Shown: positions 1 through 64,000 of the stretch, one piece after another
How the letters are laid out: each line of letters begins with the position of its first letter
Position numbering within the stretch: position 1 is the stretch's first letter
Assembly (NCBI RefSeq): GCF_016906995.1
Contig: NZ_JAFBBD010000006.1
Coordinates: 124,001-188,000, forward strand
DNA from: Spongiibacter marinus
Lineage (GTDB): Bacteria > Pseudomonadota > Gammaproteobacteria > Pseudomonadales > Spongiibacteraceae
Direction: 5' to 3'
Length of the DNA: 64,000 nt
Made by a program: the position numbers and the translations under genes
Notes under the pieces: generated by a model
What the model was told of the DNA's origin: nothing
The model's input: only the letters and a program-made list of their open reading frames with translations
Databases searched by the model: none

Positions 1-1
1 C

Positions 2-337
2 TCAGTTGTGCCCATTGTCGGTACCGCCATTGGCGGCCTGGTGGGCGCCATTGCCGGTGGCATGGGCGGCGAGTGGTTTGGCAACAAGGTGGGCGACTGG
101 GTGTTTGGTAACAAGGGCGCTGATGTCGCCAAAGCCAGTGTGCCGGTCAGCAGCGGGGCCCCGGTGGTAGCCGCTGGGGCTGCCGGGGGCCAGAACTACA
201 CCGATGCCAGCCAGTACACCATCAACGTGCACCAGCAGCCCGGCGAAAACGCCGATGCCCTGGTGAAAAAGACTATTGATGAAATTGACCGCCGCAAAGC
301 CCGCCGCCGGGGCGGGGCATACGCGGACCACTCGTGA
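2..337 (+). CDS. Phage tail tape measure protein, C-terminal end (P2 gpT-like), cut by window edge
   Basis: The frame is open to the window edge, so only the last roughly 111 residues are seen. The visible part starts with a glycine/alanine-rich hydrophobic stretch (residues 5-30), typical of tape measure proteins. It ends in a basic helix rich in Asp, Arg and Lys, with the motif INVHQQPG shortly before the end. The direct evidence for identity is context: genes U and D follow at once, which is the P2 order T-U-D. The tape measure protein sets tail length and is packed inside the tail tube. Only the C-terminus can be judged, so identity rests mainly on synteny. Confidence 0.7.
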   Translation, partial: SVVPIVGTAIGGLVGAIAGGMGGEWFGNKVGDWVFGNKGADVAKASVPVSSGAPVVAAGAAGGQNYTDASQYTINVHQQPGENADALVKKTIDEIDRRKARRRGGAYADHS

Positions 338-347
338 GGGCTAAGCC

Positions 348-794
348 ATGCTGATGTCGCTGGGCTTGTTTGTATTCTCCATAGACTCGCTGGCCTATGA
401 CCGGCTGCAACGCAGCACCCAATGGCGCTGGGCGGCCAATAACCGGCTGGGTGAGCGTCCGGCCCACCAATTTACCGGCCCCGGTGAAGACCGCATTACG
501 CTTAGTGGCACGCTGGCCCACGACATTACCGGCGACGGCCAGCGCCTGCAGGATCTGCGCGATCTGGGCGACAGCGGTAAAGCCTGGGTGCTTATGCAGG
601 GCGACGGTGAGCACAAGGGCTTCTGGTTTATCGACTCGGTGGAGGAAAACGCCAGCTATTTTTTCCCCGACGGCACCCCGCGCAAAATTGAATTTACCGT
701 GGTGCTCAATCGCAACAACGACGGCGAAACCGACACCATTGGCACCCTGGCCATGAATGGCACCGGCAACCCTGAAACGGCCCGTACAGCATGA
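348..794 (+). CDS. Phage tail protein U (P2 gpU family)
   Basis: This 148-residue protein matches the P2 gpU pattern. It has a short hydrophobic start (LGLFVFSID), then RSTQWRWAANNRLGERP, a FTGPGED segment, LSGTLAHDITG, and a C-terminal RKIEFTVVLNR strand. gpU is a tail completion protein at the head-proximal end of contractile tails. The ATG at 348 follows the tape measure stop by ten bases; ATG 354 is an alternative. The stop overlaps the start of gene D by four bases, so the two are translationally coupled. Confidence 0.88.
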   Translation: MLMSLGLFVFSIDSLAYDRLQRSTQWRWAANNRLGERPAHQFTGPGEDRITLSGTLAHDITGDGQRLQDLRDLGDSGKAWVLMQGDGEHKGFWFIDSVEENASYFFPDGTPRKIEFTVVLNRNNDGETDTIGTLAMNGTGNPETARTA

Positions 795-1771
795 CACCCA
801 TTGCTGCAATTACTGCCAACGGCGTCGCGCTGGCGAGCGAAGTGCAAAAGCGCATTATCAGCGTGAGTTACCACGACGCCAGCGGCACCACCGCTGACCA
901 GTTGGTGCTGGAGCTGGACGACAGTGACGGTACCCTGAACATTCCCCCAAAGGGCGCGGTACTCAGCCTGCAGTTGGGTTTCCGGGACAAGGCCCTGCAC
1001 AACAAGGGCACATTTACCGTTGACGATGTGGAGCACGCGGGGCCGCCAGACAAGCTGATTATTACCGCCCGCAGCGCGAACTTCCGCGAAGAGTTCAAGT
1101 CCCTGCGCTCTACCCATTGGGAGCCTGGCACTACCTTGGGTGCGCTGGTGGCAACCATTGCCGAGCGCTACAACCTGGCGCCGAAGGTGGCCCCCGATCT
1201 GGCCGATGTCGCGCTGGCGCAACTCAACCAAACCGCTGAATCAGACAGCGCCTTTCTCAACCGCATTGGCAAACAGTTTGACGCCGTGGCCACCAGCAAA
1301 AATGGCTACCTGTTGTTTTTCCCCAAGGGGCAGGGCGCCACTGCCAGCGGCGCGGCCTTGCCAATGGCCACCATTACCAAAAACCAGACCACAGACCATC
1401 GCTACAAAACCGCCGACCGCAACAGCCGCTTCACCGGCGTGACCGCTCGCTGGTACAACAACGACACCGCCCAGACCGAGACCGTGACCGTGGGTGAGGC
1501 GGGCTACACCAAACAAATTCGCGACCCATTGCCAGATGGGCAGCAAGCGGGTGAGGCGGCAAAAGCCGAGTGGGCACGTATTCAGCGCGGCGACGCCACC
1601 ATGAGCATTACCGTGGAGCCAGGCCTCCCCGAGCTGGTAAACGGCCAACCAGTGGCGCTGAGCGGCTGGAAGGGGGATATCGACGCCCACAATTGGGTGA
1701 TCGAGGACTTAAACCACACCGTCAGCGACGGCGGGTTGGTCACGGCGGTGGAGTTGGTCACGAAGAGGTAG
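791..1771 (+). CDS. Phage late control protein D / tail hub (P2 gpD family)
   Basis: A 326-residue protein of the P2 gpD family, equivalent to the tail hub protein (gp27/VgrG-like) that joins tube, baseplate and spike. Family signs are the N-terminal ISVSYHDASG strand, a beta-rich hub fold, TTLGALVATIAERYNL near residue 115, and FLNRIGKQFDA near residue 155. The C-terminal SGWKGDIDAHNWVIEDLNH is typical of the last gpD domain. It starts inside the end of gene U (ATGA overlap). It is the last gene of the rightward tail module; opposite-strand genes follow. Confidence 0.9.
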   Translation: MTPIAAITANGVALASEVQKRIISVSYHDASGTTADQLVLELDDSDGTLNIPPKGAVLSLQLGFRDKALHNKGTFTVDDVEHAGPPDKLIITARSANFREEFKSLRSTHWEPGTTLGALVATIAERYNLAPKVAPDLADVALAQLNQTAESDSAFLNRIGKQFDAVATSKNGYLLFFPKGQGATASGAALPMATITKNQTTDHRYKTADRNSRFTGVTARWYNNDTAQTETVTVGEAGYTKQIRDPLPDGQQAGEAAKAEWARIQRGDATMSITVEPGLPELVNGQPVALSGWKGDIDAHNWVIEDLNHTVSDGGLVTAVELVTKR

Positions 1772-1790
1772 TTTTTGTCAGGATCTTGAC

Positions 1791-1818
1791 CAAAAAAAAG
1801 CCCCCTATGTTGGGAGCT
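1791..1818 (-). terminator. Intrinsic terminator for the minus-strand cargo genes
   Basis: On the minus strand an imperfect stem (AGCTCCC pairing with GGGGGCT) is followed by eight T. It lies 32 bases beyond the stop of the small minus-strand gene and 20 bases beyond gene D. It would end leftward transcription of the 1850-3703 block. Confidence 0.6.
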
Positions 1819-1849
1819 TTCGTGAATATTCTATTTCTTTGAGAGCCTT

Positions 1850-1975
1850 TTATGCCGCAAGTAACTCTTCTTCGGCGGCGACAGTGGAAACAGCCTCGTT
1901 CCACATGTTGTCTAGCTCTTCAATAGCCTTAATGGCTTGGTTAAGAAGCTCTATGGTTTCAGCATAGTTACCCAT
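1850..1975 (-). CDS. Small acidic hypothetical prophage protein (41 aa)
   Basis: The start is chosen at 1975 because an excellent ribosome binding site, AAGGAGG, lies at 1982-1988 just upstream of this ATG; a longer in-frame start at 2032 has none. The 41-residue product begins MGNYAETIELLNQAIKAIEEL and is strongly acidic (EEE near the end), apparently one long helix. I do not recognise the family. It lies between the terminator at 1791-1818 and two other minus-strand accessory genes. It may be a small regulator or inhibitor carried as cargo, but no function can be assigned. Confidence 0.6.
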   Translation of the reverse strand: MGNYAETIELLNQAIKAIEELDNMWNEAVSTVAAEEELLAA

Positions 1976-2098
1976 ATTTTGCCTCCTTGGCATTTCCCAG
2001 TTGACGACAGTGTTATGCTTCCTATCAACCACATGCTTGTGGATAAACTGTGCATAACTTTTTAGTAAGGACTATCTTGCACTATTTCTGCTTAAATT

Positions 2099-2470
2099 TC
2101 AATTTTTCGCAACGTGTAAAAATGACTCATTTTCTAGAGCGTTTACGGCATCTATAAATGCGGCTTCATCATCTTGGTGGATCGCCTGCACTATATTTTG
2201 AATGTGCAAAATGTACTGCCTCACGTTCGCTATCTTAATGTGGTCTTCATCAGCTAGCTCAGGCCTATCTACTATTTTTGACAGCACAGGAAGCACAACA
2301 GTTTCCAATGAGTCACATATTTTATGAACATCCGGGTCCGGTATGTCCATCAGGGTAAATCCATACGTTCGGGAGTGATGAAGGACTTTGTTACAAAAAA
2401 GAACAGTTTTTTCCCATAACTCGTCGGCCAGCTCACTTATTTTATTAGCGTGTTGATCTATTGCGTTCAT
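2099..2470 (-). CDS. Hypothetical prophage protein (123 aa)
   Basis: A 123-residue soluble, mostly helical protein with no signal peptide and no motif I recognise. It starts at ATG 2470 with an AAGGG directly upstream. This stretch of the prophage is visibly richer in A and T than the tail genes, which is usual for cargo genes acquired separately. It sits between the small acidic gene and the exported nuclease, all leftward. Function unknown. Confidence 0.6.
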   Translation of the reverse strand: MNAIDQHANKISELADELWEKTVLFCNKVLHHSRTYGFTLMDIPDPDVHKICDSLETVVLPVLSKIVDRPELADEDHIKIANVRQYILHIQNIVQAIHQDDEAAFIDAVNALENESFLHVAKN

Positions 2471-2597
2471 ACCCTTGTCAGTCCTTTGCTGGCAAAAGGT
2501 GAAATTTTACTACATGTTTTTAAGCGTGAGCTAGACCCCGTTGTCGATACGTGCTGACCAAGATGCTAGATCAACATAGATCGGAGTATAGCTCTTT

Positions 2598-3284
2598 CTA
2601 TTTTTTGTAGCAGAGAGCCATTATTTTGCTGATAGCTTTTGCTTCAGTAGGATAAATTCTGAGTCCATAGTTGATCGCCAATGATTTAAAGCGTCTCGTG
2701 TATTCACACCGAAATCCCGCCGCGGGCGGCATCCAATCATCAGGCCCCTTAGCGCCTTTCTCCCGGTTGGCTTCAGCATCCACAGCCAGCAAATTATCCA
2801 TGTCATTGGCAAAGGCACGCTTCTTTGCCCTTGTCCAACCGCTGGCTCCATGGCCATGCGCCCAGGCCAGTGGCACGATGTGATCAATATCCAGATCAGA
2901 GGCTTTATCAAAACGCTGGCCAGTGTAGGGGTCTAGCCACGATCCGTGGCTAACTGAGCAGCCTTTGTTGCGTTTGAACTTGACCGGCACCTGGCTATCA
3001 CGAATCAGAACCTCAGAACGGGTGTCTTGGCAGTCATTATCTGCATCGATCCAGTGGGGCCAATCTTTCCGGTTGTAGAGAGTAGAAAATTCGCGGCCTT
3101 CGCTGACGGCCTCTGTTTGTGCCTTTTCAACTTGTGTCTTCGCGGATGTGCAGGGAGCGCGGTGGCAGTGGTATTCGCCGGTCTGGCGATTGGTGTGACC
3201 TCCGTTGCTATCCAAGCCGCCACCGTGGGGAAAGGCGCTGGGTGCAAAAATCAGGAGAGAAACTAAAAGCAGTCTATTTAACAT
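2598..3284 (-). CDS. Exported HNH endonuclease (DUF1524/GmrSD C-terminal type)
   Basis: A 228-residue protein with an N-terminal signal peptide (hydrophobic LLLVSLLIF followed by A-S-A-F-P-H near residue 20). A histidine/glycine motif follows, ending GEYHCHR (residues 36-42), common in secreted small HNH proteins. The nuclease core is at residues 131-185: DIDHIVPLAWAHG with the presumed catalytic His135, then FANDMDNLL and AEANREKGAKGPDDW, which supply the second half of the HNH fold. Six cysteines suggest disulfides in the periplasm. As leftward prophage cargo it may be a lysogenic conversion factor that degrades incoming or extracellular DNA; that role is inference. Confidence 0.85.
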   Translation of the reverse strand: MLNRLLLVSLLIFAPSAFPHGGGLDSNGGHTNRQTGEYHCHRAPCTSAKTQVEKAQTEAVSEGREFSTLYNRKDWPHWIDADNDCQDTRSEVLIRDSQVPVKFKRNKGCSVSHGSWLDPYTGQRFDKASDLDIDHIVPLAWAHGHGASGWTRAKKRAFANDMDNLLAVDAEANREKGAKGPDDWMPPAAGFRCEYTRRFKSLAINYGLRIYPTEAKAISKIMALCYKK

Positions 3285-3316
3285 AACTCAAGTGCAGTCC
3301 GTGCATGCTCGGTTTC

Positions 3317-3703
3317 TTACCCTTTTTTTTCTAGCGCCTGGCGCAAGCCTGCGATGTGTAGGGCCATACGTTCGAGGTGGAGGAGGTCGTCTAGGGTCAG
3401 GTGGCCATCTTCATAGAGTGATTGAATTCTTAACAACGTCTCTTCCGTTCTATGTGGCTCAGAATCTTCCAGGCGCTTATCTCTAAGCCAAACAGGTGGG
3501 TTAAACTCAAACAACTCGCAAATGAGAACTATGTTCTCTGCCGTAATATTCCCTGTCCTTTTCCATTTCGAAACGGCGCTCTCAGTTACCCCCAGTGCTG
3601 TGGCAACTTGGACCTGAGACACGCCCGCCTCATTGAAAAAGGTTACAAGCCACTCCGAATTCTCGGCGAGTATGTTGTCGTCTCTGTTACGCATCTTTCC
3701 CAT
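3317..3703 (-). CDS. CI-like XRE-family repressor
   Basis: A 128-residue protein with a helix-turn-helix of the XRE/Cro-CI type at about residues 25-65. The recognition helix region TALGVTESAVSKWKRTG is nearly identical to that of the divergent small regulator at 3789 (ADFLGVTESAVSKWKRTG), so both should read the same operators. The C-terminal half is helical and may be for dimerisation; no LexA-type protease residues are obvious, so induction may use the antirepressor-like proteins instead of RecA cleavage. The start may be 3703 or the second ATG at 3694. It faces the right-going early genes across a short control region. Confidence 0.85.
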   Translation of the reverse strand: MGKMRNRDDNILAENSEWLVTFFNEAGVSQVQVATALGVTESAVSKWKRTGNITAENIVLICELFEFNPPVWLRDKRLEDSEPHRTEETLLRIQSLYEDGHLTLDDLLHLERMALHIAGLRQALEKKG

Positions 3704-3705
3704 AG

Positions 3706-3760
3706 GTCAAGTTTATACGAAAAATCGTTGACATTTACTGTCCAGTTGGTTCAGTATTCT
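3706..3760. promoter_or_regulatory. Lysogeny switch control region: early rightward promoter and candidate operators
   Basis: A rightward promoter candidate has TTGACA at 3728-3733, and CAGTAT 18 bases further on at 3752-3757. The inverted pair GTCAA (3706-3710) and TTGAC (3728-3732) brackets the region and overlaps the -35 box, a plausible operator for CI and Cro. The region lies between the divergent repressor and cro genes. Confidence 0.55.
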
Positions 3761-3788
3761 TTTGAAATATGAACCTTTGGGAAAGTTT

Positions 3789-4010
3789 ATGTCCGCAATT
3801 CAACGCGCAATCGAACTCCTCGATAGCCAAAAGTCCCTAGCCGATTTTCTAGGGGTGACAGAGAGCGCCGTTTCGAAATGGAAACGGACAGGTGTTGTTC
3901 CTCCACACCGTTGTCGCGCCATAGCTGATGCTACGGATGGTGCTATTTCAGTTCATGACCTGAGGCCTGACATTTTTGGTCCTCCCTCTCCTGTGGAAAC
4001 TGAATCCTAA
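3789..4010 (+). CDS. Cro-like regulator (XRE family)
   Basis: A 73-residue DNA-binding protein. An upstream ATG at 3762 exists, but the ATG at 3789 has a GGGAAAG ribosome-binding sequence and gives the usual Cro length. The helix-turn-helix (LADFLGVTESAVSKWKRTGVVPPHRC) shares its recognition helix with the divergent CI-like repressor. The HDLRPDIFG ending is typical of the YdaS/Cro group that uses host-like operators. It is the first gene of the rightward early operon, consistent with a lytic switch protein. Confidence 0.85.
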   Translation: MSAIQRAIELLDSQKSLADFLGVTESAVSKWKRTGVVPPHRCRAIADATDGAISVHDLRPDIFGPPSPVETES

Positions 4011-4071
4011 ATCCAAAGAGTTAGAGCGTCTTGAATATCCGATCACAGACCACCCAGCGAGGCGAAAACCC

Positions 4072-4707
4072 ATGAACCTTACCGATTTTCAGATTGCCGT
4101 TTTAGGCGATGACACCAATGAAGTCCATTCCCTGCTTTTAGACATCGACCGCAGAACAGAGCGTGACCGCTACCGTGAAGCTGCTCGACAGTTTGGGTTC
4201 GATCTGCTGGAACATCGGGGTAAATGCTATGCAATGAGGCGTGAATTGGCCTCGGTTTTTGGGTACTCGGGTGAATCAGGTCTTCGCATGTTATGCGAAA
4301 AGTATGATGTCGAGGGCGTATCTATAGCCACATTCGCACCTGAAGTGCGAATGTGGGCTCAGGAAAACCTTGGTCTCCATAGCCGAGACGGTAAAACCAT
4401 CTTCCTTTCTTGGGATGGCTTTCTTCTGGCGGGCGCGCGGGGCGATAGCGAAGCTGCCCGCAAGGTTTTCGCCTATCTATTAAAGATGGAGCGCGCCGGT
4501 CGGATTGCAGGTGGCGCGATGGATGCCGCAAAAGCCAATGAAGCTCGTTTAAAGCAAGCCGAGCGCGTGGTTAACATCGCAGCAAAGTTTGGCAAGGTGC
4601 CGCAACCGCTTCAACAGAAGATCGGGGAATACCTAGACAACATCCTTGATATAACCCTTGGCCAATCCGGGCAGCTCACCCTTTTTTCCAATAAAGAAGA
4701 CAAGTAG
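4072..4707 (+). CDS. Putative BRO-N/antirepressor-like phage regulator
   Basis: A 211-residue protein starting at ATG 4072 behind GAGGCG; a longer frame from 3976 overlaps cro and lacks a ribosome site. Residues about 40-130 resemble the N-terminal domain of phage antirepressors. They show AMRRELASVFGYSGESGLRML, then a spacer ending DGKTIFLSWDGFLLAGARG and SEAARKVFAYLLKMERAG. The rest is a charged helix. Its place directly after cro fits an early regulator acting on the repressor. The family call is by resemblance only. Confidence 0.55.
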   Translation: MNLTDFQIAVLGDDTNEVHSLLLDIDRRTERDRYREAARQFGFDLLEHRGKCYAMRRELASVFGYSGESGLRMLCEKYDVEGVSIATFAPEVRMWAQENLGLHSRDGKTIFLSWDGFLLAGARGDSEAARKVFAYLLKMERAGRIAGGAMDAAKANEARLKQAERVVNIAAKFGKVPQPLQQKIGEYLDNILDITLGQSGQLTLFSNKEDK

Positions 4708-4748
4708 AGGGGCTGCCAGTGGGTGTTTTTGCCTGTTCAAAAGCTAAG

Positions 4749-4877
4749 CCCAAGGGGGTGATATCACCCCTTGGGGCCGCAATTCTCTTGCGTAACTGCC
4801 TGTTTTTGCACTCCAAGGGGGGGATATCCCCCACTAAAACCGCCGTTTTTGTTCTCGCCGGGGGTCTTAAGACCCGG
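4749..4877. repeat. Cluster of three GC-rich palindromes with different centres
   Basis: Within a 259-base stretch without a convincing gene there are three palindromes. The first is at 4749-4775 (CCCAAGGGG arms, centre TGATATCA, one bulged G). The second is at 4819-4832 (GGGGGAT and ATCCCCC). The third is at 4858-4877 (centre TCTTAAGA inside GGG and CCC arms). Centres are 63 and 43 bases apart. None is followed by a T run on either strand, so terminators are unlikely. They may be operators or RNA hairpins before the gene at 4967. Confidence 0.75.
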
Positions 4878-4966
4878 TTGAAGAATCCGCCCATGCACTC
4901 CGAGTTGCTGGTTCTGAAACCTATGAGACGTTGGTGTTGCAAACATCAACACGGAAGGAAGTAAGC

Positions 4967-5536
4967 ATGGAAATTAATCACACGCAAAATCGCCTCGCAC
5001 TGATTCGTCGTTATCTGGATAGGTGGGCTTCAAGCCCACGCCATAACCGCCAGTTAGTGGCAGAGATCGTGGTGGAGAAGTTCGACCAGCTTGGCTTGAA
5101 AGAGCAACTGGCGGGCACTGGTGTGGAGTTTTCGCACGGCGATGATGCGGTTGGGGATATGCGCGCTCACGCCCAAAAGCTGTGGCGCTGGCTGGGAGCC
5201 TATGAGGAGGCCAAGCCTGCCCCGGATAAGCTTTGGTATTTAGAGCAGGCCATTGTGGCAGCAATGCCGCAGGATCTTCGTCTTCAGTACTTGCGGCATG
5301 TGTACGCGGCCTCTGGTATTTCCGTTTCTCACCAATTCGAGAGTAATGCAGCTGCATTGACGCTGGATCACTTGATTAAAGAGCAGGCGGATGCTGCCTG
5401 CTCACTGGTGTCCCTTATGGATGGCGTCGACCCCGGCGAGTTGGATAAAGCAGATAAAGAGCTGCACGAAGCCCTGTCGGCCACCGTTAGCGCCATCAAC
5501 TACGTTAAAGCGCTGCGCGCAGGGGGTGCAGAATGA
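4967..5536 (+). CDS. Hypothetical early prophage protein (189 aa)
   Basis: Start chosen at ATG 4967 because GAAGGAAG lies directly upstream; an in-frame start at 4931 has no such signal. The product is soluble and helical, with an RRYLDRWASSPRHNRQLV start and no recognised domain. Its stop overlaps the next gene (Ogr-like) by four bases, placing it in the early or middle operon. Function unknown; a regulator or replication accessory role would fit the position. Confidence 0.65.
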   Translation: MEINHTQNRLALIRRYLDRWASSPRHNRQLVAEIVVEKFDQLGLKEQLAGTGVEFSHGDDAVGDMRAHAQKLWRWLGAYEEAKPAPDKLWYLEQAIVAAMPQDLRLQYLRHVYAASGISVSHQFESNAAALTLDHLIKEQADAACSLVSLMDGVDPGELDKADKELHEALSATVSAINYVKALRAGGAE

Positions 5537-5757
5537 GCCGCCTTGTGCCATGCCCCCATTGCCTTTCTGACTCTTACATTCGTGACAGCGAGCAAATGAC
5601 CCGGCTCACTCGTGAGCTGACGCTGATCTGTAAGAACCCTGTTTGCGGCCACACTTGGGTGGCCCATTTAACGGCCACCCGGACGCTGTCTGAGTCGGCC
5701 ACGCCAGACCCCTCCATTCACCTCCCGGTGACCAAGGGCCTTTTCTCCAAAAACTAA
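5533..5757 (+). CDS. Ogr/Delta-type zinc-finger activator, first copy
   Basis: A 74-residue protein with the Ogr/Delta layout: CPHC near residue 8, then LTRELTLICKNPVCGHTWVAHL carrying the second Cys pair, and a short tail. Ogr of P2 and Delta of P4 are zinc-binding activators of late phage promoters that contact the RNA polymerase alpha subunit. The N-terminal CPHC and the CKNPVCGH block supply the four zinc ligands. It overlaps the preceding gene by four bases (ATGA). A second, differently sequenced Ogr-like gene is at 13946. Confidence 0.8.
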   Translation: MSRLVPCPHCLSDSYIRDSEQMTRLTRELTLICKNPVCGHTWVAHLTATRTLSESATPDPSIHLPVTKGLFSKN

Positions 5758-5770
5758 CACAGGTGCGACC

Positions 5771-6115
5771 ATGAGCAATGTATTGCCGTTTAACCCTGAT
5801 AACACCATCAGCAACGCTGCCCTGAGCTACATGTTGAAACACCGCAGCCAGCATCTGACCAGCCGCCAAGGCAACGAGGCGCTGCTGTCGCGCTGCCAGG
5901 CGCACCTGATGATGACGTTTGATATCACCGCCGACCGCGCCCAGAAAGAAGCGGCATTGGCGCTGGCAGAGGCCAGCCACAGTGGTGAGGTGTGGATTGA
6001 TGTGGACGCCACCTGTGCGTTTTACACCACGCTGCGCACCAAGGATGGCCGCCAGATTATTGTGAGTGCAGACCAGATTCTGCACGCGATTACCGACTTC
6101 TTTTCTCTCCAATAA
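5771..6115 (+). CDS. Hypothetical prophage protein (114 aa)
   Basis: A 114-residue soluble protein between the Ogr-like gene and the clamp gene, with 12-base gaps on each side, so probably one transcript. It shows an alpha/beta pattern (SGEVWIDVDATCAFYTTLRTKDGR near residues 70-95). No family is recognised. Being co-transcribed with the clamp and primase suggests a role in phage DNA metabolism, but that is inference from position. Confidence 0.65.
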   Translation: MSNVLPFNPDNTISNAALSYMLKHRSQHLTSRQGNEALLSRCQAHLMMTFDITADRAQKEAALALAEASHSGEVWIDVDATCAFYTTLRTKDGRQIIVSADQILHAITDFFSLQ

Positions 6116-6127
6116 CGAGGCCCCCAC

Positions 6128-7201
6128 ATGAACGTGACTGTGAACGCACAGGGACTGGCTGCCGCCCTGAAAAACAATCTGGCGCAAAAGCGAAGCACCT
6201 TGAACATCCTTGAGCATGTGCTGTTGATCGCTACGGAATCGCCCGCTGAGCTGCGGGTGATCAGCCGGGATTTCTCTCAAGAGATCGAGGTGGTGATTGC
6301 CGCTGAGCGTGTTGAGCAGGCGGGGAGTGTTACTTGTCATGCCGAGAAGTTGCAGGCGGCTGTCACGGGGCTGGCTGGGCCTGCCACCTTGAGCACCACG
6401 GGCAGCCCCGGCAGCGAACAGTTTAAAACCGTGTTGCAGCAAGGCCGTCGGCGCTTTCAGATTTTGTCGATGCCGGCAGATATTTTCCCCAAAGGGAAGG
6501 AGATGGGCCAGGCGAAATCGCCTGCGTTAGACCCCCAGGAATTAGCCAAAGCCATTGCGACGGTGCAGTACGCGGTGGCAGTTCATGACGCGCGCCCCGC
6601 GCTGCTGGGGGTTCACCTGAATGAGCATGACGTGGTTGCAACGGATGGTCACCGGGCCGCTTGCGCGTTGATCGATGCCGATTTTCGGCCTATTACGATT
6701 CCCCGCGATAGCCTCAAAAACCTGATTGCGGCGCTGATGGAAGAGGGCGCAGAGCTCCGCTATAGCGATAGTGCCATTGAAGTAGTCCACGCCTGCGGCC
6801 GCTACCGGTCGCAGCTGCTTGATGCCAAATACGTGGATTACAAACGAGTGATGCGCATTCCTGCAAACGGCGTGACCGCCACCCTGGACGCGGCGCATAT
6901 CGCACCTGCGTTGAGCCGTCTGCGCAGCTTTGTGCCGGTAGGCACCCAGATGCTTGGCTGCGAAATCAATGAAAACCTGCTGTCGCTGACGGCGGGCACA
7001 GAGAGCGACACCAAGGACGAAGCTGAGGCGCAATGCAGCGGAAGCTGGCCGAAGGTGCACCTGAATCTGAGTTACCTGAACGATGCCATGAATACCATTA
7101 AAGGTGAGTTTACCTGGCAGAACTCTGGTGCTCACGAAACGCAATTTATGTGGACCGGCAATCAGGATGTGGTCCACATCATCATGCCGATGCGTGTTTA
7201 G
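6128..7201 (+). CDS. dnaN: Phage-encoded DNA polymerase III beta sliding clamp (DnaN-like)
   Basis: A 357-residue protein, close to the usual 366 of bacterial beta clamps. It has the three-domain clamp pattern: NILEHVLLIATES and ISRDFSQEIEV in domain 1, LLGVHLNEHDVVATDGHRAACALI in domain 2 (compare LNGMLF...TDGHRLA in bacterial DnaN), and IIMPMRV at the very end. That C-terminus mirrors the conserved xxVMPMRL of bacterial clamps that forms part of the partner-binding pocket. It tethers the replicase to DNA. It lies just before the primase-helicase, suggesting the phage supplies its own clamp and primosome but borrows the host polymerase. Confidence 0.85.
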   Translation: MNVTVNAQGLAAALKNNLAQKRSTLNILEHVLLIATESPAELRVISRDFSQEIEVVIAAERVEQAGSVTCHAEKLQAAVTGLAGPATLSTTGSPGSEQFKTVLQQGRRRFQILSMPADIFPKGKEMGQAKSPALDPQELAKAIATVQYAVAVHDARPALLGVHLNEHDVVATDGHRAACALIDADFRPITIPRDSLKNLIAALMEEGAELRYSDSAIEVVHACGRYRSQLLDAKYVDYKRVMRIPANGVTATLDAAHIAPALSRLRSFVPVGTQMLGCEINENLLSLTAGTESDTKDEAEAQCSGSWPKVHLNLSYLNDAMNTIKGEFTWQNSGAHETQFMWTGNQDVVHIIMPMRV

Positions 7202-7241
7202 TCGTCCTCACCGAATCAACTACCAAAACGGAGAAAGCATC

Positions 7242-7544
7242 ATGAATGACGCGATGTTGAGAAACCTGACCCTGGATGAATTGGAATGCCACCTACGCGT
7301 GACTGAGCAGGATAGCCCGGCCCATATCGCGGTTTGCATGAAACTCGATGCGCTGGATTTACCGGACACCCGGCATGAGCAAGCGGTTAACAGCCTTACG
7401 GGAATGAAAGCAGACGCGAACAACATCGCCAAGGCGCTGGAAAGTATCTCTATCTCTATCCGTGATCAGCTTGGCGACGTATTCGACGACACAGAAAAGC
7501 TCAGCGCGAATATAGACGCGATTAAGCACAGCCTGCGATTTTAA
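7242..7544 (+). CDS. Hypothetical prophage protein between clamp and primase (100 aa)
   Basis: Start placed at ATG 7242, preceded by GGAGAAAGC; the frame extends upstream but overlaps the clamp gene without a ribosome site. The 100-residue acidic product is helical, with a heptad-like C-terminal half (SISISIRDQLGDVFDDTEKL). No domain is recognised. The stop is nine bases before the primase-helicase start, so it belongs to the replication operon. Confidence 0.65.
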   Translation: MNDAMLRNLTLDELECHLRVTEQDSPAHIAVCMKLDALDLPDTRHEQAVNSLTGMKADANNIAKALESISISIRDQLGDVFDDTEKLSANIDAIKHSLRF

Positions 7545-7553
7545 GGGGCCACC

Positions 7554-10214
7554 ATGATCCCAGCGGTACATAACGATATCACCCAGCGCCTGCTGCGGGA
7601 TTATCAGTTCAAGGAGCGCAGCGGCTGGCTGCGCTCCGGTGTTTGCCCCAGCTGCGGCAAGAAGGAGCTGTACACCAAAGCGGAAAGCCCTTGGGTGATT
7701 CGCTGCGGCCGGGAAAATAACTGCGCCTGGTCCGGCCACATTAAAGAGCTGTACCCCGATGCGTTTGAGAAATTCAACGAGCGCTACCAGCCCACGGACG
7801 ATAACCCCCGAGCCACCGCCGACGCGTACTTAATGCAGGCCAGGGGCTTTGATATTACCCGCATTGCGGGCTGGTATGAGCAGGACCGCTGGTGGAGCCC
7901 CAACGTGATCGGCAAGCAGTCGGGCACGGCCACGGTGCGCTTTATGATTGCCGATGGCATCTACTTTGACCGCTTCGTTGAAGAACTGTGGGTTAACGAC
8001 AACGGCGAGAAGAAGAAGCGCAAGGCCTCATTCAAGGGCGATTATAAGGGCCTGGCCTGGTTCCCTCCGGGGCAGGAAATCGCCCACGGCAACGAGGTGT
8101 TTATTGTTGAGGGTATTCTGGATGCGATTGCCCTTTACCTGAACGGTTACAAGGCCTGCGCCATACTCGGTTGCACCAATTTCCCCTCGGCGTTTTTCGA
8201 CGAGCACAAGCATAAAGACGTGCGCTGGGTGTGGGCGCTGGATGGCGACGTGGCAGGCCGTAAGTGGACCCTGCGCCACCATACTCGCCTGGCTGAAACC
8301 AACGAGCGGTCTACCGCCGTGACCATCCCCCAAAACAGCAAGGGCAAAGACGACTGGAACGACCTGCACATGCAGGCCCGCCTTACTGAGAAGGATATGG
8401 CGCGGTATCGCTACCACGGCAGCCTGCTGGTTGCCGCCAGTGCCAGCGAAAAAGCCCTGCTGATGTACAACCACCACCAGCGGCAGGAGTTTAATTTTGA
8501 GTTTCGCAGCCGGGTGTACTGGTTTGCGCTCAACCTGGACAAGTTCAACAAGGCCTATAACAGCCTGAGCGATGCCGATGAGGGGATGACTGAGCGGGAA
8601 ATGCGCGACAAGGCGCTGGAGCTGAGCAACACGATTTGCGAGATCGCCAACTGCCACTTTCAGTTTTTGTATTTTCAGGCCAATACCATCACCGATGAGA
8701 GCTGGTATTACGCCCGCATTACCTTTCCCCACGGTGGGCCAGCCGTTAAAAACACCTTTACCGGGGGCCAGCTTTCCAGTGCCAGTGAGTTTAAAAAACG
8801 CCTGCTATCGGTCGCGGCGGGCAGTGTGTTTACCGGCACCAGTCAGCAGCTGGACACGATTGCCAAGGACCAGCTTTTCAATATTAAAACCGTCAATACC
8901 ATCGACTTTTTGGGCTACAGCAAAGAGTTTGGCATTTACGTTTATAACGATGTGGCGGTGAAAGATGGGCGCCTGATCGGTATCAACGATGAGGACTATT
9001 TCGACGCGGGCAAACTGGCGATCAAGAGCCTGAACCAATCCGTTCACCTGGCGATTGCGAAAAACGCCGATAACTACCGCACCGACTGGGTACACCACAT
9101 TCATGTGTGTTTTGGCGAAAAGGGCCTGGTGGCGCTGGCCTTCTGGTTTGGTGCTTTATTTGCCGAGCAGATCCGCGATACCCAAAAAAGCTACCCATTC
9201 TGCGAAATCATCGGCGAGCCCGGCGCGGGTAAAACCACCCTCATTGAGTTTTTGTGGAAGACCTTTGGTCGGCGCGATTACGAAGGCTTTGACCCCAGCA
9301 AGTCTACGGCAGCCGCCCGTGCGCGGAATATGGGGCAGGTGTCCAATATGCCGGTGGTGCTGATTGAGGGCGACCGCGACGAAGATACCGCCCACGGCAA
9401 AAAGTTTGACTGGGACGAGCTGAAAACGGCCTACAACGGGCGGTCGGTGCGCAGCCGGGGAATGAAGAACAGTGGCAACGAGACCTACGAGCCGCCGTTT
9501 CGTGGCGCGGTTGCCATCAGCCAGAACGCTGCTGTACAGGCCAGTGAGGCGGTGCTGCAGCGGATTGTGCACCTACGCTTTACCCGCGCCGCGCACAACG
9601 ACGACAGCAAGCGGATGGCCCATGAGCTGGAGCACATGCCCTTGGAGCATGTGAGCAGCTTTGTGCTCGAGTCGGTAAAAAAAGAGGCCGAGATTATGGC
9701 CCTGATTACCGAAAAAACCCCCGAATTTGAGCAGCGCCTGATGGCCCAGCCCGGCATTAAGAACGTGCGGATTGCGAAGAACCACGGGCAACTGTGTGCC
9801 CTGGTAAGTGCCTTGGCGCTGGTGTTGCCCCTCAGTAAAGAGCAGGTGAAGGCGACCCAGCGGGAGCTGCTGAACATGGCGGTGGAGCGCCAGAAGGCGA
9901 TTAGTGCTGATCATCCGGTGGTGCAGGAGTTTTGGGAACAATACGAATTTCTGAATGGTGACGACAACGATCCCAAGCTCAACCACAGCAAAAATAAAGA
10001 TCGAATCGCCATCAACCTCAACCACTTTGTGGAGCGCGCCGTGGAGCACCGCCAGCAGGTGCCGCCCATGACCGATCTGAAGCGCCTGCTTAAAGGCAGC
10101 CGCCGTCACAAATACCTCGATACCAAGGTGGTTAATTCTGGCATTCACCTGAACGGCACCGAGGGAAAGTCGGTGCGCTGCTGGATTTTTGAAAACAAGG
10201 AGAGACCCGCGTGA
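7554..10214 (+). CDS. Phage primase-helicase: CHC2 zinc finger, Toprim, ATPase
   Basis: An 886-residue replication protein. Residues 31-60 hold a zinc-finger primase motif (CPSCGKKE, then CGRENNCAWSG). A Toprim domain follows, with VFIVEGILDA from residue 182 (acidic Glu186) and WALDGDVAGRK near residue 230 (metal-binding Asp pair). A Walker A motif GEPGAGKTT sits at residues 554-562 and a likely Walker B (VVLIEGDRDED) about 50 residues later. It would prime and unwind DNA at the phage fork. The next gene starts inside its last codons. Confidence 0.88.
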   Translation: MIPAVHNDITQRLLRDYQFKERSGWLRSGVCPSCGKKELYTKAESPWVIRCGRENNCAWSGHIKELYPDAFEKFNERYQPTDDNPRATADAYLMQARGFDITRIAGWYEQDRWWSPNVIGKQSGTATVRFMIADGIYFDRFVEELWVNDNGEKKKRKASFKGDYKGLAWFPPGQEIAHGNEVFIVEGILDAIALYLNGYKACAILGCTNFPSAFFDEHKHKDVRWVWALDGDVAGRKWTLRHHTRLAETNERSTAVTIPQNSKGKDDWNDLHMQARLTEKDMARYRYHGSLLVAASASEKALLMYNHHQRQEFNFEFRSRVYWFALNLDKFNKAYNSLSDADEGMTEREMRDKALELSNTICEIANCHFQFLYFQANTITDESWYYARITFPHGGPAVKNTFTGGQLSSASEFKKRLLSVAAGSVFTGTSQQLDTIAKDQLFNIKTVNTIDFLGYSKEFGIYVYNDVAVKDGRLIGINDEDYFDAGKLAIKSLNQSVHLAIAKNADNYRTDWVHHIHVCFGEKGLVALAFWFGALFAEQIRDTQKSYPFCEIIGEPGAGKTTLIEFLWKTFGRRDYEGFDPSKSTAAARARNMGQVSNMPVVLIEGDRDEDTAHGKKFDWDELKTAYNGRSVRSRGMKNSGNETYEPPFRGAVAISQNAAVQASEAVLQRIVHLRFTRAAHNDDSKRMAHELEHMPLEHVSSFVLESVKKEAEIMALITEKTPEFEQRLMAQPGIKNVRIAKNHGQLCALVSALALVLPLSKEQVKATQRELLNMAVERQKAISADHPVVQEFWEQYEFLNGDDNDPKLNHSKNKDRIAINLNHFVERAVEHRQQVPPMTDLKRLLKGSRRHKYLDTKVVNSGIHLNGTEGKSVRCWIFENKERPA

Positions 10215-10444
10215 GTGAATTTACCGAAGACCCCGGCATGGCCAGCTATGAGGAGCTGGTGGCCGGTGGTAATGCACTGGCCATGGCGCTGCTGGATGTG
10301 TTGCTACAAGTGCACCGTGAAGATGAGTCTAACAAGCTGATTGTGCGCGCTGCCAAGCCGCTCAGCGAATGGAAAGCGATCTATGACCGCACCGGCTTTG
10401 CCAAACGTCCGCACCTGCCGGCAGGTGCCACCCATGACCGCTGA
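10211..10444 (+). CDS. Small hypothetical protein after primase (77 aa)
   Basis: A GTG start at 10211 overlaps the primase stop by four bases and GGAGAG lies just upstream. The 77-residue product is acidic at the start, with a central helix (ALAMALLDVLLQVHRED) and a basic end. No family recognised. It is tightly coupled to the primase and to the small membrane gene that starts before its stop. Confidence 0.6.
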   Translation: MSEFTEDPGMASYEELVAGGNALAMALLDVLLQVHREDESNKLIVRAAKPLSEWKAIYDRTGFAKRPHLPAGATHDR

Positions 10445-10574
10445 GAAAATGCTACCCGCCGCCATGATGGTGTTGCAACTGGGCGCTGCCGCGCCCTACC
10501 TGATGGGGGGCGACTGGAGAAAAGGGCTCTATTGGCTGTTTGCCGCAGGGCTCACCTACGTGGTCACGTTTTAG
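10434..10574 (+). CDS. Small membrane protein (46 aa)
   Basis: ATG at 10434 overlaps the end of the preceding gene by 11 bases. The 46-residue product has two hydrophobic segments (MMVLQLGAAAPYLM and YWLFAAGLTYVVTF) joined by a charged turn (GGDWRKG), a plausible two-helix inner-membrane peptide. It resembles the small membrane proteins that phages carry near replication genes, but the sequence is not recognised. The translational overlap supports expression. Confidence 0.5.
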   Translation: MTAEKMLPAAMMVLQLGAAAPYLMGGDWRKGLYWLFAAGLTYVVTF

Positions 10575-10603
10575 TGGCCCAAAACTAAGGAAGGAGAACC
10601 ACC

Positions 10604-10828
10604 ATGTTGATATTAACCCGACGGATAGGCGAGACCCTGATTTGCGACGACAACGGCAAGCTGGTCGAAGTGACTGTGCTGGGCGTGAAGGGCAACCAGG
10701 TGCGGCTTGGCATTGTTGCTGAAAAGGATGTGGGCGTGGACCGCGAGGAGATTTACCAGCGCAAGCAGGCCCAGAAACAAGCACCTGACATCATGACCGA
10801 CCGGCGCAAGCACCTCTCCGCCATTTAA
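10604..10828 (+). CDS. csrA: Phage-encoded CsrA/RsmA carbon storage regulator
   Basis: A 74-residue CsrA with the family pattern almost intact: [12 protein letters not shown] at the start (strand 1, with Leu4 and Arg6-7), [17 protein letters not shown] in the middle, and VDREEIYQR, whose Arg is the key RNA-contacting residue of CsrA. The rest is a basic tail. CsrA binds GGA motifs in mRNA leaders and controls translation and stability. Its own leader reads AAGGAAGGAGA (10588-10598), with two GGA motifs in the ribosome binding site, the layout of autoregulation. It follows the replication genes. Confidence 0.9.
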
Positions 10829-10835
10829 CGAAGGT

Positions 10836-10865
10836 GGCACCGGAGAGCGGCAACTCCCCGGTGCC
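10836..10865 (+). other. Strong RNA hairpin between csrA and the next gene
   Basis: GGCACCGG (10836-10843) pairs perfectly with CCGGTGCC (10858-10865), extended by two pairs across a small bulge, with an eight-base loop. No T run follows, so it is not a classical terminator. It may stabilise the csrA message or hide the upstream GTG of the next frame. Confidence 0.65.
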
Positions 10866-10884
10866 TACTGACCACAACAGGGGC

Positions 10885-11172
10885 ATGACCATGCACAAAA
10901 CGGGAGGTCAGAACGGAAAGAAGGGCGGGGCACTGTCGCGCCGTGCGGCCATGCTGTGCCAGGCGCCGGAGTTTCGGCTTTGGCTGGACCGTATGCGCAA
11001 CGCCAAATACCCGATCGACATTCCCGACGGCACCCACACCGAAGAAGACGCCCGCGACTTCTTTCTGGATGCCTGCGGCATAGAAAGCCGCGCCGAACTG
11101 GACCACAAACCCGAGGCGGCGGCGATGTTTCAGAAGATTTGTAAAAGCTATTCCCGTTATCAAGCGAGGTGA
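10885..11172 (+). CDS. Hypothetical prophage protein (95 aa)
   Basis: ATG 10885 follows AGGGGC and is the preferred start; a GTG at 10834 would place the strong hairpin inside the gene, and ATG 10891 is also possible. The basic N-terminus (KTGGQNGKKGGALSRR) and the later RLWLDRMRNAKYP and DARDFFLDACGIESRAELD segments are recognisable as a repeated prophage small-protein type, but I cannot name a function. The stop is three bases before the antirepressor remnant. Confidence 0.6.
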   Translation: MTMHKTGGQNGKKGGALSRRAAMLCQAPEFRLWLDRMRNAKYPIDIPDGTHTEEDARDFFLDACGIESRAELDHKPEAAAMFQKICKSYSRYQAR

Positions 11173-11175
11173 ACC

Positions 11176-11717
11176 ATGAAAAACGAACGTATCCATATTT
11201 CAATCGGCTTCGGCGATGCAATATTGCCGGTGGTGAAATGCGAAGATGGGCATGACCGAGTGCCCCTTAAACCGATATGCGATCAGATCGGTATCCAGTG
11301 GAAAAGACAAAATTGCTTAACGACTCATATCTGACCGAGCGGTTTGGGATGACTTTGGGGGTACCCCGGTACCCCCAAATGGACGAGAAACCTGTTGAAA
11401 GAGAGCAATATCTTATCCGATTAGACCGTGTCACTTCGTTTTTGAACACATTAAGTCCCCGAAATATCAATGCTCAGGGCAATCTGGAATCTGCAGAGTG
11501 GCTTAAATCTAAACATGAGGAATGGGACGGCGCGCTCCATGCCTATGAAACTCAGGGCATCGCCGTAAAAGCCGGAAATGGTTCCAGCATTGTTAACGTG
11601 CTCGCCAAAATCGATGGTATTAAAAATCCCAAGCTCAGGCAGGTCGCTATTGAGAAAGCCAACGCGGCCTATGGCCTGGATATTCCTGTGGTAACCCAGC
11701 TCGGGTTCGGGGAGTAG
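11176..11717 (+). pseudogene. P22-type antirepressor (P22_AR_N) interrupted by a -1 frameshift
   Basis: ATG 11176 opens a frame encoding an antirepressor N-terminal half (VPLKPICDQIGIQWKRQ), ending at a TGA at 11332-11334. The continuation KLLNDSYLTERFGMTLGVP, then LSPRNINAQGN and HEEWDGALHAYE, is in the -1 frame and runs to 11717. Joined, they give a product of about 180 residues of the expected domain order. The shift falls near the AAAA at 11310-11313, so one lost A would explain it. Such antirepressors bind the CI repressor and trigger induction. Either the gene is dead, or the shift is translational; no classical slippery heptamer is present. Confidence 0.75.
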
Positions 11718-11793
11718 GTGCTTGGTGCGTATGCGAGAAGGTCAGTGGTCCCTGCTTTGGGTGAGACTATCACTCGAAGCAGGGAGGGGGGCG

Positions 11794-12129
11794 TCAATGC
11801 GCTACAGCGTGGTTGTCCTGCTTTGCTATAGGTGTGGCAACGACTTTAAGGCCAACGCCCATCGCCCCCAATACCTTACTGATGGTTTCAAATTGTGGTT
11901 TAGCGCCGACTCGCAATGCTTTATACAAACTTTCACGTCCGAGGCCGCTGGCCTGGGCGATCTGAGTCATTCCACGAGCTTTGGCAACATAGCCGACAGC
12001 TCGGATCAGCTCGTTGGTATCCCCGTCTTCCAGAACCATCGAAAGGTATTCTGCAATATCCTCTTCGCTGCGAAGCTGTTCGGCCATATCAAATTCAGTC
12101 AGGTCGCTTACTTTAATTTTGTCATTCAT
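11794..12129 (-). CDS. Antitoxin of a HigA-like addiction module (XRE type)
   Basis: A 111-residue protein with the addiction-module antidote layout. An N-terminal EFDMAEQLRSEEDIAEYLSMVLEDGD segment is followed by an XRE helix-turn-helix at about residues 50-90 (GMTQIAQASGLGRESLYKALRVGAKP). It should bind both its toxin and the operator in front of the pair. It is the second gene of the operon, three bases after the toxin stop. Toxin-first order is usual for this RelE/HigB-like family. Confidence 0.85.
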   Translation of the reverse strand: MNDKIKVSDLTEFDMAEQLRSEEDIAEYLSMVLEDGDTNELIRAVGYVAKARGMTQIAQASGLGRESLYKALRVGAKPQFETISKVLGAMGVGLKVVATPIAKQDNHAVAH

Positions 12130-12132
12130 GGT

Positions 12133-12429
12133 TCAATCCTCCAGCTGTTCAGCCAGTTTTTTAGCGGCGTCGATATCGGCCTGTTGGCTCGATTTATCTC
12201 CACCGCCGAGCATTACAATCAGTGTTTCGCCGCGCTCTACAAAGTACATTCGCCAACCGGGGCCAAAGAACTCGCGCATTTCAAAAACGCCGTCGCCCAC
12301 GGAGCTGGTGTCACCCAACAAGCCCCTAGAGGCTTTTTCCAAGCGACGAGACAAACGCAGTCGAGTTGTACTGTCTTTCAGGCCGTTAAGCCAGTCGTCG
12401 AATTCATCCAGGCGCTTTATTGTGTACAT
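12133..12429 (-). CDS. Toxin of a HigB/RelE-like addiction module
   Basis: A 98-residue toxin with the phage-derived Gp49/HigB-like pattern: an N-terminal IKRLDEFDDWLNGL, basic RLRLSRRLEKASRG, then VFEMREFFGPGWRMYFVERGETLIVMLGGGDKSSQ, the central strands of the RelE fold. The GWRMYF stretch and conserved Lys/Arg residues are those used by mRNA interferases of this group. It is transcribed leftward with the antitoxin just downstream. The operator candidate at 12439-12454 is immediately upstream of its start. It probably stabilises the prophage. Confidence 0.85.
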   Translation of the reverse strand: MYTIKRLDEFDDWLNGLKDSTTRLRLSRRLEKASRGLLGDTSSVGDGVFEMREFFGPGWRMYFVERGETLIVMLGGGDKSSQQADIDAAKKLAEQLED

Positions 12430-12438
12430 GCGGCTAGT

Positions 12439-12454
12439 GTATCCGTTTGGATAC
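12439..12454 (-). promoter_or_regulatory. Candidate operator of the toxin-antitoxin operon
   Basis: GTATCC and GGATAC flank a four-base centre, a perfect inverted repeat ten bases before the toxin start codon. Position and symmetry suit binding by the XRE antitoxin dimer. Confidence 0.6.
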
Positions 12455-12747
12455 GATTGTCAAACATTGGTTCAACAGCATGCAATTTGACAATTCTAAA
12501 TAATTATCCATACACTATCCCCGTTGCGGCAAAATCCGCAGCCGGGATTGGCGTCCCGATTCGAGCAAGAGCGCAATGGCGCTCATCCGAAGCGCTTTTT
12601 TTGTGCCCGCAGTTTATGGCGGGTGTCATGGGGGCGACTTCGGTCGCGCCGGTTCTCTTGCCCGGTAACGCCAACCCTGTGACGCCCGCCACCCTATTAA
12701 TTGGCGTTAATGGTGGCGGTTCTCTGACTCAGCAAGAGGCTACTGCC
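12455..12747 (+). promoter_or_regulatory. Long leader with terminator/antiterminator hairpins and Ash-like reading frame
   Basis: This gap precedes the palindrome gene. GAGCGC and GCGCTC pair at 12569-12584, while GCGCT (12579-12583) can instead pair with AGCGC (12591-12595), which is followed by seven T. The two hairpins exclude each other, an attenuator-like arrangement. A third hairpin at 12687-12718 (CGCCACC with GGTGGCG, inner ATTAA with TTAAT) lies just before the ribosome site. The plus frame also reads KSAAGIGVPIRARAQ and SVAPVLLPGNANPV, which resemble the Ash family of P4-like phages. Confidence 0.55.
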
Positions 12748-13407
12748 ATGAAAAACCCTACCCAAAATCCGTCCGGATTCAACGCAGATCACCTGGATAC
12801 TGTCCGCGAGCAAGGCTCAGTTGCCGTCAATCTGACGTCAACTGAAGTCAATCTGACTCCGCTTGAACCCGCTTCAGTTGACCTCAGCCTGAGGTCAACT
12901 GCCGTCAATTTGACGGCGGTTGACCATTCAGTCGATATCAATCTGATATCGGTTGAACCTTCTGCGACTGACCTCACCGAGGATTCAGTTGGGGTCAAAT
13001 TGACCCCAACTGATACCAGTTTGGTATCGACTGAGCGCGAACCATCCTTACTTTCCATTCCCGGCCTGAGCGTAAGCTGTTTGGCATCGGCTTTTCTCTA
13101 CCTGCATGTAGCCCTGGACAGCGCTATTGACTCGGTCAATGAGCGCCTGATCGACAACAGCGATCTTCCCAATGTGATGGCCCACCATATCGACGAGGTG
13201 CGCGCCGTTCTGCAACTGACGCCTTACTGTTACCTGAGCAAGCAACTGAAAGCGCTGCTGTGGTGCCTGGGCCGCCAGGCCGACCTCATGCCGGAGGGCG
13301 AGCTGGACAAAAAGGCCATGGTCACCAACCTGCACCGGGTGCAAATGAATGTGTGGCGCTGGGAAGCCAAAACCCAGCAAAGCGCGGTAGTAGGGGAGGC
13401 GGCATAA
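12748..13407 (+). CDS. Prophage protein with N-terminal palindrome-encoded repeats (219 aa)
   Basis: ATG 12748 has AAGAGGC upstream; the frame is open further upstream through the Ash-like leader, so a longer form cannot be excluded. Residues 24-96 are a run of short units of the form S-V-x-V-x-L-x-S-T, each encoded by a DNA palindrome. Residues 97-219 form a distinct helical domain (FLYLHVALDSAIDSVNERL, later YLSKQLKALLWCLGRQAD), with no known family assigned. The stop overlaps the start of the BRO-N gene, so the two proteins may work together. Function unknown; see findings. Confidence 0.7.
   Translation: MKNPTQNPSGFNADHLDTVREQGSVAVNLTSTEVNLTPLEPASVDLSLRSTAVNLTAVDHSVDINLISVEPSATDLTEDSVGVKLTPTDTSLVSTEREPSLLSIPGLSVSCLASAFLYLHVALDSAIDSVNERLIDNSDLPNVMAHHIDEVRAVLQLTPYCYLSKQLKALLWCLGRQADLMPEGELDKKAMVTNLHRVQMNVWRWEAKTQQSAVVGEAA
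12818..13033 (+). repeat. Array of about eight in-frame 27-base palindromes with covarying arms
   Basis: Units begin at 12818, 12839, 12875, 12896, 12929, 12965, 12986 and 13007, all steps being multiples of three. Each has 12-base arms and a three-base loop. Outer arms are CAGTTG or CAACTG variants; inner arms differ between units (for example ACCTCA with TGAGGT, GGGTCA with TGACCC, GATATCA with TGATATC). Units at 12875 and 12986 are perfect; the unit at 12965 is degenerate. Neighbouring units often share a CAACTG or CAGTTG end. Confidence 0.9.
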
Positions 13408-13949
13408 TGACTCAACATACCCCCATGCCCTTTCACTGGGGCCAGATCGAACTGACTCAGGCCGTATTTATCGATGGCATTCCTCATGCCACCAAAACCG
13501 CGATCGGTGAGTGGCTGGAATATGCCGAGCCGCGCAGGTGCATCAACAATATCTTAGACCGAAATTTGCACATCAATCATTACTCAGTTGACATCAAGTT
13601 GATGTCAACTGACGGCAAAAATTACGACACCAAGGTGTATCACCCCATTGGGTTTTTGCTGTTGGTGATGGAGTCCGGTCAGCCAAAAGCCCAGGCGATG
13701 AAGGTGGCGGTGGCCGAGTTTGTGTGGCATTTCGCCGGGCCAGTTAACATCAGCGACAAGGAGAGGAATGGCTACATCCGGGAGATTGAGCGGCTGACCG
13801 ATAAACTGGCTGTCTGCCGGGATGCGATGGTGTACAAGCAGACCTGGATTACCCTGCAGCACTATTGCCGCCTGGCTGCCTGGCCAATGCCAGAGCTGCC
13901 GTTGCTGGGCAAAGAACCTCAGCAGATGGTGCTGGAGGTGCTGCCATGA
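13407..13949 (+). CDS. BRO-N family phage antirepressor-like protein
   Basis: A 180-residue protein starting at ATG 13407 inside the previous stop (TAATG). Residues 10-110 resemble a phage antirepressor BRO-N domain: KTAIGEWLEYAEPRRCINNIL, then YHPIGFLLLVMESGQPKAQ and KVAVAEFVWHFAGP. The tail (NGYIREIERLTDKLAVCRDAM) is a coiled-coil-like helix. Residues 60-69 (SVDIKLMSTD) are encoded by a perfect 12-base-arm palindrome of the same kind as the array in the preceding gene. It likely counters a repressor; the target is unknown. Confidence 0.75.
   Translation: MTQHTPMPFHWGQIELTQAVFIDGIPHATKTAIGEWLEYAEPRRCINNILDRNLHINHYSVDIKLMSTDGKNYDTKVYHPIGFLLLVMESGQPKAQAMKVAVAEFVWHFAGPVNISDKERNGYIREIERLTDKLAVCRDAMVYKQTWITLQHYCRLAAWPMPELPLLGKEPQQMVLEVLP
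13585..13611 (+). repeat. Single perfect palindrome of the array family, inside the BRO-N gene
   Basis: CAGTTGACATCA (13585-13596), loop AGT, then TGATGTCAACTG (13600-13611): perfect 12-base arms. It is read in the same phase (TCA GTT GAC ATC ...) as the units of the upstream array, so it gives the same peptide pattern. Confidence 0.92.
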
Positions 13950-14176
13950 GCAAGGCCAATATCAGCATCAATCGGGATGTGTTCACTTGCCCACAGTGCA
14001 CCTCACCGGCGGTTATCACCCGCTTTAAAAAGCAGACGCGCTGCAATACCGAGGTGTCGTTGGTTTGTAATAGCCCACGGTGCTATTTCCAGTGGGTTTG
14101 TCAGATAACGGCGGTGAGGGCATTGTCGGTGGCGAGGTCGCCGCATCCAGAGGTGCGACTTGCTTCAGTTGGGTGA
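13946..14176 (+). CDS. Ogr/Delta-type zinc-finger protein, second copy
   Basis: A 76-residue protein starting at ATG 13946 and overlapping the BRO-N stop by four bases. Layout is that of Ogr/Delta: FTCPQCTSPAVITR with the first Cys pair, then EVSLVCNSPRCYFQWVCQ with the second. It differs from the first copy in length of spacer and in sequence, so it is a second, separate gene. One copy could be a phage late activator and the other a hijacked or satellite-type regulator. Confidence 0.8.
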   Translation: MSKANISINRDVFTCPQCTSPAVITRFKKQTRCNTEVSLVCNSPRCYFQWVCQITAVRALSVARSPHPEVRLASVG

Positions 14177-14229
14177 CAGCGTAACAGGAGGGTGGGCGCG
14201 GCGGTTTGCCGCGCTCTTTTTAAGCCTTG

Positions 14230-14592
14230 CTATTCATATTCACAGAGAACATGGTCGCTTCTACCGTAACTGCTTTTTTGCAGCAGTTTTGGTTCAACCG
14301 ATCCGAAGCAGCCGAACTGATTCCATGCCTTTTCACATAAGCCTTTTTGTTCATCATCAAAGGCATTCGAGATTCCTGCCATACAAACACCGTTGTATTT
14401 TGAATCCCGCCCTCGGAGAGGACCGCCTACTTTGGCTTCTAGCTTTTTCTCTGTATCAACTCTCATGGAGATGCCATCGCATAGGGCCATCGCTTGCAGG
14501 GCATAGCAAAAATTCTCCACGAGGTCAGCGTTTTCATCCGCTTGTGAGTAGGCGGGGAGCCAGATCAGTATGGCAATCAATAGCTTTTTCAT
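14230..14592 (-). CDS. Exported cysteine-containing cargo protein (120 aa)
   Basis: Start at ATG 14592 (AAGGAA upstream). A clear signal peptide MKKLLIAILIWLPAYSQA has a cleavage site near residue 18. The mature part has about six cysteines and short acidic runs, suggesting a periplasmic disulfide-bonded protein. It is transcribed against its neighbours and lies between the second Ogr-like gene and the integrase. That is a usual place for lysogenic-conversion cargo. No family recognised. Confidence 0.7.
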   Translation of the reverse strand: MKKLLIAILIWLPAYSQADENADLVENFCYALQAMALCDGISMRVDTEKKLEAKVGGPLRGRDSKYNGVCMAGISNAFDDEQKGLCEKAWNQFGCFGSVEPKLLQKSSYGRSDHVLCEYE

Positions 14593-14682
14593 CGTCAAAT
14601 TCCTTTTGTGATTTAAGTTTCTTGACCCCCCATAGCCGTCTGGAAGAGCCTGCAGACCTTTTTGAAAGTAGGGCGATAGTAA

Positions 14683-15861
14683 ATGGCTAAGGGTTGGGAA
14701 GTCCACGGTGGGATGCTGCGGGTCTATTTTTACTACAAGGGGGATAAGTGCCGGGAGCCATTGAACCTGCCGCCCACGGATCAAAACAAGGCGTATGCTG
14801 AGGGCCTGGTGGCCACCATTAAGCATGAGATTCGGCAGGGCATTTTTGACTATGCCAGCCGATTTCCCAATTCGCCGCGGTTGAAGCAAAACACCTTCGG
14901 CCACTACCTGGATATTTTCTATGAGATCAAAGCGCGCAAGGTGGCGGCGCTGACGCTGGAGAATTACCAGCGCTGGGGAAGAGGCTATATTCGCCCGCAA
15001 TGGGGCCATAGGCTGGTGGAGGATATCGACACCATCGACATCGAGAAGTGGATCAGCGCGTCCCTTGACTCGCTTGCCAGCAAAAGCATCAAAGAGATTC
15101 TGCAGATAATGTCTCAGGTGTTTGACCTTTACGGCACCCGCCACCGCGTTCACTACAATCCCACAAAGCCAATCCGGGTGGCGTTGCCTGACTCTGAAGA
15201 TCCGGATGTGTTCACGCGCCGGGAAATTAACCTGATTCTCAATACGCCCACTGAGCGTGAATCTGAGCGCAACATGACGGAGTTTTGGCTGTGGTCCGGC
15301 CCGCGCACCGCAGAGCTGATTGCGATGAGCTGGGATTATATCGACCTCGACGCCGGTATTGCCCGGTATGAAATGGGCGTGGTTGAAGGGCAGTACAAGG
15401 CGACCAAGACGCGGCGTTCAAAGCGCACGGTGGAACTGTTGAAGCCGGCTGTTGACGCGTTGCGCCGGCAGAAGGCGATTACCGGCGACCTGGAGCCGAT
15501 CACGGTTGAGATGACCGACAGGGATAACCGCACTATCCGCAAAGTGAAATTCCGGCCGGTATGGGTAAGCACCGGTACCGGCGAGCCGTTCATCCACATT
15601 AAGAGTTATCGGGAATATTGGTGGACCAATCACCTGGAGGCGGCAGGGGTTCGCTACCGGGGGCCAAGCCAGTGCCGCCACACCTTCATTAGCCAGATGC
15701 TAACGGTGGGCATGCCCATCAACTGGATTATTGCGCAGGTAGGCCACACATCCGAAGCCATGATCCGGAAGCACTACGGCAAATTCATTCAGGAAGACCA
15801 GCCGATCAACTTCTCGCAACTGGCCAACGCCAAGTTGGGGTTTACTGGGCAAGAAGAATAA
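14683..15861 (+). CDS. int: Tyrosine site-specific integrase
   Basis: A 392-residue phage integrase. The N-terminal arm-binding part (residues 1-60, GGMLRVYFYYKGDKCREPL) is of the DUF3596 type. A core-binding helical domain covers residues 70-160, and the catalytic domain starts near 170. The catalytic set is visible: Arg208 (SGPRTAEL), Arg332 with His333 (QCRHTF), His355 (VGHTSEAM) and Tyr365 (KHYGKF). The usual His three residues before the second Arg is Ser329, as in some related phage integrases. It reads toward tRNA-Ser, whose 3' end it probably uses as attachment site. Confidence 0.93.
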   Translation: MAKGWEVHGGMLRVYFYYKGDKCREPLNLPPTDQNKAYAEGLVATIKHEIRQGIFDYASRFPNSPRLKQNTFGHYLDIFYEIKARKVAALTLENYQRWGRGYIRPQWGHRLVEDIDTIDIEKWISASLDSLASKSIKEILQIMSQVFDLYGTRHRVHYNPTKPIRVALPDSEDPDVFTRREINLILNTPTERESERNMTEFWLWSGPRTAELIAMSWDYIDLDAGIARYEMGVVEGQYKATKTRRSKRTVELLKPAVDALRRQKAITGDLEPITVEMTDRDNRTIRKVKFRPVWVSTGTGEPFIHIKSYREYWWTNHLEAAGVRYRGPSQCRHTFISQMLTVGMPINWIIAQVGHTSEAMIRKHYGKFIQEDQPINFSQLANAKLGFTGQEE

Positions 15862-15887
15862 CAAAGCCCCGGATTCACAAGCAGAAA

Positions 15888-15905
15888 AGGCCGGTAATTC
15901 GGCCT
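15888..15905. terminator. Hairpin after the integrase, possible weak terminator
   Basis: AGGCCG and CGGCCT pair across a six-base loop. The minus strand reads on into TTTTC, so it could end transcription from tRNA-Ser; the plus-strand T run is poor. Confidence 0.4.
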
Positions 15906-15922
15906 GCCTTCCCACTTCGTCA

Positions 15923-15950
15923 GTCCCAGAACGGTCCCAAAATCGTCCCA
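15923..15950 (+). repeat. Three 11-base-spaced direct repeats, candidate integrase arm sites
   Basis: GTCCCA occurs at 15923, 15934 and 15945, each 11 bases apart, followed by AGAAC, AAAAT and TTCC. It lies between the integrase stop and the tRNA 3' end. Regular one-turn spacing next to an attachment site is typical of arm-type sites. Confidence 0.55.
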
Positions 15951-15996
15951 TTCCAAACTGCCAGTCTCGGAAAGCCCCGTATGACGCGGGTTTAAA

Positions 15997-16084
15997 TGGC
16001 GGAGGGGCAGGGATTCGAACCCTGGGACGGTCGCCCGTCGCCGGTTTTCAAGACCGGTGCTTTCGACCACTCAGCCACCCCTCC
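15997..16084 (-). tRNA. serT: tRNA-Ser(UGA), prophage attachment locus
   Basis: An 88-base tRNA on the minus strand with acceptor GGAGGGG pairing CCCCTCC, discriminator G and an encoded CCA. The anticodon loop CTTGAAA between CCGGT and ACCGG gives anticodon UGA. A long variable arm is present, as in serine tRNAs. Its 3' end faces the integrase 136 bases away, so the prophage inserted at the 3' end and kept the gene whole. The att core should lie in the T-arm/acceptor region, but the second copy is outside the window. Confidence 0.95.
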
Positions 16085-16097
16085 GGAGAAGCCCGAG

Positions 16098-16125
16098 ATT
16101 ATACCTAGGTTTGTTTCTGAAACAA
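16098..16125 (-). promoter_or_regulatory. Promoter of tRNA-Ser
   Basis: On the minus strand TTGTTT (16120-16125) is followed, after 16 bases, by a perfect TATAAT (16098-16103), ending 14 bases before the tRNA. Confidence 0.75.
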
Positions 16126-16178
16126 GCGTATTTCTAAAAAAGACTTATAAATCAGATGGGTGTGGCTAAAAATTAGGC

Positions 16179-16204
16179 AAAAAAAGCCCGGCATTTGCCG
16201 GGCT
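16179..16204 (-). terminator. Intrinsic terminator of rne
   Basis: AGCCCGGC and GCCGGGCT form a stem with a four-base loop, followed on the minus strand by seven T. It lies 20 bases after the rne stop. Confidence 0.9.
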
Positions 16205-16224
16205 TAGGTGAGATATTGTCAAAC

Positions 16225-19101
16225 TTAGTTCCGGGGGTCGTTGGCCGCTCTTGGCAGCTTCGGACGATCCGGGTTAGGTTGCGCCATAACACTGGCGTCT
16301 AGCACTGGCGCTTGCGGTTGCGCCGTGGTGATATCCACAGTGCCAACTGGGCTGGGTGCAACGCGCGGATCGTTGGCGGCTCTACCTTGCGGCTTGGCAA
16401 CGCTGCTGGGAGCGGCGGGTGACGGCGCGGCATTAGGCTCGCTCGCTGCAATCGGCGCTTCGGGCTCTGATGTTGTTTCAGCCGCCGTATCCGGTGCTGA
16501 CGGCTCAGCCGGTGCCTCAGCGGCTGGTTCGACGTCCTGCGCCGGCGTATCGGACGGTGGTGTCGCTTCAGTGTCCGCTACCACGGCTTCGGTTGCGCTG
16601 TCTTCCGTCGCTGTCGATTCGGCCTCTTCATTACGCTTGGCTGGCGCCGGCTCGTTTTCAGTAACGGCGTTTTCAGTTGCCTCTACCTCCATTGAGTCGT
16701 TGCTGACGGTGTCCTTCACGTCTGCAGCCGGGGCAGTGGGCGCAGTAGCTTGGTTCGGCGTTTCCTCGCTGCGGGGTGCGGGAGCCTCAGTCGCTGTGAT
16801 GGGCGCCTCTGTCGTCGGAGCCGCTTCAGTGTTTACCTTCGCATCCTCTGCAGTCTCCTCAGCAACAATACTGTTGCGTGCTTCTTCCGGCAAAGCATCT
16901 ACGGGTGCGGCACTGCGTTTACGTTCCTGGGGGCCGCGAGGGCGGCGGTTGCCGCGGCGACGCGGGCGATTGTTTGACTCATTGCCCTTGTTATCGCTGT
17001 CGGCCTGATCGTTTTCCGGCTTGCGCGTGTCGTTGCTGGGCTTGTCATTGCCTTTGTTCGCCGCCGTATTGTCGCGATCATTGCGATTACGGTTGCGATT
17101 GCGGTTGTTGTTGCGGCTATCGCTGCGATTGTCACCGCGCTCGTCATTGCGCTTATCGCGGTTTTGCTTGTTGCCGCCGCGTTCGCTGTTCGCTTTCGCT
17201 GTGTCGCTGTCACCACCTTGGTTGTTGCGATTGCGCTGGTCGTTGGGGCGACGATTGCGGTTGCGGTTCTGGCCACCGCGGTTGTTGTTGCGGTTCTGAC
17301 CGCCGCGGTTGTTGTTGCGGTTGCGATTGTTGGCGCGGCGTGGTTCAGGAGTGGGCTCGGGTTCAGGCTCTTCGCCTTTAAAGAAGGCGGCGATACTTTT
17401 ACCCAGCTTGCTGAAAAAGCCTTCCTCATCCGCCTTTTGCTCAGCAGGCTTATTGTCGGCGGGTTTGTCGCTTGCCGGCGAGGGTGCTGGTGCCGGTGTT
17501 TTGGGCGCCAGGGTGCGAACCACAGCAGCGGGTGCGGCGGCCGGCGCTTGTGGGGCCTTGATTTGCTCGTCTTCACTTTCCGCTTCAGCGGCAATTTTGT
17601 AGCTGACCTCGGCATCGCCGTCGATGTCGCTCTCGCGCAGGCGGGCTACCTCGAAATGTGGCGTGTCCAGGTGTGGGGCGGGGATCACTACCACACGCAC
17701 GTTACTGCGCTGTTCGATGTCGTGTATTGCCGTGCGCTTTTCGTTCAGCAGATATGAGCCAACATTGACGGGAACAATGGCGCGAATTTCGGCGCTTTTC
17801 TCTTTATTCGCTTCCTCTTCAACGAGGCGAAGAATCGACAGGGCGAGGGATTTGGTGTCGCGAATAGTGCCCTGGCCGCTACAGCGGGGGCAGACTTTGG
17901 CGCTGGTCTCGCCCAGAGAGGGGCGGAGGCGTTGGCGAGACATTTCAAGCAGGCCAAAGCGCGAGATTCGCCCGGTTTGGATGCGGGCGCGGTCGGTTGC
18001 CATGGCATCCCGAACCCGGTTTTCCACTTCGCGTTGGTTTTTGGCTGCCATCATGTCGATAAAATCGACAACGATCAGACCACCGATATCACGCAGCCGT
18101 AACTGGCGGGCAATCTCATCAGCAGCTTCAAGGTTGGTTTGCAGTGCTGTTTCCTCGATATCGCCGCCCTTGGTTGCTCTGGCAGAGTTGATATCGATGG
18201 AGACGAGTGCCTCTGTTGGGTCGATAACGATAGAGCCGCCGCTGGGGAGTTGAACCTCGCGCTGGAAGGCCGATTCAATCTGGGACTCTATCTGGTAGCG
18301 GTTGAATAGGGGAACCTGGTCTTGGTAGTAGCGCACCTTGTTTTTAAAGTGCGGCATCACCTGTTCAACGAAGTGCATCGCTTCGTTGTAGGATTCCTCG
18401 GAATCGATCAAGACCTGGTCGATATCGTCGCGCAAATAGTCGCGAATTGCGCGGATAATAACGTTGCTTTCCTGAAGGATAAGCACCGGAGCCTTGCGCT
18501 CTTCACCGGCTTGCTGAATCGCTGACCACAGGTGAAGAAGGTAGTCTAAATCCCACTGCAGTTCTTCCGAGCTGCGGCCGATGCCCGCTGTGCGAACAAT
18601 GACGCCCATGCTGTCTGGGATGTTGATGCTGTTCAGCGCATCGCGCAAAGCGGCGCGCTCCTCTCCCTCAATGCGACGAGAAATGCCGCCGGCACGGGGA
18701 TTGTTAGGCATCAGTACCATGTAGCGGCCGGCGAGACTAATAAAGGTTGTGAGTGCAGCGCCTTTGTTGCCGCGCTCCTCTTTTTCAACCTGAACGATAA
18801 CTTCGGTGCCTTCTTTTACAAGGTCCTTGATTTTCGCACGGCCGGAAACGTCAGAGGGGTTGCGGTAGAAATATTCTTTGGAGATTTCTTTAAGGGGAAG
18901 AAAACCGTGGCGTTCGGCGCCGAAGTCGACAAAAGCGGCTTCCAGGCTGGGTTCAACGCGGGTAATTTTACCCTTGTATACGTTGGCTTTTTTCTGGACG
19001 CGGGTACGGTTCTCGATATCCAGGTCGTAAAGGCGTTGCCCGTCTACGAGGGCAACACGCAACTCTTCTGGCTGAGTTGCGTTAATAAGCATTCTTTTCA
19101 T
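16225..19101 (-). CDS. rne: Ribonuclease E
   Basis: A 958-residue RNase E, slightly shorter than the 1061 of E. coli. N-terminal [10 protein letters not shown] and an S1 domain (about 35-120) precede the catalytic core, with the metal-binding VSIDINSA and VVDFIDMM stretches. The zinc-link CPRCSGQG is near residue 404. The C-terminal half is unstructured: a basic Asn/Arg-rich part with repeated RNNNRGGQ units encoded by short direct repeats (about 17220-17340), then acidic Ala/Glu/Pro-rich sequence. Two RAANDPR motifs close to the end recall the NDPR short linear motifs described for Pseudomonas RNase E. It processes rRNA, tRNA and mRNA and scaffolds the degradosome. Confidence 0.97.
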
Positions 19102-19623
19102 GAGCTATCAAATCCCAAAAGCCGGGATCTGTCGGGCCGCTCACGTGATTGAGCATCTATAAGCGTTGCAATGAGTCGATTGGGCCTTATGGGCGCCGGG
19201 GCCGTTTTCGGCCAGCGTTCTCATTGTGTGCGGCATGGTCGTTTGTTGCCGCGCTTTTCTCGGCGCGATTGTTCACGCGCTGGTCGTCGTTCGTCTAATA
19301 CGGTAGGCGCAGGGTATACGCGCCAAATATCGGTAACGTCTATTCGTACGTCGCTTTTACAGAGTTCTATCACATCTACGGTGCCGGCAAATCTCGGCAG
19401 CACAATGTTTTATGTACCGGCACTACGCTAAAATGCCGCCGGTACACTGTTTGTTCACGTGGTGAGGCGCTGCCAAATTCCCTATGGCGATATCTGCCTC
19501 TGTAGACGGTTGGCGGTTTTCCCTTGCAACACAGCCCTGCTGTGGCGGGAACCGGGCCCAACGGCTACGCGTTGGAATATAGCAGTATTCAGTAGTTGTC
19601 TCAATGATTTACCGAGGTTTTGA
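19102..19623 (-). promoter_or_regulatory. Long rne 5' leader and promoter; rluC divergent region
   Basis: No gene is seen in this 522-base gap. On the minus strand TTGAGA (19599-19604), a 17-base spacer and TATATT (19576-19581) form a good promoter. It gives a leader of about 465 bases before rne, similar in kind to the long self-regulating leader of E. coli rne. Two hairpins lie in it: one at 19519-19551 (TTCCC with GGGAA around CACAGC and GCTGTG), and one at 19414-19445 (GTACCGGC with GCCGGTAC). The promoter ends only about 20 bases from the rluC start on the other strand. Confidence 0.7.
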
Positions 19624-20571
19624 GTGAGTTCAGACGGATTAGTTAATCCCGCAGTGCGGTTTGTCACCGTGACTGACGATTTTGCCGGGCAGAGGCTGGA
19701 TAACTTTTTAATGAGAGAGTTAAAAGGTGTTCCTAAGTCTAAGATTTATAACATTTTGCGCCGTGGCGAAGTGCGAGTGAATAAATCGCGGGTTAAGCCG
19801 GCATACAAGCTCATGGCGGGGGATGTGTTACGCATTCCGCCTGTTCGGTTGGCGCAACGCGAGACGGTGCCTGTGTCGACTTCGCTGGCGACGCGGATCC
19901 GCGATGCGGTGATCTACGAAGATGAGGGCTTGATGATAGTCAATAAACCCTCGGGATTGGCGGTGCATGGCGGCAGTGGAGTGTCGATGGGCCTGATTGA
20001 ATCTCTGCGCCAAATATACCCGGAGTGTCGGCATTTGGAGTTGGTTCACCGCCTTGATCGCGACACCTCAGGCTGTGTCATGGTTTCGAAAAAAAGAAGT
20101 GTTCTTAAGGAATTGCATCAACTTCTTCAGAAAAAACATGCAGTCGATAAGCGTTATCTTGCGCTGGTGGGCGGGAGTTGGCCTGTGCGCAAAAACCAGG
20201 TGAATGTACGACTGCAGAAAAATGTGCTGCAGTCCGGTGAAAGGATGGTTCGTGCAGGTATTGAGGGAAAGGCCTCGCTCACCGAATATCGGCTGCTCAA
20301 GCGTATTGAGGGTGCAAGCTTGGTGGAGGCCAGACCAATTACCGGGCGCACCCATCAAATTCGCGTTCACTGCCAGTACGCCGGCCACCCGATCCTTGGC
20401 GACGATAAATATGGGGACGACGCCGCGAATCAGCGTTTTCGGGAAAAGGGCTTAAAGCGTTTATTTCTGCATGCCCATTCGTTGTCTTTCACTTTGGGTG
20501 AAAGGAAGGTCTCGGTGGAAGCGCCTCTGCCAAGTGACCTACAAAAAGTTCTAGAAAGCGAGGGTAACTAG
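19624..20571 (+). CDS. rluC: 23S rRNA pseudouridine synthase RluC
   Basis: A 315-residue RluC/RluD-family enzyme. An N-terminal S4 domain (QRLDNFLMRELKGVPKSKIYNILRRGEVRVN, residues 20-60) binds RNA. The catalytic motif is HRLDRDTSGCVMV, with the aspartate nucleophile near residue 145, and RTHQIRVHCQYAGHPILGDDKYG lies near residue 240. It isomerises uridines at positions 955, 2504 and 2580 in E. coli 23S rRNA. The start is GTG 19624, preceded by GAGG. The gene stands opposite rne, as in E. coli and Pseudomonas, and the HAD gene follows after five bases. Confidence 0.92.
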   Translation: MSSDGLVNPAVRFVTVTDDFAGQRLDNFLMRELKGVPKSKIYNILRRGEVRVNKSRVKPAYKLMAGDVLRIPPVRLAQRETVPVSTSLATRIRDAVIYEDEGLMIVNKPSGLAVHGGSGVSMGLIESLRQIYPECRHLELVHRLDRDTSGCVMVSKKRSVLKELHQLLQKKHAVDKRYLALVGGSWPVRKNQVNVRLQKNVLQSGERMVRAGIEGKASLTEYRLLKRIEGASLVEARPITGRTHQIRVHCQYAGHPILGDDKYGDDAANQRFREKGLKRLFLHAHSLSFTLGERKVSVEAPLPSDLQKVLESEGN

Positions 20572-20576
20572 CCGTC

Positions 20577-21215
20577 ATGCTTATTATTTTTGACTGGGAT
20601 GGGACGCTGCTCGATTCATCTGACAAGATCGTGGCGTGCATGCGCCAGGCCGCTGCCGACTGTGGCGTGGCGCCGCCGAGCCCGGCGGAGGTGCGCGATA
20701 TTATTGGCTTGGAATTGAGTCGCGCGATTGCAATTCTTTTTCCTTCGAAGTCTCCAGAGGGTGTCACCGAGATTCGCGATGCCTACGCACGGCGTTTTGT
20801 GGAGGCTGATTGCCAGCCATGCTCGTATTTTGACGGGGTTGAGCGTGGTTTGCGGCGCTTGCACGCGGCGGGCCATCAGTTGTGCGTGGCAACGGGCAAA
20901 AGTCGCAAGGGCTTGAACCGGGTATTCTCGCACTTGCCGGAGGCCGCGCTGTTTACTGCCAGTCGCTGCGCCGATGAAACGGCGTCAAAGCCAGATCCGT
21001 TGATGTTGCGTGAATTGTGTGAGGCCCTGAGTGTCGCGCCGCATGACGCGGTCATGGTCGGCGATACGGAGTACGACCTGGAGATGGCTCATCGCTTTGG
21101 TATGCCGTCGATAGGTGTTAGTTACGGCGTGCATCATCCTGATCGCCTAAAGCGGTGGGGGCCTCGCGCCATTATTGACCATTTCGATCATCTGGATGCG
21201 GCGCTGCCGCGCTAA
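20577..21215 (+). CDS. HAD-family phosphatase (YcjU/Gph-like)
   Basis: A 212-residue HAD hydrolase. Motif I is FDWDGTLLDS (nucleophile Asp8), motif II VATGKSRKG near residue 107, with Lys138 in SKPDP and motif IV VGDTEYDLEMA near 160. It is a soluble phosphoglycolate-phosphatase-like enzyme; substrate unknown. It follows rluC by five bases, the standard neighbour in Pseudomonas-type genomes. The sppA gene that often follows in that arrangement is absent here. Confidence 0.88.
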   Translation: MLIIFDWDGTLLDSSDKIVACMRQAAADCGVAPPSPAEVRDIIGLELSRAIAILFPSKSPEGVTEIRDAYARRFVEADCQPCSYFDGVERGLRRLHAAGHQLCVATGKSRKGLNRVFSHLPEAALFTASRCADETASKPDPLMLRELCEALSVAPHDAVMVGDTEYDLEMAHRFGMPSIGVSYGVHHPDRLKRWGPRAIIDHFDHLDAALPR

Positions 21216-21239
21216 GTTATGCTCGCGCGGCAGGGTTGC

Positions 21240-21827
21240 CTAGGGGAGGTCGTAGCCCTCTTTGGTCAGAAAATCCACCAAGCGTATGAGCGGTAAGCCA
21301 ATCAGGGTATTGGGGTCGTCGCCGCTCAGGCGCTCAAATAAACTAATGCCCAAGCCCTCCATTTTGAAGCCGCCGGCGCAGTCGAACGCGGGCTCTTTGT
21401 CCACGTAGCGAGTGATCTGGTCGGTGGTCAAGGGGCGAAAATAGACGGTAAATGTTTCTACGCAGTTCTGCTGGCGGCCGCTTTGACTGTTAATCAGGCA
21501 TAGGCCGGTGTGGAAGTGCAGCGTTTTGCCGGAGCACGCTTGAAGCTGCTCAATGGTTCGGTCCCGGTCGCCGGGCTTGCCCAGCGCGATGCCGTCGAGG
21601 TCTGCAACTTGATCACTGCCAATAACTAGGGCGTCTTTGTGCTGAGTGGCCACGTGGGCGGCTTTCTGCCGCGCTAGGCGCAGTGCGGTCTCTGCGGGCT
21701 TTTCCGTATTTAATGGTGTTTCGTCGATATTCGGAGCGTGACACTCGGCTTGTATGCCGAGTTGGCTGATTAATTGCTGGCGGTAGCGCGAGCTAGAGGC
21801 GAGTACGATCCTGGTGGGGCTGGCCAT
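21240..21827 (-). CDS. Maf-like nucleotide pyrophosphatase (YceF subfamily)
   Basis: A 195-residue Maf protein. Start motif IVLASSSRYRQQLI, then APNIDETPL, ALVIGSDQVA with the catalytic aspartate, GKPGD, FTVYFRPLT, DKEPAFDCAGGFKMEGLG, and the final LIGLPLIRL. The SDQVA form and sequence place it in the YceF group, which hydrolyses 7-methyl-GTP in E. coli. It lies opposite the flanking genes; elsewhere it is usually divergent from yceD in the same way. Start is ATG 21827. Confidence 0.9.
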   Translation of the reverse strand: MASPTRIVLASSSRYRQQLISQLGIQAECHAPNIDETPLNTEKPAETALRLARQKAAHVATQHKDALVIGSDQVADLDGIALGKPGDRDRTIEQLQACSGKTLHFHTGLCLINSQSGRQQNCVETFTVYFRPLTTDQITRYVDKEPAFDCAGGFKMEGLGISLFERLSGDDPNTLIGLPLIRLVDFLTKEGYDLP

Positions 21828-21971
21828 TTAATGCGGGGTCCGGTCAGAAGTTTCAGGCAGTTTAGCAGAATCCCTGCCGCCAATTTGCAGGGGCTTGAGG
21901 GCAGTGGCTTGCCCGCGGTTCTTGTGTGGGCGAAAAGGCGGCGTAAGCGCCTAAAAATACGGCTTTTTGCT

Positions 21972-22000
21972 TTGACATCGCCCGGTCAAATCCCTATGAT
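21972..22000 (+). promoter_or_regulatory. Strong sigma-70 promoter of yceD-rpmF
   Basis: TTGACA (21972-21977), 17-base spacer, TATGAT (21995-22000). It ends nine bases before the yceD ATG, so initiation at the usual distance gives a nearly leaderless message. Confidence 0.85.
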
Positions 22001-22009
22001 TGCGCGCTT

Positions 22010-22537
22010 ATGCAAAGACAGCCCCTGCCTAAGCAGCTGGATGCGAGGAAACTCTGCATCAGCGCTGCGGAAATTTGCGCGAAGATCAGCGTAAGCGAGT
22101 TACCCCGTTTTGCGGCGGGACTGGCTTCTGATAACGGCGAAGTACTGGCCGATATCAAGCTGTATCGAGATGAACAGGGGTTTTACCGAGTGGATGGGAA
22201 GGCTCGTGCTGCAGTCGAAGTGAGCTGCGAGCGCTGTTTACAGGCCATGCCCATTGAAATTGCGGCGGAATTCGCTCTCGCTCTAGTGTGGACCGAGGAG
22301 CAGGCCAAAGCTTTGCCGAAGTCATTGGATCCGGTGATTTTGGGTGAAGAGCTACTGGCGCTCGATGAGTTATTGCAAGACGAGCTGATTATCAGCACGC
22401 CTTTCGTTAGCTACCACGATATAGACGAGTGCAAAACCACCGCGCCAACTGACTATCCCGCGCCGGAAGGCGCCGGAATTGAAGAGAAGGGCGAGTCGCC
22501 TTTTTCTGTACTGGGGTCATTAAAACCCCAAGATTAA
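22010..22537 (+). CDS. yceD: DUF177 protein YceD (23S rRNA accumulation protein)
   Basis: A 175-residue acidic protein of the YceD/DUF177 family. The start MQRQPLPKQLD matches the family N-terminus, so ATG 22010 is right although no ribosome site precedes it. The CERCLQ pair near residue 65 and LASLKP-like end (VLGSLKPQD) are family signs. YceD is needed for normal 23S rRNA levels and is normally co-transcribed with rpmF, as here (21-base gap). The promoter just upstream implies a very short leader. Confidence 0.93.
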   Translation: MQRQPLPKQLDARKLCISAAEICAKISVSELPRFAAGLASDNGEVLADIKLYRDEQGFYRVDGKARAAVEVSCERCLQAMPIEIAAEFALALVWTEEQAKALPKSLDPVILGEELLALDELLQDELIISTPFVSYHDIDECKTTAPTDYPAPEGAGIEEKGESPFSVLGSLKPQD

Positions 22538-22558
22538 GTGAAGAGGAATTGTTGAGCC

Positions 22559-22738
22559 ATGGCTGTTCAGAAAAGCAAGAAGACCCGTTCTCGTCGCGGC
22601 ATGCGTCGTTCACACGATGCACTGTCTAGCGCAGCGCTGTCAGTAGACCAGACTAGCGGTGAAAAGCATCTGCGCCATAACGTTACCGCTGACGGTTTCT
22701 TCCGTGGCCGTAAAGTAGTCGCTGGTAAAGACGACTAA
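22559..22738 (+). CDS. rpmF: 50S ribosomal protein L32
   Basis: A 59-residue basic protein: [20 protein letters not shown], then [17 protein letters not shown], the standard L32 sequence of gammaproteobacteria. The start has GAGGAATTG upstream. It is a small ribosomal protein of the large subunit. It comes between yceD and plsX, linking ribosome and lipid synthesis in one operon; plsX begins eight bases later. Confidence 0.97.
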
Positions 22739-22745
22739 CATTTGC

Positions 22746-23741
22746 GTGGCATCACTGCGGCTAGCCGTTGATGCAATGGGCGGAGACTTCGGTCTCCGCT
22801 CTACGATTCCCGCCTCCGTTCTCGCACTGAACGAGAATTCAGAACTTCATATCACGCTAGTAGGCGACGAGCCCGCTATTCGTGCTGCCCTGGCTGATTC
22901 CAGAGCGCCCCTCGACCGCTTATCAATAATCCATGCGCCGGATGTGGTGCTGATGGATGATAAACCTGCGTCAGCACTTCGAACAAAACGCCAGTCGTCC
23001 ATGGCGATCGCTTTAGAGCTGCTTCGTGATGGTCAGGTGTCCGCGGTGCTTAGCGCCGGAAACACCGGCGCACTCGTGGCAATGAGCTGCATTATTGTCC
23101 AGCGCATGGACGGCATTCGCCGGCCCGCGATCTGCGCCCCAATCCCCTCCGACCACCATCACACCTTCATGTTGGATCTCGGCGCAAATGTCGAGTGCAG
23201 TGCTGAAGAACTTCGCCAGTACGCAGTGATGGGGAGTGCTTTGTGCAGCGTTGTGGATGGCAATGCCCAGCCGCGCGTTGGTTTATTGAACATTGGTGAG
23301 GAGCTGATAAAGGGGACCGCACTGATGCAAGACACGGCGGCGCTGTTGAACGCGGAACCACGGCTTAACTACGTGGGCTTCGTTGAAGGCGGGGATATTT
23401 TTGGCAGTGAGGTCGATGTGGTGGTTTGCGATGGCTTTGTTGGCAATATCGCCTTGAAGGTGAGTGAAGGTACGGCGTCATTTATCAATCGAACACTGCG
23501 TGCTCAGCTGCGCGAAACCCTTCTCGGGCGCTTGGTCGGTTTATTGTTGTTGCCTGTGCTAAAGCGTTTTCAAAAGCGGCACGACCCGCGTCATTACAAC
23601 GGCGCTGTACTGCTCGGGCTGAAGGGGGTGGTTGTGAAAAGTCATGGCAGCTCTGATGAAAAAGGTTTTCTAGCGGCAATCCAGCAAGCCGCTAGGGCAG
23701 TCGGCCAGGATCTACCAGCGCGCATCGCCGAGCATTTGTAG
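22746..23741 (+). CDS. plsX: Phosphate acyltransferase PlsX
   Basis: A 331-residue PlsX. Start GTG 22746 (MASLRLAVDAMGGDFG), with DAMGGD at residues 9-14. Later ALELLRDGQVSAVLSAGNTGALVAMS, PAICAPIPS, and GNIALKVSEG near the end are conserved family blocks. It converts acyl-ACP to acyl-phosphate for glycerolipid synthesis at the inner face of the membrane. It directly follows rpmF. No fabH lies between it and fabD, unlike E. coli. Confidence 0.95.
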   Translation: MASLRLAVDAMGGDFGLRSTIPASVLALNENSELHITLVGDEPAIRAALADSRAPLDRLSIIHAPDVVLMDDKPASALRTKRQSSMAIALELLRDGQVSAVLSAGNTGALVAMSCIIVQRMDGIRRPAICAPIPSDHHHTFMLDLGANVECSAEELRQYAVMGSALCSVVDGNAQPRVGLLNIGEELIKGTALMQDTAALLNAEPRLNYVGFVEGGDIFGSEVDVVVCDGFVGNIALKVSEGTASFINRTLRAQLRETLLGRLVGLLLLPVLKRFQKRHDPRHYNGAVLLGLKGVVVKSHGSSDEKGFLAAIQQAARAVGQDLPARIAEHL

Positions 23742-23797
23742 TGCGATGCGCCATTTAAAAATCAATAAGTGAATAGATAACAAAGGATGTACAACTG

Positions 23798-24736
23798 ATG
23801 GAAGCAAAGAAGTTAGCATTCGTTTTTCCCGGACAAGGTTCGCAGAAAGTCGGCATGCTTGCCGATTTAGCGGCAGCCTTTCCCGAGGTGAAGAACACCT
23901 TTGCCGAGGCCTCTGACGCCCTGGATTACGATATGTGGGCGTTGGTTCAAGAAGGTGAGCAAGCTCAGCTGAATCTGACCGAGACGACACAGCCCGTGTT
24001 GCTTACCGCTAGTGTGGCGGTGTGGCGCCTGTGGTTAGCACAGGGTGGCCTGCGCCCGGCGATGATGGCCGGGCACAGCCTGGGTGAGTTCTCTGCGCTG
24101 GTCTGTGCCGGTGCAATCGACTTTGCTGACGCCGTGCGACTGGTTCGTGCGCGTGGTCAATATATGCAGACTGCCGTGCCGGTGGGTGAGGGCGCTATGG
24201 CGGCTGTGCTGGGGTTGGATGACGCGAAAATTGAAGAGATTTGTGCGGCAACTGACGGCGTTGTTGAGGCCGTGAATTACAACTCGCCTGGACAGGTGGT
24301 TGTGGCGGGACATACCCAGGCTGTGGAAGCGGCGCTGGGTGCGCTGAAAGACGCCGGTGCCAAGCGCGCGATGTTGCTGCCGGTGAGCGCTCCTTTCCAT
24401 ACCTCATTGATGCGCCCAGCGGGTGAAAAGCTAGCCCAAGCCTTGGCAGAATTGACGATTAACGCGCCTGTCATTCCCGTGGTGCACAATGTTCACGCAC
24501 AAACTGAAGCAAACCCGGCTCAGATCAAGGAATTGCTGACTCAGCAGATATACAGTGCGGTCAAATGGGTGTCCTGTGTGCAGACAATGACCGACTCTGG
24601 GATCGAAATGACGGTAGAGTGCGGGCCGGGCAAGGTGCTGAGTGGCTTGAATAAGCGAATTCAGAAATCGCTGCAGTGCTTGAACCTGGAGAGTCCAGAA
24701 ACCCTAGAGGCCGCATTGGCTGCGGTCGCCGAATAA
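23798..24736 (+). CDS. fabD: Malonyl-CoA:ACP transacylase
   Basis: A 312-residue FabD. FVFPGQGSQ (residues 9-17), the nucleophile serine Ser94 in AGHSLGEFSAL, then Arg119 region (VRARGQYMQ) and the catalytic His in PVSAPFHTSLM near 203. It loads malonate onto ACP for fatty-acid elongation. AAGGA lies upstream of the ATG. fabG follows after 15 bases. The order plsX-fabD-fabG-acpP-fabF is that of Pseudomonas. Confidence 0.96.
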   Translation: MEAKKLAFVFPGQGSQKVGMLADLAAAFPEVKNTFAEASDALDYDMWALVQEGEQAQLNLTETTQPVLLTASVAVWRLWLAQGGLRPAMMAGHSLGEFSALVCAGAIDFADAVRLVRARGQYMQTAVPVGEGAMAAVLGLDDAKIEEICAATDGVVEAVNYNSPGQVVVAGHTQAVEAALGALKDAGAKRAMLLPVSAPFHTSLMRPAGEKLAQALAELTINAPVIPVVHNVHAQTEANPAQIKELLTQQIYSAVKWVSCVQTMTDSGIEMTVECGPGKVLSGLNKRIQKSLQCLNLESPETLEAALAAVAE

Positions 24737-24751
24737 TAAGGAAGTCGTTGT

Positions 24752-25489
24752 ATGAGTGATAAAGTTGCATTGGTGACCGGAGCAAGTCGCGGTATTGGGC
24801 GGGCAATCGCTCTGGCACTAGGCGAGGCAGGTTACACCGTCGTTGGCACGGCTACATCGGAGTCAGGTGCAGAGTCAATATCTGCAGGCTTCGCTGAGCA
24901 GGGCGTGACGGGCTGCGGAATGGTATTGGATGTTGCGTCATCACAGTCAGTGGACGCCGTGCTTAAGGCCATTGGTGAGCAATACGGTGCGCCTACCGTA
25001 CTGGTGAATAACGCCGGTATTACCAAAGACAATATTATGATGCGAATGAAAGAAGAGGAGTGGTTCGATGTCATCGACACTAACCTCAACTCTCTTTATC
25101 GCATTGCAAAAGCCAGCCTGCGCGGCATGACTAAAGCGCGCTGGGGGCGAATTATCAATATCAGCTCTGTTGTGGGCTCAATGGGCAATGCTGGTCAGGC
25201 CAATTATGCCGCGGCAAAGGCCGGAATGGACGGCTTTACTCGAGCGCTTGCCCGGGAGATTGGTTCTCGTGGAATCACGGTGAACAGCGTAGCGCCGGGG
25301 TTTATTGATACGGACATGACGAAGAAATTGCCCGAGGAGCAGCGTGAATCCCTCGCGGGGCAAATTCCTCTGCAGCGCCTGGGGCAGCCCGAGGAAATTG
25401 CGGCCGTTGTCGCGTTTTTGGCGAGTGATGCCGGGGCTTACATTACGGGTGAGACAATTCATGTAAATGGCGGCATGTATATGGCGTAA
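24752..25489 (+). CDS. fabG: 3-oxoacyl-ACP reductase
   Basis: A 245-residue short-chain dehydrogenase. NADPH-binding TGASRGIG (residues 9-16), NNAG (86-89), and the catalytic Ser139, Tyr152 and Lys156 in NISSVVGSMGNAGQANYAAAK. The C-terminus (TGETIHVNGGMYM) is that of FabG. It reduces 3-ketoacyl-ACP in each elongation cycle. A 198-base gap with its own promoter separates it from acpP. Confidence 0.97.
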   Translation: MSDKVALVTGASRGIGRAIALALGEAGYTVVGTATSESGAESISAGFAEQGVTGCGMVLDVASSQSVDAVLKAIGEQYGAPTVLVNNAGITKDNIMMRMKEEEWFDVIDTNLNSLYRIAKASLRGMTKARWGRIINISSVVGSMGNAGQANYAAAKAGMDGFTRALAREIGSRGITVNSVAPGFIDTDMTKKLPEEQRESLAGQIPLQRLGQPEEIAAVVAFLASDAGAYITGETIHVNGGMYMA

Positions 25490-25545
25490 ACATTTGAAAA
25501 ATAGGGCTTTCTTTCTAGAAATGTCGAATTTTTCTGTTTTAGCTA

Positions 25546-25574
25546 TGCACAAGCGTCGGTAGTCGATGTAGAAT
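25546..25574 (+). promoter_or_regulatory. Candidate acpP promoter
   Basis: TGCACA (25546-25551), 17 bases, TAGAAT (25569-25574). acpP is often expressed from its own strong promoter. Leader of about 107 bases. Confidence 0.5.
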
Positions 25575-25687
25575 TAGCGTCCAAGTGCTGGGCCGTACGC
25601 ATCACTATTTTCGGTGAACGACTGAGTTGCCCTAGGGTGAGTCAGGCGCTCCAAACTTTAAAAATTAATTAGGAGTCATTTAGGACC

Positions 25688-25924
25688 ATGAGTAGCATTG
25701 AAGAACGCGTCAAGAAAATTGTGGCAGAGCAACTCGGTGTTAAGGAAGACGACGTGCAGGAGTCTGCCTCTTTTGTAGAAGATCTGGGCGCAGATTCTCT
25801 GGATACCGTTGAGCTAGTAATGGCCCTTGAAGAGGAATTTGAAACTGAAATTCCCGATGAAGAAGCCGAGAAGATCACAACTGTGAAGCTGGCCATCGAT
25901 TACATCAAAGAAAATCTGCAGTAA
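25688..25924 (+). CDS. acpP: Acyl carrier protein
   Basis: A 78-residue acidic ACP with the four-helix pattern. The phosphopantetheine-bearing Ser37 is in [19 protein letters not shown], and the family start [18 protein letters not shown] is present. The start has TTAGGAGTC and TAGGACC upstream. It carries the growing acyl chain through all Fab reactions. A Sfp-type phosphopantetheinyl transferase that could modify it is encoded in the same window at 46769. Confidence 0.98.
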
Positions 25925-25937
25925 GTTTTCTGCACAG

Positions 25938-25992
25938 GCGGGAATTCCCGCAAGGAAAAAGCCGTTTCTATGAACATAGAGCGGCTTTTTTT
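25938..25992 (+). terminator. acpP terminator region
   Basis: A perfect 14-base palindrome (GCGGGAATTCCCGC, 25938-25951) is followed by a longer stem AAAGCCG/CGGCTTT with inner TCTATG/CATAGA (25957-25986) and seven T. The second part is a good intrinsic terminator; acpP message is thus separated from fabF. Confidence 0.85.
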
Positions 25993-26118
25993 ATGTCTGA
26001 AGATAAAGTTTGCGCGCAGATTGCGATAGTATTCTGCCGGTAAAGGCGGTAGCTCGGTATCAGATAGCCAGTTTCTGTAGGGTTAGCGAGCATAGAAAAT
26101 AGGTAGCTGGAGGTATTC

Positions 26119-27363
26119 ATGTCAAAGCGCAGAGTGGTGGTAACTGGATTGGGGATGGTGAGCCCACTCGGTAATTCCGTTGCAGAAAGCTGGCAGCAGA
26201 TTCTCGAAGGGCGCAGCGGCGTTGCCGAAATAAATAGCTTTGACACCTCGGCGTATGCAACGCGCATTGGGGCCTCGATAAAGGATTTTTCTGTCGACGA
26301 GTATATGTCGGCGAAAGAAGCCAAGCGCTTTGATCCGTTTATCCACTATGGCATTGCGGCAGCAGAGCAGGCCCTGAGTGATTCTGGGCTGGCGATACAA
26401 GACAGCAATGCGCATCGCGTAGGAACCGCAATTGGTTCTGGTATTGGCGGTATCGGCTTGATTGAAAAAAGCCGGATGACTATCGAGAAGAGTGGCCCGA
26501 GAAAGCTGTCGCCGTTCACAGTACCAGGCGCGATCATCAATATGGTGGCGGGCCTGATGGCGATCCGCCACAACCTTCAGGGGCCAAGCATCGCGATCAC
26601 CACTGCGTGCACCACGGGTACCCACAATATTGGTATGGCGGCGCGCATGATCGCCTACGGCGATGCCGATGCGATGCTCGTTGGTGGTGCCGAGATGGCA
26701 ACCACGCAGGTTGGCTTGGGCGGCTTTGCCGCGGCGCGGGCAATGTCGACGCGCAACGATGACCCCCAGGGCGCAAGCCGCCCCTGGGACAAAGAGCGCG
26801 ATGGCTTCGTATTGGGCGATGGCGCAGGCATGCTAGTACTGGAAGAACTTGAATCTGCAAGGCAGCGCGGCGCGACAATTTACGCTGAGTTGAGCGGTTT
26901 TGGTATGAGCTGCGACGCCTTTCATATGACCTCTCCACCAGAAGACGGCCGCGGTGCCCTTGCGGCAATGCAAGCGGCATTGAACGATGCCCAAAAAGAT
27001 GCCGCGGTACTGGATTATATCAATGCCCACGGCACCTCCACGGTGGCGGGCGATGTTGCAGAAAGCCGGGCGATAGAGCGTTTAATGGGGCCGGCGGCTG
27101 ATGCGGTGGCGGTAAGCTCCACCAAATCAATGGTTGGGCATCTACTGGGCGCGGCTGGCGCTGTTGAGGCGATATTCTCGGTGCTCGCCATTCGCGATCA
27201 GGTGGCGCCGCCGACCATAAATCTACAGACGCCGGATGAGGGCTGTACCCTGAATTACGTTCCCAACGCTGCCCAGCAGCGCCGGATTGAGCACGCCATG
27301 TCGAATTCGTTCGGTTTTGGTGGCACTAACGGCAGCTTGCTTTTCAGTCGCTATCAAGGCTGA
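26119..27363 (+). CDS. fabF: 3-oxoacyl-ACP synthase II
   Basis: A 414-residue FabF condensing enzyme. Catalytic Cys164 in TTACTTGTH, His304 in INAHGTST and His341 in VGHLLGAAG form the Cys-His-His set. The ATG has GGAGG upstream. It elongates acyl-ACP with malonyl-ACP and controls temperature-dependent unsaturated chain length in E. coli. pabC starts 14 bases after the stop. Confidence 0.97.
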
Positions 27364-27377
27364 GTTGGCGCTCTCGG

Positions 27378-28196
27378 ATGGTAGATAAACAGGCCATTTT
27401 TAACGGCAAGCCCTGTGATCGATCTTTAGCGGCGAATCGAGGTATGGCCTATGGCGACGGGCTGTACGAAACCCTATTGGTGAATGAGGGTAAGCCGTTA
27501 TGGCTGGACGAGCACCTGGCGAGACTGTTATCCGGTGCGACGCGCTTGCGGTTAGACATCGATAGCGTAGCCTTGTGCGAGGACGTTCGCGCAATCTGCG
27601 CGCCGGTAAAAGGTAGGCGAGTCCTTAAGATTCTGTGTTTTCGCCGCAGTGGCGGGCGCGGCTACCAGCCTCAATCGCGCACTGCAGAGCGCTTATTATC
27701 CCTTTGGCCAGAACCTGGTGGCGAGTTGTGGCACCACGGCGCCCGGCTTATGTTGTGTCAAACGCGCATGGCAATGAATGCCCAGTTTGCCGGCATTAAA
27801 CATTGCAACCGGTTGGAGCAGGTAATGGCCGCCGAGGAGTTGCAAGGCAGTACTTGCGATGAAGGCTTGATGCTGGATACCAGTGGCCGCGTAATAGAAG
27901 GAACGCGAAGTAACCTGTTTGCCGTAAGTTCCGGAAAACTGTATACACCGTCGCTGAACGAGAGTGGTGTTGCAGGTATCATGCGGGAGAAAATACTGCA
28001 CTGGGCGAAAGCGCAGGGAATACCGACTCTTCAAGTAAATATGGGCCCGTCAATGCTCCAACGTGCTGACGAAATCTTTGTATGCAACAGTGTTTTTGGG
28101 CTGTGGCCGGCGCTGTCTATCGGCTGTCTACAGAAATCTATCGGTCCGATGAGCCGAGCCGCGCAGGCACATTTTGAATCTCAATTTCATGCGTAA
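27378..28196 (+). CDS. pabC: Aminodeoxychorismate lyase
   Basis: A 272-residue fold-type IV PLP enzyme. GDGLYETLLV near residue 27, the PLP lysine in AGIKHCNRLEQVMAAEEL near 137, and VIEGTRSNLFAV near 175 are the PabC pattern. It makes p-aminobenzoate from aminodeoxychorismate for folate. Its stop overlaps the start of mltG by eight bases, the usual linkage between these genes. Confidence 0.93.
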   Translation: MVDKQAIFNGKPCDRSLAANRGMAYGDGLYETLLVNEGKPLWLDEHLARLLSGATRLRLDIDSVALCEDVRAICAPVKGRRVLKILCFRRSGGRGYQPQSRTAERLLSLWPEPGGELWHHGARLMLCQTRMAMNAQFAGIKHCNRLEQVMAAEELQGSTCDEGLMLDTSGRVIEGTRSNLFAVSSGKLYTPSLNESGVAGIMREKILHWAKAQGIPTLQVNMGPSMLQRADEIFVCNSVFGLWPALSIGCLQKSIGPMSRAAQAHFESQFHA

Positions 28197-29250
28197 ATTA
28201 TTTCGCGCTGCGATAGCGCTTATTTTTCCCGTTGTAATCCTCTGCCTGCTCTTGCTGGCATATGTCGATCGCTACTTTGACCGGGCTCTGAATCTGGGCG
28301 AGACTGCCCAAACGTTTGTACTGAACCGGGGAACCGGCTTTTCTGCTGCCATTAATCAGGCCGCCTCACAGGGGTGGCTCACACAACCCGATGTACTGAA
28401 GATCTACGGCCGCTTATTTCCATCACAGGCAGAAATTCGCGCGGGGGAATATCGCCTAGAGCCCGGCATCACCGTGGGAGAATGGCTGCAAATGCTCCGC
28501 GATGGCGAGGTGCTGAGCCACCAATTGACCTTTGTCGAGGGCTCTACGCTTGGCCAGGTAATACAGCAATTGTCGTCCCACGCATTGATTGATGCTGAGG
28601 GTATGAACCCCCCGACAGATGAGCAGTTTTGGTCCAGTCTTGGTATTGAACAGCCGCTGGCAGAAAACCCGGAAGGTTTGTTTTTCCCTGATACCTATGA
28701 CTTTCATCGCGGTGATTCAGCCGAGATGTTGCTGCGCCGCGCCTACCAGCGATTACAGCGAGTGTTAAATGAAGAGTGGGCGGCGCGAGCGGACGGCTTG
28801 CCATATAAAACCGCCTATGAAGCGCTGATTATGGCGTCGATCATCGAGAAAGAGACCGGCGTGCCCCATGAGCGCGGCGAGATCGCCGGCGTATTTGTTC
28901 GACGCCTTCAGCGTGGTATGCGTTTGCAGACAGACCCAACTGTCATTTATGGAATGGGGGAGGCCTACCGCGGCAACATCCGTGGGCGAGATTTGCGTGA
29001 CGCCAGTAACCCTTACAACACATACAGAATCAACGGCTTGCCGCCAACGCCGATAGCATTGGCTGGGCGAGAAGCCATTCACGCAGCCCTTCACCCAGTG
29101 GCAGGTGATAGCTTGTTCTTTGTGGCGAAGGGTGATGGCAGCCATCAGTTTTCGGCCACCTTGGCCGAGCATGAGGCTGCGGTGAAACGCTACCAGCTGC
29201 GTCGACGCAGTGATTATCGATCCAGCCCTGTGGCTACGGAGAAACGCTAA
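28189..29250 (+). CDS. mltG: Endolytic murein transglycosylase MltG (YceG)
   Basis: A 353-residue protein. ATG 28189 overlaps the pabC stop; a TTG at 28174 is less likely. One N-terminal transmembrane helix ([19 protein letters not shown]) is followed by a LysM-like part, then the catalytic YceG domain. Motif [17 protein letters not shown] has the catalytic glutamate, and [10 protein letters not shown] and [17 protein letters not shown] follow. It cuts nascent glycan strands in the periplasm and ends chain elongation. tmk overlaps its stop (TAATG). Confidence 0.93.
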
Positions 29251-29888
29251 TGCCGACGACTGCGCGATTTATTACCCTGGAAGGTGGGGAGGGCGTCGGA
29301 AAGTCCAGCAATATGGCGTTTATCGTCGATACGCTGGCGGCGGCGGGCATCCCCTATATCCAAACCCGCGAGCCGGGCGGTACCGCTTTAGCGGAGAGTA
29401 TTCGCGAATTGTTGCTCGAGCCTCGCGATGAGCCGATGGCAGAGCTGACGGAGTTATTGCTGGTGTTCGCGGCGAGAGCGCAGCATTTACAACAGAAAAT
29501 AATCCCTGCGTTAAACGCCGGCACCTGGGTGATTTGTGATCGCTTTACGGATGCCACCATGGCATACCAGGGAGCTGGGAGAGGCCTATCTGTGGCAGTT
29601 ATTCAGCAGTTGCGCCAATTGGTGCAGGCTGAGTTGCAACCGGATCTTACGCTGTTGCTCGATGCCCCTATTGATGTCGGTATGGGGCGCGCGAGTCGTC
29701 GCGGGGAGCTCGATCGCTTCGAGCGCGAGCAGGCAGATTTCTTTCAGCGCGTGCGCCAGGGCTATTTGGATCAGGCGCACGCTGAGCCGGAGCGATACCG
29801 GGTGATTGATGCCTCGCAAGCGCTGGAAGCAGTGCAGCAGGATATTCACCAGGTGCTGCAAGAGGTATTGCAGGGGGCTGGGGCATGA
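29250..29888 (+). CDS. tmk: Thymidylate kinase
   Basis: A 212-residue kinase. P-loop [10 protein letters not shown] (residues 9-18), TREPGGT near 40, the [16 protein letters not shown] lid segment near 95-110, and the LID-type RRGELDRFE near 150 (the arginine-rich lid of the E. coli type). It phosphorylates dTMP to dTDP. It shares its first base with the mltG stop and its stop overlaps holB, so the block is translationally coupled. Confidence 0.95.
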
Positions 29889-30880
29889 GTAGTATGCCGC
29901 TGAGTTATCCCTGGCAAATGCCACAATGGCAGCAGCTGGCAGGCTTACATGAAGGGCAGCGGTTTCCCCATGCGCTGTTACTGGGTGGACCCTCGGGTAT
30001 CGGCAAGCTGCAGTTTGGTCGGGCGCTGCTTTGCAGCCTGTTGTGTGAGCACCCTAAAAATTTTTTGGCTTGTGGTGAATGCCATTCGTGCCAGCTTTAC
30101 CAAAGCGGTAGTCACCCGGATATCCGCGAGCTTTGCCCGGAAGAGGGCAAGCGCCAGATTGGCGTTGATCAGGTCCGCGCTCTTCAGCAATTTACTTCGC
30201 AAAGTGCTTACCGAGAGGGTGGCCGTAAGCTGGTATTGATTCACCCCGCTGAGGCGATGAACCCCTACACCGCAAATGCCTTACTGAAAACCCTGGAGGA
30301 GCCGGCGGGCGACACCGTACTGGTTTTGCTGAGTCACTCGCCGAGTCAGTTGTTGGCGACTATTCGCTCGCGCTGCGTGCAGCTTACCTTCCCCCTGCCC
30401 GAACACAACAGTGCCCTGAAATGGTTGCAGAATCAGTTAGGGCAGACTGAGGATGCCGAGGCCCTGTTGCGGGAGTCTGGCGGGCGTCCTCTGGCCGCTC
30501 AACAGCTTTATGAGAGCGATGGCCTGAGCCAATGGCGAGCACAGGACGCCGCGCTGGCTGAGGTGGTCGAGGGCAAAAAGACCGTGCTGCAACTGGCCGA
30601 TAGCTGGCAAGACCGGGAAGTTCCAGAGGTGCTTGAGTGGTGGCTGAATCGCTTGGCGGCACTGATCAAACACTTGTCGGCCGGTCAGCCGTTGAACGCG
30701 CGTTGGCAGGCTTACACGTCTATGGCCTTGCCGTCGGTTTATCTGCAATACGAGCAAGCCTTGGGATTGCGGGCGACCTTGCTTCGCGGTGCGGCGCTCA
30801 ATAAACGCCTGGTATTGGAGAAGCTGCTACTGGACTGGTTTGATGCCTTTTATGGCCGTGCGCCGTCGCGGGCTTATTGA
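29885..30880 (+). CDS. holB: DNA polymerase III delta-prime subunit
   Basis: A 331-residue clamp-loader subunit. The modified P-loop [12 protein letters not shown] (residues 34-45) does not keep the Thr/Ser after GK, as in other non-ATP-binding delta-prime proteins. The zinc motif [17 protein letters not shown] follows at about residue 60, and the Ser-Arg-Cys finger (TIRSRCVQL) is present. It is the wrench of the gamma complex that loads the beta clamp. It overlaps tmk by four bases, and pilZ follows. Confidence 0.94.
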
Positions 30881-30944
30881 TATAGTAGAAACATAACTCG
30901 CCGAACACCCGATGCAGGCGGTGGGCACAAATGGGGAAGGGTTC

Positions 30945-31298
30945 ATGAGTGGAGCACAGCAGGGCGCGCGCAACGGTATTTTGTCCCTGACAATCCGTGA
31001 TAAAGCAGTGTTGTATGCGGCATACATGCCGTTTATTCGCGATGGTGGTCTATTTGTGCCAACGACCAAGTCCTACAAGGTTGGCGATGAAGTCTTCATG
31101 CTGCTGACGCTGATGGACGAAGTGGAAAAAATTCCCGTTGCCGGAAAAGTGGTGTGGATTACCCCGCGTGGTGCGCAAAGTAATCGCGCGGCGGGTATTG
31201 GTGTTCAGTTCATTGGTGAAGACAAAACCGCCAACCAAAAAATAGAGCAGCAGTTAGCCGGAATACTGGAGTCGGAAAAACCGACCCATACCATGTAA
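30945..31298 (+). CDS. pilZ: PilZ domain protein of type IV pilus assembly
   Basis: Start at ATG 30945 (GGGGAAGGG upstream), giving the usual 117-residue length; ATG 30912 is the alternative. It is a short PilZ with strands GILSLTIRD, GGLFVPTTKSYKVGDEVFML, PVAGKVVWITPRG and GIGVQFIGE. The cyclic di-GMP RxxxR motif of true receptors is not seen, as in Pseudomonas PilZ. It is needed for pilus extension. It follows holB in the conserved order holB-pilZ-tatD. Confidence 0.92.
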   Translation: MSGAQQGARNGILSLTIRDKAVLYAAYMPFIRDGGLFVPTTKSYKVGDEVFMLLTLMDEVEKIPVAGKVVWITPRGAQSNRAAGIGVQFIGEDKTANQKIEQQLAGILESEKPTHTM

Positions 31299-31340
31299 TT
31301 GAAGCCCCTCCTCGATAGCAAATTTGGAAACCCTTTTACT

Positions 31341-32114
31341 ATGTTGGTAGACAGCCACTGTCACCTGGATCGCATTGACCTCAGTCCATACGACGGCGAG
31401 CTTGCTGCTGCCGTTCGCGCCGCGCAGGAGCGTGGGGTAGATAGAATGTTGTGTATTGGCATCGACTTAAATAATGCCCCCAAAGTCGTAGAGATCGCAC
31501 AGCAGTTCGACAATATCTATGCATCTGTGGGGATTCACCCCTTGGATATCAGTGAAGATATTTGTGAAGTCGATGCCCTGGTTGAACTCTCAGACCAGGA
31601 GAAAGTGATTGCGATCGGCGAAACCGGGCTCGACTATTACTACAGCGCTGAGAAGAAAGTGCTGCAGCAAGGCAGCTTCGCCAATCACTTGAAGGCGTCA
31701 GTAAAAACGGGAAAGCCCGTCATCGTGCACACGCGTGACGCCCGTGAAGATACCCTGTCGTTGATACAGCAGCACGGCGACCCAAAGGTTGCTGGTGTGC
31801 TGCACTGCTTCACCGAATCGTGGGAAATGGCCAGCGCAGCCATGGAGATGGGCTACTACATTTCCTTTTCGGGCATTATCACCTTCAAGAATGCCGCCGA
31901 GCTGCGCGACGTGGTAAAAAAAGTACCGATGGAGCGCTTGCTGGTGGAAACCGATTCTCCCTATCTTGCGCCGGTGCCTTATCGCGGCAAGAAAAATGAG
32001 CCCAAATACGTTCGCGAGGTCGCCGAGTGTGTTGCCGAACTAAAAGGGCTGAGTTTTGAGCAGGTTGCTGAGCAGAGCAGCAGGAATTTCGACCGACTTT
32101 TCAATTTAGTGTGA
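31341..32114 (+). CDS. tatD: TatD-family metal-dependent deoxyribonuclease
   Basis: Start at ATG 31341 (MLVDSHCHLD); the frame is open from a TTG at 31299 but the family begins here. The 257-residue product has metal-binding HCH near the start, AIGETGLDYYY with a metal Glu near residue 90, HTRDA near 130, HCFTESW near 155, and ETDSPYLAP near 205. It is a 3'-5' DNase of the TIM-barrel fold. It ends the fab-pil run; gcvT begins after 34 bases. Confidence 0.93.
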   Translation: MLVDSHCHLDRIDLSPYDGELAAAVRAAQERGVDRMLCIGIDLNNAPKVVEIAQQFDNIYASVGIHPLDISEDICEVDALVELSDQEKVIAIGETGLDYYYSAEKKVLQQGSFANHLKASVKTGKPVIVHTRDAREDTLSLIQQHGDPKVAGVLHCFTESWEMASAAMEMGYYISFSGIITFKNAAELRDVVKKVPMERLLVETDSPYLAPVPYRGKKNEPKYVREVAECVAELKGLSFEQVAEQSSRNFDRLFNLV

Positions 32115-32148
32115 GCTACTTCACCGCATCTTACCGTGGGGACAAATT

Positions 32149-33264
32149 TTGAGTGATTCCAATCTCCAGCGCACCGCGCTCTACCAGCTTCATATCGACC
32201 TTGGCGCAAAAATGGTGCCCTTCGCCGGTTATGAAATGCCTGTGCAATATCCTCTGGGTGTAAAGAAAGAGCACCTTCATACCAGGGAAGCGGCAGGGTT
32301 GTTCGATGTATCGCACATGGGGCAAATTCGCCTTCAAGGTGAAAATATAGCTCGGGAACTGGAGAAAATACTGCCTCAAGATGTGCTCGGTCTGGCAGAG
32401 GGGCGTCAACGCTACGGCTTAATGCTAAATGAGCAAGGCGGCATTCGTGACGATCTGATGTTTGCCAATCGCGGCGATGATTTTCTACTAGTGGTCAATG
32501 CCGCATGTAAAAACGACGATGCCGCCTGGCTGCGTGAGCACCTGCCTTCATCAATACAGGTTGAGCTGCAAAATGATCGCGCACTACTGGCATTGCAGGG
32601 GCCAAAAGCTCGCGCCGTGCTAAGTAAGTTGGCGCCGACAACGGCTGCCATGCGCTTTATGGATACGGGTTTTATCAGCGTGGCGGGCATTGATTGCTGG
32701 CTGAGCTGCTCCGGTTACACTGGCGAGGATGGCTATGAAATTTCCGTGGCCAGTGCCGATGCCGAAAAATTAGCAAAAGCGCTTTTAGCTGAACCTGAAG
32801 TGGAGGCTATAGGTCTGGGGGCTCGCGACTCGCTGCGTCTCGAGGCCGGGCTGTGCTTGTACGGGCACGATATGGACCAATCTCGCAGCCCAATTGAAGC
32901 GGGCTTGTTGTGGGCAATTCAAAAATGCCGGCGTCCAGGCGGCGAGAGAGAGGGCGGGTACATCGGCGCAAGCGTGATTGCTCAGCAACTTCAAGATGGC
33001 GTTGCTGAGAAGCGGGTGCTGTTAGATGTGGAAGGGCGGGCGCCGGTTCGTGAGCACAGCGCCATTGTCAATGCTGACGGCGAACGTGTCGGTGAGGTCT
33101 GCAGTGGGGGCTTTGGCCCGTCGACGGGTGGACCGCTGGCGATGGCCTACATCGCGTGTTCGGCGATGGAGCAGCAAACGCTGTTTGCCGAGCTGAGAGG
33201 CAAGAAAATTCCCGTGGCCGTTCGCAGCGGCAGTTTTGTTCCCCAGCGTTACTATCGCGGCTAA
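32149..33264 (+). CDS. gcvT: Aminomethyltransferase (glycine cleavage T protein)
   Basis: A 371-residue GcvT starting at TTG 32149 (GTGGGGA upstream). Family blocks are GAKMVPFAGYEMPVQY, FDVSHMGQI, VNAACKNDD, GYTGEDGYEI near residue 190, LEAGLCLYGHDMD, and the final IPVAVRSGSFVPQRYY. It transfers the methylene group of the lipoyl-bound intermediate to tetrahydrofolate. No gcvH or gcvP is in the window, so it is a lone copy here. Its stop overlaps the GH84 gene by one base. Confidence 0.93.
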   Translation: MSDSNLQRTALYQLHIDLGAKMVPFAGYEMPVQYPLGVKKEHLHTREAAGLFDVSHMGQIRLQGENIARELEKILPQDVLGLAEGRQRYGLMLNEQGGIRDDLMFANRGDDFLLVVNAACKNDDAAWLREHLPSSIQVELQNDRALLALQGPKARAVLSKLAPTTAAMRFMDTGFISVAGIDCWLSCSGYTGEDGYEISVASADAEKLAKALLAEPEVEAIGLGARDSLRLEAGLCLYGHDMDQSRSPIEAGLLWAIQKCRRPGGEREGGYIGASVIAQQLQDGVAEKRVLLDVEGRAPVREHSAIVNADGERVGEVCSGGFGPSTGGPLAMAYIACSAMEQQTLFAELRGKKIPVAVRSGSFVPQRYYRG

Positions 33265-34325
33265 TGCTTCCGTTTCAGCTGGGTGTCATAGAGGGTTTTT
33301 ACGGCCGCCAGTGGAGTTGGCCCCAGCGTCAATCTCTGCCGAAGATGCTCTCTGATTGGGGGTATTCGGCGTATATCTACGCCCCGAAAGGCGACAGCAG
33401 TCTGCGTAGTCGTTGGCGAGAAGACTTCGACGCTGGGCACTTTGCGCGATTGCGCAGCCTCTCAGAATCCGCGCGCGAAGCCGGTATTGGCTGGGGTGTT
33501 GGTCTGTCTCCCGCCGGTCTGCAAGCTCACTTCACGGAAGCGGATGGCGCTGACCTGAGGCGAAAGCTGCAACAAATTAAAGCGCTGTGGCCGTCCCAGC
33601 TATGGATTTTGTTTGATGACCTGCCTGCGGGGGTGCCTGAATTAGCAGTGAGCCAATTACGAGTGGTGGATGCAGTTCGGCAGGTGTTGCCCGATACCCC
33701 GCTGGCGATTTGCCCGAGCTATTACAGCGAAGACCCGATACTGGAAAGCCTGTTTGGCGATTGCCCGAAGGATTATTTTGCGACCCTCAATGAGGGCTTG
33801 TCTGAGGATGTCGATATCCTGTGGACGGGACCGCGGGTTATCACTACTGCCTACGACGCTGACGACATGCATCGAGCCGCGTCGATCCTTGGCCGAAGGC
33901 CATTGTTGTGGGATAACTACCCAGTCAATGATGGCAAAAAGAGCAGCCGCTTTCTCAATATCCTGCCATTTTCCGGGCGCCCGTCGTCACTAAAAACGCT
34001 GGCGAGCGGGCATTTTGTGAACCCGATGAATCAGTTTCACCTATCGTTACTACCGCTGATGGGGCTCGCTTCGGTATATGCAGGCGAAATTATCGCGCAA
34101 GACAGCATTTTCAAGGCCGCGCTGGGGAGTTTGCCCGAAGACTTGGCGCAATTATTGGCGGAGTATGCGCCAATGTTCCAGAATGAGGGTTTGGATGGTA
34201 TGCCGGCGGCATTAAAAGCGGCAATTGCATCCAGGTGTGACCGCATAGCGCATCCCGCTGCAGGGGAGTTGGCTGCTTGGCTGCGAGAGGAGTACAGGTT
34301 TGACCCGGATTGCCTGACCGAGTAG
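33264..34325 (+). CDS. GH84-family O-GlcNAcase-like beta-N-acetylglucosaminidase
   Basis: A 353-residue protein starting at ATG 33264 within the gcvT stop (TAATG). The N-terminus GVIEGFYGRQWSWPQR (residues 7-22) is the GH84 hallmark. The catalytic aspartate pair of the family is Asp118-Asp119 (ILFDDLPAG). Substrate-binding Asn218 and Asp223 (LLWDNYPVND) are spaced as in human O-GlcNAcase (Asn280, Asp285). There is no signal peptide, so it acts in the cytoplasm; the length covers the catalytic barrel and a short helical tail. Substrate in this organism is unknown. Confidence 0.85.
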   Translation: MLPFQLGVIEGFYGRQWSWPQRQSLPKMLSDWGYSAYIYAPKGDSSLRSRWREDFDAGHFARLRSLSESAREAGIGWGVGLSPAGLQAHFTEADGADLRRKLQQIKALWPSQLWILFDDLPAGVPELAVSQLRVVDAVRQVLPDTPLAICPSYYSEDPILESLFGDCPKDYFATLNEGLSEDVDILWTGPRVITTAYDADDMHRAASILGRRPLLWDNYPVNDGKKSSRFLNILPFSGRPSSLKTLASGHFVNPMNQFHLSLLPLMGLASVYAGEIIAQDSIFKAALGSLPEDLAQLLAEYAPMFQNEGLDGMPAALKAAIASRCDRIAHPAAGELAAWLREEYRFDPDCLTE

Positions 34326-34355
34326 GTCGGGTGAGCGGGGATTTTACGTGGCGGC

Positions 34356-34413
34356 TTGCCATAAATTACGCTTTCCGGTAGTTTTAGCACCCGAATGTTT
34401 ACATGGTAAACAT
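34356..34413 (+). promoter_or_regulatory. fadBA promoter with perfect operator palindrome
   Basis: TTGCCA (34356-34361), 17 bases, TAGTTT (34379-34384). Just downstream ATGTTTAC and GTAAACAT flank ATG (34395-34413), a perfect 8-base-arm palindrome where a repressor would block transcription. Confidence 0.55.
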
Positions 34414-34475
34414 GTTGCTTCAGGCAAATGCCGCCGCCAACATCTCGACTAGAGAACTCGAATAGAGGGAAAACA

Positions 34476-36623
34476 ATGATTTATCAAGGCAAGGCGTTAA
34501 GCGCAAGCTTTCTGGAAGATGGCATCGCGGAGCTCTGCTTCGACCTCCAGGGCGACTCCGTCAACAAATTTAACCGCATCACTCTCGAAGAGTTGGGCGA
34601 GGCGACCAAAGCTTTGGCTGCCGAATCCGGATTGAAAGGTGTTGTGGTTACCAGTGGTAAGGCGGTATTTATCGTCGGCGCTGACATCACCGAATTCACC
34701 GAGCTGTTCAAGTTGCCAGATGACGAGCTGCGTCAATGGTGCTCGCAAGCTAATGATGTGTTCAACGCTTTTGAAGACCTGCCGGTACCCACTGTCGCTG
34801 CCATTAATGGCGTTGCACTGGGCGGTGGTTATGAGATGTGTTTGGCCTGTGACTTCCGCGTGATGTCTAGCAGCGCTGTGGTTGGTCTGCCCGAAGTGAA
34901 ACTGGGTATCAACCCAGGTTTTGGCGGCACCGTACGCCTGCCACGTGTTATTGGTTGCGACAACGCGAACCTGTGGGTGGCTACTGGTAACCAGCAAAAG
35001 CCTGATGCTGCCTTGAAAGATGGCGGCGTAGATGCGGTGGTTGCACCTGAGTTATTGAAAGATGCCGCCGTTGATTTGCTGAAGAAAACCATTGCCGGTG
35101 AGTTTGATTACCAAGCGCGCCGCGAAGAGAAAAAATCGCCCGTCAAGCTGAACGATATTGAGCGCATGATGGCCTTTACTACTGGTAAAGCCATGGTTGC
35201 ACAGCAAGCAGGTAAGAACATGCCCGCGCCTGTGACTGCCGTAAAATCGATGGAGCGCAACGCGACGTTGAGCCGCGATGAAGCTATCGAAGTTGAAATT
35301 GACCATTTCATCAAGCTGGTACGCACCCCGCAGTCTAACGCATTGGTCGGCTTGTTCCTGAACGAGCAGAGCGTTAGTAAAGCAGCCAAAGCCGCAGCGA
35401 AAGCCGGTGGCGACGTAAAACAAGGCGCAGTTTTGGGCGCCGGTATCATGGGTGGCGGTATCGCTTACCAATCTGCCTACAAAGGCACGCCCATTTTGAT
35501 GAAAGATATCGCTGAAGCCGGTCTTGAGCTGGGTTTGAAAGAAGCTGGCAAGCTGCTTTCCAAGCGCGTTGCTCGCGGTCGTATGACCCCGGATAAAATG
35601 GCCTCAGTACTGAGCAGCATTCGTCCCACCTTGAATTACGATGGGTTTGACGCTGCCGACGTGATTGTCGAAGCGGTTGTTGAGAACCCCAAAGTGAAGC
35701 ATGCTGTACTTGCTGAGACCGAAAAGCACATCCGTGAAGATGCGGTTTTGGCCTCTAATACTTCTACAATCTCTATTAGCTATCTTGCCGAAGCTCTTGA
35801 AAGACCTGAGAATTTCTGTGGTATGCACTTCTTTAACCCTGTGCATGCTATGCCTTTGGTAGAGGTTATTCGCGGCGAAAAAACCAGCGACGCCACCGTT
35901 GCGCGCACCGTTAAATATGCCCTGCAAATGGGTAAAACGCCTATCGTCGTTAACGACTGCCCAGGCTTCTTTGTAAACCGCGTGCTGTTCCCATACTTCG
36001 CTGGCTTCGACATGCTGGTTCGCGACGGTGCGGATTTCCGCCACGTAGACAAAGTAATGGAAAGCTTCGGTATGCCAATGGGCCCGGCTTACCTGATGGA
36101 CGTGGTGGGTATCGATACCGGCTTCCACGCTGCAGAGGTAATGGCAGAAGGCTTCCCGGATCGCATGCGCCACGACTTCAAAGGCATCTCTCAAATGATG
36201 TTTGAAGCAAACCGCTACGGCCAGAAAAATGGCCTGGGTTTCTACAAATACGAGGAAGACAAGCGCGGTAAGCCCAAGAAGGCCGAGGACGAAACGGCTC
36301 TGTCTATGGCGGCACAAGCGCAGCAAAGCAAAGTGGAAATCAGCGATGAGGACATTCTCGCTCGCATGATGATCCCAATGTGTGTTGAAACGGTTCGCTG
36401 TTTGGACGAGGGGATTGTTCGCGACCCTGCCGATGCCGATATGGGCTTGGTGATGGGTATCGGTTTCCCGGTATTCCGCGGTGGCGCACTGCGCTACATC
36501 GACCAAATGGGCGTGAAGGCATTTGTAGAAATGGCTGATCGCTACGCTGATCTTGGCAAGCTTTACCAGGTTACTGACAGCCTGCGTGAGATGGCGGCCA
36601 AAGGCGAATCTTTCTTTAAATAA
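34476..36623 (+). CDS. fadB: Fatty acid oxidation complex alpha subunit
   Basis: A 715-residue FadB, the usual length. Start at ATG 34476 (GAGGG upstream). The N-terminal enoyl-CoA hydratase/isomerase part has [10 protein letters not shown]-like oxyanion sequence near residue 65 and [19 protein letters not shown] near 110 with the catalytic glutamate region. The C-terminal 3-hydroxyacyl-CoA dehydrogenase has [12 protein letters not shown] (NAD fold) near 322, [14 protein letters not shown] near 450 and CPGFFVNRV near 500. With FadA it forms the heterotetramer of aerobic beta-oxidation. fadA starts 18 bases later. Confidence 0.96.
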
Positions 36624-36638
36624 TCGGGCGGAGACTGA

Positions 36639-37817
<1,179 letters not shown>

Positions 37818-37866
37818 GCGTTCAGCCCCTCCGGCCCCTTTGTGGGGCCTTGTCGCAGGGCTTTGC

Positions 37867-37895
37867 TTGATTGCGGGCAGACCCTGTGGCACAAT
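37867..37895 (+). promoter_or_regulatory. tRNA-Leu promoter
   Basis: TTGATT (37867-37872), 17 bases, CACAAT (37890-37895), with a CG-rich start region. Located 70 bases before the tRNA. Confidence 0.6.
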
Positions 37896-37965
37896 TCCGA
37901 CCCTCGTTTGGCAGCAGTCAAACGAAGTCACGTTAAGTCGTTAGTTTTCAACGATTTACAAGTGT

Positions 37966-38050
37966 GCGGATGTGGTGAAATTGGTATACACGCCAGATTT
38001 AGGTTCTGGTGCCGCAAGGCGTGAGAGTTCGAGTCTCTCCATCCGCACCA
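37966..38050 (+). tRNA. leuW: tRNA-Leu(UAG)
   Basis: An 85-base tRNA with acceptor GCGGATG/CATCCGC, discriminator A and an encoded CCA at 38048-38050. The anticodon loop TTTAGGT between CCAGA and TCTGG gives UAG. The long variable arm (TGCCGCAAGGCG) is as expected for leucine tRNA. It is expressed from a promoter close upstream. No integrase is nearby. Confidence 0.96.
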
Positions 38051-38124
38051 TTTCATAGAATTCTTTAAGCGGGCTGGCATTGAAAGAGCCAGGTCGTGTG
38101 ATTGATCGCTTTTGAGGAACTTCC

Positions 38125-39453
38125 ATGCAAGTCTCAGTTGAAACGACGTCAGGTCTTGAGCGTCGCTTAATCGTAGGTGTACCTGCCGCTCGTGTTGACA
38201 GTGCCGTAGACAGCCGCCTGCAAGAAGCTGCGAAAACCGTCAAGCTGAACGGTTTCCGCCCCGGTAAGGTGCCGATGAAGGTGGTTCGTCAGCGCTTCGG
38301 TCAATCTGTGCGTATGGAAGTGTTGGGTCAGGTAATGAATGACTCATTTTACGAGGCAATTCAGGAGCAGGGTCTCAAGCCTGCAGGTCGCCCTGAAATT
38401 GAGCCCAAAAGCATGGATGAAGGCAAAGATATCGAATTCGTTGCCACATTTGAGGTGTTCCCCGAGATTGAGTTGCTGGATTACAGCAGCATCGAGGTCA
38501 AGAAGCCGGTATCTGAAATCACCGACGCCGACTTGGATAAAATGATCGAAAACCTTCGTAAGCAGCGCGCTAGCTGGGAAGCGGTAGAGCGTGAGGCAGC
38601 GACGGGCGACCAAGTGAATATCGACTTTGTTGGCACAAAGGACGGTGAAGAATTCGAGGGTGGAAAAGGCGAAGGGACCGATCTGGAATTGGGTTCAGGT
38701 CGTATGATTCCAGGTTTCGAAGACGGTATTGTCGGCATGAAGGCTGGCGAAGAGAAAGTGGTAGCGCTGAGCTTCCCTGAGGATTATCACAGTGAAGAGC
38801 TAAAAGGTGCCGCGGTAGAATTTGCGATCACCGTGAACGCGGTGAAAGAGCAAGCGCTGCCCGAACTGAATGATGAGTTCTTTAAAATGTTCGGTGTGGA
38901 AGAGGGCGGCGAAGACGCTTTTCGTGCTGAAGTTAAAAAGAATATGGAACGCGAGTTGAAAAATGCGACAAAGACCCGCATTAAAACTCAAGTGATGGAC
39001 GGTGTTCTTGACGTGCACGCTGAGTTGCAAGTGCCCAAGGCACTGGTCGCTCAGGAAATTGATGCCTTGCGCAACCAGCAAATGCAGCAATTTGGTGCAT
39101 TGGCGGAAAAGTTGAACCCCGCGGATATCCTGCCAGACGACCTGTTCCGCGAGAATGCAGAGCGCCGCGTTAAGCTGGGCCTGGTATTGAACGAACTGAT
39201 TGCTGCGGAAGAGATTAAAGCTGATGCCGATAAAGTGCGTGCCACTTTAGAGGAAATGGCAGCAAGCTATGAAGATAAAGAAGAAGTTATCAACTACTAC
39301 ATGAGCCAGCCGCAGCAATTGCAGCAGATTGAGGGCATGGTTATTGAAGAGGAAGTAGTTGAAAAACTTCTTGAAAAAGCGAAGGTTAGCGAAGAAACTT
39401 TAAGCTACGAAGAAGTTATGTCTCCGCCAGCTCAGGAAGACGAAGAAGATTGA
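38125..39453 (+). CDS. tig: Trigger factor
   Basis: A 442-residue chaperone. The N-terminal ribosome-binding part contains FRPGKVPMKVVRQRFG (residues 47-62; the GFRxGKxP signature). The PPIase domain (about 150-245) includes DFVGTKDGEEFEGGKGEG and MIPGFEDGIVGMKAGEE. The C-terminal helical domain is long and acidic at the end. It binds nascent chains at the ribosome exit. It heads the series tig-clpP-clpX-lon typical of proteobacteria. Confidence 0.97.
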   Translation: MQVSVETTSGLERRLIVGVPAARVDSAVDSRLQEAAKTVKLNGFRPGKVPMKVVRQRFGQSVRMEVLGQVMNDSFYEAIQEQGLKPAGRPEIEPKSMDEGKDIEFVATFEVFPEIELLDYSSIEVKKPVSEITDADLDKMIENLRKQRASWEAVEREAATGDQVNIDFVGTKDGEEFEGGKGEGTDLELGSGRMIPGFEDGIVGMKAGEEKVVALSFPEDYHSEELKGAAVEFAITVNAVKEQALPELNDEFFKMFGVEEGGEDAFRAEVKKNMERELKNATKTRIKTQVMDGVLDVHAELQVPKALVAQEIDALRNQQMQQFGALAEKLNPADILPDDLFRENAERRVKLGLVLNELIAAEEIKADADKVRATLEEMAASYEDKEEVINYYMSQPQQLQQIEGMVIEEEVVEKLLEKAKVSEETLSYEEVMSPPAQEDEED

Positions 39454-39479
39454 TCACACTAGTTCACTAGTGCTCTTCG

Positions 39480-39518
39480 TCAAGCGGCTGAACTTCGGTT
39501 CCGCCGCTTGATTTTTTT
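39480..39518 (+). terminator. tig terminator with UUCG tetraloop
   Basis: TCAAGCGGC pairs with GCCGCTTGA; an inner GAAC/GTTC pair closes a TTCG tetraloop; seven T follow. It separates tig from clpP. A small inverted repeat CACTAG/CTAGTG precedes it at 39457-39472. Confidence 0.92.
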
Positions 39519-39569
39519 CTGGCATGCCATAACGTAACAGTCAATTCACGACACAGAAGAGAATTGCGT

Positions 39570-40202
39570 ATGTCCCGAAACTCCTTTGATGGAATCAATA
39601 ACAATACAATTAACAACTTAGGGCTCGTGCCCATGGTTGTTGAGCAAACGGCACGCGGTGAACGGTCTTACGATATTTACTCCCGCCTGCTCAAAGAGCG
39701 CGTGATCTTCTGTGTGGGCCCTGTTGAAGACCACATGGCTAACCTGATTGTGGCGCAGATGCTGTTTTTGGAGTCCGAGAACCCCGATAAAGATATCCAT
39801 TTGTATATCAATTCGCCCGGCGGGTCGGTAACCGCGGGTTTGTCGATTTACGACACCATGAGCTTTATCAAACCCGACGTAACTACGATGTGTATTGGCC
39901 AAGCGGCCAGTATGGGTGCCTTCCTGTTGAGTGGTGGTGCCAAGGGCAAGCGTTTTATTCTGCCTAACGCGCGGACGATGATTCACCAGCCCAGCGGCGG
40001 TGCACAGGGCCAGGCGACAGATATCGATATCCATGCGCGCGAAATTTTGATCATTCGCGAACGTCTGAATCAATTAATGGCTGAGCATACCGGCCAGGAT
40101 TACGAAACCATTGCTCGCGACACCGAGCGCGACAACTTTATGAATGCTCAGCAGTCGTGCGATTACGGGCTTGTTGATCAGGTTATTACGTCACGTAGCT
40201 AA
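39570..40202 (+). CDS. clpP: ATP-dependent Clp protease proteolytic subunit
   Basis: A 210-residue ClpP. Start at ATG 39570 (GAAGAGA upstream); a TTG at 39564 is less likely. Catalytic Ser114 (QAASMGAF) and His139 (MIHQPSGG) are visible, with the Asp of the triad later. The N-terminal [23 protein letters not shown] is the mature ClpP start. The tetradecamer degrades proteins fed by ClpX or ClpA. clpX follows after 105 bases, in which a GC-rich stem (GCGCGCCC/GGGCGCG) lies. Confidence 0.97.
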
Positions 40203-40307
40203 GGGGGCGCGCCCTCGCGGGCGCGGCCGTTCACTTGCAAAACAGGGCAAAAGGGGTCATCTTAAGATCAGAAAAAGATGCCCAATACGTCGACAAGGTG
40301 ATTGTTA

Positions 40308-41582
40308 ATGAGTAGTAAAGACGGCGCAGATGACAACGGCAAGCTGCTGTATTGTTCGTTTTGCGGCAAAAGTCAGCATGAAGTACGCAAGCTGATTGCG
40401 GGGCCTTCGGTATTTATCTGTGATGAATGCGTGGACCTCTGTAACGATATTATCCGGGAAGAGGTTCAGGAAGCCGCCAGCGAGGCGGGCAGTGACAAGC
40501 TGCCGTCGCCGCAGGAGATTAACGCGACCCTGGATCAGTACGTTATTGGTCAGGCGCGCGCCAAGAAGGTGTTGGCGGTTGCGGTATACAACCACTACAA
40601 GCGACTCCGCCACGGCGATAAAAGCAAGGACGAAGTAGAGCTGGGCAAGAGTAATATCTTGTTGGTGGGGCCAACCGGCAGTGGTAAGACGTTGCTGGCC
40701 GAGACGCTCGCTCGTTTGTTGGATGTCCCGTTCACAATTGCTGATGCAACAACGCTGACGGAAGCTGGCTACGTCGGCGAAGACGTTGAGAACATCATTC
40801 AGAAGCTGTTGCAGAAGTGCGACTACGATGTTGAAAAAGCCCAAATGGGTATTGTCTACATCGATGAGATCGACAAAATCTCTCGCAAGTCAGATAACCC
40901 ATCAATTACCCGGGATGTCTCCGGTGAGGGCGTTCAGCAAGCGCTGTTGAAGTTAATTGAGGGCACGGTAGCTTCGGTTCCCCCGCAGGGCGGTCGGAAG
41001 CACCCACAGCAGGAGTTTTTACAGGTAGATACCTCGAATATCCTGTTTATCTGTGGCGGTGCCTTTGCGGGCCTTGATCGGGTCATCCGTGACCGCTCTG
41101 AGAAAGGTGGCATCGGCTTTGGTGCGGAGGTCAAAAGTAAGGACGAATCCCGCAATGTGGGTGAAGTACTGGCTGACGTCGAACCAGAGGATCTGGTGCG
41201 TTACGGCTTGATCCCCGAGTTTGTCGGCCGACTGCCGGTGATTGCTACGCTCGAAGAGCTCGATGCGGAGGCGCTTGTCAGCATCCTGACTCAGCCGCGT
41301 AATGCGCTAACCAAGCAGTACGCCAAGCTCTTCGACATGGAAGGTGTTGAGGTTGATTTCCGTGAAGACGGGCTTCGGGCCGTTGCTGAGAAGGCCATGG
41401 TTCGTAAGACAGGTGCGCGGGGGCTGCGCTCGATCCTGGAGTCTGTACTCCTGGATACCATGTATGACCTGCCGTCCACGGATAATGTCAGCAAGGTTGT
41501 GGTGGATGCATCGGTGATCAATGGTGAATCGCCACCTATTCTGGTCTACAGCGACCAAAGAAAGGTCGCTCCAGAGGAATAA
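40308..41582 (+). CDS. clpX: ATP-dependent Clp protease ATP-binding subunit ClpX
   Basis: A 424-residue AAA+ unfoldase. Start at ATG 40308 behind AAGGTG. The N-terminal zinc-binding domain has CSFCGK and CDECVDLC (residues 15-40). Walker A GPTGSGKT is near 120 and Walker B IVYIDEID near 183; the GFGAE pore-loop region is seen after 250. It recognises ssrA and other tags and threads proteins into ClpP. A strong terminator ends the clpP-clpX pair. Confidence 0.97.
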
Positions 41583-41592
41583 ATCCACGTAA

Positions 41593-41620
41593 AGCCGCCT
41601 GATTCCCAGGCGGCTTTTTT
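41593..41620 (+). terminator. clpX terminator
   Basis: AGCCGCCTG and CAGGCGGCT with a five-base loop, then six T. Ends the clpP-clpX message before the lon heat-shock promoter. Confidence 0.93.
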
Positions 41621-41642
41621 GTCAGTTTGTTTACAGTCAAGT

Positions 41643-41671
41643 CTTGTATTTCTGCCTTCAAATCCCCATCT
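41643..41671 (+). promoter_or_regulatory. Sigma-32 (heat-shock) promoter of lon
   Basis: CTTGTAT (41643-41649), 14-base spacer, CCCCATCT (41664-41671). It closely fits the sigma-32 consensus CTTGAAA and CCCCATNT. The leader to the lon ATG is about 72 bases. Confidence 0.8.
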
Positions 41672-41750
41672 TAGAACCATAACCGCCCGCATATCGTAAA
41701 ACGGTATACCTGCTGTGCGGGCCCAAAATGATTCAAAAAGAGGCGAGCTA

Positions 41751-44177
41751 ATGGCTGACAAGCGTGAAACTCTAGAGTTGCCGCTGCTTCCCCTGCGAGA
41801 TGTAGTTGTCTACCCCCACATGGTTATCCCTTTGTTCGTAGGCCGAGATAAGTCGATTCGGGCTCTCGAGCTGGCCATGGCTGACAACAAAGAAATTATT
41901 CTCGCAGCACAAAAAAATCCAGATGTGGATGAACCCTCCACAGAAGACCTGTATGACATTGGCACCGTCGCCAATATTCTTCAGTTGTTGAAATTGCCTG
42001 ATGGCACCGTCAAGGTGCTTGTTGAAGGTGATTATCGCGCACAGATAGACGCTATCGCCGCTGAGGACGAGTATTTCAGAGCAGAGGCCTCGCCAATTGT
42101 TGAGCGGAAAATCCCGGATGAAGAGTCCGAGGTGATGCTGCGCTCTGCTATCTCCCAGTTTGAGAAATACATTAATTTAAGCAAGAAGATCCCCTCTGAA
42201 GTACTGACCTCTCTATCCGGTATTGATGAGCCTGGTCGTCTGGCAGACACCGTTGCCGCTCACATGAGCATGGAGCTCGAGCAGAAGCAGGCGGTATTGG
42301 AAATGAGTGATGAGCGCGAGCGCTTAGAGCACTTAATGGCGCTGATGGAGTCGGAAATCGACCTGTTTCAAGTAGAAAAACGCATTCGCGGGCGCGTTAA
42401 GAAACAGATGGAAAAGAGCCAGCGTGAGTACTACCTCAATGAACAGATGAAAGCGATTCAGCGCGAGTTGGGCGAATCAGAAGAGGGTGCCAACGAGCTT
42501 GAAGAGCTTGAGAAGCGCGTCGCTGAATCTGGTATGAGCAAAGAGGCGCTCGAAAAAGCCAAGGCTGAGCTTTCTAAGCTAAAAATGATGTCGCCAATGT
42601 CTGCCGAGGCCTCAGTTGTACGCGGCTATATCGATTGGCTGGTAAATATCCCCTGGCAGAAGCGCTCGCGTGTAAAACATGACCTCAAACGCGCGCAAGA
42701 AATCCTTAACAGCGATCACTACGGTCTTGAAGAGGTTAAGGAGCGTATCCTCGAGTATTTGGCTGTACAAAAACGCGTTAAGAAAGTGAAAGGGCCCGTG
42801 CTGTGCTTGGTGGGGCCGCCAGGGGTAGGTAAAACATCGCTGGGTGAGTCGATCGCACGTTCAACGAATCGGAAGTTTGTTCGGATGGCGCTTGGCGGGG
42901 TTCGCGATGAGGCAGAGATTCGCGGTCATCGCCGCACATACATTGGCTCCATGCCGGGTAAAGTTATTCAGAAAATGTCTAAGACAGGCGTGCGTAACCC
43001 GCTGTTCTTGTTAGATGAAATTGACAAGATGGGGATGGATCATCGCGGCGACCCGGCATCGGCGCTGCTTGAAGTGTTGGATCCGGAGCAAAACCACGCC
43101 TTTAACGATCATTACCTCGAGGTGGACTACGATTTATCCGACGTCATGTTTATTTGCACGTCGAATTCGTTGAATATTCCCCCGGCATTGCTGGACCGGA
43201 TGGAAGTCATCCGCATACCCGGATACACCGAAGATGAGAAGATCAACATAGCGCGGCGCTACCTCATTCCTAAACAGCTGAAGAATAACGGCTTGAAGGA
43301 AAAAGAAGCGTCTATCGGCGATGAAGTGATTCAAGACATTGTCAGGTACTACACTCGCGAGGCAGGTGTCAGGGGACTGGAAAGAGAGATCGCCAAGGTT
43401 TGCCGTAAAATTGTTAAGAATGTGGCGCTTAGCGACGATAAGTCGCCTATAGAGGTCACCTCGCAAAACTTGGAAGAGTATCTGGGTGTTCGCAAATTTA
43501 CCTTCGGTAAAGCGGAGGAAGAAAACAAGGTTGGTCAAGTAACAGGGCTGGCATGGACGCAAGTGGGTGGCGAGCTGCTAACCATTGAGGCGGTGTCAGT
43601 GGTCGGCAAGGGGCGTCACATCCAAACCGGATCGCTGGGCGACGTTATGCAGGAGTCGATTCAAGCTGCTATGACGGTAGTGCGGAGTCGGTCTAAGCGT
43701 TTGGGCGTGCCGGCGAAGTATCACGACCGCCACGACATTCATATTCACATGCCTGAAGGGGCAACGCCGAAAGACGGACCGTCCGCTGGTATAGGTATGT
43801 GTACCGCGCTGGTTTCTGTTATCACCGGAATTCCGGTCCGCAGCGACGTGGCGATGACCGGTGAGATCACTTTGCGCGGTCAGGTATTGGCGATTGGCGG
43901 CTTGAAAGAGAAGCTTCTGGCCGCGCACCGCGGCGGTATTACCACAGTGCTGATCCCGGCCGAAAATGAGCGCGACCTTAAAGAAATTCCGGAAAATATT
44001 AAAGCCGATCTCGATATTAAACCGGTCAAGTGGATTGACGAAGTGCTTAATATAGCGCTTGAGCGCGTGCCCGAGGAGATTTCGGAGGAGGAATACCTCG
44101 CGGGTTTGAGTGATGAGCAGAAAGCGCTGGAAAACAATCCGGAAGGAGAAAAAGACAGCCGAATCAGTGCCCACTGA
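41751..44177 (+). CDS. lon: Lon protease
   Basis: An 808-residue Lon. Start at ATG 41751 (GAGG upstream). The N-terminal substrate domain begins [19 protein letters not shown]. The Walker [10 protein letters not shown] lies near residue 360 with Walker [10 protein letters not shown]. The C-terminal protease domain has the Ser of [11 protein letters not shown] and, 43 residues later, the Lys of [14 protein letters not shown], the Ser-Lys dyad. It degrades misfolded and regulatory proteins. A sigma-32-like promoter precedes it. Confidence 0.97.
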
Positions 44178-44296
44178 GTCGGCTGAGTGCAGGCGGTAGA
44201 GCTTGCTGTTCTGGTCATCCAGTGATCAGGCTGCAAGCCGCATGTGCTCTATGCTTCGCAGTTTTACGATAATGCGGCCAGTGATGCAGAGTTTCC

Positions 44297-44325
44297 TTGA
44301 CCGCCCCAGAAGCAGTTGGTATAAA
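44297..44325 (+). promoter_or_regulatory. hupB promoter
   Basis: TTGACC (44297-44302), 17 bases, TATAAA (44320-44325). Leader of about 97 bases before the GTG start. Confidence 0.75.
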
Positions 44326-44428
44326 TCCTTCTCTCTGAGTCGGCGGCTACTGTCATCGTGTTTACATGCTAACGTCGCCACCAGCTTTGCAATACAGTTT
44401 TTCATAACAATTCGAAGGGGAAGGATAA

Positions 44429-44701
44429 GTGAATAAATCTGAGCTAATCGACGCCATTGCCGAGTCAGCAGATCTCTCTAAAGCGTCGGCCGGTCGTGCA
44501 CTGGACGCAGCAGTTGAAGCCATTACTAACGCGCTGAAGTCTGACGACTCTGTGTCGCTGGTCGGTTTTGGTACTTTCAGTGTTAAAGAGCGCGCTGCTC
44601 GCACTGGCCGTAACCCCCAGACTGGTGCGCCAATTGAAATTGCTGCTGCGAAGATTCCTAGCTTCAAGGCTGGTAAAGCGCTGAAAGACGCCTGCAACTA
44701 A
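44429..44701 (+). CDS. hupB: DNA-binding protein HU-beta
   Basis: A 90-residue HU with GTG start 44429 (AAGGGGAAGG upstream). [27 protein letters not shown] is the HU start, [21 protein letters not shown] the beta arm tip region, and [12 protein letters not shown] the end. It is the nucleoid-compacting DNA-bending protein. The order lon-hupB-ppiD is standard for gammaproteobacteria. Confidence 0.97.
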
Positions 44702-44766
44702 GTTCAGTTGCGACAGTCATAGCGTTAGACAGAGTCGTCGCGAAGAGGTACCGCCTCTGTCGAAAG

Positions 44767-44791
44767 GCGCATCGAAAGATGCGCTTTTTTT
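44767..44791 (+). terminator. hupB terminator
   Basis: GCGCATC and GATGCGC close a GAAA tetraloop and are followed by seven T. Ends hupB just 25 bases before ppiD. Confidence 0.93.
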
Positions 44792-44815
44792 ATATTTGAA
44801 TGGGTTCAAAGGTAA

Positions 44816-46696
44816 ATGCTGCAAAATATCCGCAACAATATCCAAGGTACCGCTGCCAAGGTCATTATCGCCATTATCGTGGTGCCATTTGCGTTCTTTG
44901 GTATCGACAGCCTTTTCAGTGGTGGCTCACAGACACCGGCCGCGGTAGTAAATGGTGAAAAAATTTCTCAGGCGGAGTTGCAGCAGGCACTTGCCATGCA
45001 GAAACGCCGCTTGATCAACATGATGGGCGACAAACTCGAGCCCTCGATGCTTGACGATGCCGTGTTGCGCAAGCCGGCTTTAGACTCGCTGATTAAACAG
45101 CAGTTGCTTTTGCAAGCGGCAGAAGACGCGGGAATTGAGATTACAGACCAGCAGCTAAATATCACCATCGCCTCCATGCCTCAGTTCCAGGAAGATGGTC
45201 GTTTTTCACAAGAGCGCTACCAGCAAGTATTGCGCCTGCAGGGCTACAACAGCGCGTTGTTCAAACAATTACTACGCTCTGACTTACTTATTCAGCAGCT
45301 GTCGGCATCTGTGGCGGCATCGGCTTTCGTTACTGAAAGAGAGTTGGACGAAGCCATCGCCTATATCCACGAAAGCCGCGATTTTCAAACCGTCACCGTG
45401 CCGCTCGAAAAATATCGCAAGTCAATCACGCTGACTGATGAAGAGCTCAAAAGCTACTACGAAGAAAATGGCGCGCGCTTCCAGAGCGAACCCAAGGTAA
45501 AAGTGTCATATCTGGAGCTGAAAGAAGAGCAGTTCTACGAGCCTGTGTCTGAACAGCAAGTGGTCGCCGAGTACGAGCGCCTTATCGAGGGGATGGCGCA
45601 GGATACAGAGCGTGAAGCAGCTCATATACTGTTAGAAATTGACGATGAGCTTAATCGCGACCAGGCGGTAGCCAAGCTCAATGAAGTTAAACAGCGCCTG
45701 CTATCCGGCGAATCGTTCGCCGAATTAGCTAAGTCGTTGTCCGAGGACCCAGGCTCAGCGTCCAATGGCGGAAACCTGGGCTTTACTGCAGGCGACAGCT
45801 TTCCAGCAGAATTTGAAGATGCCCTGGCAGCGCTGGAGGCGGGGCAAGTCTCCGACCCTGTTGAAACTGAAGCAGGTGTCCACTTAATTAAGTTGCTGAG
45901 CGTCAAGCAGCCAGAGGTGCCCAGTTTGGAGTCGGAGCGCTTGGCAATTACTGAAAGACTTCGTCGCCAAAAGGCGCGTCCGAAGTTATTGGCGGCGGTT
46001 GAGTCGCTACGCGATCTCGTCTTTAACGCAGAAAGCCTCGCTATGCCGGCTGCCGAGCTGAAACTGGAAGTTAAGCGCAGCGACTGGCTTTCTTCTGAGG
46101 ATAATGACGGCTTGTTTGCTGACCAGAGAGTCAAACAAGCCGCGTTTGATAGCGAGTTGAGAGAACAAGAGTTAAACAGCGATGTGTTTGAGCTCAGTCC
46201 TGATCACTTCTTGGTGTTGCACGTCGATCAATATCAAGCGCCCCAGCTGCGGCCCTTTGAAGATGTGCGAGCAGAAATTGAAGTGAGCTTGCAAACAGAG
46301 AAAGCGGCGCAGCAGGCAAAAGCTGACGCCCAGGAGATAGAACAACAATTAGCTGCCGGTCAGCGTGCAGAGGCAGTTGCCAAGCAGCACGGTCTGGACT
46401 GGCAGGCGATGCAGGATATCCGCCGCAGTGACATCAGCGTAGAGCCGGCACTGCGACGTTTCGTTTTTGAATTGGCGGCACCGGCGCAAGATAAGGCCGT
46501 TGCGGCGACATTGCATCAACAGAGCGGTGATTACACGGTCGTTCAACTTCTTGCGAGCGAGCCTGGTCAACGCGCCGCTCTCGAGGCCGAAGCATTGTTA
46601 AATTTGCGTCGAAGCGTTGCTCAGAATGCGTCATCTCAAGCGTTTGCTAACTATTTTAACAATTTGTGGAATAACGCAGATATCACCATCAACTAA
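44816..46696 (+). CDS. ppiD: Periplasmic chaperone PpiD
   Basis: A 626-residue membrane-anchored protein. The N-terminus MLQNIRNNIQGTAAKVIIAIIVVPFAFFGID is the PpiD anchor helix. A SurA-like N-terminal domain and a parvulin-type PPIase domain (about 262-360: AHILLEID, SLSEDPGSASNGGNLGFTAGD and EAGVHLIKLL) follow. The C-terminal part is helical. It assists proteins leaving the SecYEG channel. It follows hupB, as expected. Confidence 0.94.
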   Translation: MLQNIRNNIQGTAAKVIIAIIVVPFAFFGIDSLFSGGSQTPAAVVNGEKISQAELQQALAMQKRRLINMMGDKLEPSMLDDAVLRKPALDSLIKQQLLLQAAEDAGIEITDQQLNITIASMPQFQEDGRFSQERYQQVLRLQGYNSALFKQLLRSDLLIQQLSASVAASAFVTERELDEAIAYIHESRDFQTVTVPLEKYRKSITLTDEELKSYYEENGARFQSEPKVKVSYLELKEEQFYEPVSEQQVVAEYERLIEGMAQDTEREAAHILLEIDDELNRDQAVAKLNEVKQRLLSGESFAELAKSLSEDPGSASNGGNLGFTAGDSFPAEFEDALAALEAGQVSDPVETEAGVHLIKLLSVKQPEVPSLESERLAITERLRRQKARPKLLAAVESLRDLVFNAESLAMPAAELKLEVKRSDWLSSEDNDGLFADQRVKQAAFDSELREQELNSDVFELSPDHFLVLHVDQYQAPQLRPFEDVRAEIEVSLQTEKAAQQAKADAQEIEQQLAAGQRAEAVAKQHGLDWQAMQDIRRSDISVEPALRRFVFELAAPAQDKAVAATLHQQSGDYTVVQLLASEPGQRAALEAEALLNLRRSVAQNASSQAFANYFNNLWNNADITIN

Positions 46697-46768
46697 CAGG
46701 TTGATATCAAGTAAGCGACGAAGTACCCCATACACTACCGTGGCGAATGCCCTGGTAAGGATAGAATA

Positions 46769-47539
46769 ATGAATAAGGCGAGCGAACAACGGCGCCTGTC
46801 GGCGGGTCAAGTGGACGTTTGGTGTTGTGCGACTGACGACCCGCGACTATTAGCGAAGATGGACCGCTATTTGAATATGCTCTCTGATGAAGAGAAGCAG
46901 GAATACGAGCAGCGTCAGCATGCTGGACAAGCAGAAGAATACCTGGCCAGTAGAGCGTTTTTGCGCACAGTACTTGCGCAGTACACGGGGCAGGAGCCGG
47001 AGCAGCTGACATTCGACAGCAACGACTTCGGTAAACCTTTTCTACCAGCGTACAGCGATAGCGTAAGCTTTAATGCCGCCCACACCCACGGCTTAACGCT
47101 TTGTGCAGTGACCAGTGGCTGTGATATTGGCGTGGACGTCGAATTCCAAACCGATAGCCAGGGAATGCTGGACGCTGCTGATGATTATCTTTCTCCCGCG
47201 GAAATGCTTGCATTGCGCGAAGTTGAGGAAGAAGGGCGGCTAAGTGTTTTCTTTCGCTCCTGGACATTGAAAGAGGCGTATTTGAAAGCGCGCGGCAAAG
47301 GCTTGTCGATTCCGCTGCACGATTTTTCGGTACTACTCGATGGTTTGGACGTAAGCCGCTTCGACGCCGATGACGCCGAGCGTTGGGAATTGCGCTTACT
47401 TGCTCAAGATGAAGATTTTACGGCTGCTATCGCTGTGGCCGGAAAAATAGCTGATATCAAAGCGTTCCATTGCTTGCCTCTCGTTGAAATGTCCGAGCTC
47501 GGTCAACTCGCTGAATTACTACCTGCGGCTAAATCATAG
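46769..47539 (+). CDS. 4'-phosphopantetheinyl transferase (Sfp type)
   Basis: A 256-residue Sfp-type transferase. The magnesium-binding motif is GVDVE (near 125), with FFRSWTLKEAYLKARGKGL (near 160-180), the family WxxKEA signature. FNAAHTHGLTL near 90 is the substrate-binding strand. It attaches phosphopantetheine from CoA to carrier proteins such as AcpP. As a broad-specificity type it may serve all carriers in this genome. It lies 37 bases upstream of serA. Confidence 0.9.
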   Translation: MNKASEQRRLSAGQVDVWCCATDDPRLLAKMDRYLNMLSDEEKQEYEQRQHAGQAEEYLASRAFLRTVLAQYTGQEPEQLTFDSNDFGKPFLPAYSDSVSFNAAHTHGLTLCAVTSGCDIGVDVEFQTDSQGMLDAADDYLSPAEMLALREVEEEGRLSVFFRSWTLKEAYLKARGKGLSIPLHDFSVLLDGLDVSRFDADDAERWELRLLAQDEDFTAAIAVAGKIADIKAFHCLPLVEMSELGQLAELLPAAKS

Positions 47540-47576
47540 GCTTGGTTTCTGCTGCAGTCCCTGCCAAGGAGGATGT

Positions 47577-48752
47577 GTGTACAAAATTCTTACCCTGAAC
47601 CAAATCTCTGTGAAAGGCCTCGAGCGCCTGCCTCGCGAACAATATGAGATCGCCAGCGAATTTAGCTCACCCGACGCCATTTTGCTGCGCAGCCACAAAT
47701 TGCAGGGCACGGATATTCCGCAATCGGTCAAAGCCATCGCTCGCGCAGGGGCTGGCACTAACAACGTGCCCGTCGCAGAGTGCACAGACCGGGGTATCCC
47801 GGTATTTAATAGCCCGGGTGCTAATGCCAACGCGGTAAAGGAGCTGGTCATAGCGGGCTTGACGTTGGGTTCGCGCGGTATTCTCGAGGGAATTGCCTAC
47901 GTGAATACGCTAGGGGACATGAAAGATGGCGCCGCTCTTGCCAAATTGTTAGAAAAGGAAAAGAAACGCTTTAAGGGAAATGAGCTGGCGGGCCGCACTC
48001 TGGGTATTGTTGGCCTGGGGGCTATTGGCTCGATGATCGCCAGAGCCGCGCTTGACCTGGGCATGAAGGTCATTGGTTACGACCCCGCGCTGTCAGTCGA
48101 TGCCGCATGGCGTTTGCCAAGCGCGGTGAAAAAAATGGAGAACCTGGGCAGCTTGTTTGCCCGTGCCGATTACATCACCCTCCATCTCCCGGTACTCGAT
48201 GCAACGCGAGGGCTGGTGAACGCCGAGCTTCTGAGTAATTGTCGCCCAGGCACGTGCTTGCTGAATTTCGCACGTGAAGAGATTGTCGATGTTGCTGCGG
48301 TGATCGATGCCCTGGATGCCGGGCAGCTACGTCGCTTCATCACGGACTTTCCAACGCCGGAATTGATTGCGCGTGATGAGGATGTGGTGCTGATGCCGCA
48401 TATCGGTGCCAGCACCGATGAGGCCGAAGAAAATTGCGCGATCATGGCGGCTGATCAGTTAGATGATTTCCTGCGTAACGGGAACATCAAGAACTCGGTA
48501 AACTTTCCGAATCTGCAGCTTGAGCGCAGTGGTGATGTGCGCCTGGCCGTGGCCAATCGCAATGTGCCGAAAATTCTTGGCAGCATCTTGGCGCTGTTAT
48601 CCGATGCAAACGTAAATATCATTGATATGCTTAACAAAAGCCGCGATGAAATTGCCTATAACCTTATCGACTTAAACGGCAATGTCGACGACGCATTGCT
48701 TGCAAAAATTGCTGACCTAGACGGTGTGGTTAACGTGCGAGTCATTCGCTGA
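47577..48752 (+). CDS. serA: Phosphoglycerate dehydrogenase
   Basis: A 391-residue SerA. Start is GTG 47577 with AAGGAGG four bases upstream (ATG 47573 is out of frame). NAD-binding GIVGLGAIGSMIA near 142, catalytic Arg in NFAREEIVD near 225, and His in LMPHIGASTDEAEEN near 280. The C-terminal ACT domain (about 320-391, DANVNIIDMLNKSRDEIAYNL) is the serine-feedback site. It commits 3-phosphoglycerate to serine. This is the short ACT-type SerA, about 20 residues shorter than that of E. coli. Confidence 0.95.
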   Translation: MYKILTLNQISVKGLERLPREQYEIASEFSSPDAILLRSHKLQGTDIPQSVKAIARAGAGTNNVPVAECTDRGIPVFNSPGANANAVKELVIAGLTLGSRGILEGIAYVNTLGDMKDGAALAKLLEKEKKRFKGNELAGRTLGIVGLGAIGSMIARAALDLGMKVIGYDPALSVDAAWRLPSAVKKMENLGSLFARADYITLHLPVLDATRGLVNAELLSNCRPGTCLLNFAREEIVDVAAVIDALDAGQLRRFITDFPTPELIARDEDVVLMPHIGASTDEAEENCAIMAADQLDDFLRNGNIKNSVNFPNLQLERSGDVRLAVANRNVPKILGSILALLSDANVNIIDMLNKSRDEIAYNLIDLNGNVDDALLAKIADLDGVVNVRVIR

Positions 48753-48786
48753 GTGCAGCTCACTTGGCGACCCTAGGGAGAGCCCC

Positions 48787-49329
48787 ATGAGTAGCCTTGA
48801 AACCATTGAACGCTTATTGAAAGACCAGGCCGGCAGACCACCGATTGAAAAGTGGCAGCCGGCGCTGAGTGGCGAAATCGACATTCAGATTTTGGCTGAC
48901 GGGCGTTGGGTTCACGAAGGTGGCGAAATCAAGCGCCATGAGTTGGTTAAGCTATTTGCCTCTATTTTGCGGTGCGAAGCGGATGGTCACTATTATTTAG
49001 TCACTCCGGTCGAGAAATGGCGCTTACAGGTTGAAGACCTCCCGCTGCTGATCGTTGACATGGAAGTAGGCGAATCAACGTCGGAAGGGCGTAGAATTGC
49101 CGTTAAAACTAACGTCGATACATGGCATGAGCTCGGTCCTCAGCATCGGCTCAGTGTGACCGAGTCACCTGATTCGGGGGAGCCGAGGCCGGCCGTTTCT
49201 CTCGAGCACGGCTTGTCAGCAAGAGTGAATCGCGCCTGTTTTTACCGCCTGGTAGATCTGGCTGAGCAGCATGGCGATCGACTCATTGTTCGCAGCGCCG
49301 GTGAACAATTTGAGCTAGGGCGTGTATAA
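48787..49329 (+). CDS. DUF1285 protein
   Basis: A 180-residue soluble protein of the DUF1285 family: start SSLETIERLLKDQAGRPPIEKWQP, then GEIDIQILADGRWVHEGG, EIKRHELVKLFASILR and YYLVTPVEKWRLQVED. Two beta-rich domains are expected. The function is not established. It follows serA by 34 bases in the same orientation. A bidirectional terminator after it also serves the oppositely oriented ETF-QO gene. Confidence 0.88.
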   Translation: MSSLETIERLLKDQAGRPPIEKWQPALSGEIDIQILADGRWVHEGGEIKRHELVKLFASILRCEADGHYYLVTPVEKWRLQVEDLPLLIVDMEVGESTSEGRRIAVKTNVDTWHELGPQHRLSVTESPDSGEPRPAVSLEHGLSARVNRACFYRLVDLAEQHGDRLIVRSAGEQFELGRV

Positions 49330-49361
49330 GTAACCCCAGACATTTTGGGGAGATGAAAACC

Positions 49362-49391
49362 AAAAAAGGCAGCCATCTGGCTGCCTTTTTT
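49362..49391. terminator. Bidirectional terminator between DUF1285 gene and ETF-QO gene
   Basis: GGCAGCC and GGCTGCC with a four-base loop, six A before and six T after, so it works on both strands. Confidence 0.92.
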
Positions 49392-49406
49392 GTTGAAGCG
49401 TCTCAA

Positions 49407-51062
49407 CTACATGTTGGGATAGTTCGGTCCGCCCAAACCTTCAGGAGTCACCCACACAATATTCTGGGCGGGGTCCTTAATGTCACAGGTCTTGCAGTGC
49501 ACGCAGTTTTGCCCGTTGATTTGGAAGCGCGCTTGGCCACCTTCGTCTTCGACCACCTCATACACCCCTGCTGGGCAGTAACGCTGAGCGGGCTCGGCGT
49601 ACTTGGGCAGGTTGTCACGAATAGGCAGCTCGGCGTCCTTCAGCGTCAGGTGGCAGGGCTGATCTTCTTCGTGGTTAGTGTTAGAGAGGAATACTGACGA
49701 CAAGCGGTCAAAGCTCAGCTTGTTATCAGGCTTGGGGTACTCAATCTTTTTGCAGCTGTCTGCAGGCTTCATTTGCGCGTAATCAGGCTTGGTATCGCTC
49801 AGCGTCCAAGGCAGGTTGCCGCCAAAGATATTCTGATCGATAAAGGCATAGGCTGAGCCGAAGAAGTTGCCGAACTTGTGCTGAGCTGGGCCAAAGTTGC
49901 GCTGAGCGTACAGCTCTTTATACAGCCAGGAGCCTTCAAAAGCAGTGGTGTATTCGGTGAGTTCTTCACCGGATTTATTGTCTTCAGTCAGCGCCTTGTG
50001 GACAACTTCCGCGGCCAGCAAACCGGACTTCATCGCGGTGTGGCTACCTTTGATCTTGGCAAAGTTCAGCGTGCCCGCGTCACAGCCAATCAGCAGACCA
50101 CCTGGGAAGGTCATTTTTGGTAGAGACTGCAGGCCGCCTTTTGCGATAGCCCGAGCGCCGTAGGACACGCGCTCACCGCCATCAAGGTACTGCTTGACGA
50201 CGGGGTGTTGCTTATAGCGTTGGAATTCCTCGAAGGGAGACAGCCACGGGTTATCGTAGCAGAGGTCGGTAATCAGGCCGATTGCGACTTGGTTGTCTTC
50301 CAGGTGGTAGAGGAAAGAGCCACCGAGGGCGCCATTTTCAGAGAGTGGCCAGCCGGCAGTATGAACGACCTTACCTTGTTCGTGCTTGGCGGGATCGATT
50401 TTCCAAAGTTCTTTAATGCCGATGCCGTAATGCTGGGGCTCTTTGCCCGCATTCAGGTCGAATTTTTCCATCAATCGCTTGCCGAGGTGACCGCGGCAGC
50501 CTTCTGCAAATAGGGTGTATTTTGCATGCAGCTCCATGCCGGGCATGTAGCTGTCTTTTTGGCTGCCATCTTCGGCAATGCCCATATCGCCAGTGACGAT
50601 ACCTTTTACACTACCGTCGTCATTGTACAGAACATCAGCAGCGGCAAAGCCGGGGTAGATCTCTGCACCCATGCCTTCGGCCTGCTCGGCCAGCCAGCGG
50701 CACAGGTTGCCCAGGCTAATAATGTAGTTACCTTCGTTGTGCATCGTTTTGGGCACAGCGAAGTCGGGAACTTTGATGGCTTTTTCACCGCTGGTCATGA
50801 AGTAGATGTCATCACCAGTCACTGGCGTGTGCAGCGGCGCGCCTTTTTCTTTCCAGTCTGGGAATAGCTCGTCCAGCGCGGTGGGTTCAAATACTGCGCC
50901 AGATAGAATGTGGGCGCCGACCTCAGAACCTTTTTCTACAACACAAACGCTGATGTCTTTTCCGCTGGTTTCACTTAACTGGCGAATTTTGCAAGCTGCT
51001 GCCAAACCTGCAGGCCCAGCACCGACGATCAGGACGTCAAATTCCATTGATTCGCGTTCCAC
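49407..51062 (-). CDS. etfD: Electron transfer flavoprotein-ubiquinone oxidoreductase
   Basis: A 551-residue ETF-QO. Start GTG 51062 with AGGAGAGAG upstream. The N-terminal FAD motif VLIVGAGPAGLAAACK (residues 9-24) is followed by VVEKGSEVGAHILSGAVFEP. The C-terminal 4Fe-4S segment is CPAGVYE then NCVHCKTCDIKDP, with four cysteines. It passes electrons from EtfAB to ubiquinone at the membrane. It is divergent from etfBA across a 400-base region, so the two sides may share regulation. Confidence 0.96.
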   Translation of the reverse strand: MERESMEFDVLIVGAGPAGLAAACKIRQLSETSGKDISVCVVEKGSEVGAHILSGAVFEPTALDELFPDWKEKGAPLHTPVTGDDIYFMTSGEKAIKVPDFAVPKTMHNEGNYIISLGNLCRWLAEQAEGMGAEIYPGFAAADVLYNDDGSVKGIVTGDMGIAEDGSQKDSYMPGMELHAKYTLFAEGCRGHLGKRLMEKFDLNAGKEPQHYGIGIKELWKIDPAKHEQGKVVHTAGWPLSENGALGGSFLYHLEDNQVAIGLITDLCYDNPWLSPFEEFQRYKQHPVVKQYLDGGERVSYGARAIAKGGLQSLPKMTFPGGLLIGCDAGTLNFAKIKGSHTAMKSGLLAAEVVHKALTEDNKSGEELTEYTTAFEGSWLYKELYAQRNFGPAQHKFGNFFGSAYAFIDQNIFGGNLPWTLSDTKPDYAQMKPADSCKKIEYPKPDNKLSFDRLSSVFLSNTNHEEDQPCHLTLKDAELPIRDNLPKYAEPAQRYCPAGVYEVVEDEGGQARFQINGQNCVHCKTCDIKDPAQNIVWVTPEGLGGPNYPNM

Positions 51063-51463
51063 AGACTCTCTCCTCTAAGATTAAGCACAGGTGTAGCCCT
51101 TATTGGCTGGGCGTTTTGACACCATTTTTGAAGGCGCAAGTATAAGTGTCAGCACGTAAAAACGCCACATAAGCACCGCTCGGCTGTCAAACTTAACGTC
51201 AGTATTACCCGGGGTTGTTCTTTTTTATATGGCAGGAATGACCGCGCAGATCGTATTTTCGGCGATATTCAGCGAAATAGAACTGCGCTATGCCTGTTAT
51301 TCAGCGGCTGAATAGCGCACTCATGTTGACCTTGACGGCCAATGCCGTCAATATAACGGCGCTTTTTTTAACGGGGCTAAACGTCTGGACGGATCGAATT
51401 ATTGATCCGCAGCGTAAAGACGACTAGCTGTTTCATTTCATTTACGCGTTTACTGGGGAATCC
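51063..51463 (+). promoter_or_regulatory. Intergenic control region of etfBA/ETF-QO with attenuator-like hairpins
   Basis: No gene is seen in this gap. TTGACGGC (51332-51339) pairs with GCCGTCAA (51344-51351); the same GCCGT can instead pair with ACGGC (51356-51360), which is followed by seven T (51363-51369). The two structures exclude each other, as in attenuation. No convincing short leader peptide was found. The etfB start is about 95 bases further on. TTGACC at 51326 could be a -35 box, but a good -10 is not at the right distance. Confidence 0.5.
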
Positions 51464-52213
51464 ATGAAGGTTCTTGTTGCTGTCAAACGAGTTGTTGACT
51501 ACAACGTCAAAGTGCGTCCGAAGTCGGACGGTACAGACGTTGATCTGAATAATGTCAAAATGGCGATCAATCCATTCTGTGAAATCGCTGTTGAAGAAGC
51601 GGTACGCCTGAAAGAGAAAGGTGTTGCTACTGAAATCATCGCTGTCTCAATCGGTCCTAAAGTGGCTCAAGAGCAGATCCGTACTGCGTTGGCCCTGGGC
51701 GCTGACCGCGGCATCCTGGTAGAAACGGAAGAAGACGTTCAGCCACTGGGTATCGCTAAAGTACTCAAAGCCGTTGTTGACAAAGAGCAGCCGCAACTCG
51801 TGATCATGGGTAAGCAGGCGATCGACGGCGACAACAACCAAACCGGCCAAATGCTGGCGGCACTGACCGGAATGGCTCAGGGTACTTTCGCATCAGAAGT
51901 TGCCGTTGACGGCGACAGTGTTGCAGTGACTCGCGAAATTGACGGCGGCCTGCAAACCGTTAAGCTGGCATTGCCCGCAGTTGTAACGACTGACCTGCGC
52001 TTGAACGAGCCTCGTTACGCGTCACTGCCTAACATCATGAAGGCGAAGAAGAAGCCTCTCGATACACTGACGCCAGACGAGTTGGGTATCGATGTTACAC
52101 CACGTGTGAAAACCTTGAAGGTTGAGCCGCCTGCAGAGCGTCAAGCGGGTATCAAGGTTGCGGACGTTGCCGAACTGGTTGAGAAACTGAAGAACGAGGC
52201 GAAGGTAATCTAA
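51464..52213 (+). CDS. etfB: Electron transfer flavoprotein beta subunit
   Basis: A 249-residue EtfB. Start [20 protein letters not shown], then [18 protein letters not shown], and [23 protein letters not shown] near residue 125, the AMP-binding and signature strand. [25 protein letters not shown] is the typical end block. With EtfA it receives electrons from acyl-CoA dehydrogenases. etfA starts at the last base of its stop (TAATG). Confidence 0.96.
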
Positions 52214-53142
52214 TGAGTATTCTAGTTATTGCAGAACACGATAACGCCTCTATCAATGGGGCAACCCTGAACACAGTCAGCGCAGCGAAAGCTATCGGTG
52301 GTGATATCGCCGTACTCGTTGCGGGTGAAGGCTGTGGTGCAGCGGCTGAAGCGGCGGCTAAAATCGACGGCGTTAGCAAGGTGCTGGTTGCAGACAACGC
52401 TGCCTACGGCCACCAGCTGGCTGAGAATGTGGCGCTGTTGGTCGCAGAACTGGGCAAAGACTACGGTTACATTCTGGCTCCTGCGACCACTAACGGTAAG
52501 AACACGCTTCCGCGTGCTGCCGCGTTGCTGGATGTTGCGCAAATTTCAGAGATCATTTCGGTAGAGAGCGCGGATACCTTCAAGCGCCCCATCTATGCCG
52601 GTAACGTTATCGCCACTGTTCAGTCTTCTGACGCGATCAAAGTCATCACTGTTCGCGCAACGGCGTTCGATGCTGCTGCCGCAGAAGGTGGTTCTGCTGC
52701 CGTAGAAGCGGTTGCTAGCGCACACGATGCGGGTAAGTCCAGCTTCGAGAAAGAAGAGCTGGCTAAGAGCGATCGTCCAGACCTGACTGCCGCAGACATC
52801 GTTGTCTCTGGTGGCCGCGGTATGCAAAATGGCGACAACTTCAGCATGCTGTACTCCCTAGCAGACAAGCTTGGTGCCGCAGTTGGCGCATCGCGCGCGG
52901 CTGTTGACGCGGGCTTCGTACCTAACGATATGCAAGTAGGTCAGACGGGTAAAATCGTCGCACCGGGGCTGTACATCGCTGTCGGCATTTCTGGTGCTAT
53001 CCAGCATTTGGCTGGTATGAAGGACTCAAAAGTCATTGTTGCTATCAACAAAGACGAAGATGCTCCTATCTTCCAGGTTGCTGATTACGGTCTGGTTGCA
53101 GACTTGTTTGACGCCTTGCCTGAGCTGGAAAGCGCTATCTAA
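52213..53142 (+). CDS. etfA: Electron transfer flavoprotein alpha subunit
   Basis: A 309-residue EtfA. The N-terminal alpha/beta domain starts [24 protein letters not shown]. The C-terminal FAD domain has VVSGGRGM near 197, [50 protein letters not shown] near 250, and [19 protein letters not shown]. It binds FAD and hands electrons to ETF-QO. A long perfect hairpin terminates the message. Confidence 0.97.
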
Positions 53143-53158
53143 TAGCCCTTCAGCTAGT

Positions 53159-53198
53159 GAGCACAAAAAACCCGGCTTAGGCCGGGTTTTTTGTGCTC
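53159..53198. terminator. Bidirectional etfA terminator with 18-base perfect arms
   Basis: Arms of 18 bases (53159-53176 and 53181-53198) pair without mismatch around TTAG. The core is CCCGGC/GCCGGG flanked by A6 and T6, so it can act in both directions. The arms extend the terminator well beyond the usual length. Confidence 0.93.
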
Positions 53199-53290
53199 GC
53201 AATATCGGGAATTTAGCGTAGTAAATAGAGTCAGATAAAGACAATTGGAGGTCGGGTACTCCGGCGTCTGTTCACGGTGGGAGACAGGTA

Positions 53291-53860
53291 ATGAAAAAAA
53301 TCGTATTTGGGCTTTGCTTGTATGCCGCAGCGATGGCGACTCAGGCCTTGGAACTGGCTAGCGAATCGTCGATGCTCAATGTGGTGAGCGTGAAAAACAA
53401 TCGCGTTGCCGAGTTGTTTAGCTTTGATGCTGTTACCGGGCAGCTTAATACCACCACCGGCAAAGCACTTATCAATATCGAGCTGGCAAGCATTGACTCT
53501 GGGATTGATATTCGCGACAAGCGAATCAAAAAATACCTTTTTGATGTCGATAACCAGCCATTGGCCACGTTCAACGCCACAATTGATACGGATGCCCTTG
53601 CTGCTATTGAGGTATCTTCGCCGCAAGCGATGACCGTTGAGGGCGAACTGATGCTGGGCGGCAAGCGCCAGGCATTGCGTTTTAATACGCTGGTAAGCCG
53701 GCTGGAAAATGGTGATATTCGTGTGGTAACCACGTCGCCGGCGTTTATCGATATCGCCGCTTTGGGCTTGGAGCAGGGCATAGACAAACTGCGACAACTT
53801 GCTGGGCTGAATTCCATTACGCTGGCGGTGCCCGTCACCTTTTCGGTGCTGTTTCAATAA
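53291..53860 (+). CDS. YceI-family periplasmic protein
   Basis: A 189-residue protein with a signal peptide (MKKIVFGLCLYAAAMATQA). The mature part has the YceI lipocalin-like pattern: FSFDAVTGQL, NIELASIDSGIDIRDKRIKKYLFDVDNQP, MTVEGELMLGGKRQALRF, PAFIDIAALGLEQGIDKLRQLAGL. Family members bind isoprenoid lipids or are general periplasmic transporters; the ligand is not known. The stop is six bases from the oppositely transcribed antiporter gene. Confidence 0.9.
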   Translation: MKKIVFGLCLYAAAMATQALELASESSMLNVVSVKNNRVAELFSFDAVTGQLNTTTGKALINIELASIDSGIDIRDKRIKKYLFDVDNQPLATFNATIDTDALAAIEVSSPQAMTVEGELMLGGKRQALRFNTLVSRLENGDIRVVTTSPAFIDIAALGLEQGIDKLRQLAGLNSITLAVPVTFSVLFQ

Positions 53861-53865
53861 AGCGC

Positions 53866-55032
53866 TTAATCCCGGCGTAGCTCATCGCGAATAGCGATGG
53901 GCGTCGGGCAGTTGAGCACAACAATATACGATGACACAACAAAGCTCAGAATGGCGGTAGCTTGAATGAGATGAGACGCGCTACTGCCAATGACGCCTTG
54001 CTCAAAAGCCAGATAGGCGATCAACAGCGAGAATTCGCTGATCTGCCCCAAGCGAAGCCCCAGATCCCAGCATAGCCGCTTAGACGCTAATGTTCGCCGC
54101 AGAAGAAAGCGAAAACTCAGTGGTTTTATCGTGAGTAGTATCGCGGCGAGAAGGAGGGCTGGGGCGGCTATTTCTGTGATCAGCGCCAGATTGAAGCGTG
54201 CCCCCAACGAGAAAAAAAACAATATCAGAAAGAAATCTCTTAACGGCTTAAGGCTAATTGCGATGTACTGGGATATCGGGCTGGTAGCGAGGCTTATGCC
54301 GGCGAGAAAGGCGCCCATTTCCGCAGAAAGCCCCATCGCATGGGCCGCCTCGGCAAGCCCTAAGCACCAACCTATCGCCAGCAAAAAAATGTATTCCTGA
54401 AAGCGGTCAAAGCGCTGAATAAGTGGCAGTAATAAGTAGCGTACAGCGACAAACGCCAGGGCGCAGAGCAAGGGGAGCGCGACAAGGGTTTTACCGAGGC
54501 TGATTGGCGATAATTCGCCTTGGCTAACGCTGGAAATTAACAGTAGTACGAGTATGGCGATCATATCTTGCAGCAATAAAATCCCGACCATTAGTTCGCC
54601 GTTTTCGCGGTGGTGCAAAACGGTGGTTGGCAGTAATTTAATGCCGATAATCGTGCTGGAAAACATCATCGCGGCCCCGATTATCCACGCCTCGGCCTGA
54701 GTAAAGCCAAACGCCACGCCAACACTGTAACCAATGGCCAGGAATATTGTGGAGCTAATTAGCGCCATGCCTGTGGTTTTTTTCAGGCTGTGCAGCAGCG
54801 CTTGGGGCTGCATATCCAGACCGAGCAGAAAAAGCAAAAACACGATGCCAAACTCGGCGATCTCTGCCAATAAGCCTAAATCGGTAACCCAGCCGCCACC
54901 GTAGGGGCCAATGATTGCGCCCAGTGCAATATAGGCAATGAGTAGCGGCTGACGGCTGATTAAGGCGAGCGAGGCCAGCAAGGCGGCGCCGCTAAAAATA
55001 AGAAAAAATGAGAAGGTCAGGCTGGTTTCCAC
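53866..55032 (-). CDS. Kef/CPA2-type cation:proton antiporter
   Basis: A 388-residue membrane protein starting at GTG 55032. About 12 hydrophobic segments are seen. CPA2 signs are IAYIALGAIIGPYGGG near residue 32, FLLFLLGLDMQPQALLHSLKK near 70, and SAEMGAFLAGISLATSP near 235. The cytoplasmic TrkA-N domain of KefB/KefC is absent; the protein ends right after the last helix. It probably exchanges K+ or Na+ for protons. A cytosolic gating domain is missing, so regulation differs from KefC. Confidence 0.88.
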   Translation of the reverse strand: METSLTFSFFLIFSGAALLASLALISRQPLLIAYIALGAIIGPYGGGWVTDLGLLAEIAEFGIVFLLFLLGLDMQPQALLHSLKKTTGMALISSTIFLAIGYSVGVAFGFTQAEAWIIGAAMMFSSTIIGIKLLPTTVLHHRENGELMVGILLLQDMIAILVLLLISSVSQGELSPISLGKTLVALPLLCALAFVAVRYLLLPLIQRFDRFQEYIFLLAIGWCLGLAEAAHAMGLSAEMGAFLAGISLATSPISQYIAISLKPLRDFFLILFFFSLGARFNLALITEIAAPALLLAAILLTIKPLSFRFLLRRTLASKRLCWDLGLRLGQISEFSLLIAYLAFEQGVIGSSASHLIQATAILSFVVSSYIVVLNCPTPIAIRDELRRD

Positions 55033-55110
55033 ACGCGCTCCTGCTGCTCTACTTGCGCCGTATCACAATGATCCGGCACTACTCAGCATAGCGGAGCGAA
55101 TGAGAGGCGT

Positions 55111-55133
55111 AAAAAAACCCGCATAGCGGGTTT
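55111..55133 (-). terminator. Terminator of the cysI-DUF934 operon
   Basis: On the minus strand ACCCGC and GCGGGT with a three-base loop, followed by seven T. Ten bases after the DUF934 stop. Confidence 0.88.
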
Positions 55134-55142
55134 AGTGTGCAA

Positions 55143-55631
55143 TTACGCTTGGCGACGCCGGAACAGGGGGAGTGGCTGGTCCACGCTGGACTGATAGCTT
55201 TCGCTGAAGTCGTTCAGGCTGGCCAGCGCGGCTTCCAGCTCGTCGCTGGGCAGGGCATAGCTGGAAAACCCGCAGCGCTTCATATAGAATAGCTGGTCGC
55301 GAATAAAATCACCAACGGCACGAATTTCGCCCTGATATCGGCGTTGCTCGCGTAGCTCGCGGGCATAACTGAAGCCGCGGCCGTCCATAAACTTCGGAAA
55401 GTCTACCGCCACAAAGCTGAGCGTTGACAAGTCTTCGTCGCTCAGTGATTTAGGTGACTCGTCACTGGCCAGATAAACGGCTATTTCGCCCAAGGCGAGC
55501 AGGGCGTCGCGCTGCTGCTGCCAGAGCGCCAACGGAACGATAACGTGGTCGGCACTCGGTAAGGTCTCGGCGTCGCGCCAAACTTGCCAGTTGTCGTCAA
55601 CAACCTGACCATTCTTAATAATCTTAGGCAT
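55143..55631 (-). CDS. DUF934 protein, sulfite reductase partner
   Basis: A 162-residue protein starting at ATG 55631, which overlaps the cysI stop by eight bases. DUF934 signs are PLALWQQQRDALLA, ELREQRRYQGEIRAVGDFIRDQLFYMKRCGF and ALPSDELEAALASLNDFSESYQ. The family almost always follows a CysI-type sulfite reductase and is thought to help its function or electron delivery. The ten residues upstream have no second ribosome site, so coupling to cysI is likely. Confidence 0.9.
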   Translation of the reverse strand: MPKIIKNGQVVDDNWQVWRDAETLPSADHVIVPLALWQQQRDALLALGEIAVYLASDESPKSLSDEDLSTLSFVAVDFPKFMDGRGFSYARELREQRRYQGEIRAVGDFIRDQLFYMKRCGFSSYALPSDELEAALASLNDFSESYQSSVDQPLPLFRRRQA

Positions 55632-57267
55632 ATACACGCTCCTTAAACGGCGCCAGGCCTATGCGTTCGTAGGTATCGATAAAGCGCTCTTCGGGGTGGC
55701 GCTTTTCAAGGTAGCAGTTGAGTATTTTCTCAACGACGTCGGGAATTTCGTCTTGCGCAAAAGAAGGGCCAAGGATCTTACCCAGCGATGCATTCAGCCC
55801 CTGCTGACCGCCGAGCGACACTTGATAGAACTCCTGACCTTTTTTATCGACGCCGAGGATACCGATATTACCAATGTGGTGGTGGCCACAAGCATTCATA
55901 CAGCCGGAGATATTCAGCTCTATGTCGCCCAGGTCGTAAAGGTAGTCAAGATCGTCGAAGCGGCGCTGAATGGCTTCTGCAATGGGGATCGACTTGGCGT
56001 TGGCCAGCGAGCAGAAATCACCGCCGGGGCAGCAGATGATATCGTTCATCGTGCCTACCGTCGGGCTGGCAAGCTCCAGGCTGACAAGTTTTTGCCATAG
56101 AGCAAAAAGCTGGCGCTGCTGAATATCAGGTAGTACCAGGTTCTGTTGATGGGTTGAGCGAATTTCACCAAAGCCAAACTCCTCGGCGAGGTCCGCGACT
56201 GCTTCAAACTGTTCTGCAGTGATATCGCCCGGTGCGACGCCGGTGGTTTTCAGCGATAGGGTCGCGATAGCATAGCCACGTTGCTTATGGGCGTGCACAT
56301 TGTGGTTGAGCCAGCGGGCGAAATCGACATTCTCGAGGGCGAGGGCCTGGAGATCTTCATTTTCCAGCGCCTCGTAATCCGGGCGAGTGAAAAATGACTG
56401 AGCGCGGGCAATTTCCTCGTCGGGAAGGTCTAAATTGCCATCTTTAATAAAGGCCCATTCTTCTTCCACTTTAGCTTTGAAGGCGTCTGCGCCCATGGCG
56501 CGAACCAAAATTTTAATACGCGCTTTGAATTTGTTGTCACGGCGGCCCAACTGGTTGTAAACCCGAACGATGGCCTCCAGATAGCTGAGCAAGTGGCGCG
56601 GTGGCAAGGCCTCGTGGATAACACTGCCGATAACCGGCGTACGACCCAAACCGCCGCCTACAATTACTTTGAACGCGGTATTGCCGTTGTCGTCTTTGAC
56701 GATCTGCACGCCGATGTCGTGAACCAATACCGCCGCCCGGTCTTGCTCAGAGCCGCACACAGCGATTTTGAATTTACGGGGAAGGAAGGCAAATTCCGGG
56801 TGAAAAGTGGACCACTGACGAATGATTTCACACCACGGCCGGGCATCTTCAACTTCATCGGCGGCAACGCCAGAGAACTGGTCTGCGGTGACATTGCGAA
56901 TGCAGTTACCACTGGTCTGGATGGAGTGCATTTCCACCTCAGCCAGATGCTCCAGAATATCGGGAACTTCTTCCAGTTTCGGCCAATTCAACTGAACATT
57001 TTGGCGGGTACTAATGTGTGCATAGCCCTTGTCGTACTCGCGGGTAATAAAGGCTAGCTTGCGCAGCTGCTGGCTGTTCAGCGTGCCATAGGGCACCGCA
57101 ATGCGCAGCATGGGAGCAAGGCGCTGAACATACAGGCCATTTTGAAGGCGCAGCGGCAAAAACTGTTCCTCAGTGATTTTGCCAGCCAGATAGCGCTCGG
57201 TTTGATCCCGATACTGAGCGACGCGTTGGCTGATGATCTGCCGATCGTACTGGTCGTATGCGTACAT
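55624..57267 (-). CDS. cysI: Sulfite reductase (hemoprotein subunit), siroheme and 4Fe-4S
   Basis: A 547-residue enzyme. Two ferredoxin-like repeats are seen, then siroheme-binding ISTRQNVQLNWPKLEEV (near 85) and RNVTADQ. The 4Fe-4S cysteines are in IICCPGGDFCSLA (near 408) and SGCMNACGHHHIGN (near 455), the full CX5C...CX3C set. It reduces sulfite to sulfide. It is transcribed leftward with DUF934 behind it. A TATAAT without a good -35 at 57330-57335 on the minus strand suggests an activator-dependent promoter such as that used by CysB. Confidence 0.93.
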   Translation of the reverse strand: MYAYDQYDRQIISQRVAQYRDQTERYLAGKITEEQFLPLRLQNGLYVQRLAPMLRIAVPYGTLNSQQLRKLAFITREYDKGYAHISTRQNVQLNWPKLEEVPDILEHLAEVEMHSIQTSGNCIRNVTADQFSGVAADEVEDARPWCEIIRQWSTFHPEFAFLPRKFKIAVCGSEQDRAAVLVHDIGVQIVKDDNGNTAFKVIVGGGLGRTPVIGSVIHEALPPRHLLSYLEAIVRVYNQLGRRDNKFKARIKILVRAMGADAFKAKVEEEWAFIKDGNLDLPDEEIARAQSFFTRPDYEALENEDLQALALENVDFARWLNHNVHAHKQRGYAIATLSLKTTGVAPGDITAEQFEAVADLAEEFGFGEIRSTHQQNLVLPDIQQRQLFALWQKLVSLELASPTVGTMNDIICCPGGDFCSLANAKSIPIAEAIQRRFDDLDYLYDLGDIELNISGCMNACGHHHIGNIGILGVDKKGQEFYQVSLGGQQGLNASLGKILGPSFAQDEIPDVVEKILNCYLEKRHPEERFIDTYERIGLAPFKERVYA

Positions 57268-57457
57268 ATAACGTGTAATCTCTCGCGTTAAGTGTCATGC
57301 GGTCCCGGCGTGTGACGGCGGGGCGCTTAATTATAAATCGGAGCGAATGATAAATTTTAATCGGTTCTGCCACTAACGCTTTTTGCGGATAAGCCTTATG
57401 CGTTTGACCGATTACTTCACTCTCTATCTCAGCAAATAGCAGTCTTTTTCATAATCT

Positions 57458-57466
57458 TGCTATACT
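57458..57466 (+). promoter_or_regulatory. Extended -10 promoter of the small membrane gene
   Basis: TGCTATACT matches the extended -10 form. It is about 60 bases before the ATG at 57525. No good -35 is at the usual spacing. Confidence 0.55.
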
Positions 57467-57524
57467 GGCGGCTTTTCCAAGCCGGTTCGCCGGGTGTTAA
57501 CGTCATCATTCCATTGAGGTTGTC

Positions 57525-57644
57525 ATGTCTGACCAAAACCAAGAAGCCCGTGAAGATAATTTTGCTGACGCCTGTGCGTCTGTAGCGATCCTGACGATTG
57601 TTATTGCAACCGTCGTATACTGGTTGTCAGGTATGCCTTCTTAA
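57525..57644 (+). CDS. Small single-span membrane protein (39 aa)
   Basis: A 39-residue product: acidic start MSDQNQEAREDNFADA, then one transmembrane helix (SVAILTIVIATVVYWLSG) and MPS end. TTGAGG lies upstream of the ATG and an extended -10 promoter further up. A bidirectional terminator follows 20 bases after the stop. The full set of signals argues that it is a real small protein. No family assigned. Confidence 0.7.
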   Translation: MSDQNQEAREDNFADACASVAILTIVIATVVYWLSGMPS

Positions 57645-57663
57645 AGCCATCACCCGTCAGCAA

Positions 57664-57694
57664 CAAAAAAGGCTGCCAATTGGCAGCCTTTTTT
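57664..57694. terminator. Bidirectional terminator between the small membrane gene and metH
   Basis: A perfect 18-base palindrome (GGCTGCCAATTGGCAGCC, 57671-57688) flanked by seven A and six T. Works on both strands. Confidence 0.93.
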
Positions 57695-57706
57695 GTTTCG
57701 CCACTG

Positions 57707-60700
57707 TTAGGGATCGTAGTCCAAAATCGGTGACAGCCAGCGTTCCATTGTCGCCATTTCCATCCCTTTTCGCTTCGCGATGTCGGCCACCTGGTCCTTG
57801 CCCACGCGCCCCACGGCAAAGTAGCGTGACTCCGGGTGGGAGTAGTAGAAACCACTCACGGCGGCCGCAGGGAACATCGCCAAGTGTTCTGTCAAACTAA
57901 TGCCCGTGTTCTCGGTGGCATCGAGTAATGTAAACAGTGTTTCCTTTTCTGTATGGTCGGGGCAAGCCGGATAGCCGGGAGCAGGGCGTATGCCACGGTA
58001 GGCTTCCTTAATCAGCGCCTCGTTGTCCAGGTCTTCCTCTGGGGCGTAAGGCCAAAACTCTTTGCGAACACGCAGATGCATGTGTTCGGCAAACGATTCT
58101 GCCAGGCGATCAGCCAGCGCTTTCACCATAATGGCGCTGTAATCGTCATTGGCCTCCTCGTAACGCTTCGCTAGCTCTTCCGCGCCGATTCCTGTGGTCA
58201 CCGCAAAGCCGCCCACGTAGTCTTCGACATCGCTACCCTCGGGGGCAATGTAGTCGGCAAGGCTCATTTGCGGTTTATTGTCCGCTTTTTGGGCCTGTTG
58301 GCGCAGGTGATGGAGCAGGGCGATTTCTTCGCCCTGCTCGTTAAACACGGCAATATCATCGCTGCCGCGACGCTTGGCGGGCCAAAAACCAATCACGGCG
58401 TTGGCCTTGATGTGCTTCTCGTTAATTAATTTATCGAGCATTTTCTGCGCGTCGTTGTATAGATTTTGCGCAGCCTCGCCGACTTTCTCGTCGTTGAGAA
58501 TTTTTGGATACTTGCCCGCCAGTCCCCAGGAGATGAAAAACGGCGTCCAGTCGATGGTCTCGCGCAAGGCTTCCAACGGGTAGTCTTCAAAGACTTTGGT
58601 GCCGGTAAAGCTGGGTTTGGGCGGCTGATAGTCACTCCAATCGAAAGGCAGGGCGCGCTCGCAGGCCGCTGAATAGTCCAGCAGTCGGGTTTTCTGAGCA
58701 TTGCCTGCGCGGCGTGCGCGAATGCGCTCGTATTCATCGCGGCGGTCAGCGACGAACTGCGCCTTCAGGTCCTGGCTTATCAGCTGAGTGGCAACGGCGA
58801 CGCTGCGGGAGGCATCTGGCACGTAGACAGTGACATCATTTTGATACTTCGGCTCAATTTTTACCGCGGTATGCGCTTTCGATGTTGTGGCACCGCCGAT
58901 CATCAGTGGCACTTGGTAATCCAAACGTTGCATCTCACTCGCCACGTGGACCATCTCGTCAAGTGAGGGTGTGATCAGCCCGCTAAGGCCGATAATGTCT
59001 ACCTCTTCGGCTTTCGCCGTTTCCAAGATCTTATCGGCCGAGACCATAACGCCCAGGTCGATTACCTCAAAGTTATTACACTGTAGAACAACGCCAACAA
59101 TGTTTTTGCCAATGTCGTGAACATCGCCTTTCACCGTCGCCATTAGCACTTTGCCGTTGGCCTTGGCGCCGACCTCTTTGCCAGCTTCAATAAAGGGGTT
59201 TAGGTAGGCAACGGCCTGTTTCATTACCCGGGCAGATTTTACAACCTGGGGCAGGAACATCTTGCCGTCGCCGAATAGATCACCAACAACGTTCATGCCG
59301 TCCATCAATGGGCCTTCAATCACGTCGATGGGTTTTGCCGCTTCTTGTCTTGCGGCCTCGGCATCCTCTTCGATAAACGTGGTGATTCCTTTTACCAGGG
59401 AGTGCTCAATACGCTTGGCGACCGGCCATTCACGCCAGCTAAGGTCTTCCTGCTGGGCCATGCCCTTGCCGTCACCGCGGTATTTCTCGGCGATATCGAG
59501 CAGCCGTTCGGTGCTGTCGTCGCGGCGATTCAAGATGACGTCTTCCACCGCGTCGCGCAGTTCGTCCGGCAGGTCGTCGTAGATGGCGAGCTGACCCGCG
59601 TTAACGATACCCATGTCCATGCCGGCTTTGATCGCGTGGTAGAGAAACACTGAGTGAATCGCCTCGCGCACCGGATTGTTGCCGCGGAACGAAAACGACA
59701 CATTGGAAACGCCGCCGGAGACCATGGCGCCGGGGAGTTCGGCTTTGATATAGGCGGTGGCTTCAATAAAGTCGACGGCGTAGTTGTTGTGCTCGTCGAT
59801 ACCGGTGGCTACCGCAAAAATATTGGGGTCGAAAATAATATCTTCCGCGGGGAAACCGATCTCATCTACCAAGATGTCGTAGGAGCGCTTACAGATTTCT
59901 GCTTTGCGCTTAAAGGTATCTGCCTGGCCGTCTTCGTCAAAGGCCATCACCACCACGGCGGCGCCAAACTTCATGCACTGGCGAGCGCGATCGCGAAATT
60001 CCTCTTCACCTTCTTTTAGTGAGATCGAATTGACCACGGGTTTTCCCTGAATGCACTTCAGGCCAGCCTCGATAATCTCCCACTTAGACGAGTCCACCAT
60101 GATGGGCACGCGCGAGATATCGGGTTCAGAGGCAATCAAGTTGAGGAAGGTCACCATTGCCGACTGGGCGTCGAGCATGCCTTCATCCATATTGATGTCG
60201 ATGATCTGCGCGCCATTTTCCACTTGCTGGCGAGCAACAGATAGCGCTTCGTCGTAATTACCTTCCAAAATCAGCCGCTTGAAGATCGCCGAACCCGTTA
60301 CATTGCAGCGTTCACCGACGTTGACGAACAGGCTGTCGGCGGTGATGTTGAAGGGCTCCAGGCCAGATAGGCGACATGCGGGCGCTCGCTCGGGCAGCGC
60401 TCGGGGAGCGACACCTTCCACGGCGCGTGCGATTGCTTCGATATGGGCTGGGGTCGTGCCGCAGCAACCGCCCACTAGATTCAGGTAGCCGCGCTGTGCA
60501 AATTCGCGCAGCTCGCCGTGCATATCATCGGGGGTTTCGTCGTACTCGCCGAATTCATTAGGCAAGCCAGCATTAAAGTGGCCGCTAAAATAGCAGTCTG
60601 CCGCGTCGGCGAGCTCTTCAACAAAGGGGCGAATTTCGCTGAATCGACGGCCACAGTTGGTGCCAACAATCAGCGGCTTAGCGTGGGCAATACTATTCCA

Positions 60701-61402
60701 GAACGCCGTCGGGGTTTGGCCGGAAAGGGTGCGCCCACTGGTGTCGGGAAACGTTACCGATATCATGATCGGTAGCTCAATATTGTGGTCTTCAAAATAC
60801 TGCAGCACCGCGTATACAGCGGCCTTGGCGTTCAGGCTGTCGAAGATGGTCTCGATTAGCAGCAGATCCGCGCCACCGGTCACCAGGCCTCGGGTGGCGG
60901 CATAGTAGTCGCTGACCAGCTTGTCGAAATTGATATTGCGCGCGCCCGGGTCATTTACATCGGGAGAAATAGACGCGGTCCGCGGGGTGGGGCCGATAAC
61001 ACCGGCCACAAACCGGGGTTTATCCGGGTTGCGGGCCGTTTCGGCATCAGCCACTTCTCGGGCAAGCTGGGCGCCTACAACATTGAGCTCTTCGGCGATC
61101 TCGCCCAGTTCATAGTCATCCTGCGCGACCATGGTGGAGTTAAAGGTATTGGTCTCGATGATATCGGCACCAACATCCAAAAACGCCTGATGAATATCGC
61201 GAATCAGCTGAGGCTGGGTCAGTGTTAGTAGATCATTATTGCCACGCACGTCCTTGTGGTAATCGGCAAAGCGTTCGCCTCGGTAAGCAGATTCTTCCAG
61301 TTTGTACTGTTGAATCATGCTGCCCATGGCCCCATCTATTACCAGTATGCGGTCTTTGATGGCAGCTTTTAGTAGATCGGCGCGGGCAGTAGAGTGAGTC
61401 AT
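57707..61402 (-). CDS. metH: Cobalamin-dependent methionine synthase
   Basis: A 1231-residue MetH with all four modules. The homocysteine domain (1-320) has GTNCG and [11 protein letters not shown] zinc cysteines. The pterin-binding domain (about 350-620) follows, then the cobalamin domain with [11 protein letters not shown] near residue 760, whose His ligates cobalt. The C-terminal activation domain (about 900-1231) includes [15 protein letters not shown] and [16 protein letters not shown]. It makes methionine from homocysteine and methyltetrahydrofolate. No cobalamin riboswitch was recognised upstream. Confidence 0.97.
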
Positions 61403-61564
61403 GTAGGTCCTGATGCTGTTTTACGTGGGGCAAGTAGCCGTTCATAGGCTGTGGCCGGAATGGCCTTCGTGCTAAACTGCGCAATTCTATCAGATTGTCA
61501 GCTTGGCATAGAAATTTCATCTCACTGCCGCTTACGATCCGTCCGGAGTCCATACGAGGTACAT

Positions 61565-62167
61565 ATGACGACAGAGCAAGCCGAGGTCAAATTAACCATC
61601 ACCGAGTCCGCGCAGGGCTACCTGGCTGAACTGCTTTCCAAACAAGACGACGTGATCGGTGTTCGTGTGTTTATTACGCAACCGGGCACGCCCAAGGCGG
61701 AAACCTGCATTGCTTATTGTCGTGATGACGACGCGAAAGATGACGATATCGTCATTGATTACAGCGGTTTCAAGGCCTATTTCGAGGGTCGCAGCGTGCC
61801 ATTTTTGGAAGATGCGCTGATCGACTATTCGAAAGATCGCATGGGTGGTCAGCTAACAATCAAGGCGCCCAACGCTCGTCTGCCAAAGGTCAGTGCCGAC
61901 AGCCCCCTGGAAGATCGCATCAATTATGTGTTGTACAACGAGGTTAACCCCTCACTCGCTGCCCACGGCGGTGAAGTGTCGCTCGTTGAAATTACCGAAG
62001 ACCATATTGCCATTTTGAAATTTGGCGGCGGTTGCCAGGGTTGCGGCATGGTCGATGTCACCCTCAAAGAGGGGGTTGAGAAAACCCTGGTTGAGCAGGT
62101 GCCCGAATTGAACGGCGTGCGGGATATGACCGACCACAGCAACACGGATAACGCCTACTTTAAATAA
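61565..62167 (+). CDS. nfuA: Fe-S biogenesis protein NfuA
   Basis: A 200-residue NfuA starting at ATG 61565 (CGAGG upstream). The N-terminal A-type-like domain ([29 protein letters not shown]) lacks the cysteines of true A-type carriers, as in E. coli NfuA. The C-terminal Nfu domain has the CxxC Fe-S motif in [21 protein letters not shown] near 150. It delivers 4Fe-4S clusters to client enzymes under stress. It is divergent from metH. Confidence 0.95.
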
Positions 62168-62217
62168 GCCTGCTTCCTCGCATTCCGCGCCGCCTGGCGG
62201 CGCCAGAAGGATTTGCC

Positions 62218-62628
62218 ATGATTTCGCTTCCCTATACGCGCACCTGCATACAGGTGCGCTTTTCCGACTTAGACTTTCTCGGCCACGTGTCCAACAGCGT
62301 CTACGCGCAATATTTTGACTTGGCGCGCATCGATTTTTTTCGCGAGTTGGATAAAGTCTCCAAAGCGCCTCATAACGTGGTGGCGAGTGTGAAAATGGAT
62401 ATGCTGCGGGAAATTCGCTTCGACCACGAGGTTGTTGTCGATACCTGGTGCTCGCACGTTGGCAACAAAAGCATGACCATCGAACACCACATCTATGCCA
62501 ATGGCGAATGTGCCACCACCTCGAGCAGTGTGATTGTCGGTTTTGATCGCGAGACGCGCAGCGCCATTGCGCTGCCAAGTGGCTGGCAAGTCACTGATCC
62601 CGGTTTAATTCCTGCAAAACCGGCCTAA
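62218..62628 (+). CDS. Hotdog-fold acyl-CoA thioesterase
   Basis: A 136-residue 4HBT thioesterase. RFSDLDFLGHVSNSVYAQYFDLARIDFF holds the catalytic Asp-type motif (DxxxHVxN, near residues 17-26). HEVVVDTWCSHVGNKSMTIEHHIY is the central strand pair. It hydrolyses an acyl-CoA; substrate unknown. Its stop overlaps the start of ychJ by one base, so the two are likely co-translated. Confidence 0.9.
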   Translation: MISLPYTRTCIQVRFSDLDFLGHVSNSVYAQYFDLARIDFFRELDKVSKAPHNVVASVKMDMLREIRFDHEVVVDTWCSHVGNKSMTIEHHIYANGECATTSSSVIVGFDRETRSAIALPSGWQVTDPGLIPAKPA

Positions 62629-63080
62629 TGGACGCGGCGTGCCCCTGCGGCAGTGGTGGCAACTACGGGGATTGCTGTCAGCGCTATCACACTCATCAGG
62701 CCACCGCGAGCACGGCCGAGCAATTGATGCGCTCGCGCTACTGTGCATTCGTGGTGGGCGACAATCGCTACCTTCGCGATAGCTGGCACCCCGATTTTCG
62801 CCCGCAAGACCCACTTATTAGCGATGACACGCCCTGGCTAGGCCTGCGTATATTGGCTGCGCCAGCCCCACAGGCGGACGCGGCGACCGTCGAATTTGTG
62901 GCATTTTATCGTCAGCAAGGGCGCGTAGCGCAGTTGCATGAGCGCTCTCGGTTTATTCGTATGGACGGCAGGTGGTACTACACCGAAGGTGATCAACTGC
63001 CAGCTATCAAGCTTGCGCGCAACGACCGCTGCTGTTGTGGCAGTGGCCGTAAACAGAAACACTGCCATGCGGAATGCTAA
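62628..63080 (+). CDS. ychJ: UPF0225 protein YchJ with two SEC-C metal sites
   Basis: A 150-residue protein. Zinc-binding SEC-C motifs stand at both ends: CPCGSGGNYGDCC (residues 5-17) and CCCGSGRKQKHCHAEC (last 16). The first has the full CxC...CC; the last ends in CH instead of CC. Between them lies a NTF2-like fold (MRSRYCAFVVGDNRYLRDSWHP, RSRFIRMDGRWYYTEGD). E. coli YchJ has the same layout. Function is not known. Confidence 0.92.
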   Translation: MDAACPCGSGGNYGDCCQRYHTHQATASTAEQLMRSRYCAFVVGDNRYLRDSWHPDFRPQDPLISDDTPWLGLRILAAPAPQADAATVEFVAFYRQQGRVAQLHERSRFIRMDGRWYYTEGDQLPAIKLARNDRCCCGSGRKQKHCHAEC

Positions 63081-63083
63081 CTT

Positions 63084-63824
63084 GTGAAGTCGCTGCGAAT
63101 ACTTTCCTATAACGTGCACAAAGGGTTCAGCGCCCGCAACCGGCGCTATTTGCTCGATGAAATTCGCGAGGGCATTCGCAGTGTAAATGCCGACATTGTC
63201 TTTCTACAGGAAGTTGTTGGCGAAAACCGCGACCACGCTAAACGCTGGGAAAATTGGGTGGATGCCGGCCAGTTTGAGTACCTGGCTGACAGCGTGTGGC
63301 CGCATTTTGCCTACGGCCGCAATGCGATCTATCAGCACGGTCATCACGGCAATGCCATCCTCAGCAAATATCCCATTGTTAACAGCGACAATGTCGATGT
63401 GTCAGTGATGAAGCGCTCCCAGCGCGGCTTACTGTTCGCGCAAATTACTCCCGGTGTTCAGCTTGTCTGTGCGCATATGGGCTTGTTGGCCTGGGAACGA
63501 CGCCGCCAATTCAAGCAATTGAAGCATCAGCTTATGGAGCGAGATAGCGCTGCTGAGGGCTTGATTATCGCCGGAGATTTTAACGACTGGCAGTTGCGTC
63601 TGCACAAGCATTTCTATCGTGAACTGGATGTTCGGGAAGCGATGACGGAAATACAGGGGCGCCCCGCAAAGAGCTTCCCCGCACCGTATCCACTGTTGCC
63701 GCTGGATCGCATTTACTACAAGGGCTTGGTATTGCGTGAGGCGAAGGTGCTTCGCGGAGAGCCGTGGCGGTCGCTGTCTGATCACTGCGCCCTTTATGCT
63801 GAATTTGCTTTACCTAATTGCTAA
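63084..63824 (+). CDS. Endonuclease/exonuclease/phosphatase family protein (YbhP-like)
   Basis: A 246-residue protein with GTG start 63084. EEP fold signs are ILSYNVHKGF (residues 6-15), DIVFLQEVVGE with the metal Glu (near 40), HHGNAILSKYPI, VCAHMGLLAWERRRQFKQL, GDFNDW (near 165) and SDHCALYAEF with the catalytic His at the end. It is a metal-dependent phosphodiesterase of the YbhP type, which in E. coli precedes a cardiolipin synthase gene. Here it follows ychJ with a three-base gap. Confidence 0.88.
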   Translation: MKSLRILSYNVHKGFSARNRRYLLDEIREGIRSVNADIVFLQEVVGENRDHAKRWENWVDAGQFEYLADSVWPHFAYGRNAIYQHGHHGNAILSKYPIVNSDNVDVSVMKRSQRGLLFAQITPGVQLVCAHMGLLAWERRRQFKQLKHQLMERDSAAEGLIIAGDFNDWQLRLHKHFYRELDVREAMTEIQGRPAKSFPAPYPLLPLDRIYYKGLVLREAKVLRGEPWRSLSDHCALYAEFALPNC

Positions 63825-63825
63825 A

Positions 63826-63946
63826 AAAAAGCCCCGGATAAACCGGGGCAAAGCCATAGATGGTGTAGAAGCACTTAGCTTTACGCCAAAAATATTCGGG
63901 TGGATCAATAAATAATAAAAAAGGCGCCAATTGGCGCCTTTTCATC
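63826..63946 (-). terminator. Two hairpins after the last genes: minus-strand and bidirectional terminators
   Basis: GCCCCGG/CCGGGGC (63831-63849) is followed on the minus strand by eight T, and GGCGCCAATTGGCGCC (63923-63938) has T4 on the plus side and A6 before. Both fit the end of the leftward gene entering from the right edge; the second can also stop rightward transcription. Confidence 0.75.
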
Positions 63947-63961
63947 TTTCCGGTGGGGCTT

Positions 63962-64000
63962 TTAACCGCGCTTGCGGCCGGGGAGCACATCGCGAAGTTT
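63962..64000 (-). CDS. Unidentified minus-strand gene, C-terminal 12 residues only
   Basis: The minus strand at the window edge ends a frame with a basic tail (LPGRKRG) and a TAA at 63962-63964. Two terminator-like hairpins lie beyond it. Only 12 codons are visible, so no family can be assigned. Confidence 0.45.
   Translation of the reverse strand, partial: KLRDVLPGRKRG

Follow-up and report, generated by a model that had tools for sequence, protein, structure and literature searches.

A palindrome carried in the codons of BRO-N-type phage antirepressor genes and multiplied into an array in a Spongiibacter marinus prophage-like element

Selection on a palindrome in the codons of BRO-N-type phage antirepressor genes acts on the nucleic acid, through the pairing of the two arms and a set of fixed bases, and not on the peptide. 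This is a clear case of nucleic-acid pairing that shapes the amino-acid pairs of a protein family, and it calls for caution in contact prediction, since amino-acid covariation can originate in nucleic acid. The window (the 64,000-nucleotide stretch of Spongiibacter marinus DNA analysed here) carries an array of these palindromes in a small open reading frame (ORF) of a prophage-like element. It also carries one unit that the original prediction did not include, U9, inside the BRO-N-like gene that follows. This in-gene copy is the general form: most of the phage records examined have one site, located inside the codons of the BRO-N-type antirepressor.

The array and its operon in the window

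The prophage-like element of the window encodes a phage primase and is bounded by an integrase gene (14683-15861), which adjoins a tRNA-Ser (15997-16084). The features of the operon and the units of the array are the following.

11794-12429, minus strand: toxin-antitoxin pair, beside the C4/isrK leader
12487-12516, plus strand: promoter-like site TTGACA-18-TACACT, a consensus match only
12510-12562, plus strand: c4-a1b1, the targets of C4 RNA (Rfam 51.2 bits, cut-off 46.7)
12523-12602, plus strand: isrK RNA (Rfam 58.6 bits, cut-off 50)
12612-12696, plus strand: C4 antisense RNA (Rfam 80.4 bits, cut-off 45)
12748-13407, plus strand: array ORF, 219 aa, in the position of orf45 of Gifsy-1 (according to the available part of PMC4825925)
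12818-12844, plus strand: U1, 11 of 12 Watson-Crick pairs, CAGTTGCCGTCA ATC TGACGTCAACTG
12839-12865, plus strand: U2, 9 of 12 pairs; CAACTG (12839-12844) common to U1
12875-12901, plus strand: U3, perfect, 12 of 12 pairs
12896-12922, plus strand: U4, 11 of 12 pairs; 12896-12901 common to U3
12929-12955, plus strand: U5, 10 of 12 pairs, the remaining two being G.T
about 12965-12989, plus strand: U6, shortened remnant, limits approximate and set by eye
12986-13012, plus strand: U7, perfect, 12 of 12 pairs
13007-13033, plus strand: U8, 9 of 12 pairs; 13007-13012 common to U7
13407-13949, plus strand: BRO-N-like antirepressor gene, 180 aa (Pfam Bro-N, below cut-off)
13585-13611, plus strand: U9, perfect, within the BRO-N-like gene; the copy conserved among homologues

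All three leader elements (c4-a1b1, isrK and C4 RNA) scored above their curated Rfam cut-offs upstream of the array, and the stop of the array ORF overlaps the start of the BRO-N-like gene in the sequence ATAATG (13404-13409). The window therefore has both marks of a C4/isrK-type antirepressor operon, namely isrK and C4 upstream and a short ORF that overlaps the antirepressor start. In homologue L015 a similar leader runs directly into the BRO-N gene without an intervening ORF, which marks the array ORF as an additional reading frame, placed where Gifsy-1 has orf45. Searches of its 219-aa product against Pfam and PHROG gave no match. Its homologues among viral contigs were near-identical copies only, the search in phages returned four weak matches (E 0.4 or worse) and the search in plasmids returned none. 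The downstream protein matched Pfam Bro-N (PF02498) with an E value of 0.0025 and 18.8 bits, under the cut-off of 25.6; among ten homologues put through the profile test, three passed Bro-N, two passed P22_AR_N, one fell under the Bro-N cut-off and four were unmatched. The array frame is open over 561 codons (11722-13407), antisense across the toxin-antitoxin pair and also across the C4 leader, and the element contains a gene for a CsrA-like regulator (10604-10828).

The array of 27-base palindromes originally predicted at 12818-13033 was borne out: it comprises seven clear 27-nt palindromes (12+3+12) and one remnant, with two perfect units (U3 and U7) and one degenerate unit (U6), as had been claimed. 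The start-to-start steps are 21, 36, 21, 33, 57 (this step includes the remnant) and 21, all of them multiples of three. The pairs U1/U2, U3/U4 and U7/U8 each overlap by a 6-base arm end and thereby form chains, so not all hairpins could exist simultaneously. Inner triplets vary and are nevertheless paired (ACC in U3, GGG in U7 and ACA in U9). The encoded peptide is repetitive, with a 7-residue step inside chains; the pattern S-V-x-V-x-L-x-S-T, which was said to be kept, is found in some units, but an alternate S-T-x-V-x-L-x-x-V exists as well.

Codon usage alone, which the original prediction had named as a possible source of such palindromes, did not reproduce the pairing. The eight units composed of the seven of the array and the one at 13585 present 86 of 96 pairs, against 55.0 +/- 3.6 (maximum 68) in 5000 synonymous recodings with codons drawn from the element's own codons. 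Three units are perfect, against at most one per recoding, and none of the 5000 recodings reached the observed pairing. Across the 64-kb window, 16 places have at least 10 of 12 pairs around a 3-base loop, and six of these are units of the array/BRO-N system. The strict unit pattern occurred at four places in the genome, all in this element, which removed a dispersed palindromic host repeat (REP- or RPE-like) from consideration. The genome search suggested originally found the pattern in just two of 96 genomes, this one and one congener, both with this element. The number of units, which might have varied between strains, was the same in all four copies of the element (these represent maybe just two strains); one base differs in 1461, outside the units.

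Conservation of the palindrome in BRO-N and P22_AR_N homologues

Homologues of the BRO-N protein were gathered from genomes and viral contigs, and the ten codons of the site were located by protein alignment, so that the palindrome had no role in their placement. We removed 29 near-duplicates (flank identity of at least 85%) from 128 sites, which left 99 homologues; these are related sequences and the events counted over them are not independent. The 99 sites present a mean of 9.71 Watson-Crick pairs out of 12, with at least 10 pairs in 74 of them and a perfect palindrome in 19. The 14,256 control positions taken within 75 nt in the same genes have a mean pairing of 3.07 and none reaches 10. 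Similarly, 78 of the 99 sites reach a score of at least 8 versus 3 of 495 windows elsewhere in the same genes, and the palindrome is kept at the same codons across three BRO-N/P22_AR_N sets. The arms vary freely, as CAGTACCTGTCA, CAGTAGTGGTCA, CAACTGTTACCA and CAACCCAAGTCA each stand opposite their exact complement. Arms thus change together across the homologues, and the independent decay that the original prediction had asked about was not found among them. The aligned register holds fewer than 9 pairs in 13 of the 99; L187, L241 and L258 have a strong, slightly shifted palindrome and the rest have little or none. Across sites the loop measures 2 to 4 bases, and the common form is TCA-[GT or AC]-N2-n3-[T/C]CA-N3-TG[A/G]-n'3-N2-[AC or GT]-TGA, in which n3 and n'3 are complementary.

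In the register of the site, third codon positions face third positions whereas first positions face second positions and vice versa, so that residues are tied together through the genetic code. Full dinucleotide pairing at codon positions 1-2 was found for residues 2+9 in 78 of 99 homologues, for 4+7 in 76 and for 1+10 in 71, and was lower for 3+8 (44) and 5+6 (47). Residues 2 and 9 were V..T in 58 homologues, T..V in 13 and G..P in four, all of which are reverse-complement partners; V..V and T..T were never found, and the rare pairs Q with W and H with C occurred once each. Residue 2 is V in 58 of the 60 sites with T at residue 9, T in 13 of the 17 with V there and G in four of the seven with P. 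All 50 V..T sites have a tyrosine four residues past the unit and none of the 13 T..V sites does, a count that omits eight P22_AR_N sites and in which 28 of the remaining 91 are neither V..T nor T..V. It is as if the turn after the unit set residue 9 and the pairing set residue 2.

To separate pairing from peptide, codons were permuted 2000 times among the sequences carrying the same residue in the same column. The silent third-third pair of residues 3 and 7 was complementary at a frequency of 0.879 versus 0.370 (sd 0.041) under this null, and that of residues 2 and 8 at 0.556 versus 0.315 (sd 0.043), values that were reached by none of the permutations. The 19 perfect units compare with a null mean of 2.2. 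Codon choice was also strongly biased: among the 86 sites with at least 9 pairs, unit codons 1, 4, 6, 7 and 9 carry 0.96-2.25 bits, and no other of the 36 codons reaches 0.96 (0.41-0.49 bits at unit codons 2, 3 and 8, and 0.02-0.66 at the remaining codons, including unit codons 5 and 10). Fixed-base counts were repeated on all 99 homologues and identified near-invariant silent bases: S1 is TCA in 85 of 89, T9 is ACT in 60 of 60, V9 is GTT in 17 of 17, V4 is GTC in 40 of 42 and L4 is CTC in 17 of 18. The original claim that selection acts on self-complementarity and not on sequence thus stands for the constraint beyond the peptide but fails for these silent bases. Moreover, L258 retains the palindrome TCAGTTGTCGTCA/TGACGACAACTGA with a 4-base loop and its first arm in a shifted reading frame.

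In a structure model of the BRO-N-like protein (mean pLDDT 83), the unit covers a single strand and the first part of a turn. The fold thus has no symmetry that would demand a palindrome, and the notion that the unit encodes a symmetric beta hairpin was dropped. A search of solved structures with this model (13407-13949) gave no confident match; the top Foldseek hit was weak (DdrC, 7qvb, a Deinococcus DNA-binding protein, E 0.18).

Among virus records, 25 of 47 have exactly one match to the pattern with one mismatch allowed, 21 have two to eight and one has none; the record with eight matches resembles the window. We re-listed 15 virus records, and the extra matches looked chance-like by eye except in the record of L179, which has a second unit. 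A second unit in only one of these 15 records speaks against a regulon of operators within one phage, which we rejected. With the loop set at 3 bases, five of ten named phages have 9 or more of 12 pairs at the aligned site, the palindrome of the satellite phage Javan9 being placed 12 nt away from it. The site of Pseudomonas phage UFJF_PfDIW6 has 11 of 12 pairs. With a 2-base loop, 11 of 12 pairs were found in P22 ant, 10 in E. coli phage N7 and 9 in Erwinia phage Midgardsormr38; these three share one codon position and differ in their inner arms. A scan restricted to 3-base loops misses the palindrome of P22 ant. Polaribacter phage Leef has a weak palindrome only, and in Nitratiruptor phage NrS-3 none stood out in the 3-base and free-loop scans. 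The free-loop score is less specific at these loci: among 492 background windows, 29 score at least 8 and seven score as high as P22 (9.5). A palindrome at the same place but in a different codon register seems to be present in mainstream Bro-N domains. Of 30 Bro-N loci, 28 could be placed and 21 gave a translation free of stops; in 13 of the 21, the domain had its best palindrome (8-11 pairs, loops of 3-5 bases) at offset 105-130. This sample is small and partly misoriented (at least three of the 13 are on the wrong strand) and is indicative only. A DNA search of E. coli genomes with L275 as the query returned no homologue.

Copies outside the antirepressor gene were searched over 1.4 kb on either side of the 99 sites, divided into four intervals of similar size. 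Units with the conserved core and at least 9 pairs numbered ten in the interval from -750 to -150 and zero in each of the three others. Five of the ten are from the window-like L021, two from L036 and one each from L179, L252 and L241 (the last one weak), so that extra upstream copies are present in 4-5 of the 99 elements. When any core was accepted with at least 10 pairs, the excess was smaller (7, 12, 3 and 2 across the intervals, the 12 being from -750 to -150). The L179 copy (2099-2125) is clearly intergenic: the open frames surrounding it are all of 53 aa or less, it is located upstream of the leader and its arms differ from those of the copy in its own gene. The scan found no promoter-like site near it. 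The L252 unit (976-1002) ends 14 bp ahead of the promoter-like -35 box of the antirepressor gene and is covered by a 117-aa open frame on the opposite strand. The extra units of L252 and L036 lie within short open frames of 117, 159 and 80 aa whose status is doubtful, and near the L036 units there is one promoter-like site only, on the opposite strand. At L036 (804-2462), two sRNA-Xcc1 copies and palindromic units flank a toxin-antitoxin-like pair (PIN-type by eye), and the reading frame of the antirepressor is broken directly after its unit.

A DNA site, an RNA hairpin or a copied arm

The original prediction had offered an operator-like DNA site, an RNA hairpin and hairpin-templated repair as explanations. 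The first is the best fit: we suggest, with a probability just under one half (about 0.48), that the palindrome serves in the regulation of the antirepressor operon as a symmetric site in DNA. The repeated entity is a nucleic-acid element rather than a peptide, and it would be bound either in duplex form, as an inverted repeat, or after extrusion into a hairpin with a pairing stem. The antirepressor itself may be the binder, and it is a natural candidate because a site inside the gene travels with the gene when phages exchange modules; this is a guess, the loci having been collected by that gene. In the window, the site has been multiplied within the short coupling ORF that separates the C4/isrK leader from the antirepressor gene. 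This ORF would have to remain open for ribosomes to arrive at the ATAATG junction, which would account for all steps being divisible by three.

The outer and inner fixed triplets TCA/TGA are spaced ten bases apart, about one helical turn. A duplex operator for a symmetric regulator would have fixed bases and a copy at the promoter: fixed bases are present and, among the upstream copies in 4-5 of the 99 elements, that of L252 is at a promoter-like site, but the spacing is variable. Several observations run contrary to the DNA site. Units within one element have common outer bases and a different inner triplet that is still paired, and such differing but complementary triplets (U3, U7 and U9, and the two units of L179) are odd for a plain duplex operator, whose binder would not need them. 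Loops of 2, 3 and 4 bases shift the half-site spacing, which is odd as well. Finally, residues 3+8 are fully paired in only 44 of 99 homologues. The variable inner triplets and loops would favour a hairpin that must pair, or arm copying, over the plain duplex. More tentatively, the palindrome may be a cis-acting DNA hairpin (cruciform) in the codons of a protein domain, kept in phages of distant hosts, of which P22 is one, by amino-acid changes that compensate for one another. A single stretch of DNA would both encode the antirepressor and serve in its regulation, and satellites or prophages could amplify the site into arrays. Either form would be a control site that has apparently not been described so far, in lysis-lysogeny genes of a kind widespread among phages that includes P22 ant.

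A hairpin in the antirepressor mRNA, with a 12-bp stem and mostly a triloop, could instead control translation, stability or processing together with C4, isrK or sRNA-Xcc1. We consider this unlikely, although several observations agree with it. The stem covaries around a loop of 2-4 bases, the promoter-like site at 12487 would transcribe all of U1-U9, and the operon is controlled by RNA, with C4 or sRNA-Xcc1 found ahead of the gene in 13 of the 30 loci that were searched (no sRNA-Xcc1 was found upstream of the L017 gene). RNA stems are expected to tolerate G.U clearly more. Over the 99 sites, G.T mismatches (40) are not in excess of A.C mismatches (47), and neither are they in the 86 sites with at least 9 pairs (25 and 31). 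The four silent pairs alone give G.T 20 versus A.C 12 (15 versus 8 in the 86 sites), whereas the non-silent pairs of the 99 sites give A.C 35 versus G.T 20, and the silent pair 8-20 has just two G.T among 99. Furthermore, the L252 copy precedes the promoter-like site and the L179 copy precedes the leader, and no Rfam family scored above its cut-off over the unit (the array matches three microRNA models, all under their cut-offs). The missing overall G.T excess and the position of the L252 copy lean toward DNA, not firmly; the G.T lead at silent pairs and the variable loop length slightly lower the odds of a DNA site and of template switching and slightly raise those of RNA.

The palindromes might also merely look conserved, with replication template switching between arms recopying one arm onto the other and no function involved. 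Such switching is documented for yeast coding DNA (available text of PMC8604942) and was proposed for the coding palindromes of hairworm mitochondria (available text of PMC6649704). It is favoured by short spacers and would account for different but perfect units within one array. Nevertheless, we regard this explanation, and with it the hairpin-templated repair originally proposed, as improbable. It does not predict the near-invariant silent bases, and simple arm copying does not yield the observed mismatches, which concentrate at pairs 5 and 6 (44 and 46 of 99) and are fewest at pairs 7-12 (8-17 of 99). Nor does it agree with a palindrome kept at the same codons in the three BRO-N/P22_AR_N sets and so rare elsewhere in the same genes.

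Still less probable is a recombination or mobile-cassette site, that is, a structure-specific hairpin for the insertion or exchange of modules such as toxin-antitoxin genes and leaders. The extra units of L036 near two sRNA-Xcc1 matches that flank a toxin-antitoxin-like pair would agree with it, as would the toxin-antitoxin pair adjoining the leader in the window and the association of sRNA-Xcc1 with integrons in the part of the literature available, but the single pattern match in 25 of 47 virus records and the second unit in only one of the 15 re-listed ones do not. Selection of the peptide, as a repeated beta strand or symmetric hairpin with the palindrome as a by-product of the code, would be consistent with the repetitive array peptide but is ruled out for practical purposes by the codon nulls (third-third pairing above the codon-preserving null; a recoding mean of 55 versus 86 of 96 pairs), by L258, where the DNA palindrome persists in a shifted frame with a different peptide, by the single strand plus turn of the protein model and by the intergenic L179 unit.

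Relation to known systems

Intragenic operators are known from lac O2 in lacZ and gal OI. Like them, the BRO-N palindrome would be a symmetric protein-binding DNA site within codons, and some elements pair it with a site near a promoter; it differs in that its inner bases vary within an element if paired, its loop varies and it is conserved over many phages. The mitochondrial palindromes of Nematomorpha, as described in the available part of PMC6649704, are likewise perfect inverted repeats in protein-coding genes with both arms coding. Those palindromes are long, up to 284 bp, lie dispersed over genes and have come and gone between species, whereas the BRO-N palindrome is short, occupies one place in one phage gene family and has fixed silent bases. 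The same part of PMC6649704 describes the palindromic elements of Rickettsia, which are also in-frame units within genes in several copies. Their arm identity is lost over time, in contrast to BRO-N arms, which change together, and the BRO-N unit is at an orthologous codon position rather than a fresh insertion. Template-switch homogenisation in the accessible text of PMC8604942 similarly maintains the likeness of short arms across short spacers in coding DNA, but it is a mutational process and such copying does not fix silent bases.

The operon resembles isrK-orf45-anrP of Gifsy-1, in which a leader RNA and a short coupling ORF that overlaps the antirepressor start precede the antirepressor gene and translation of orf45 is required for the antirepressor (available part of PMC4825925). 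It also resembles c4-ant of phage P1, in which an antisense RNA acts on the antirepressor (available part of PMC12197685). In the window the coupling ORF bears a palindrome array, and the term 'palindrom' is absent from the available part of PMC4825925. Searches of the open-licence PMC literature found no paper that describes the palindrome in BRO-N genes, and the available part of PMC3121763 has nothing about such a site.

Several other elements were observed at the loci collected. At L049 (8719-8853), two palindromes with a TCAA-TTGA core are located 3' of an apparent capsid gene (by eye), and no BRO-N gene was noticed in the vicinity. Three CRISPR direct-repeat matches at or above the cut-off are found upstream of the BRO-N gene of L208 (680-842). 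Finally, two type II hammerhead ribozymes above the Rfam cut-off flank the BRO-N gene of L224 (1327-1393 and 2171-2238).
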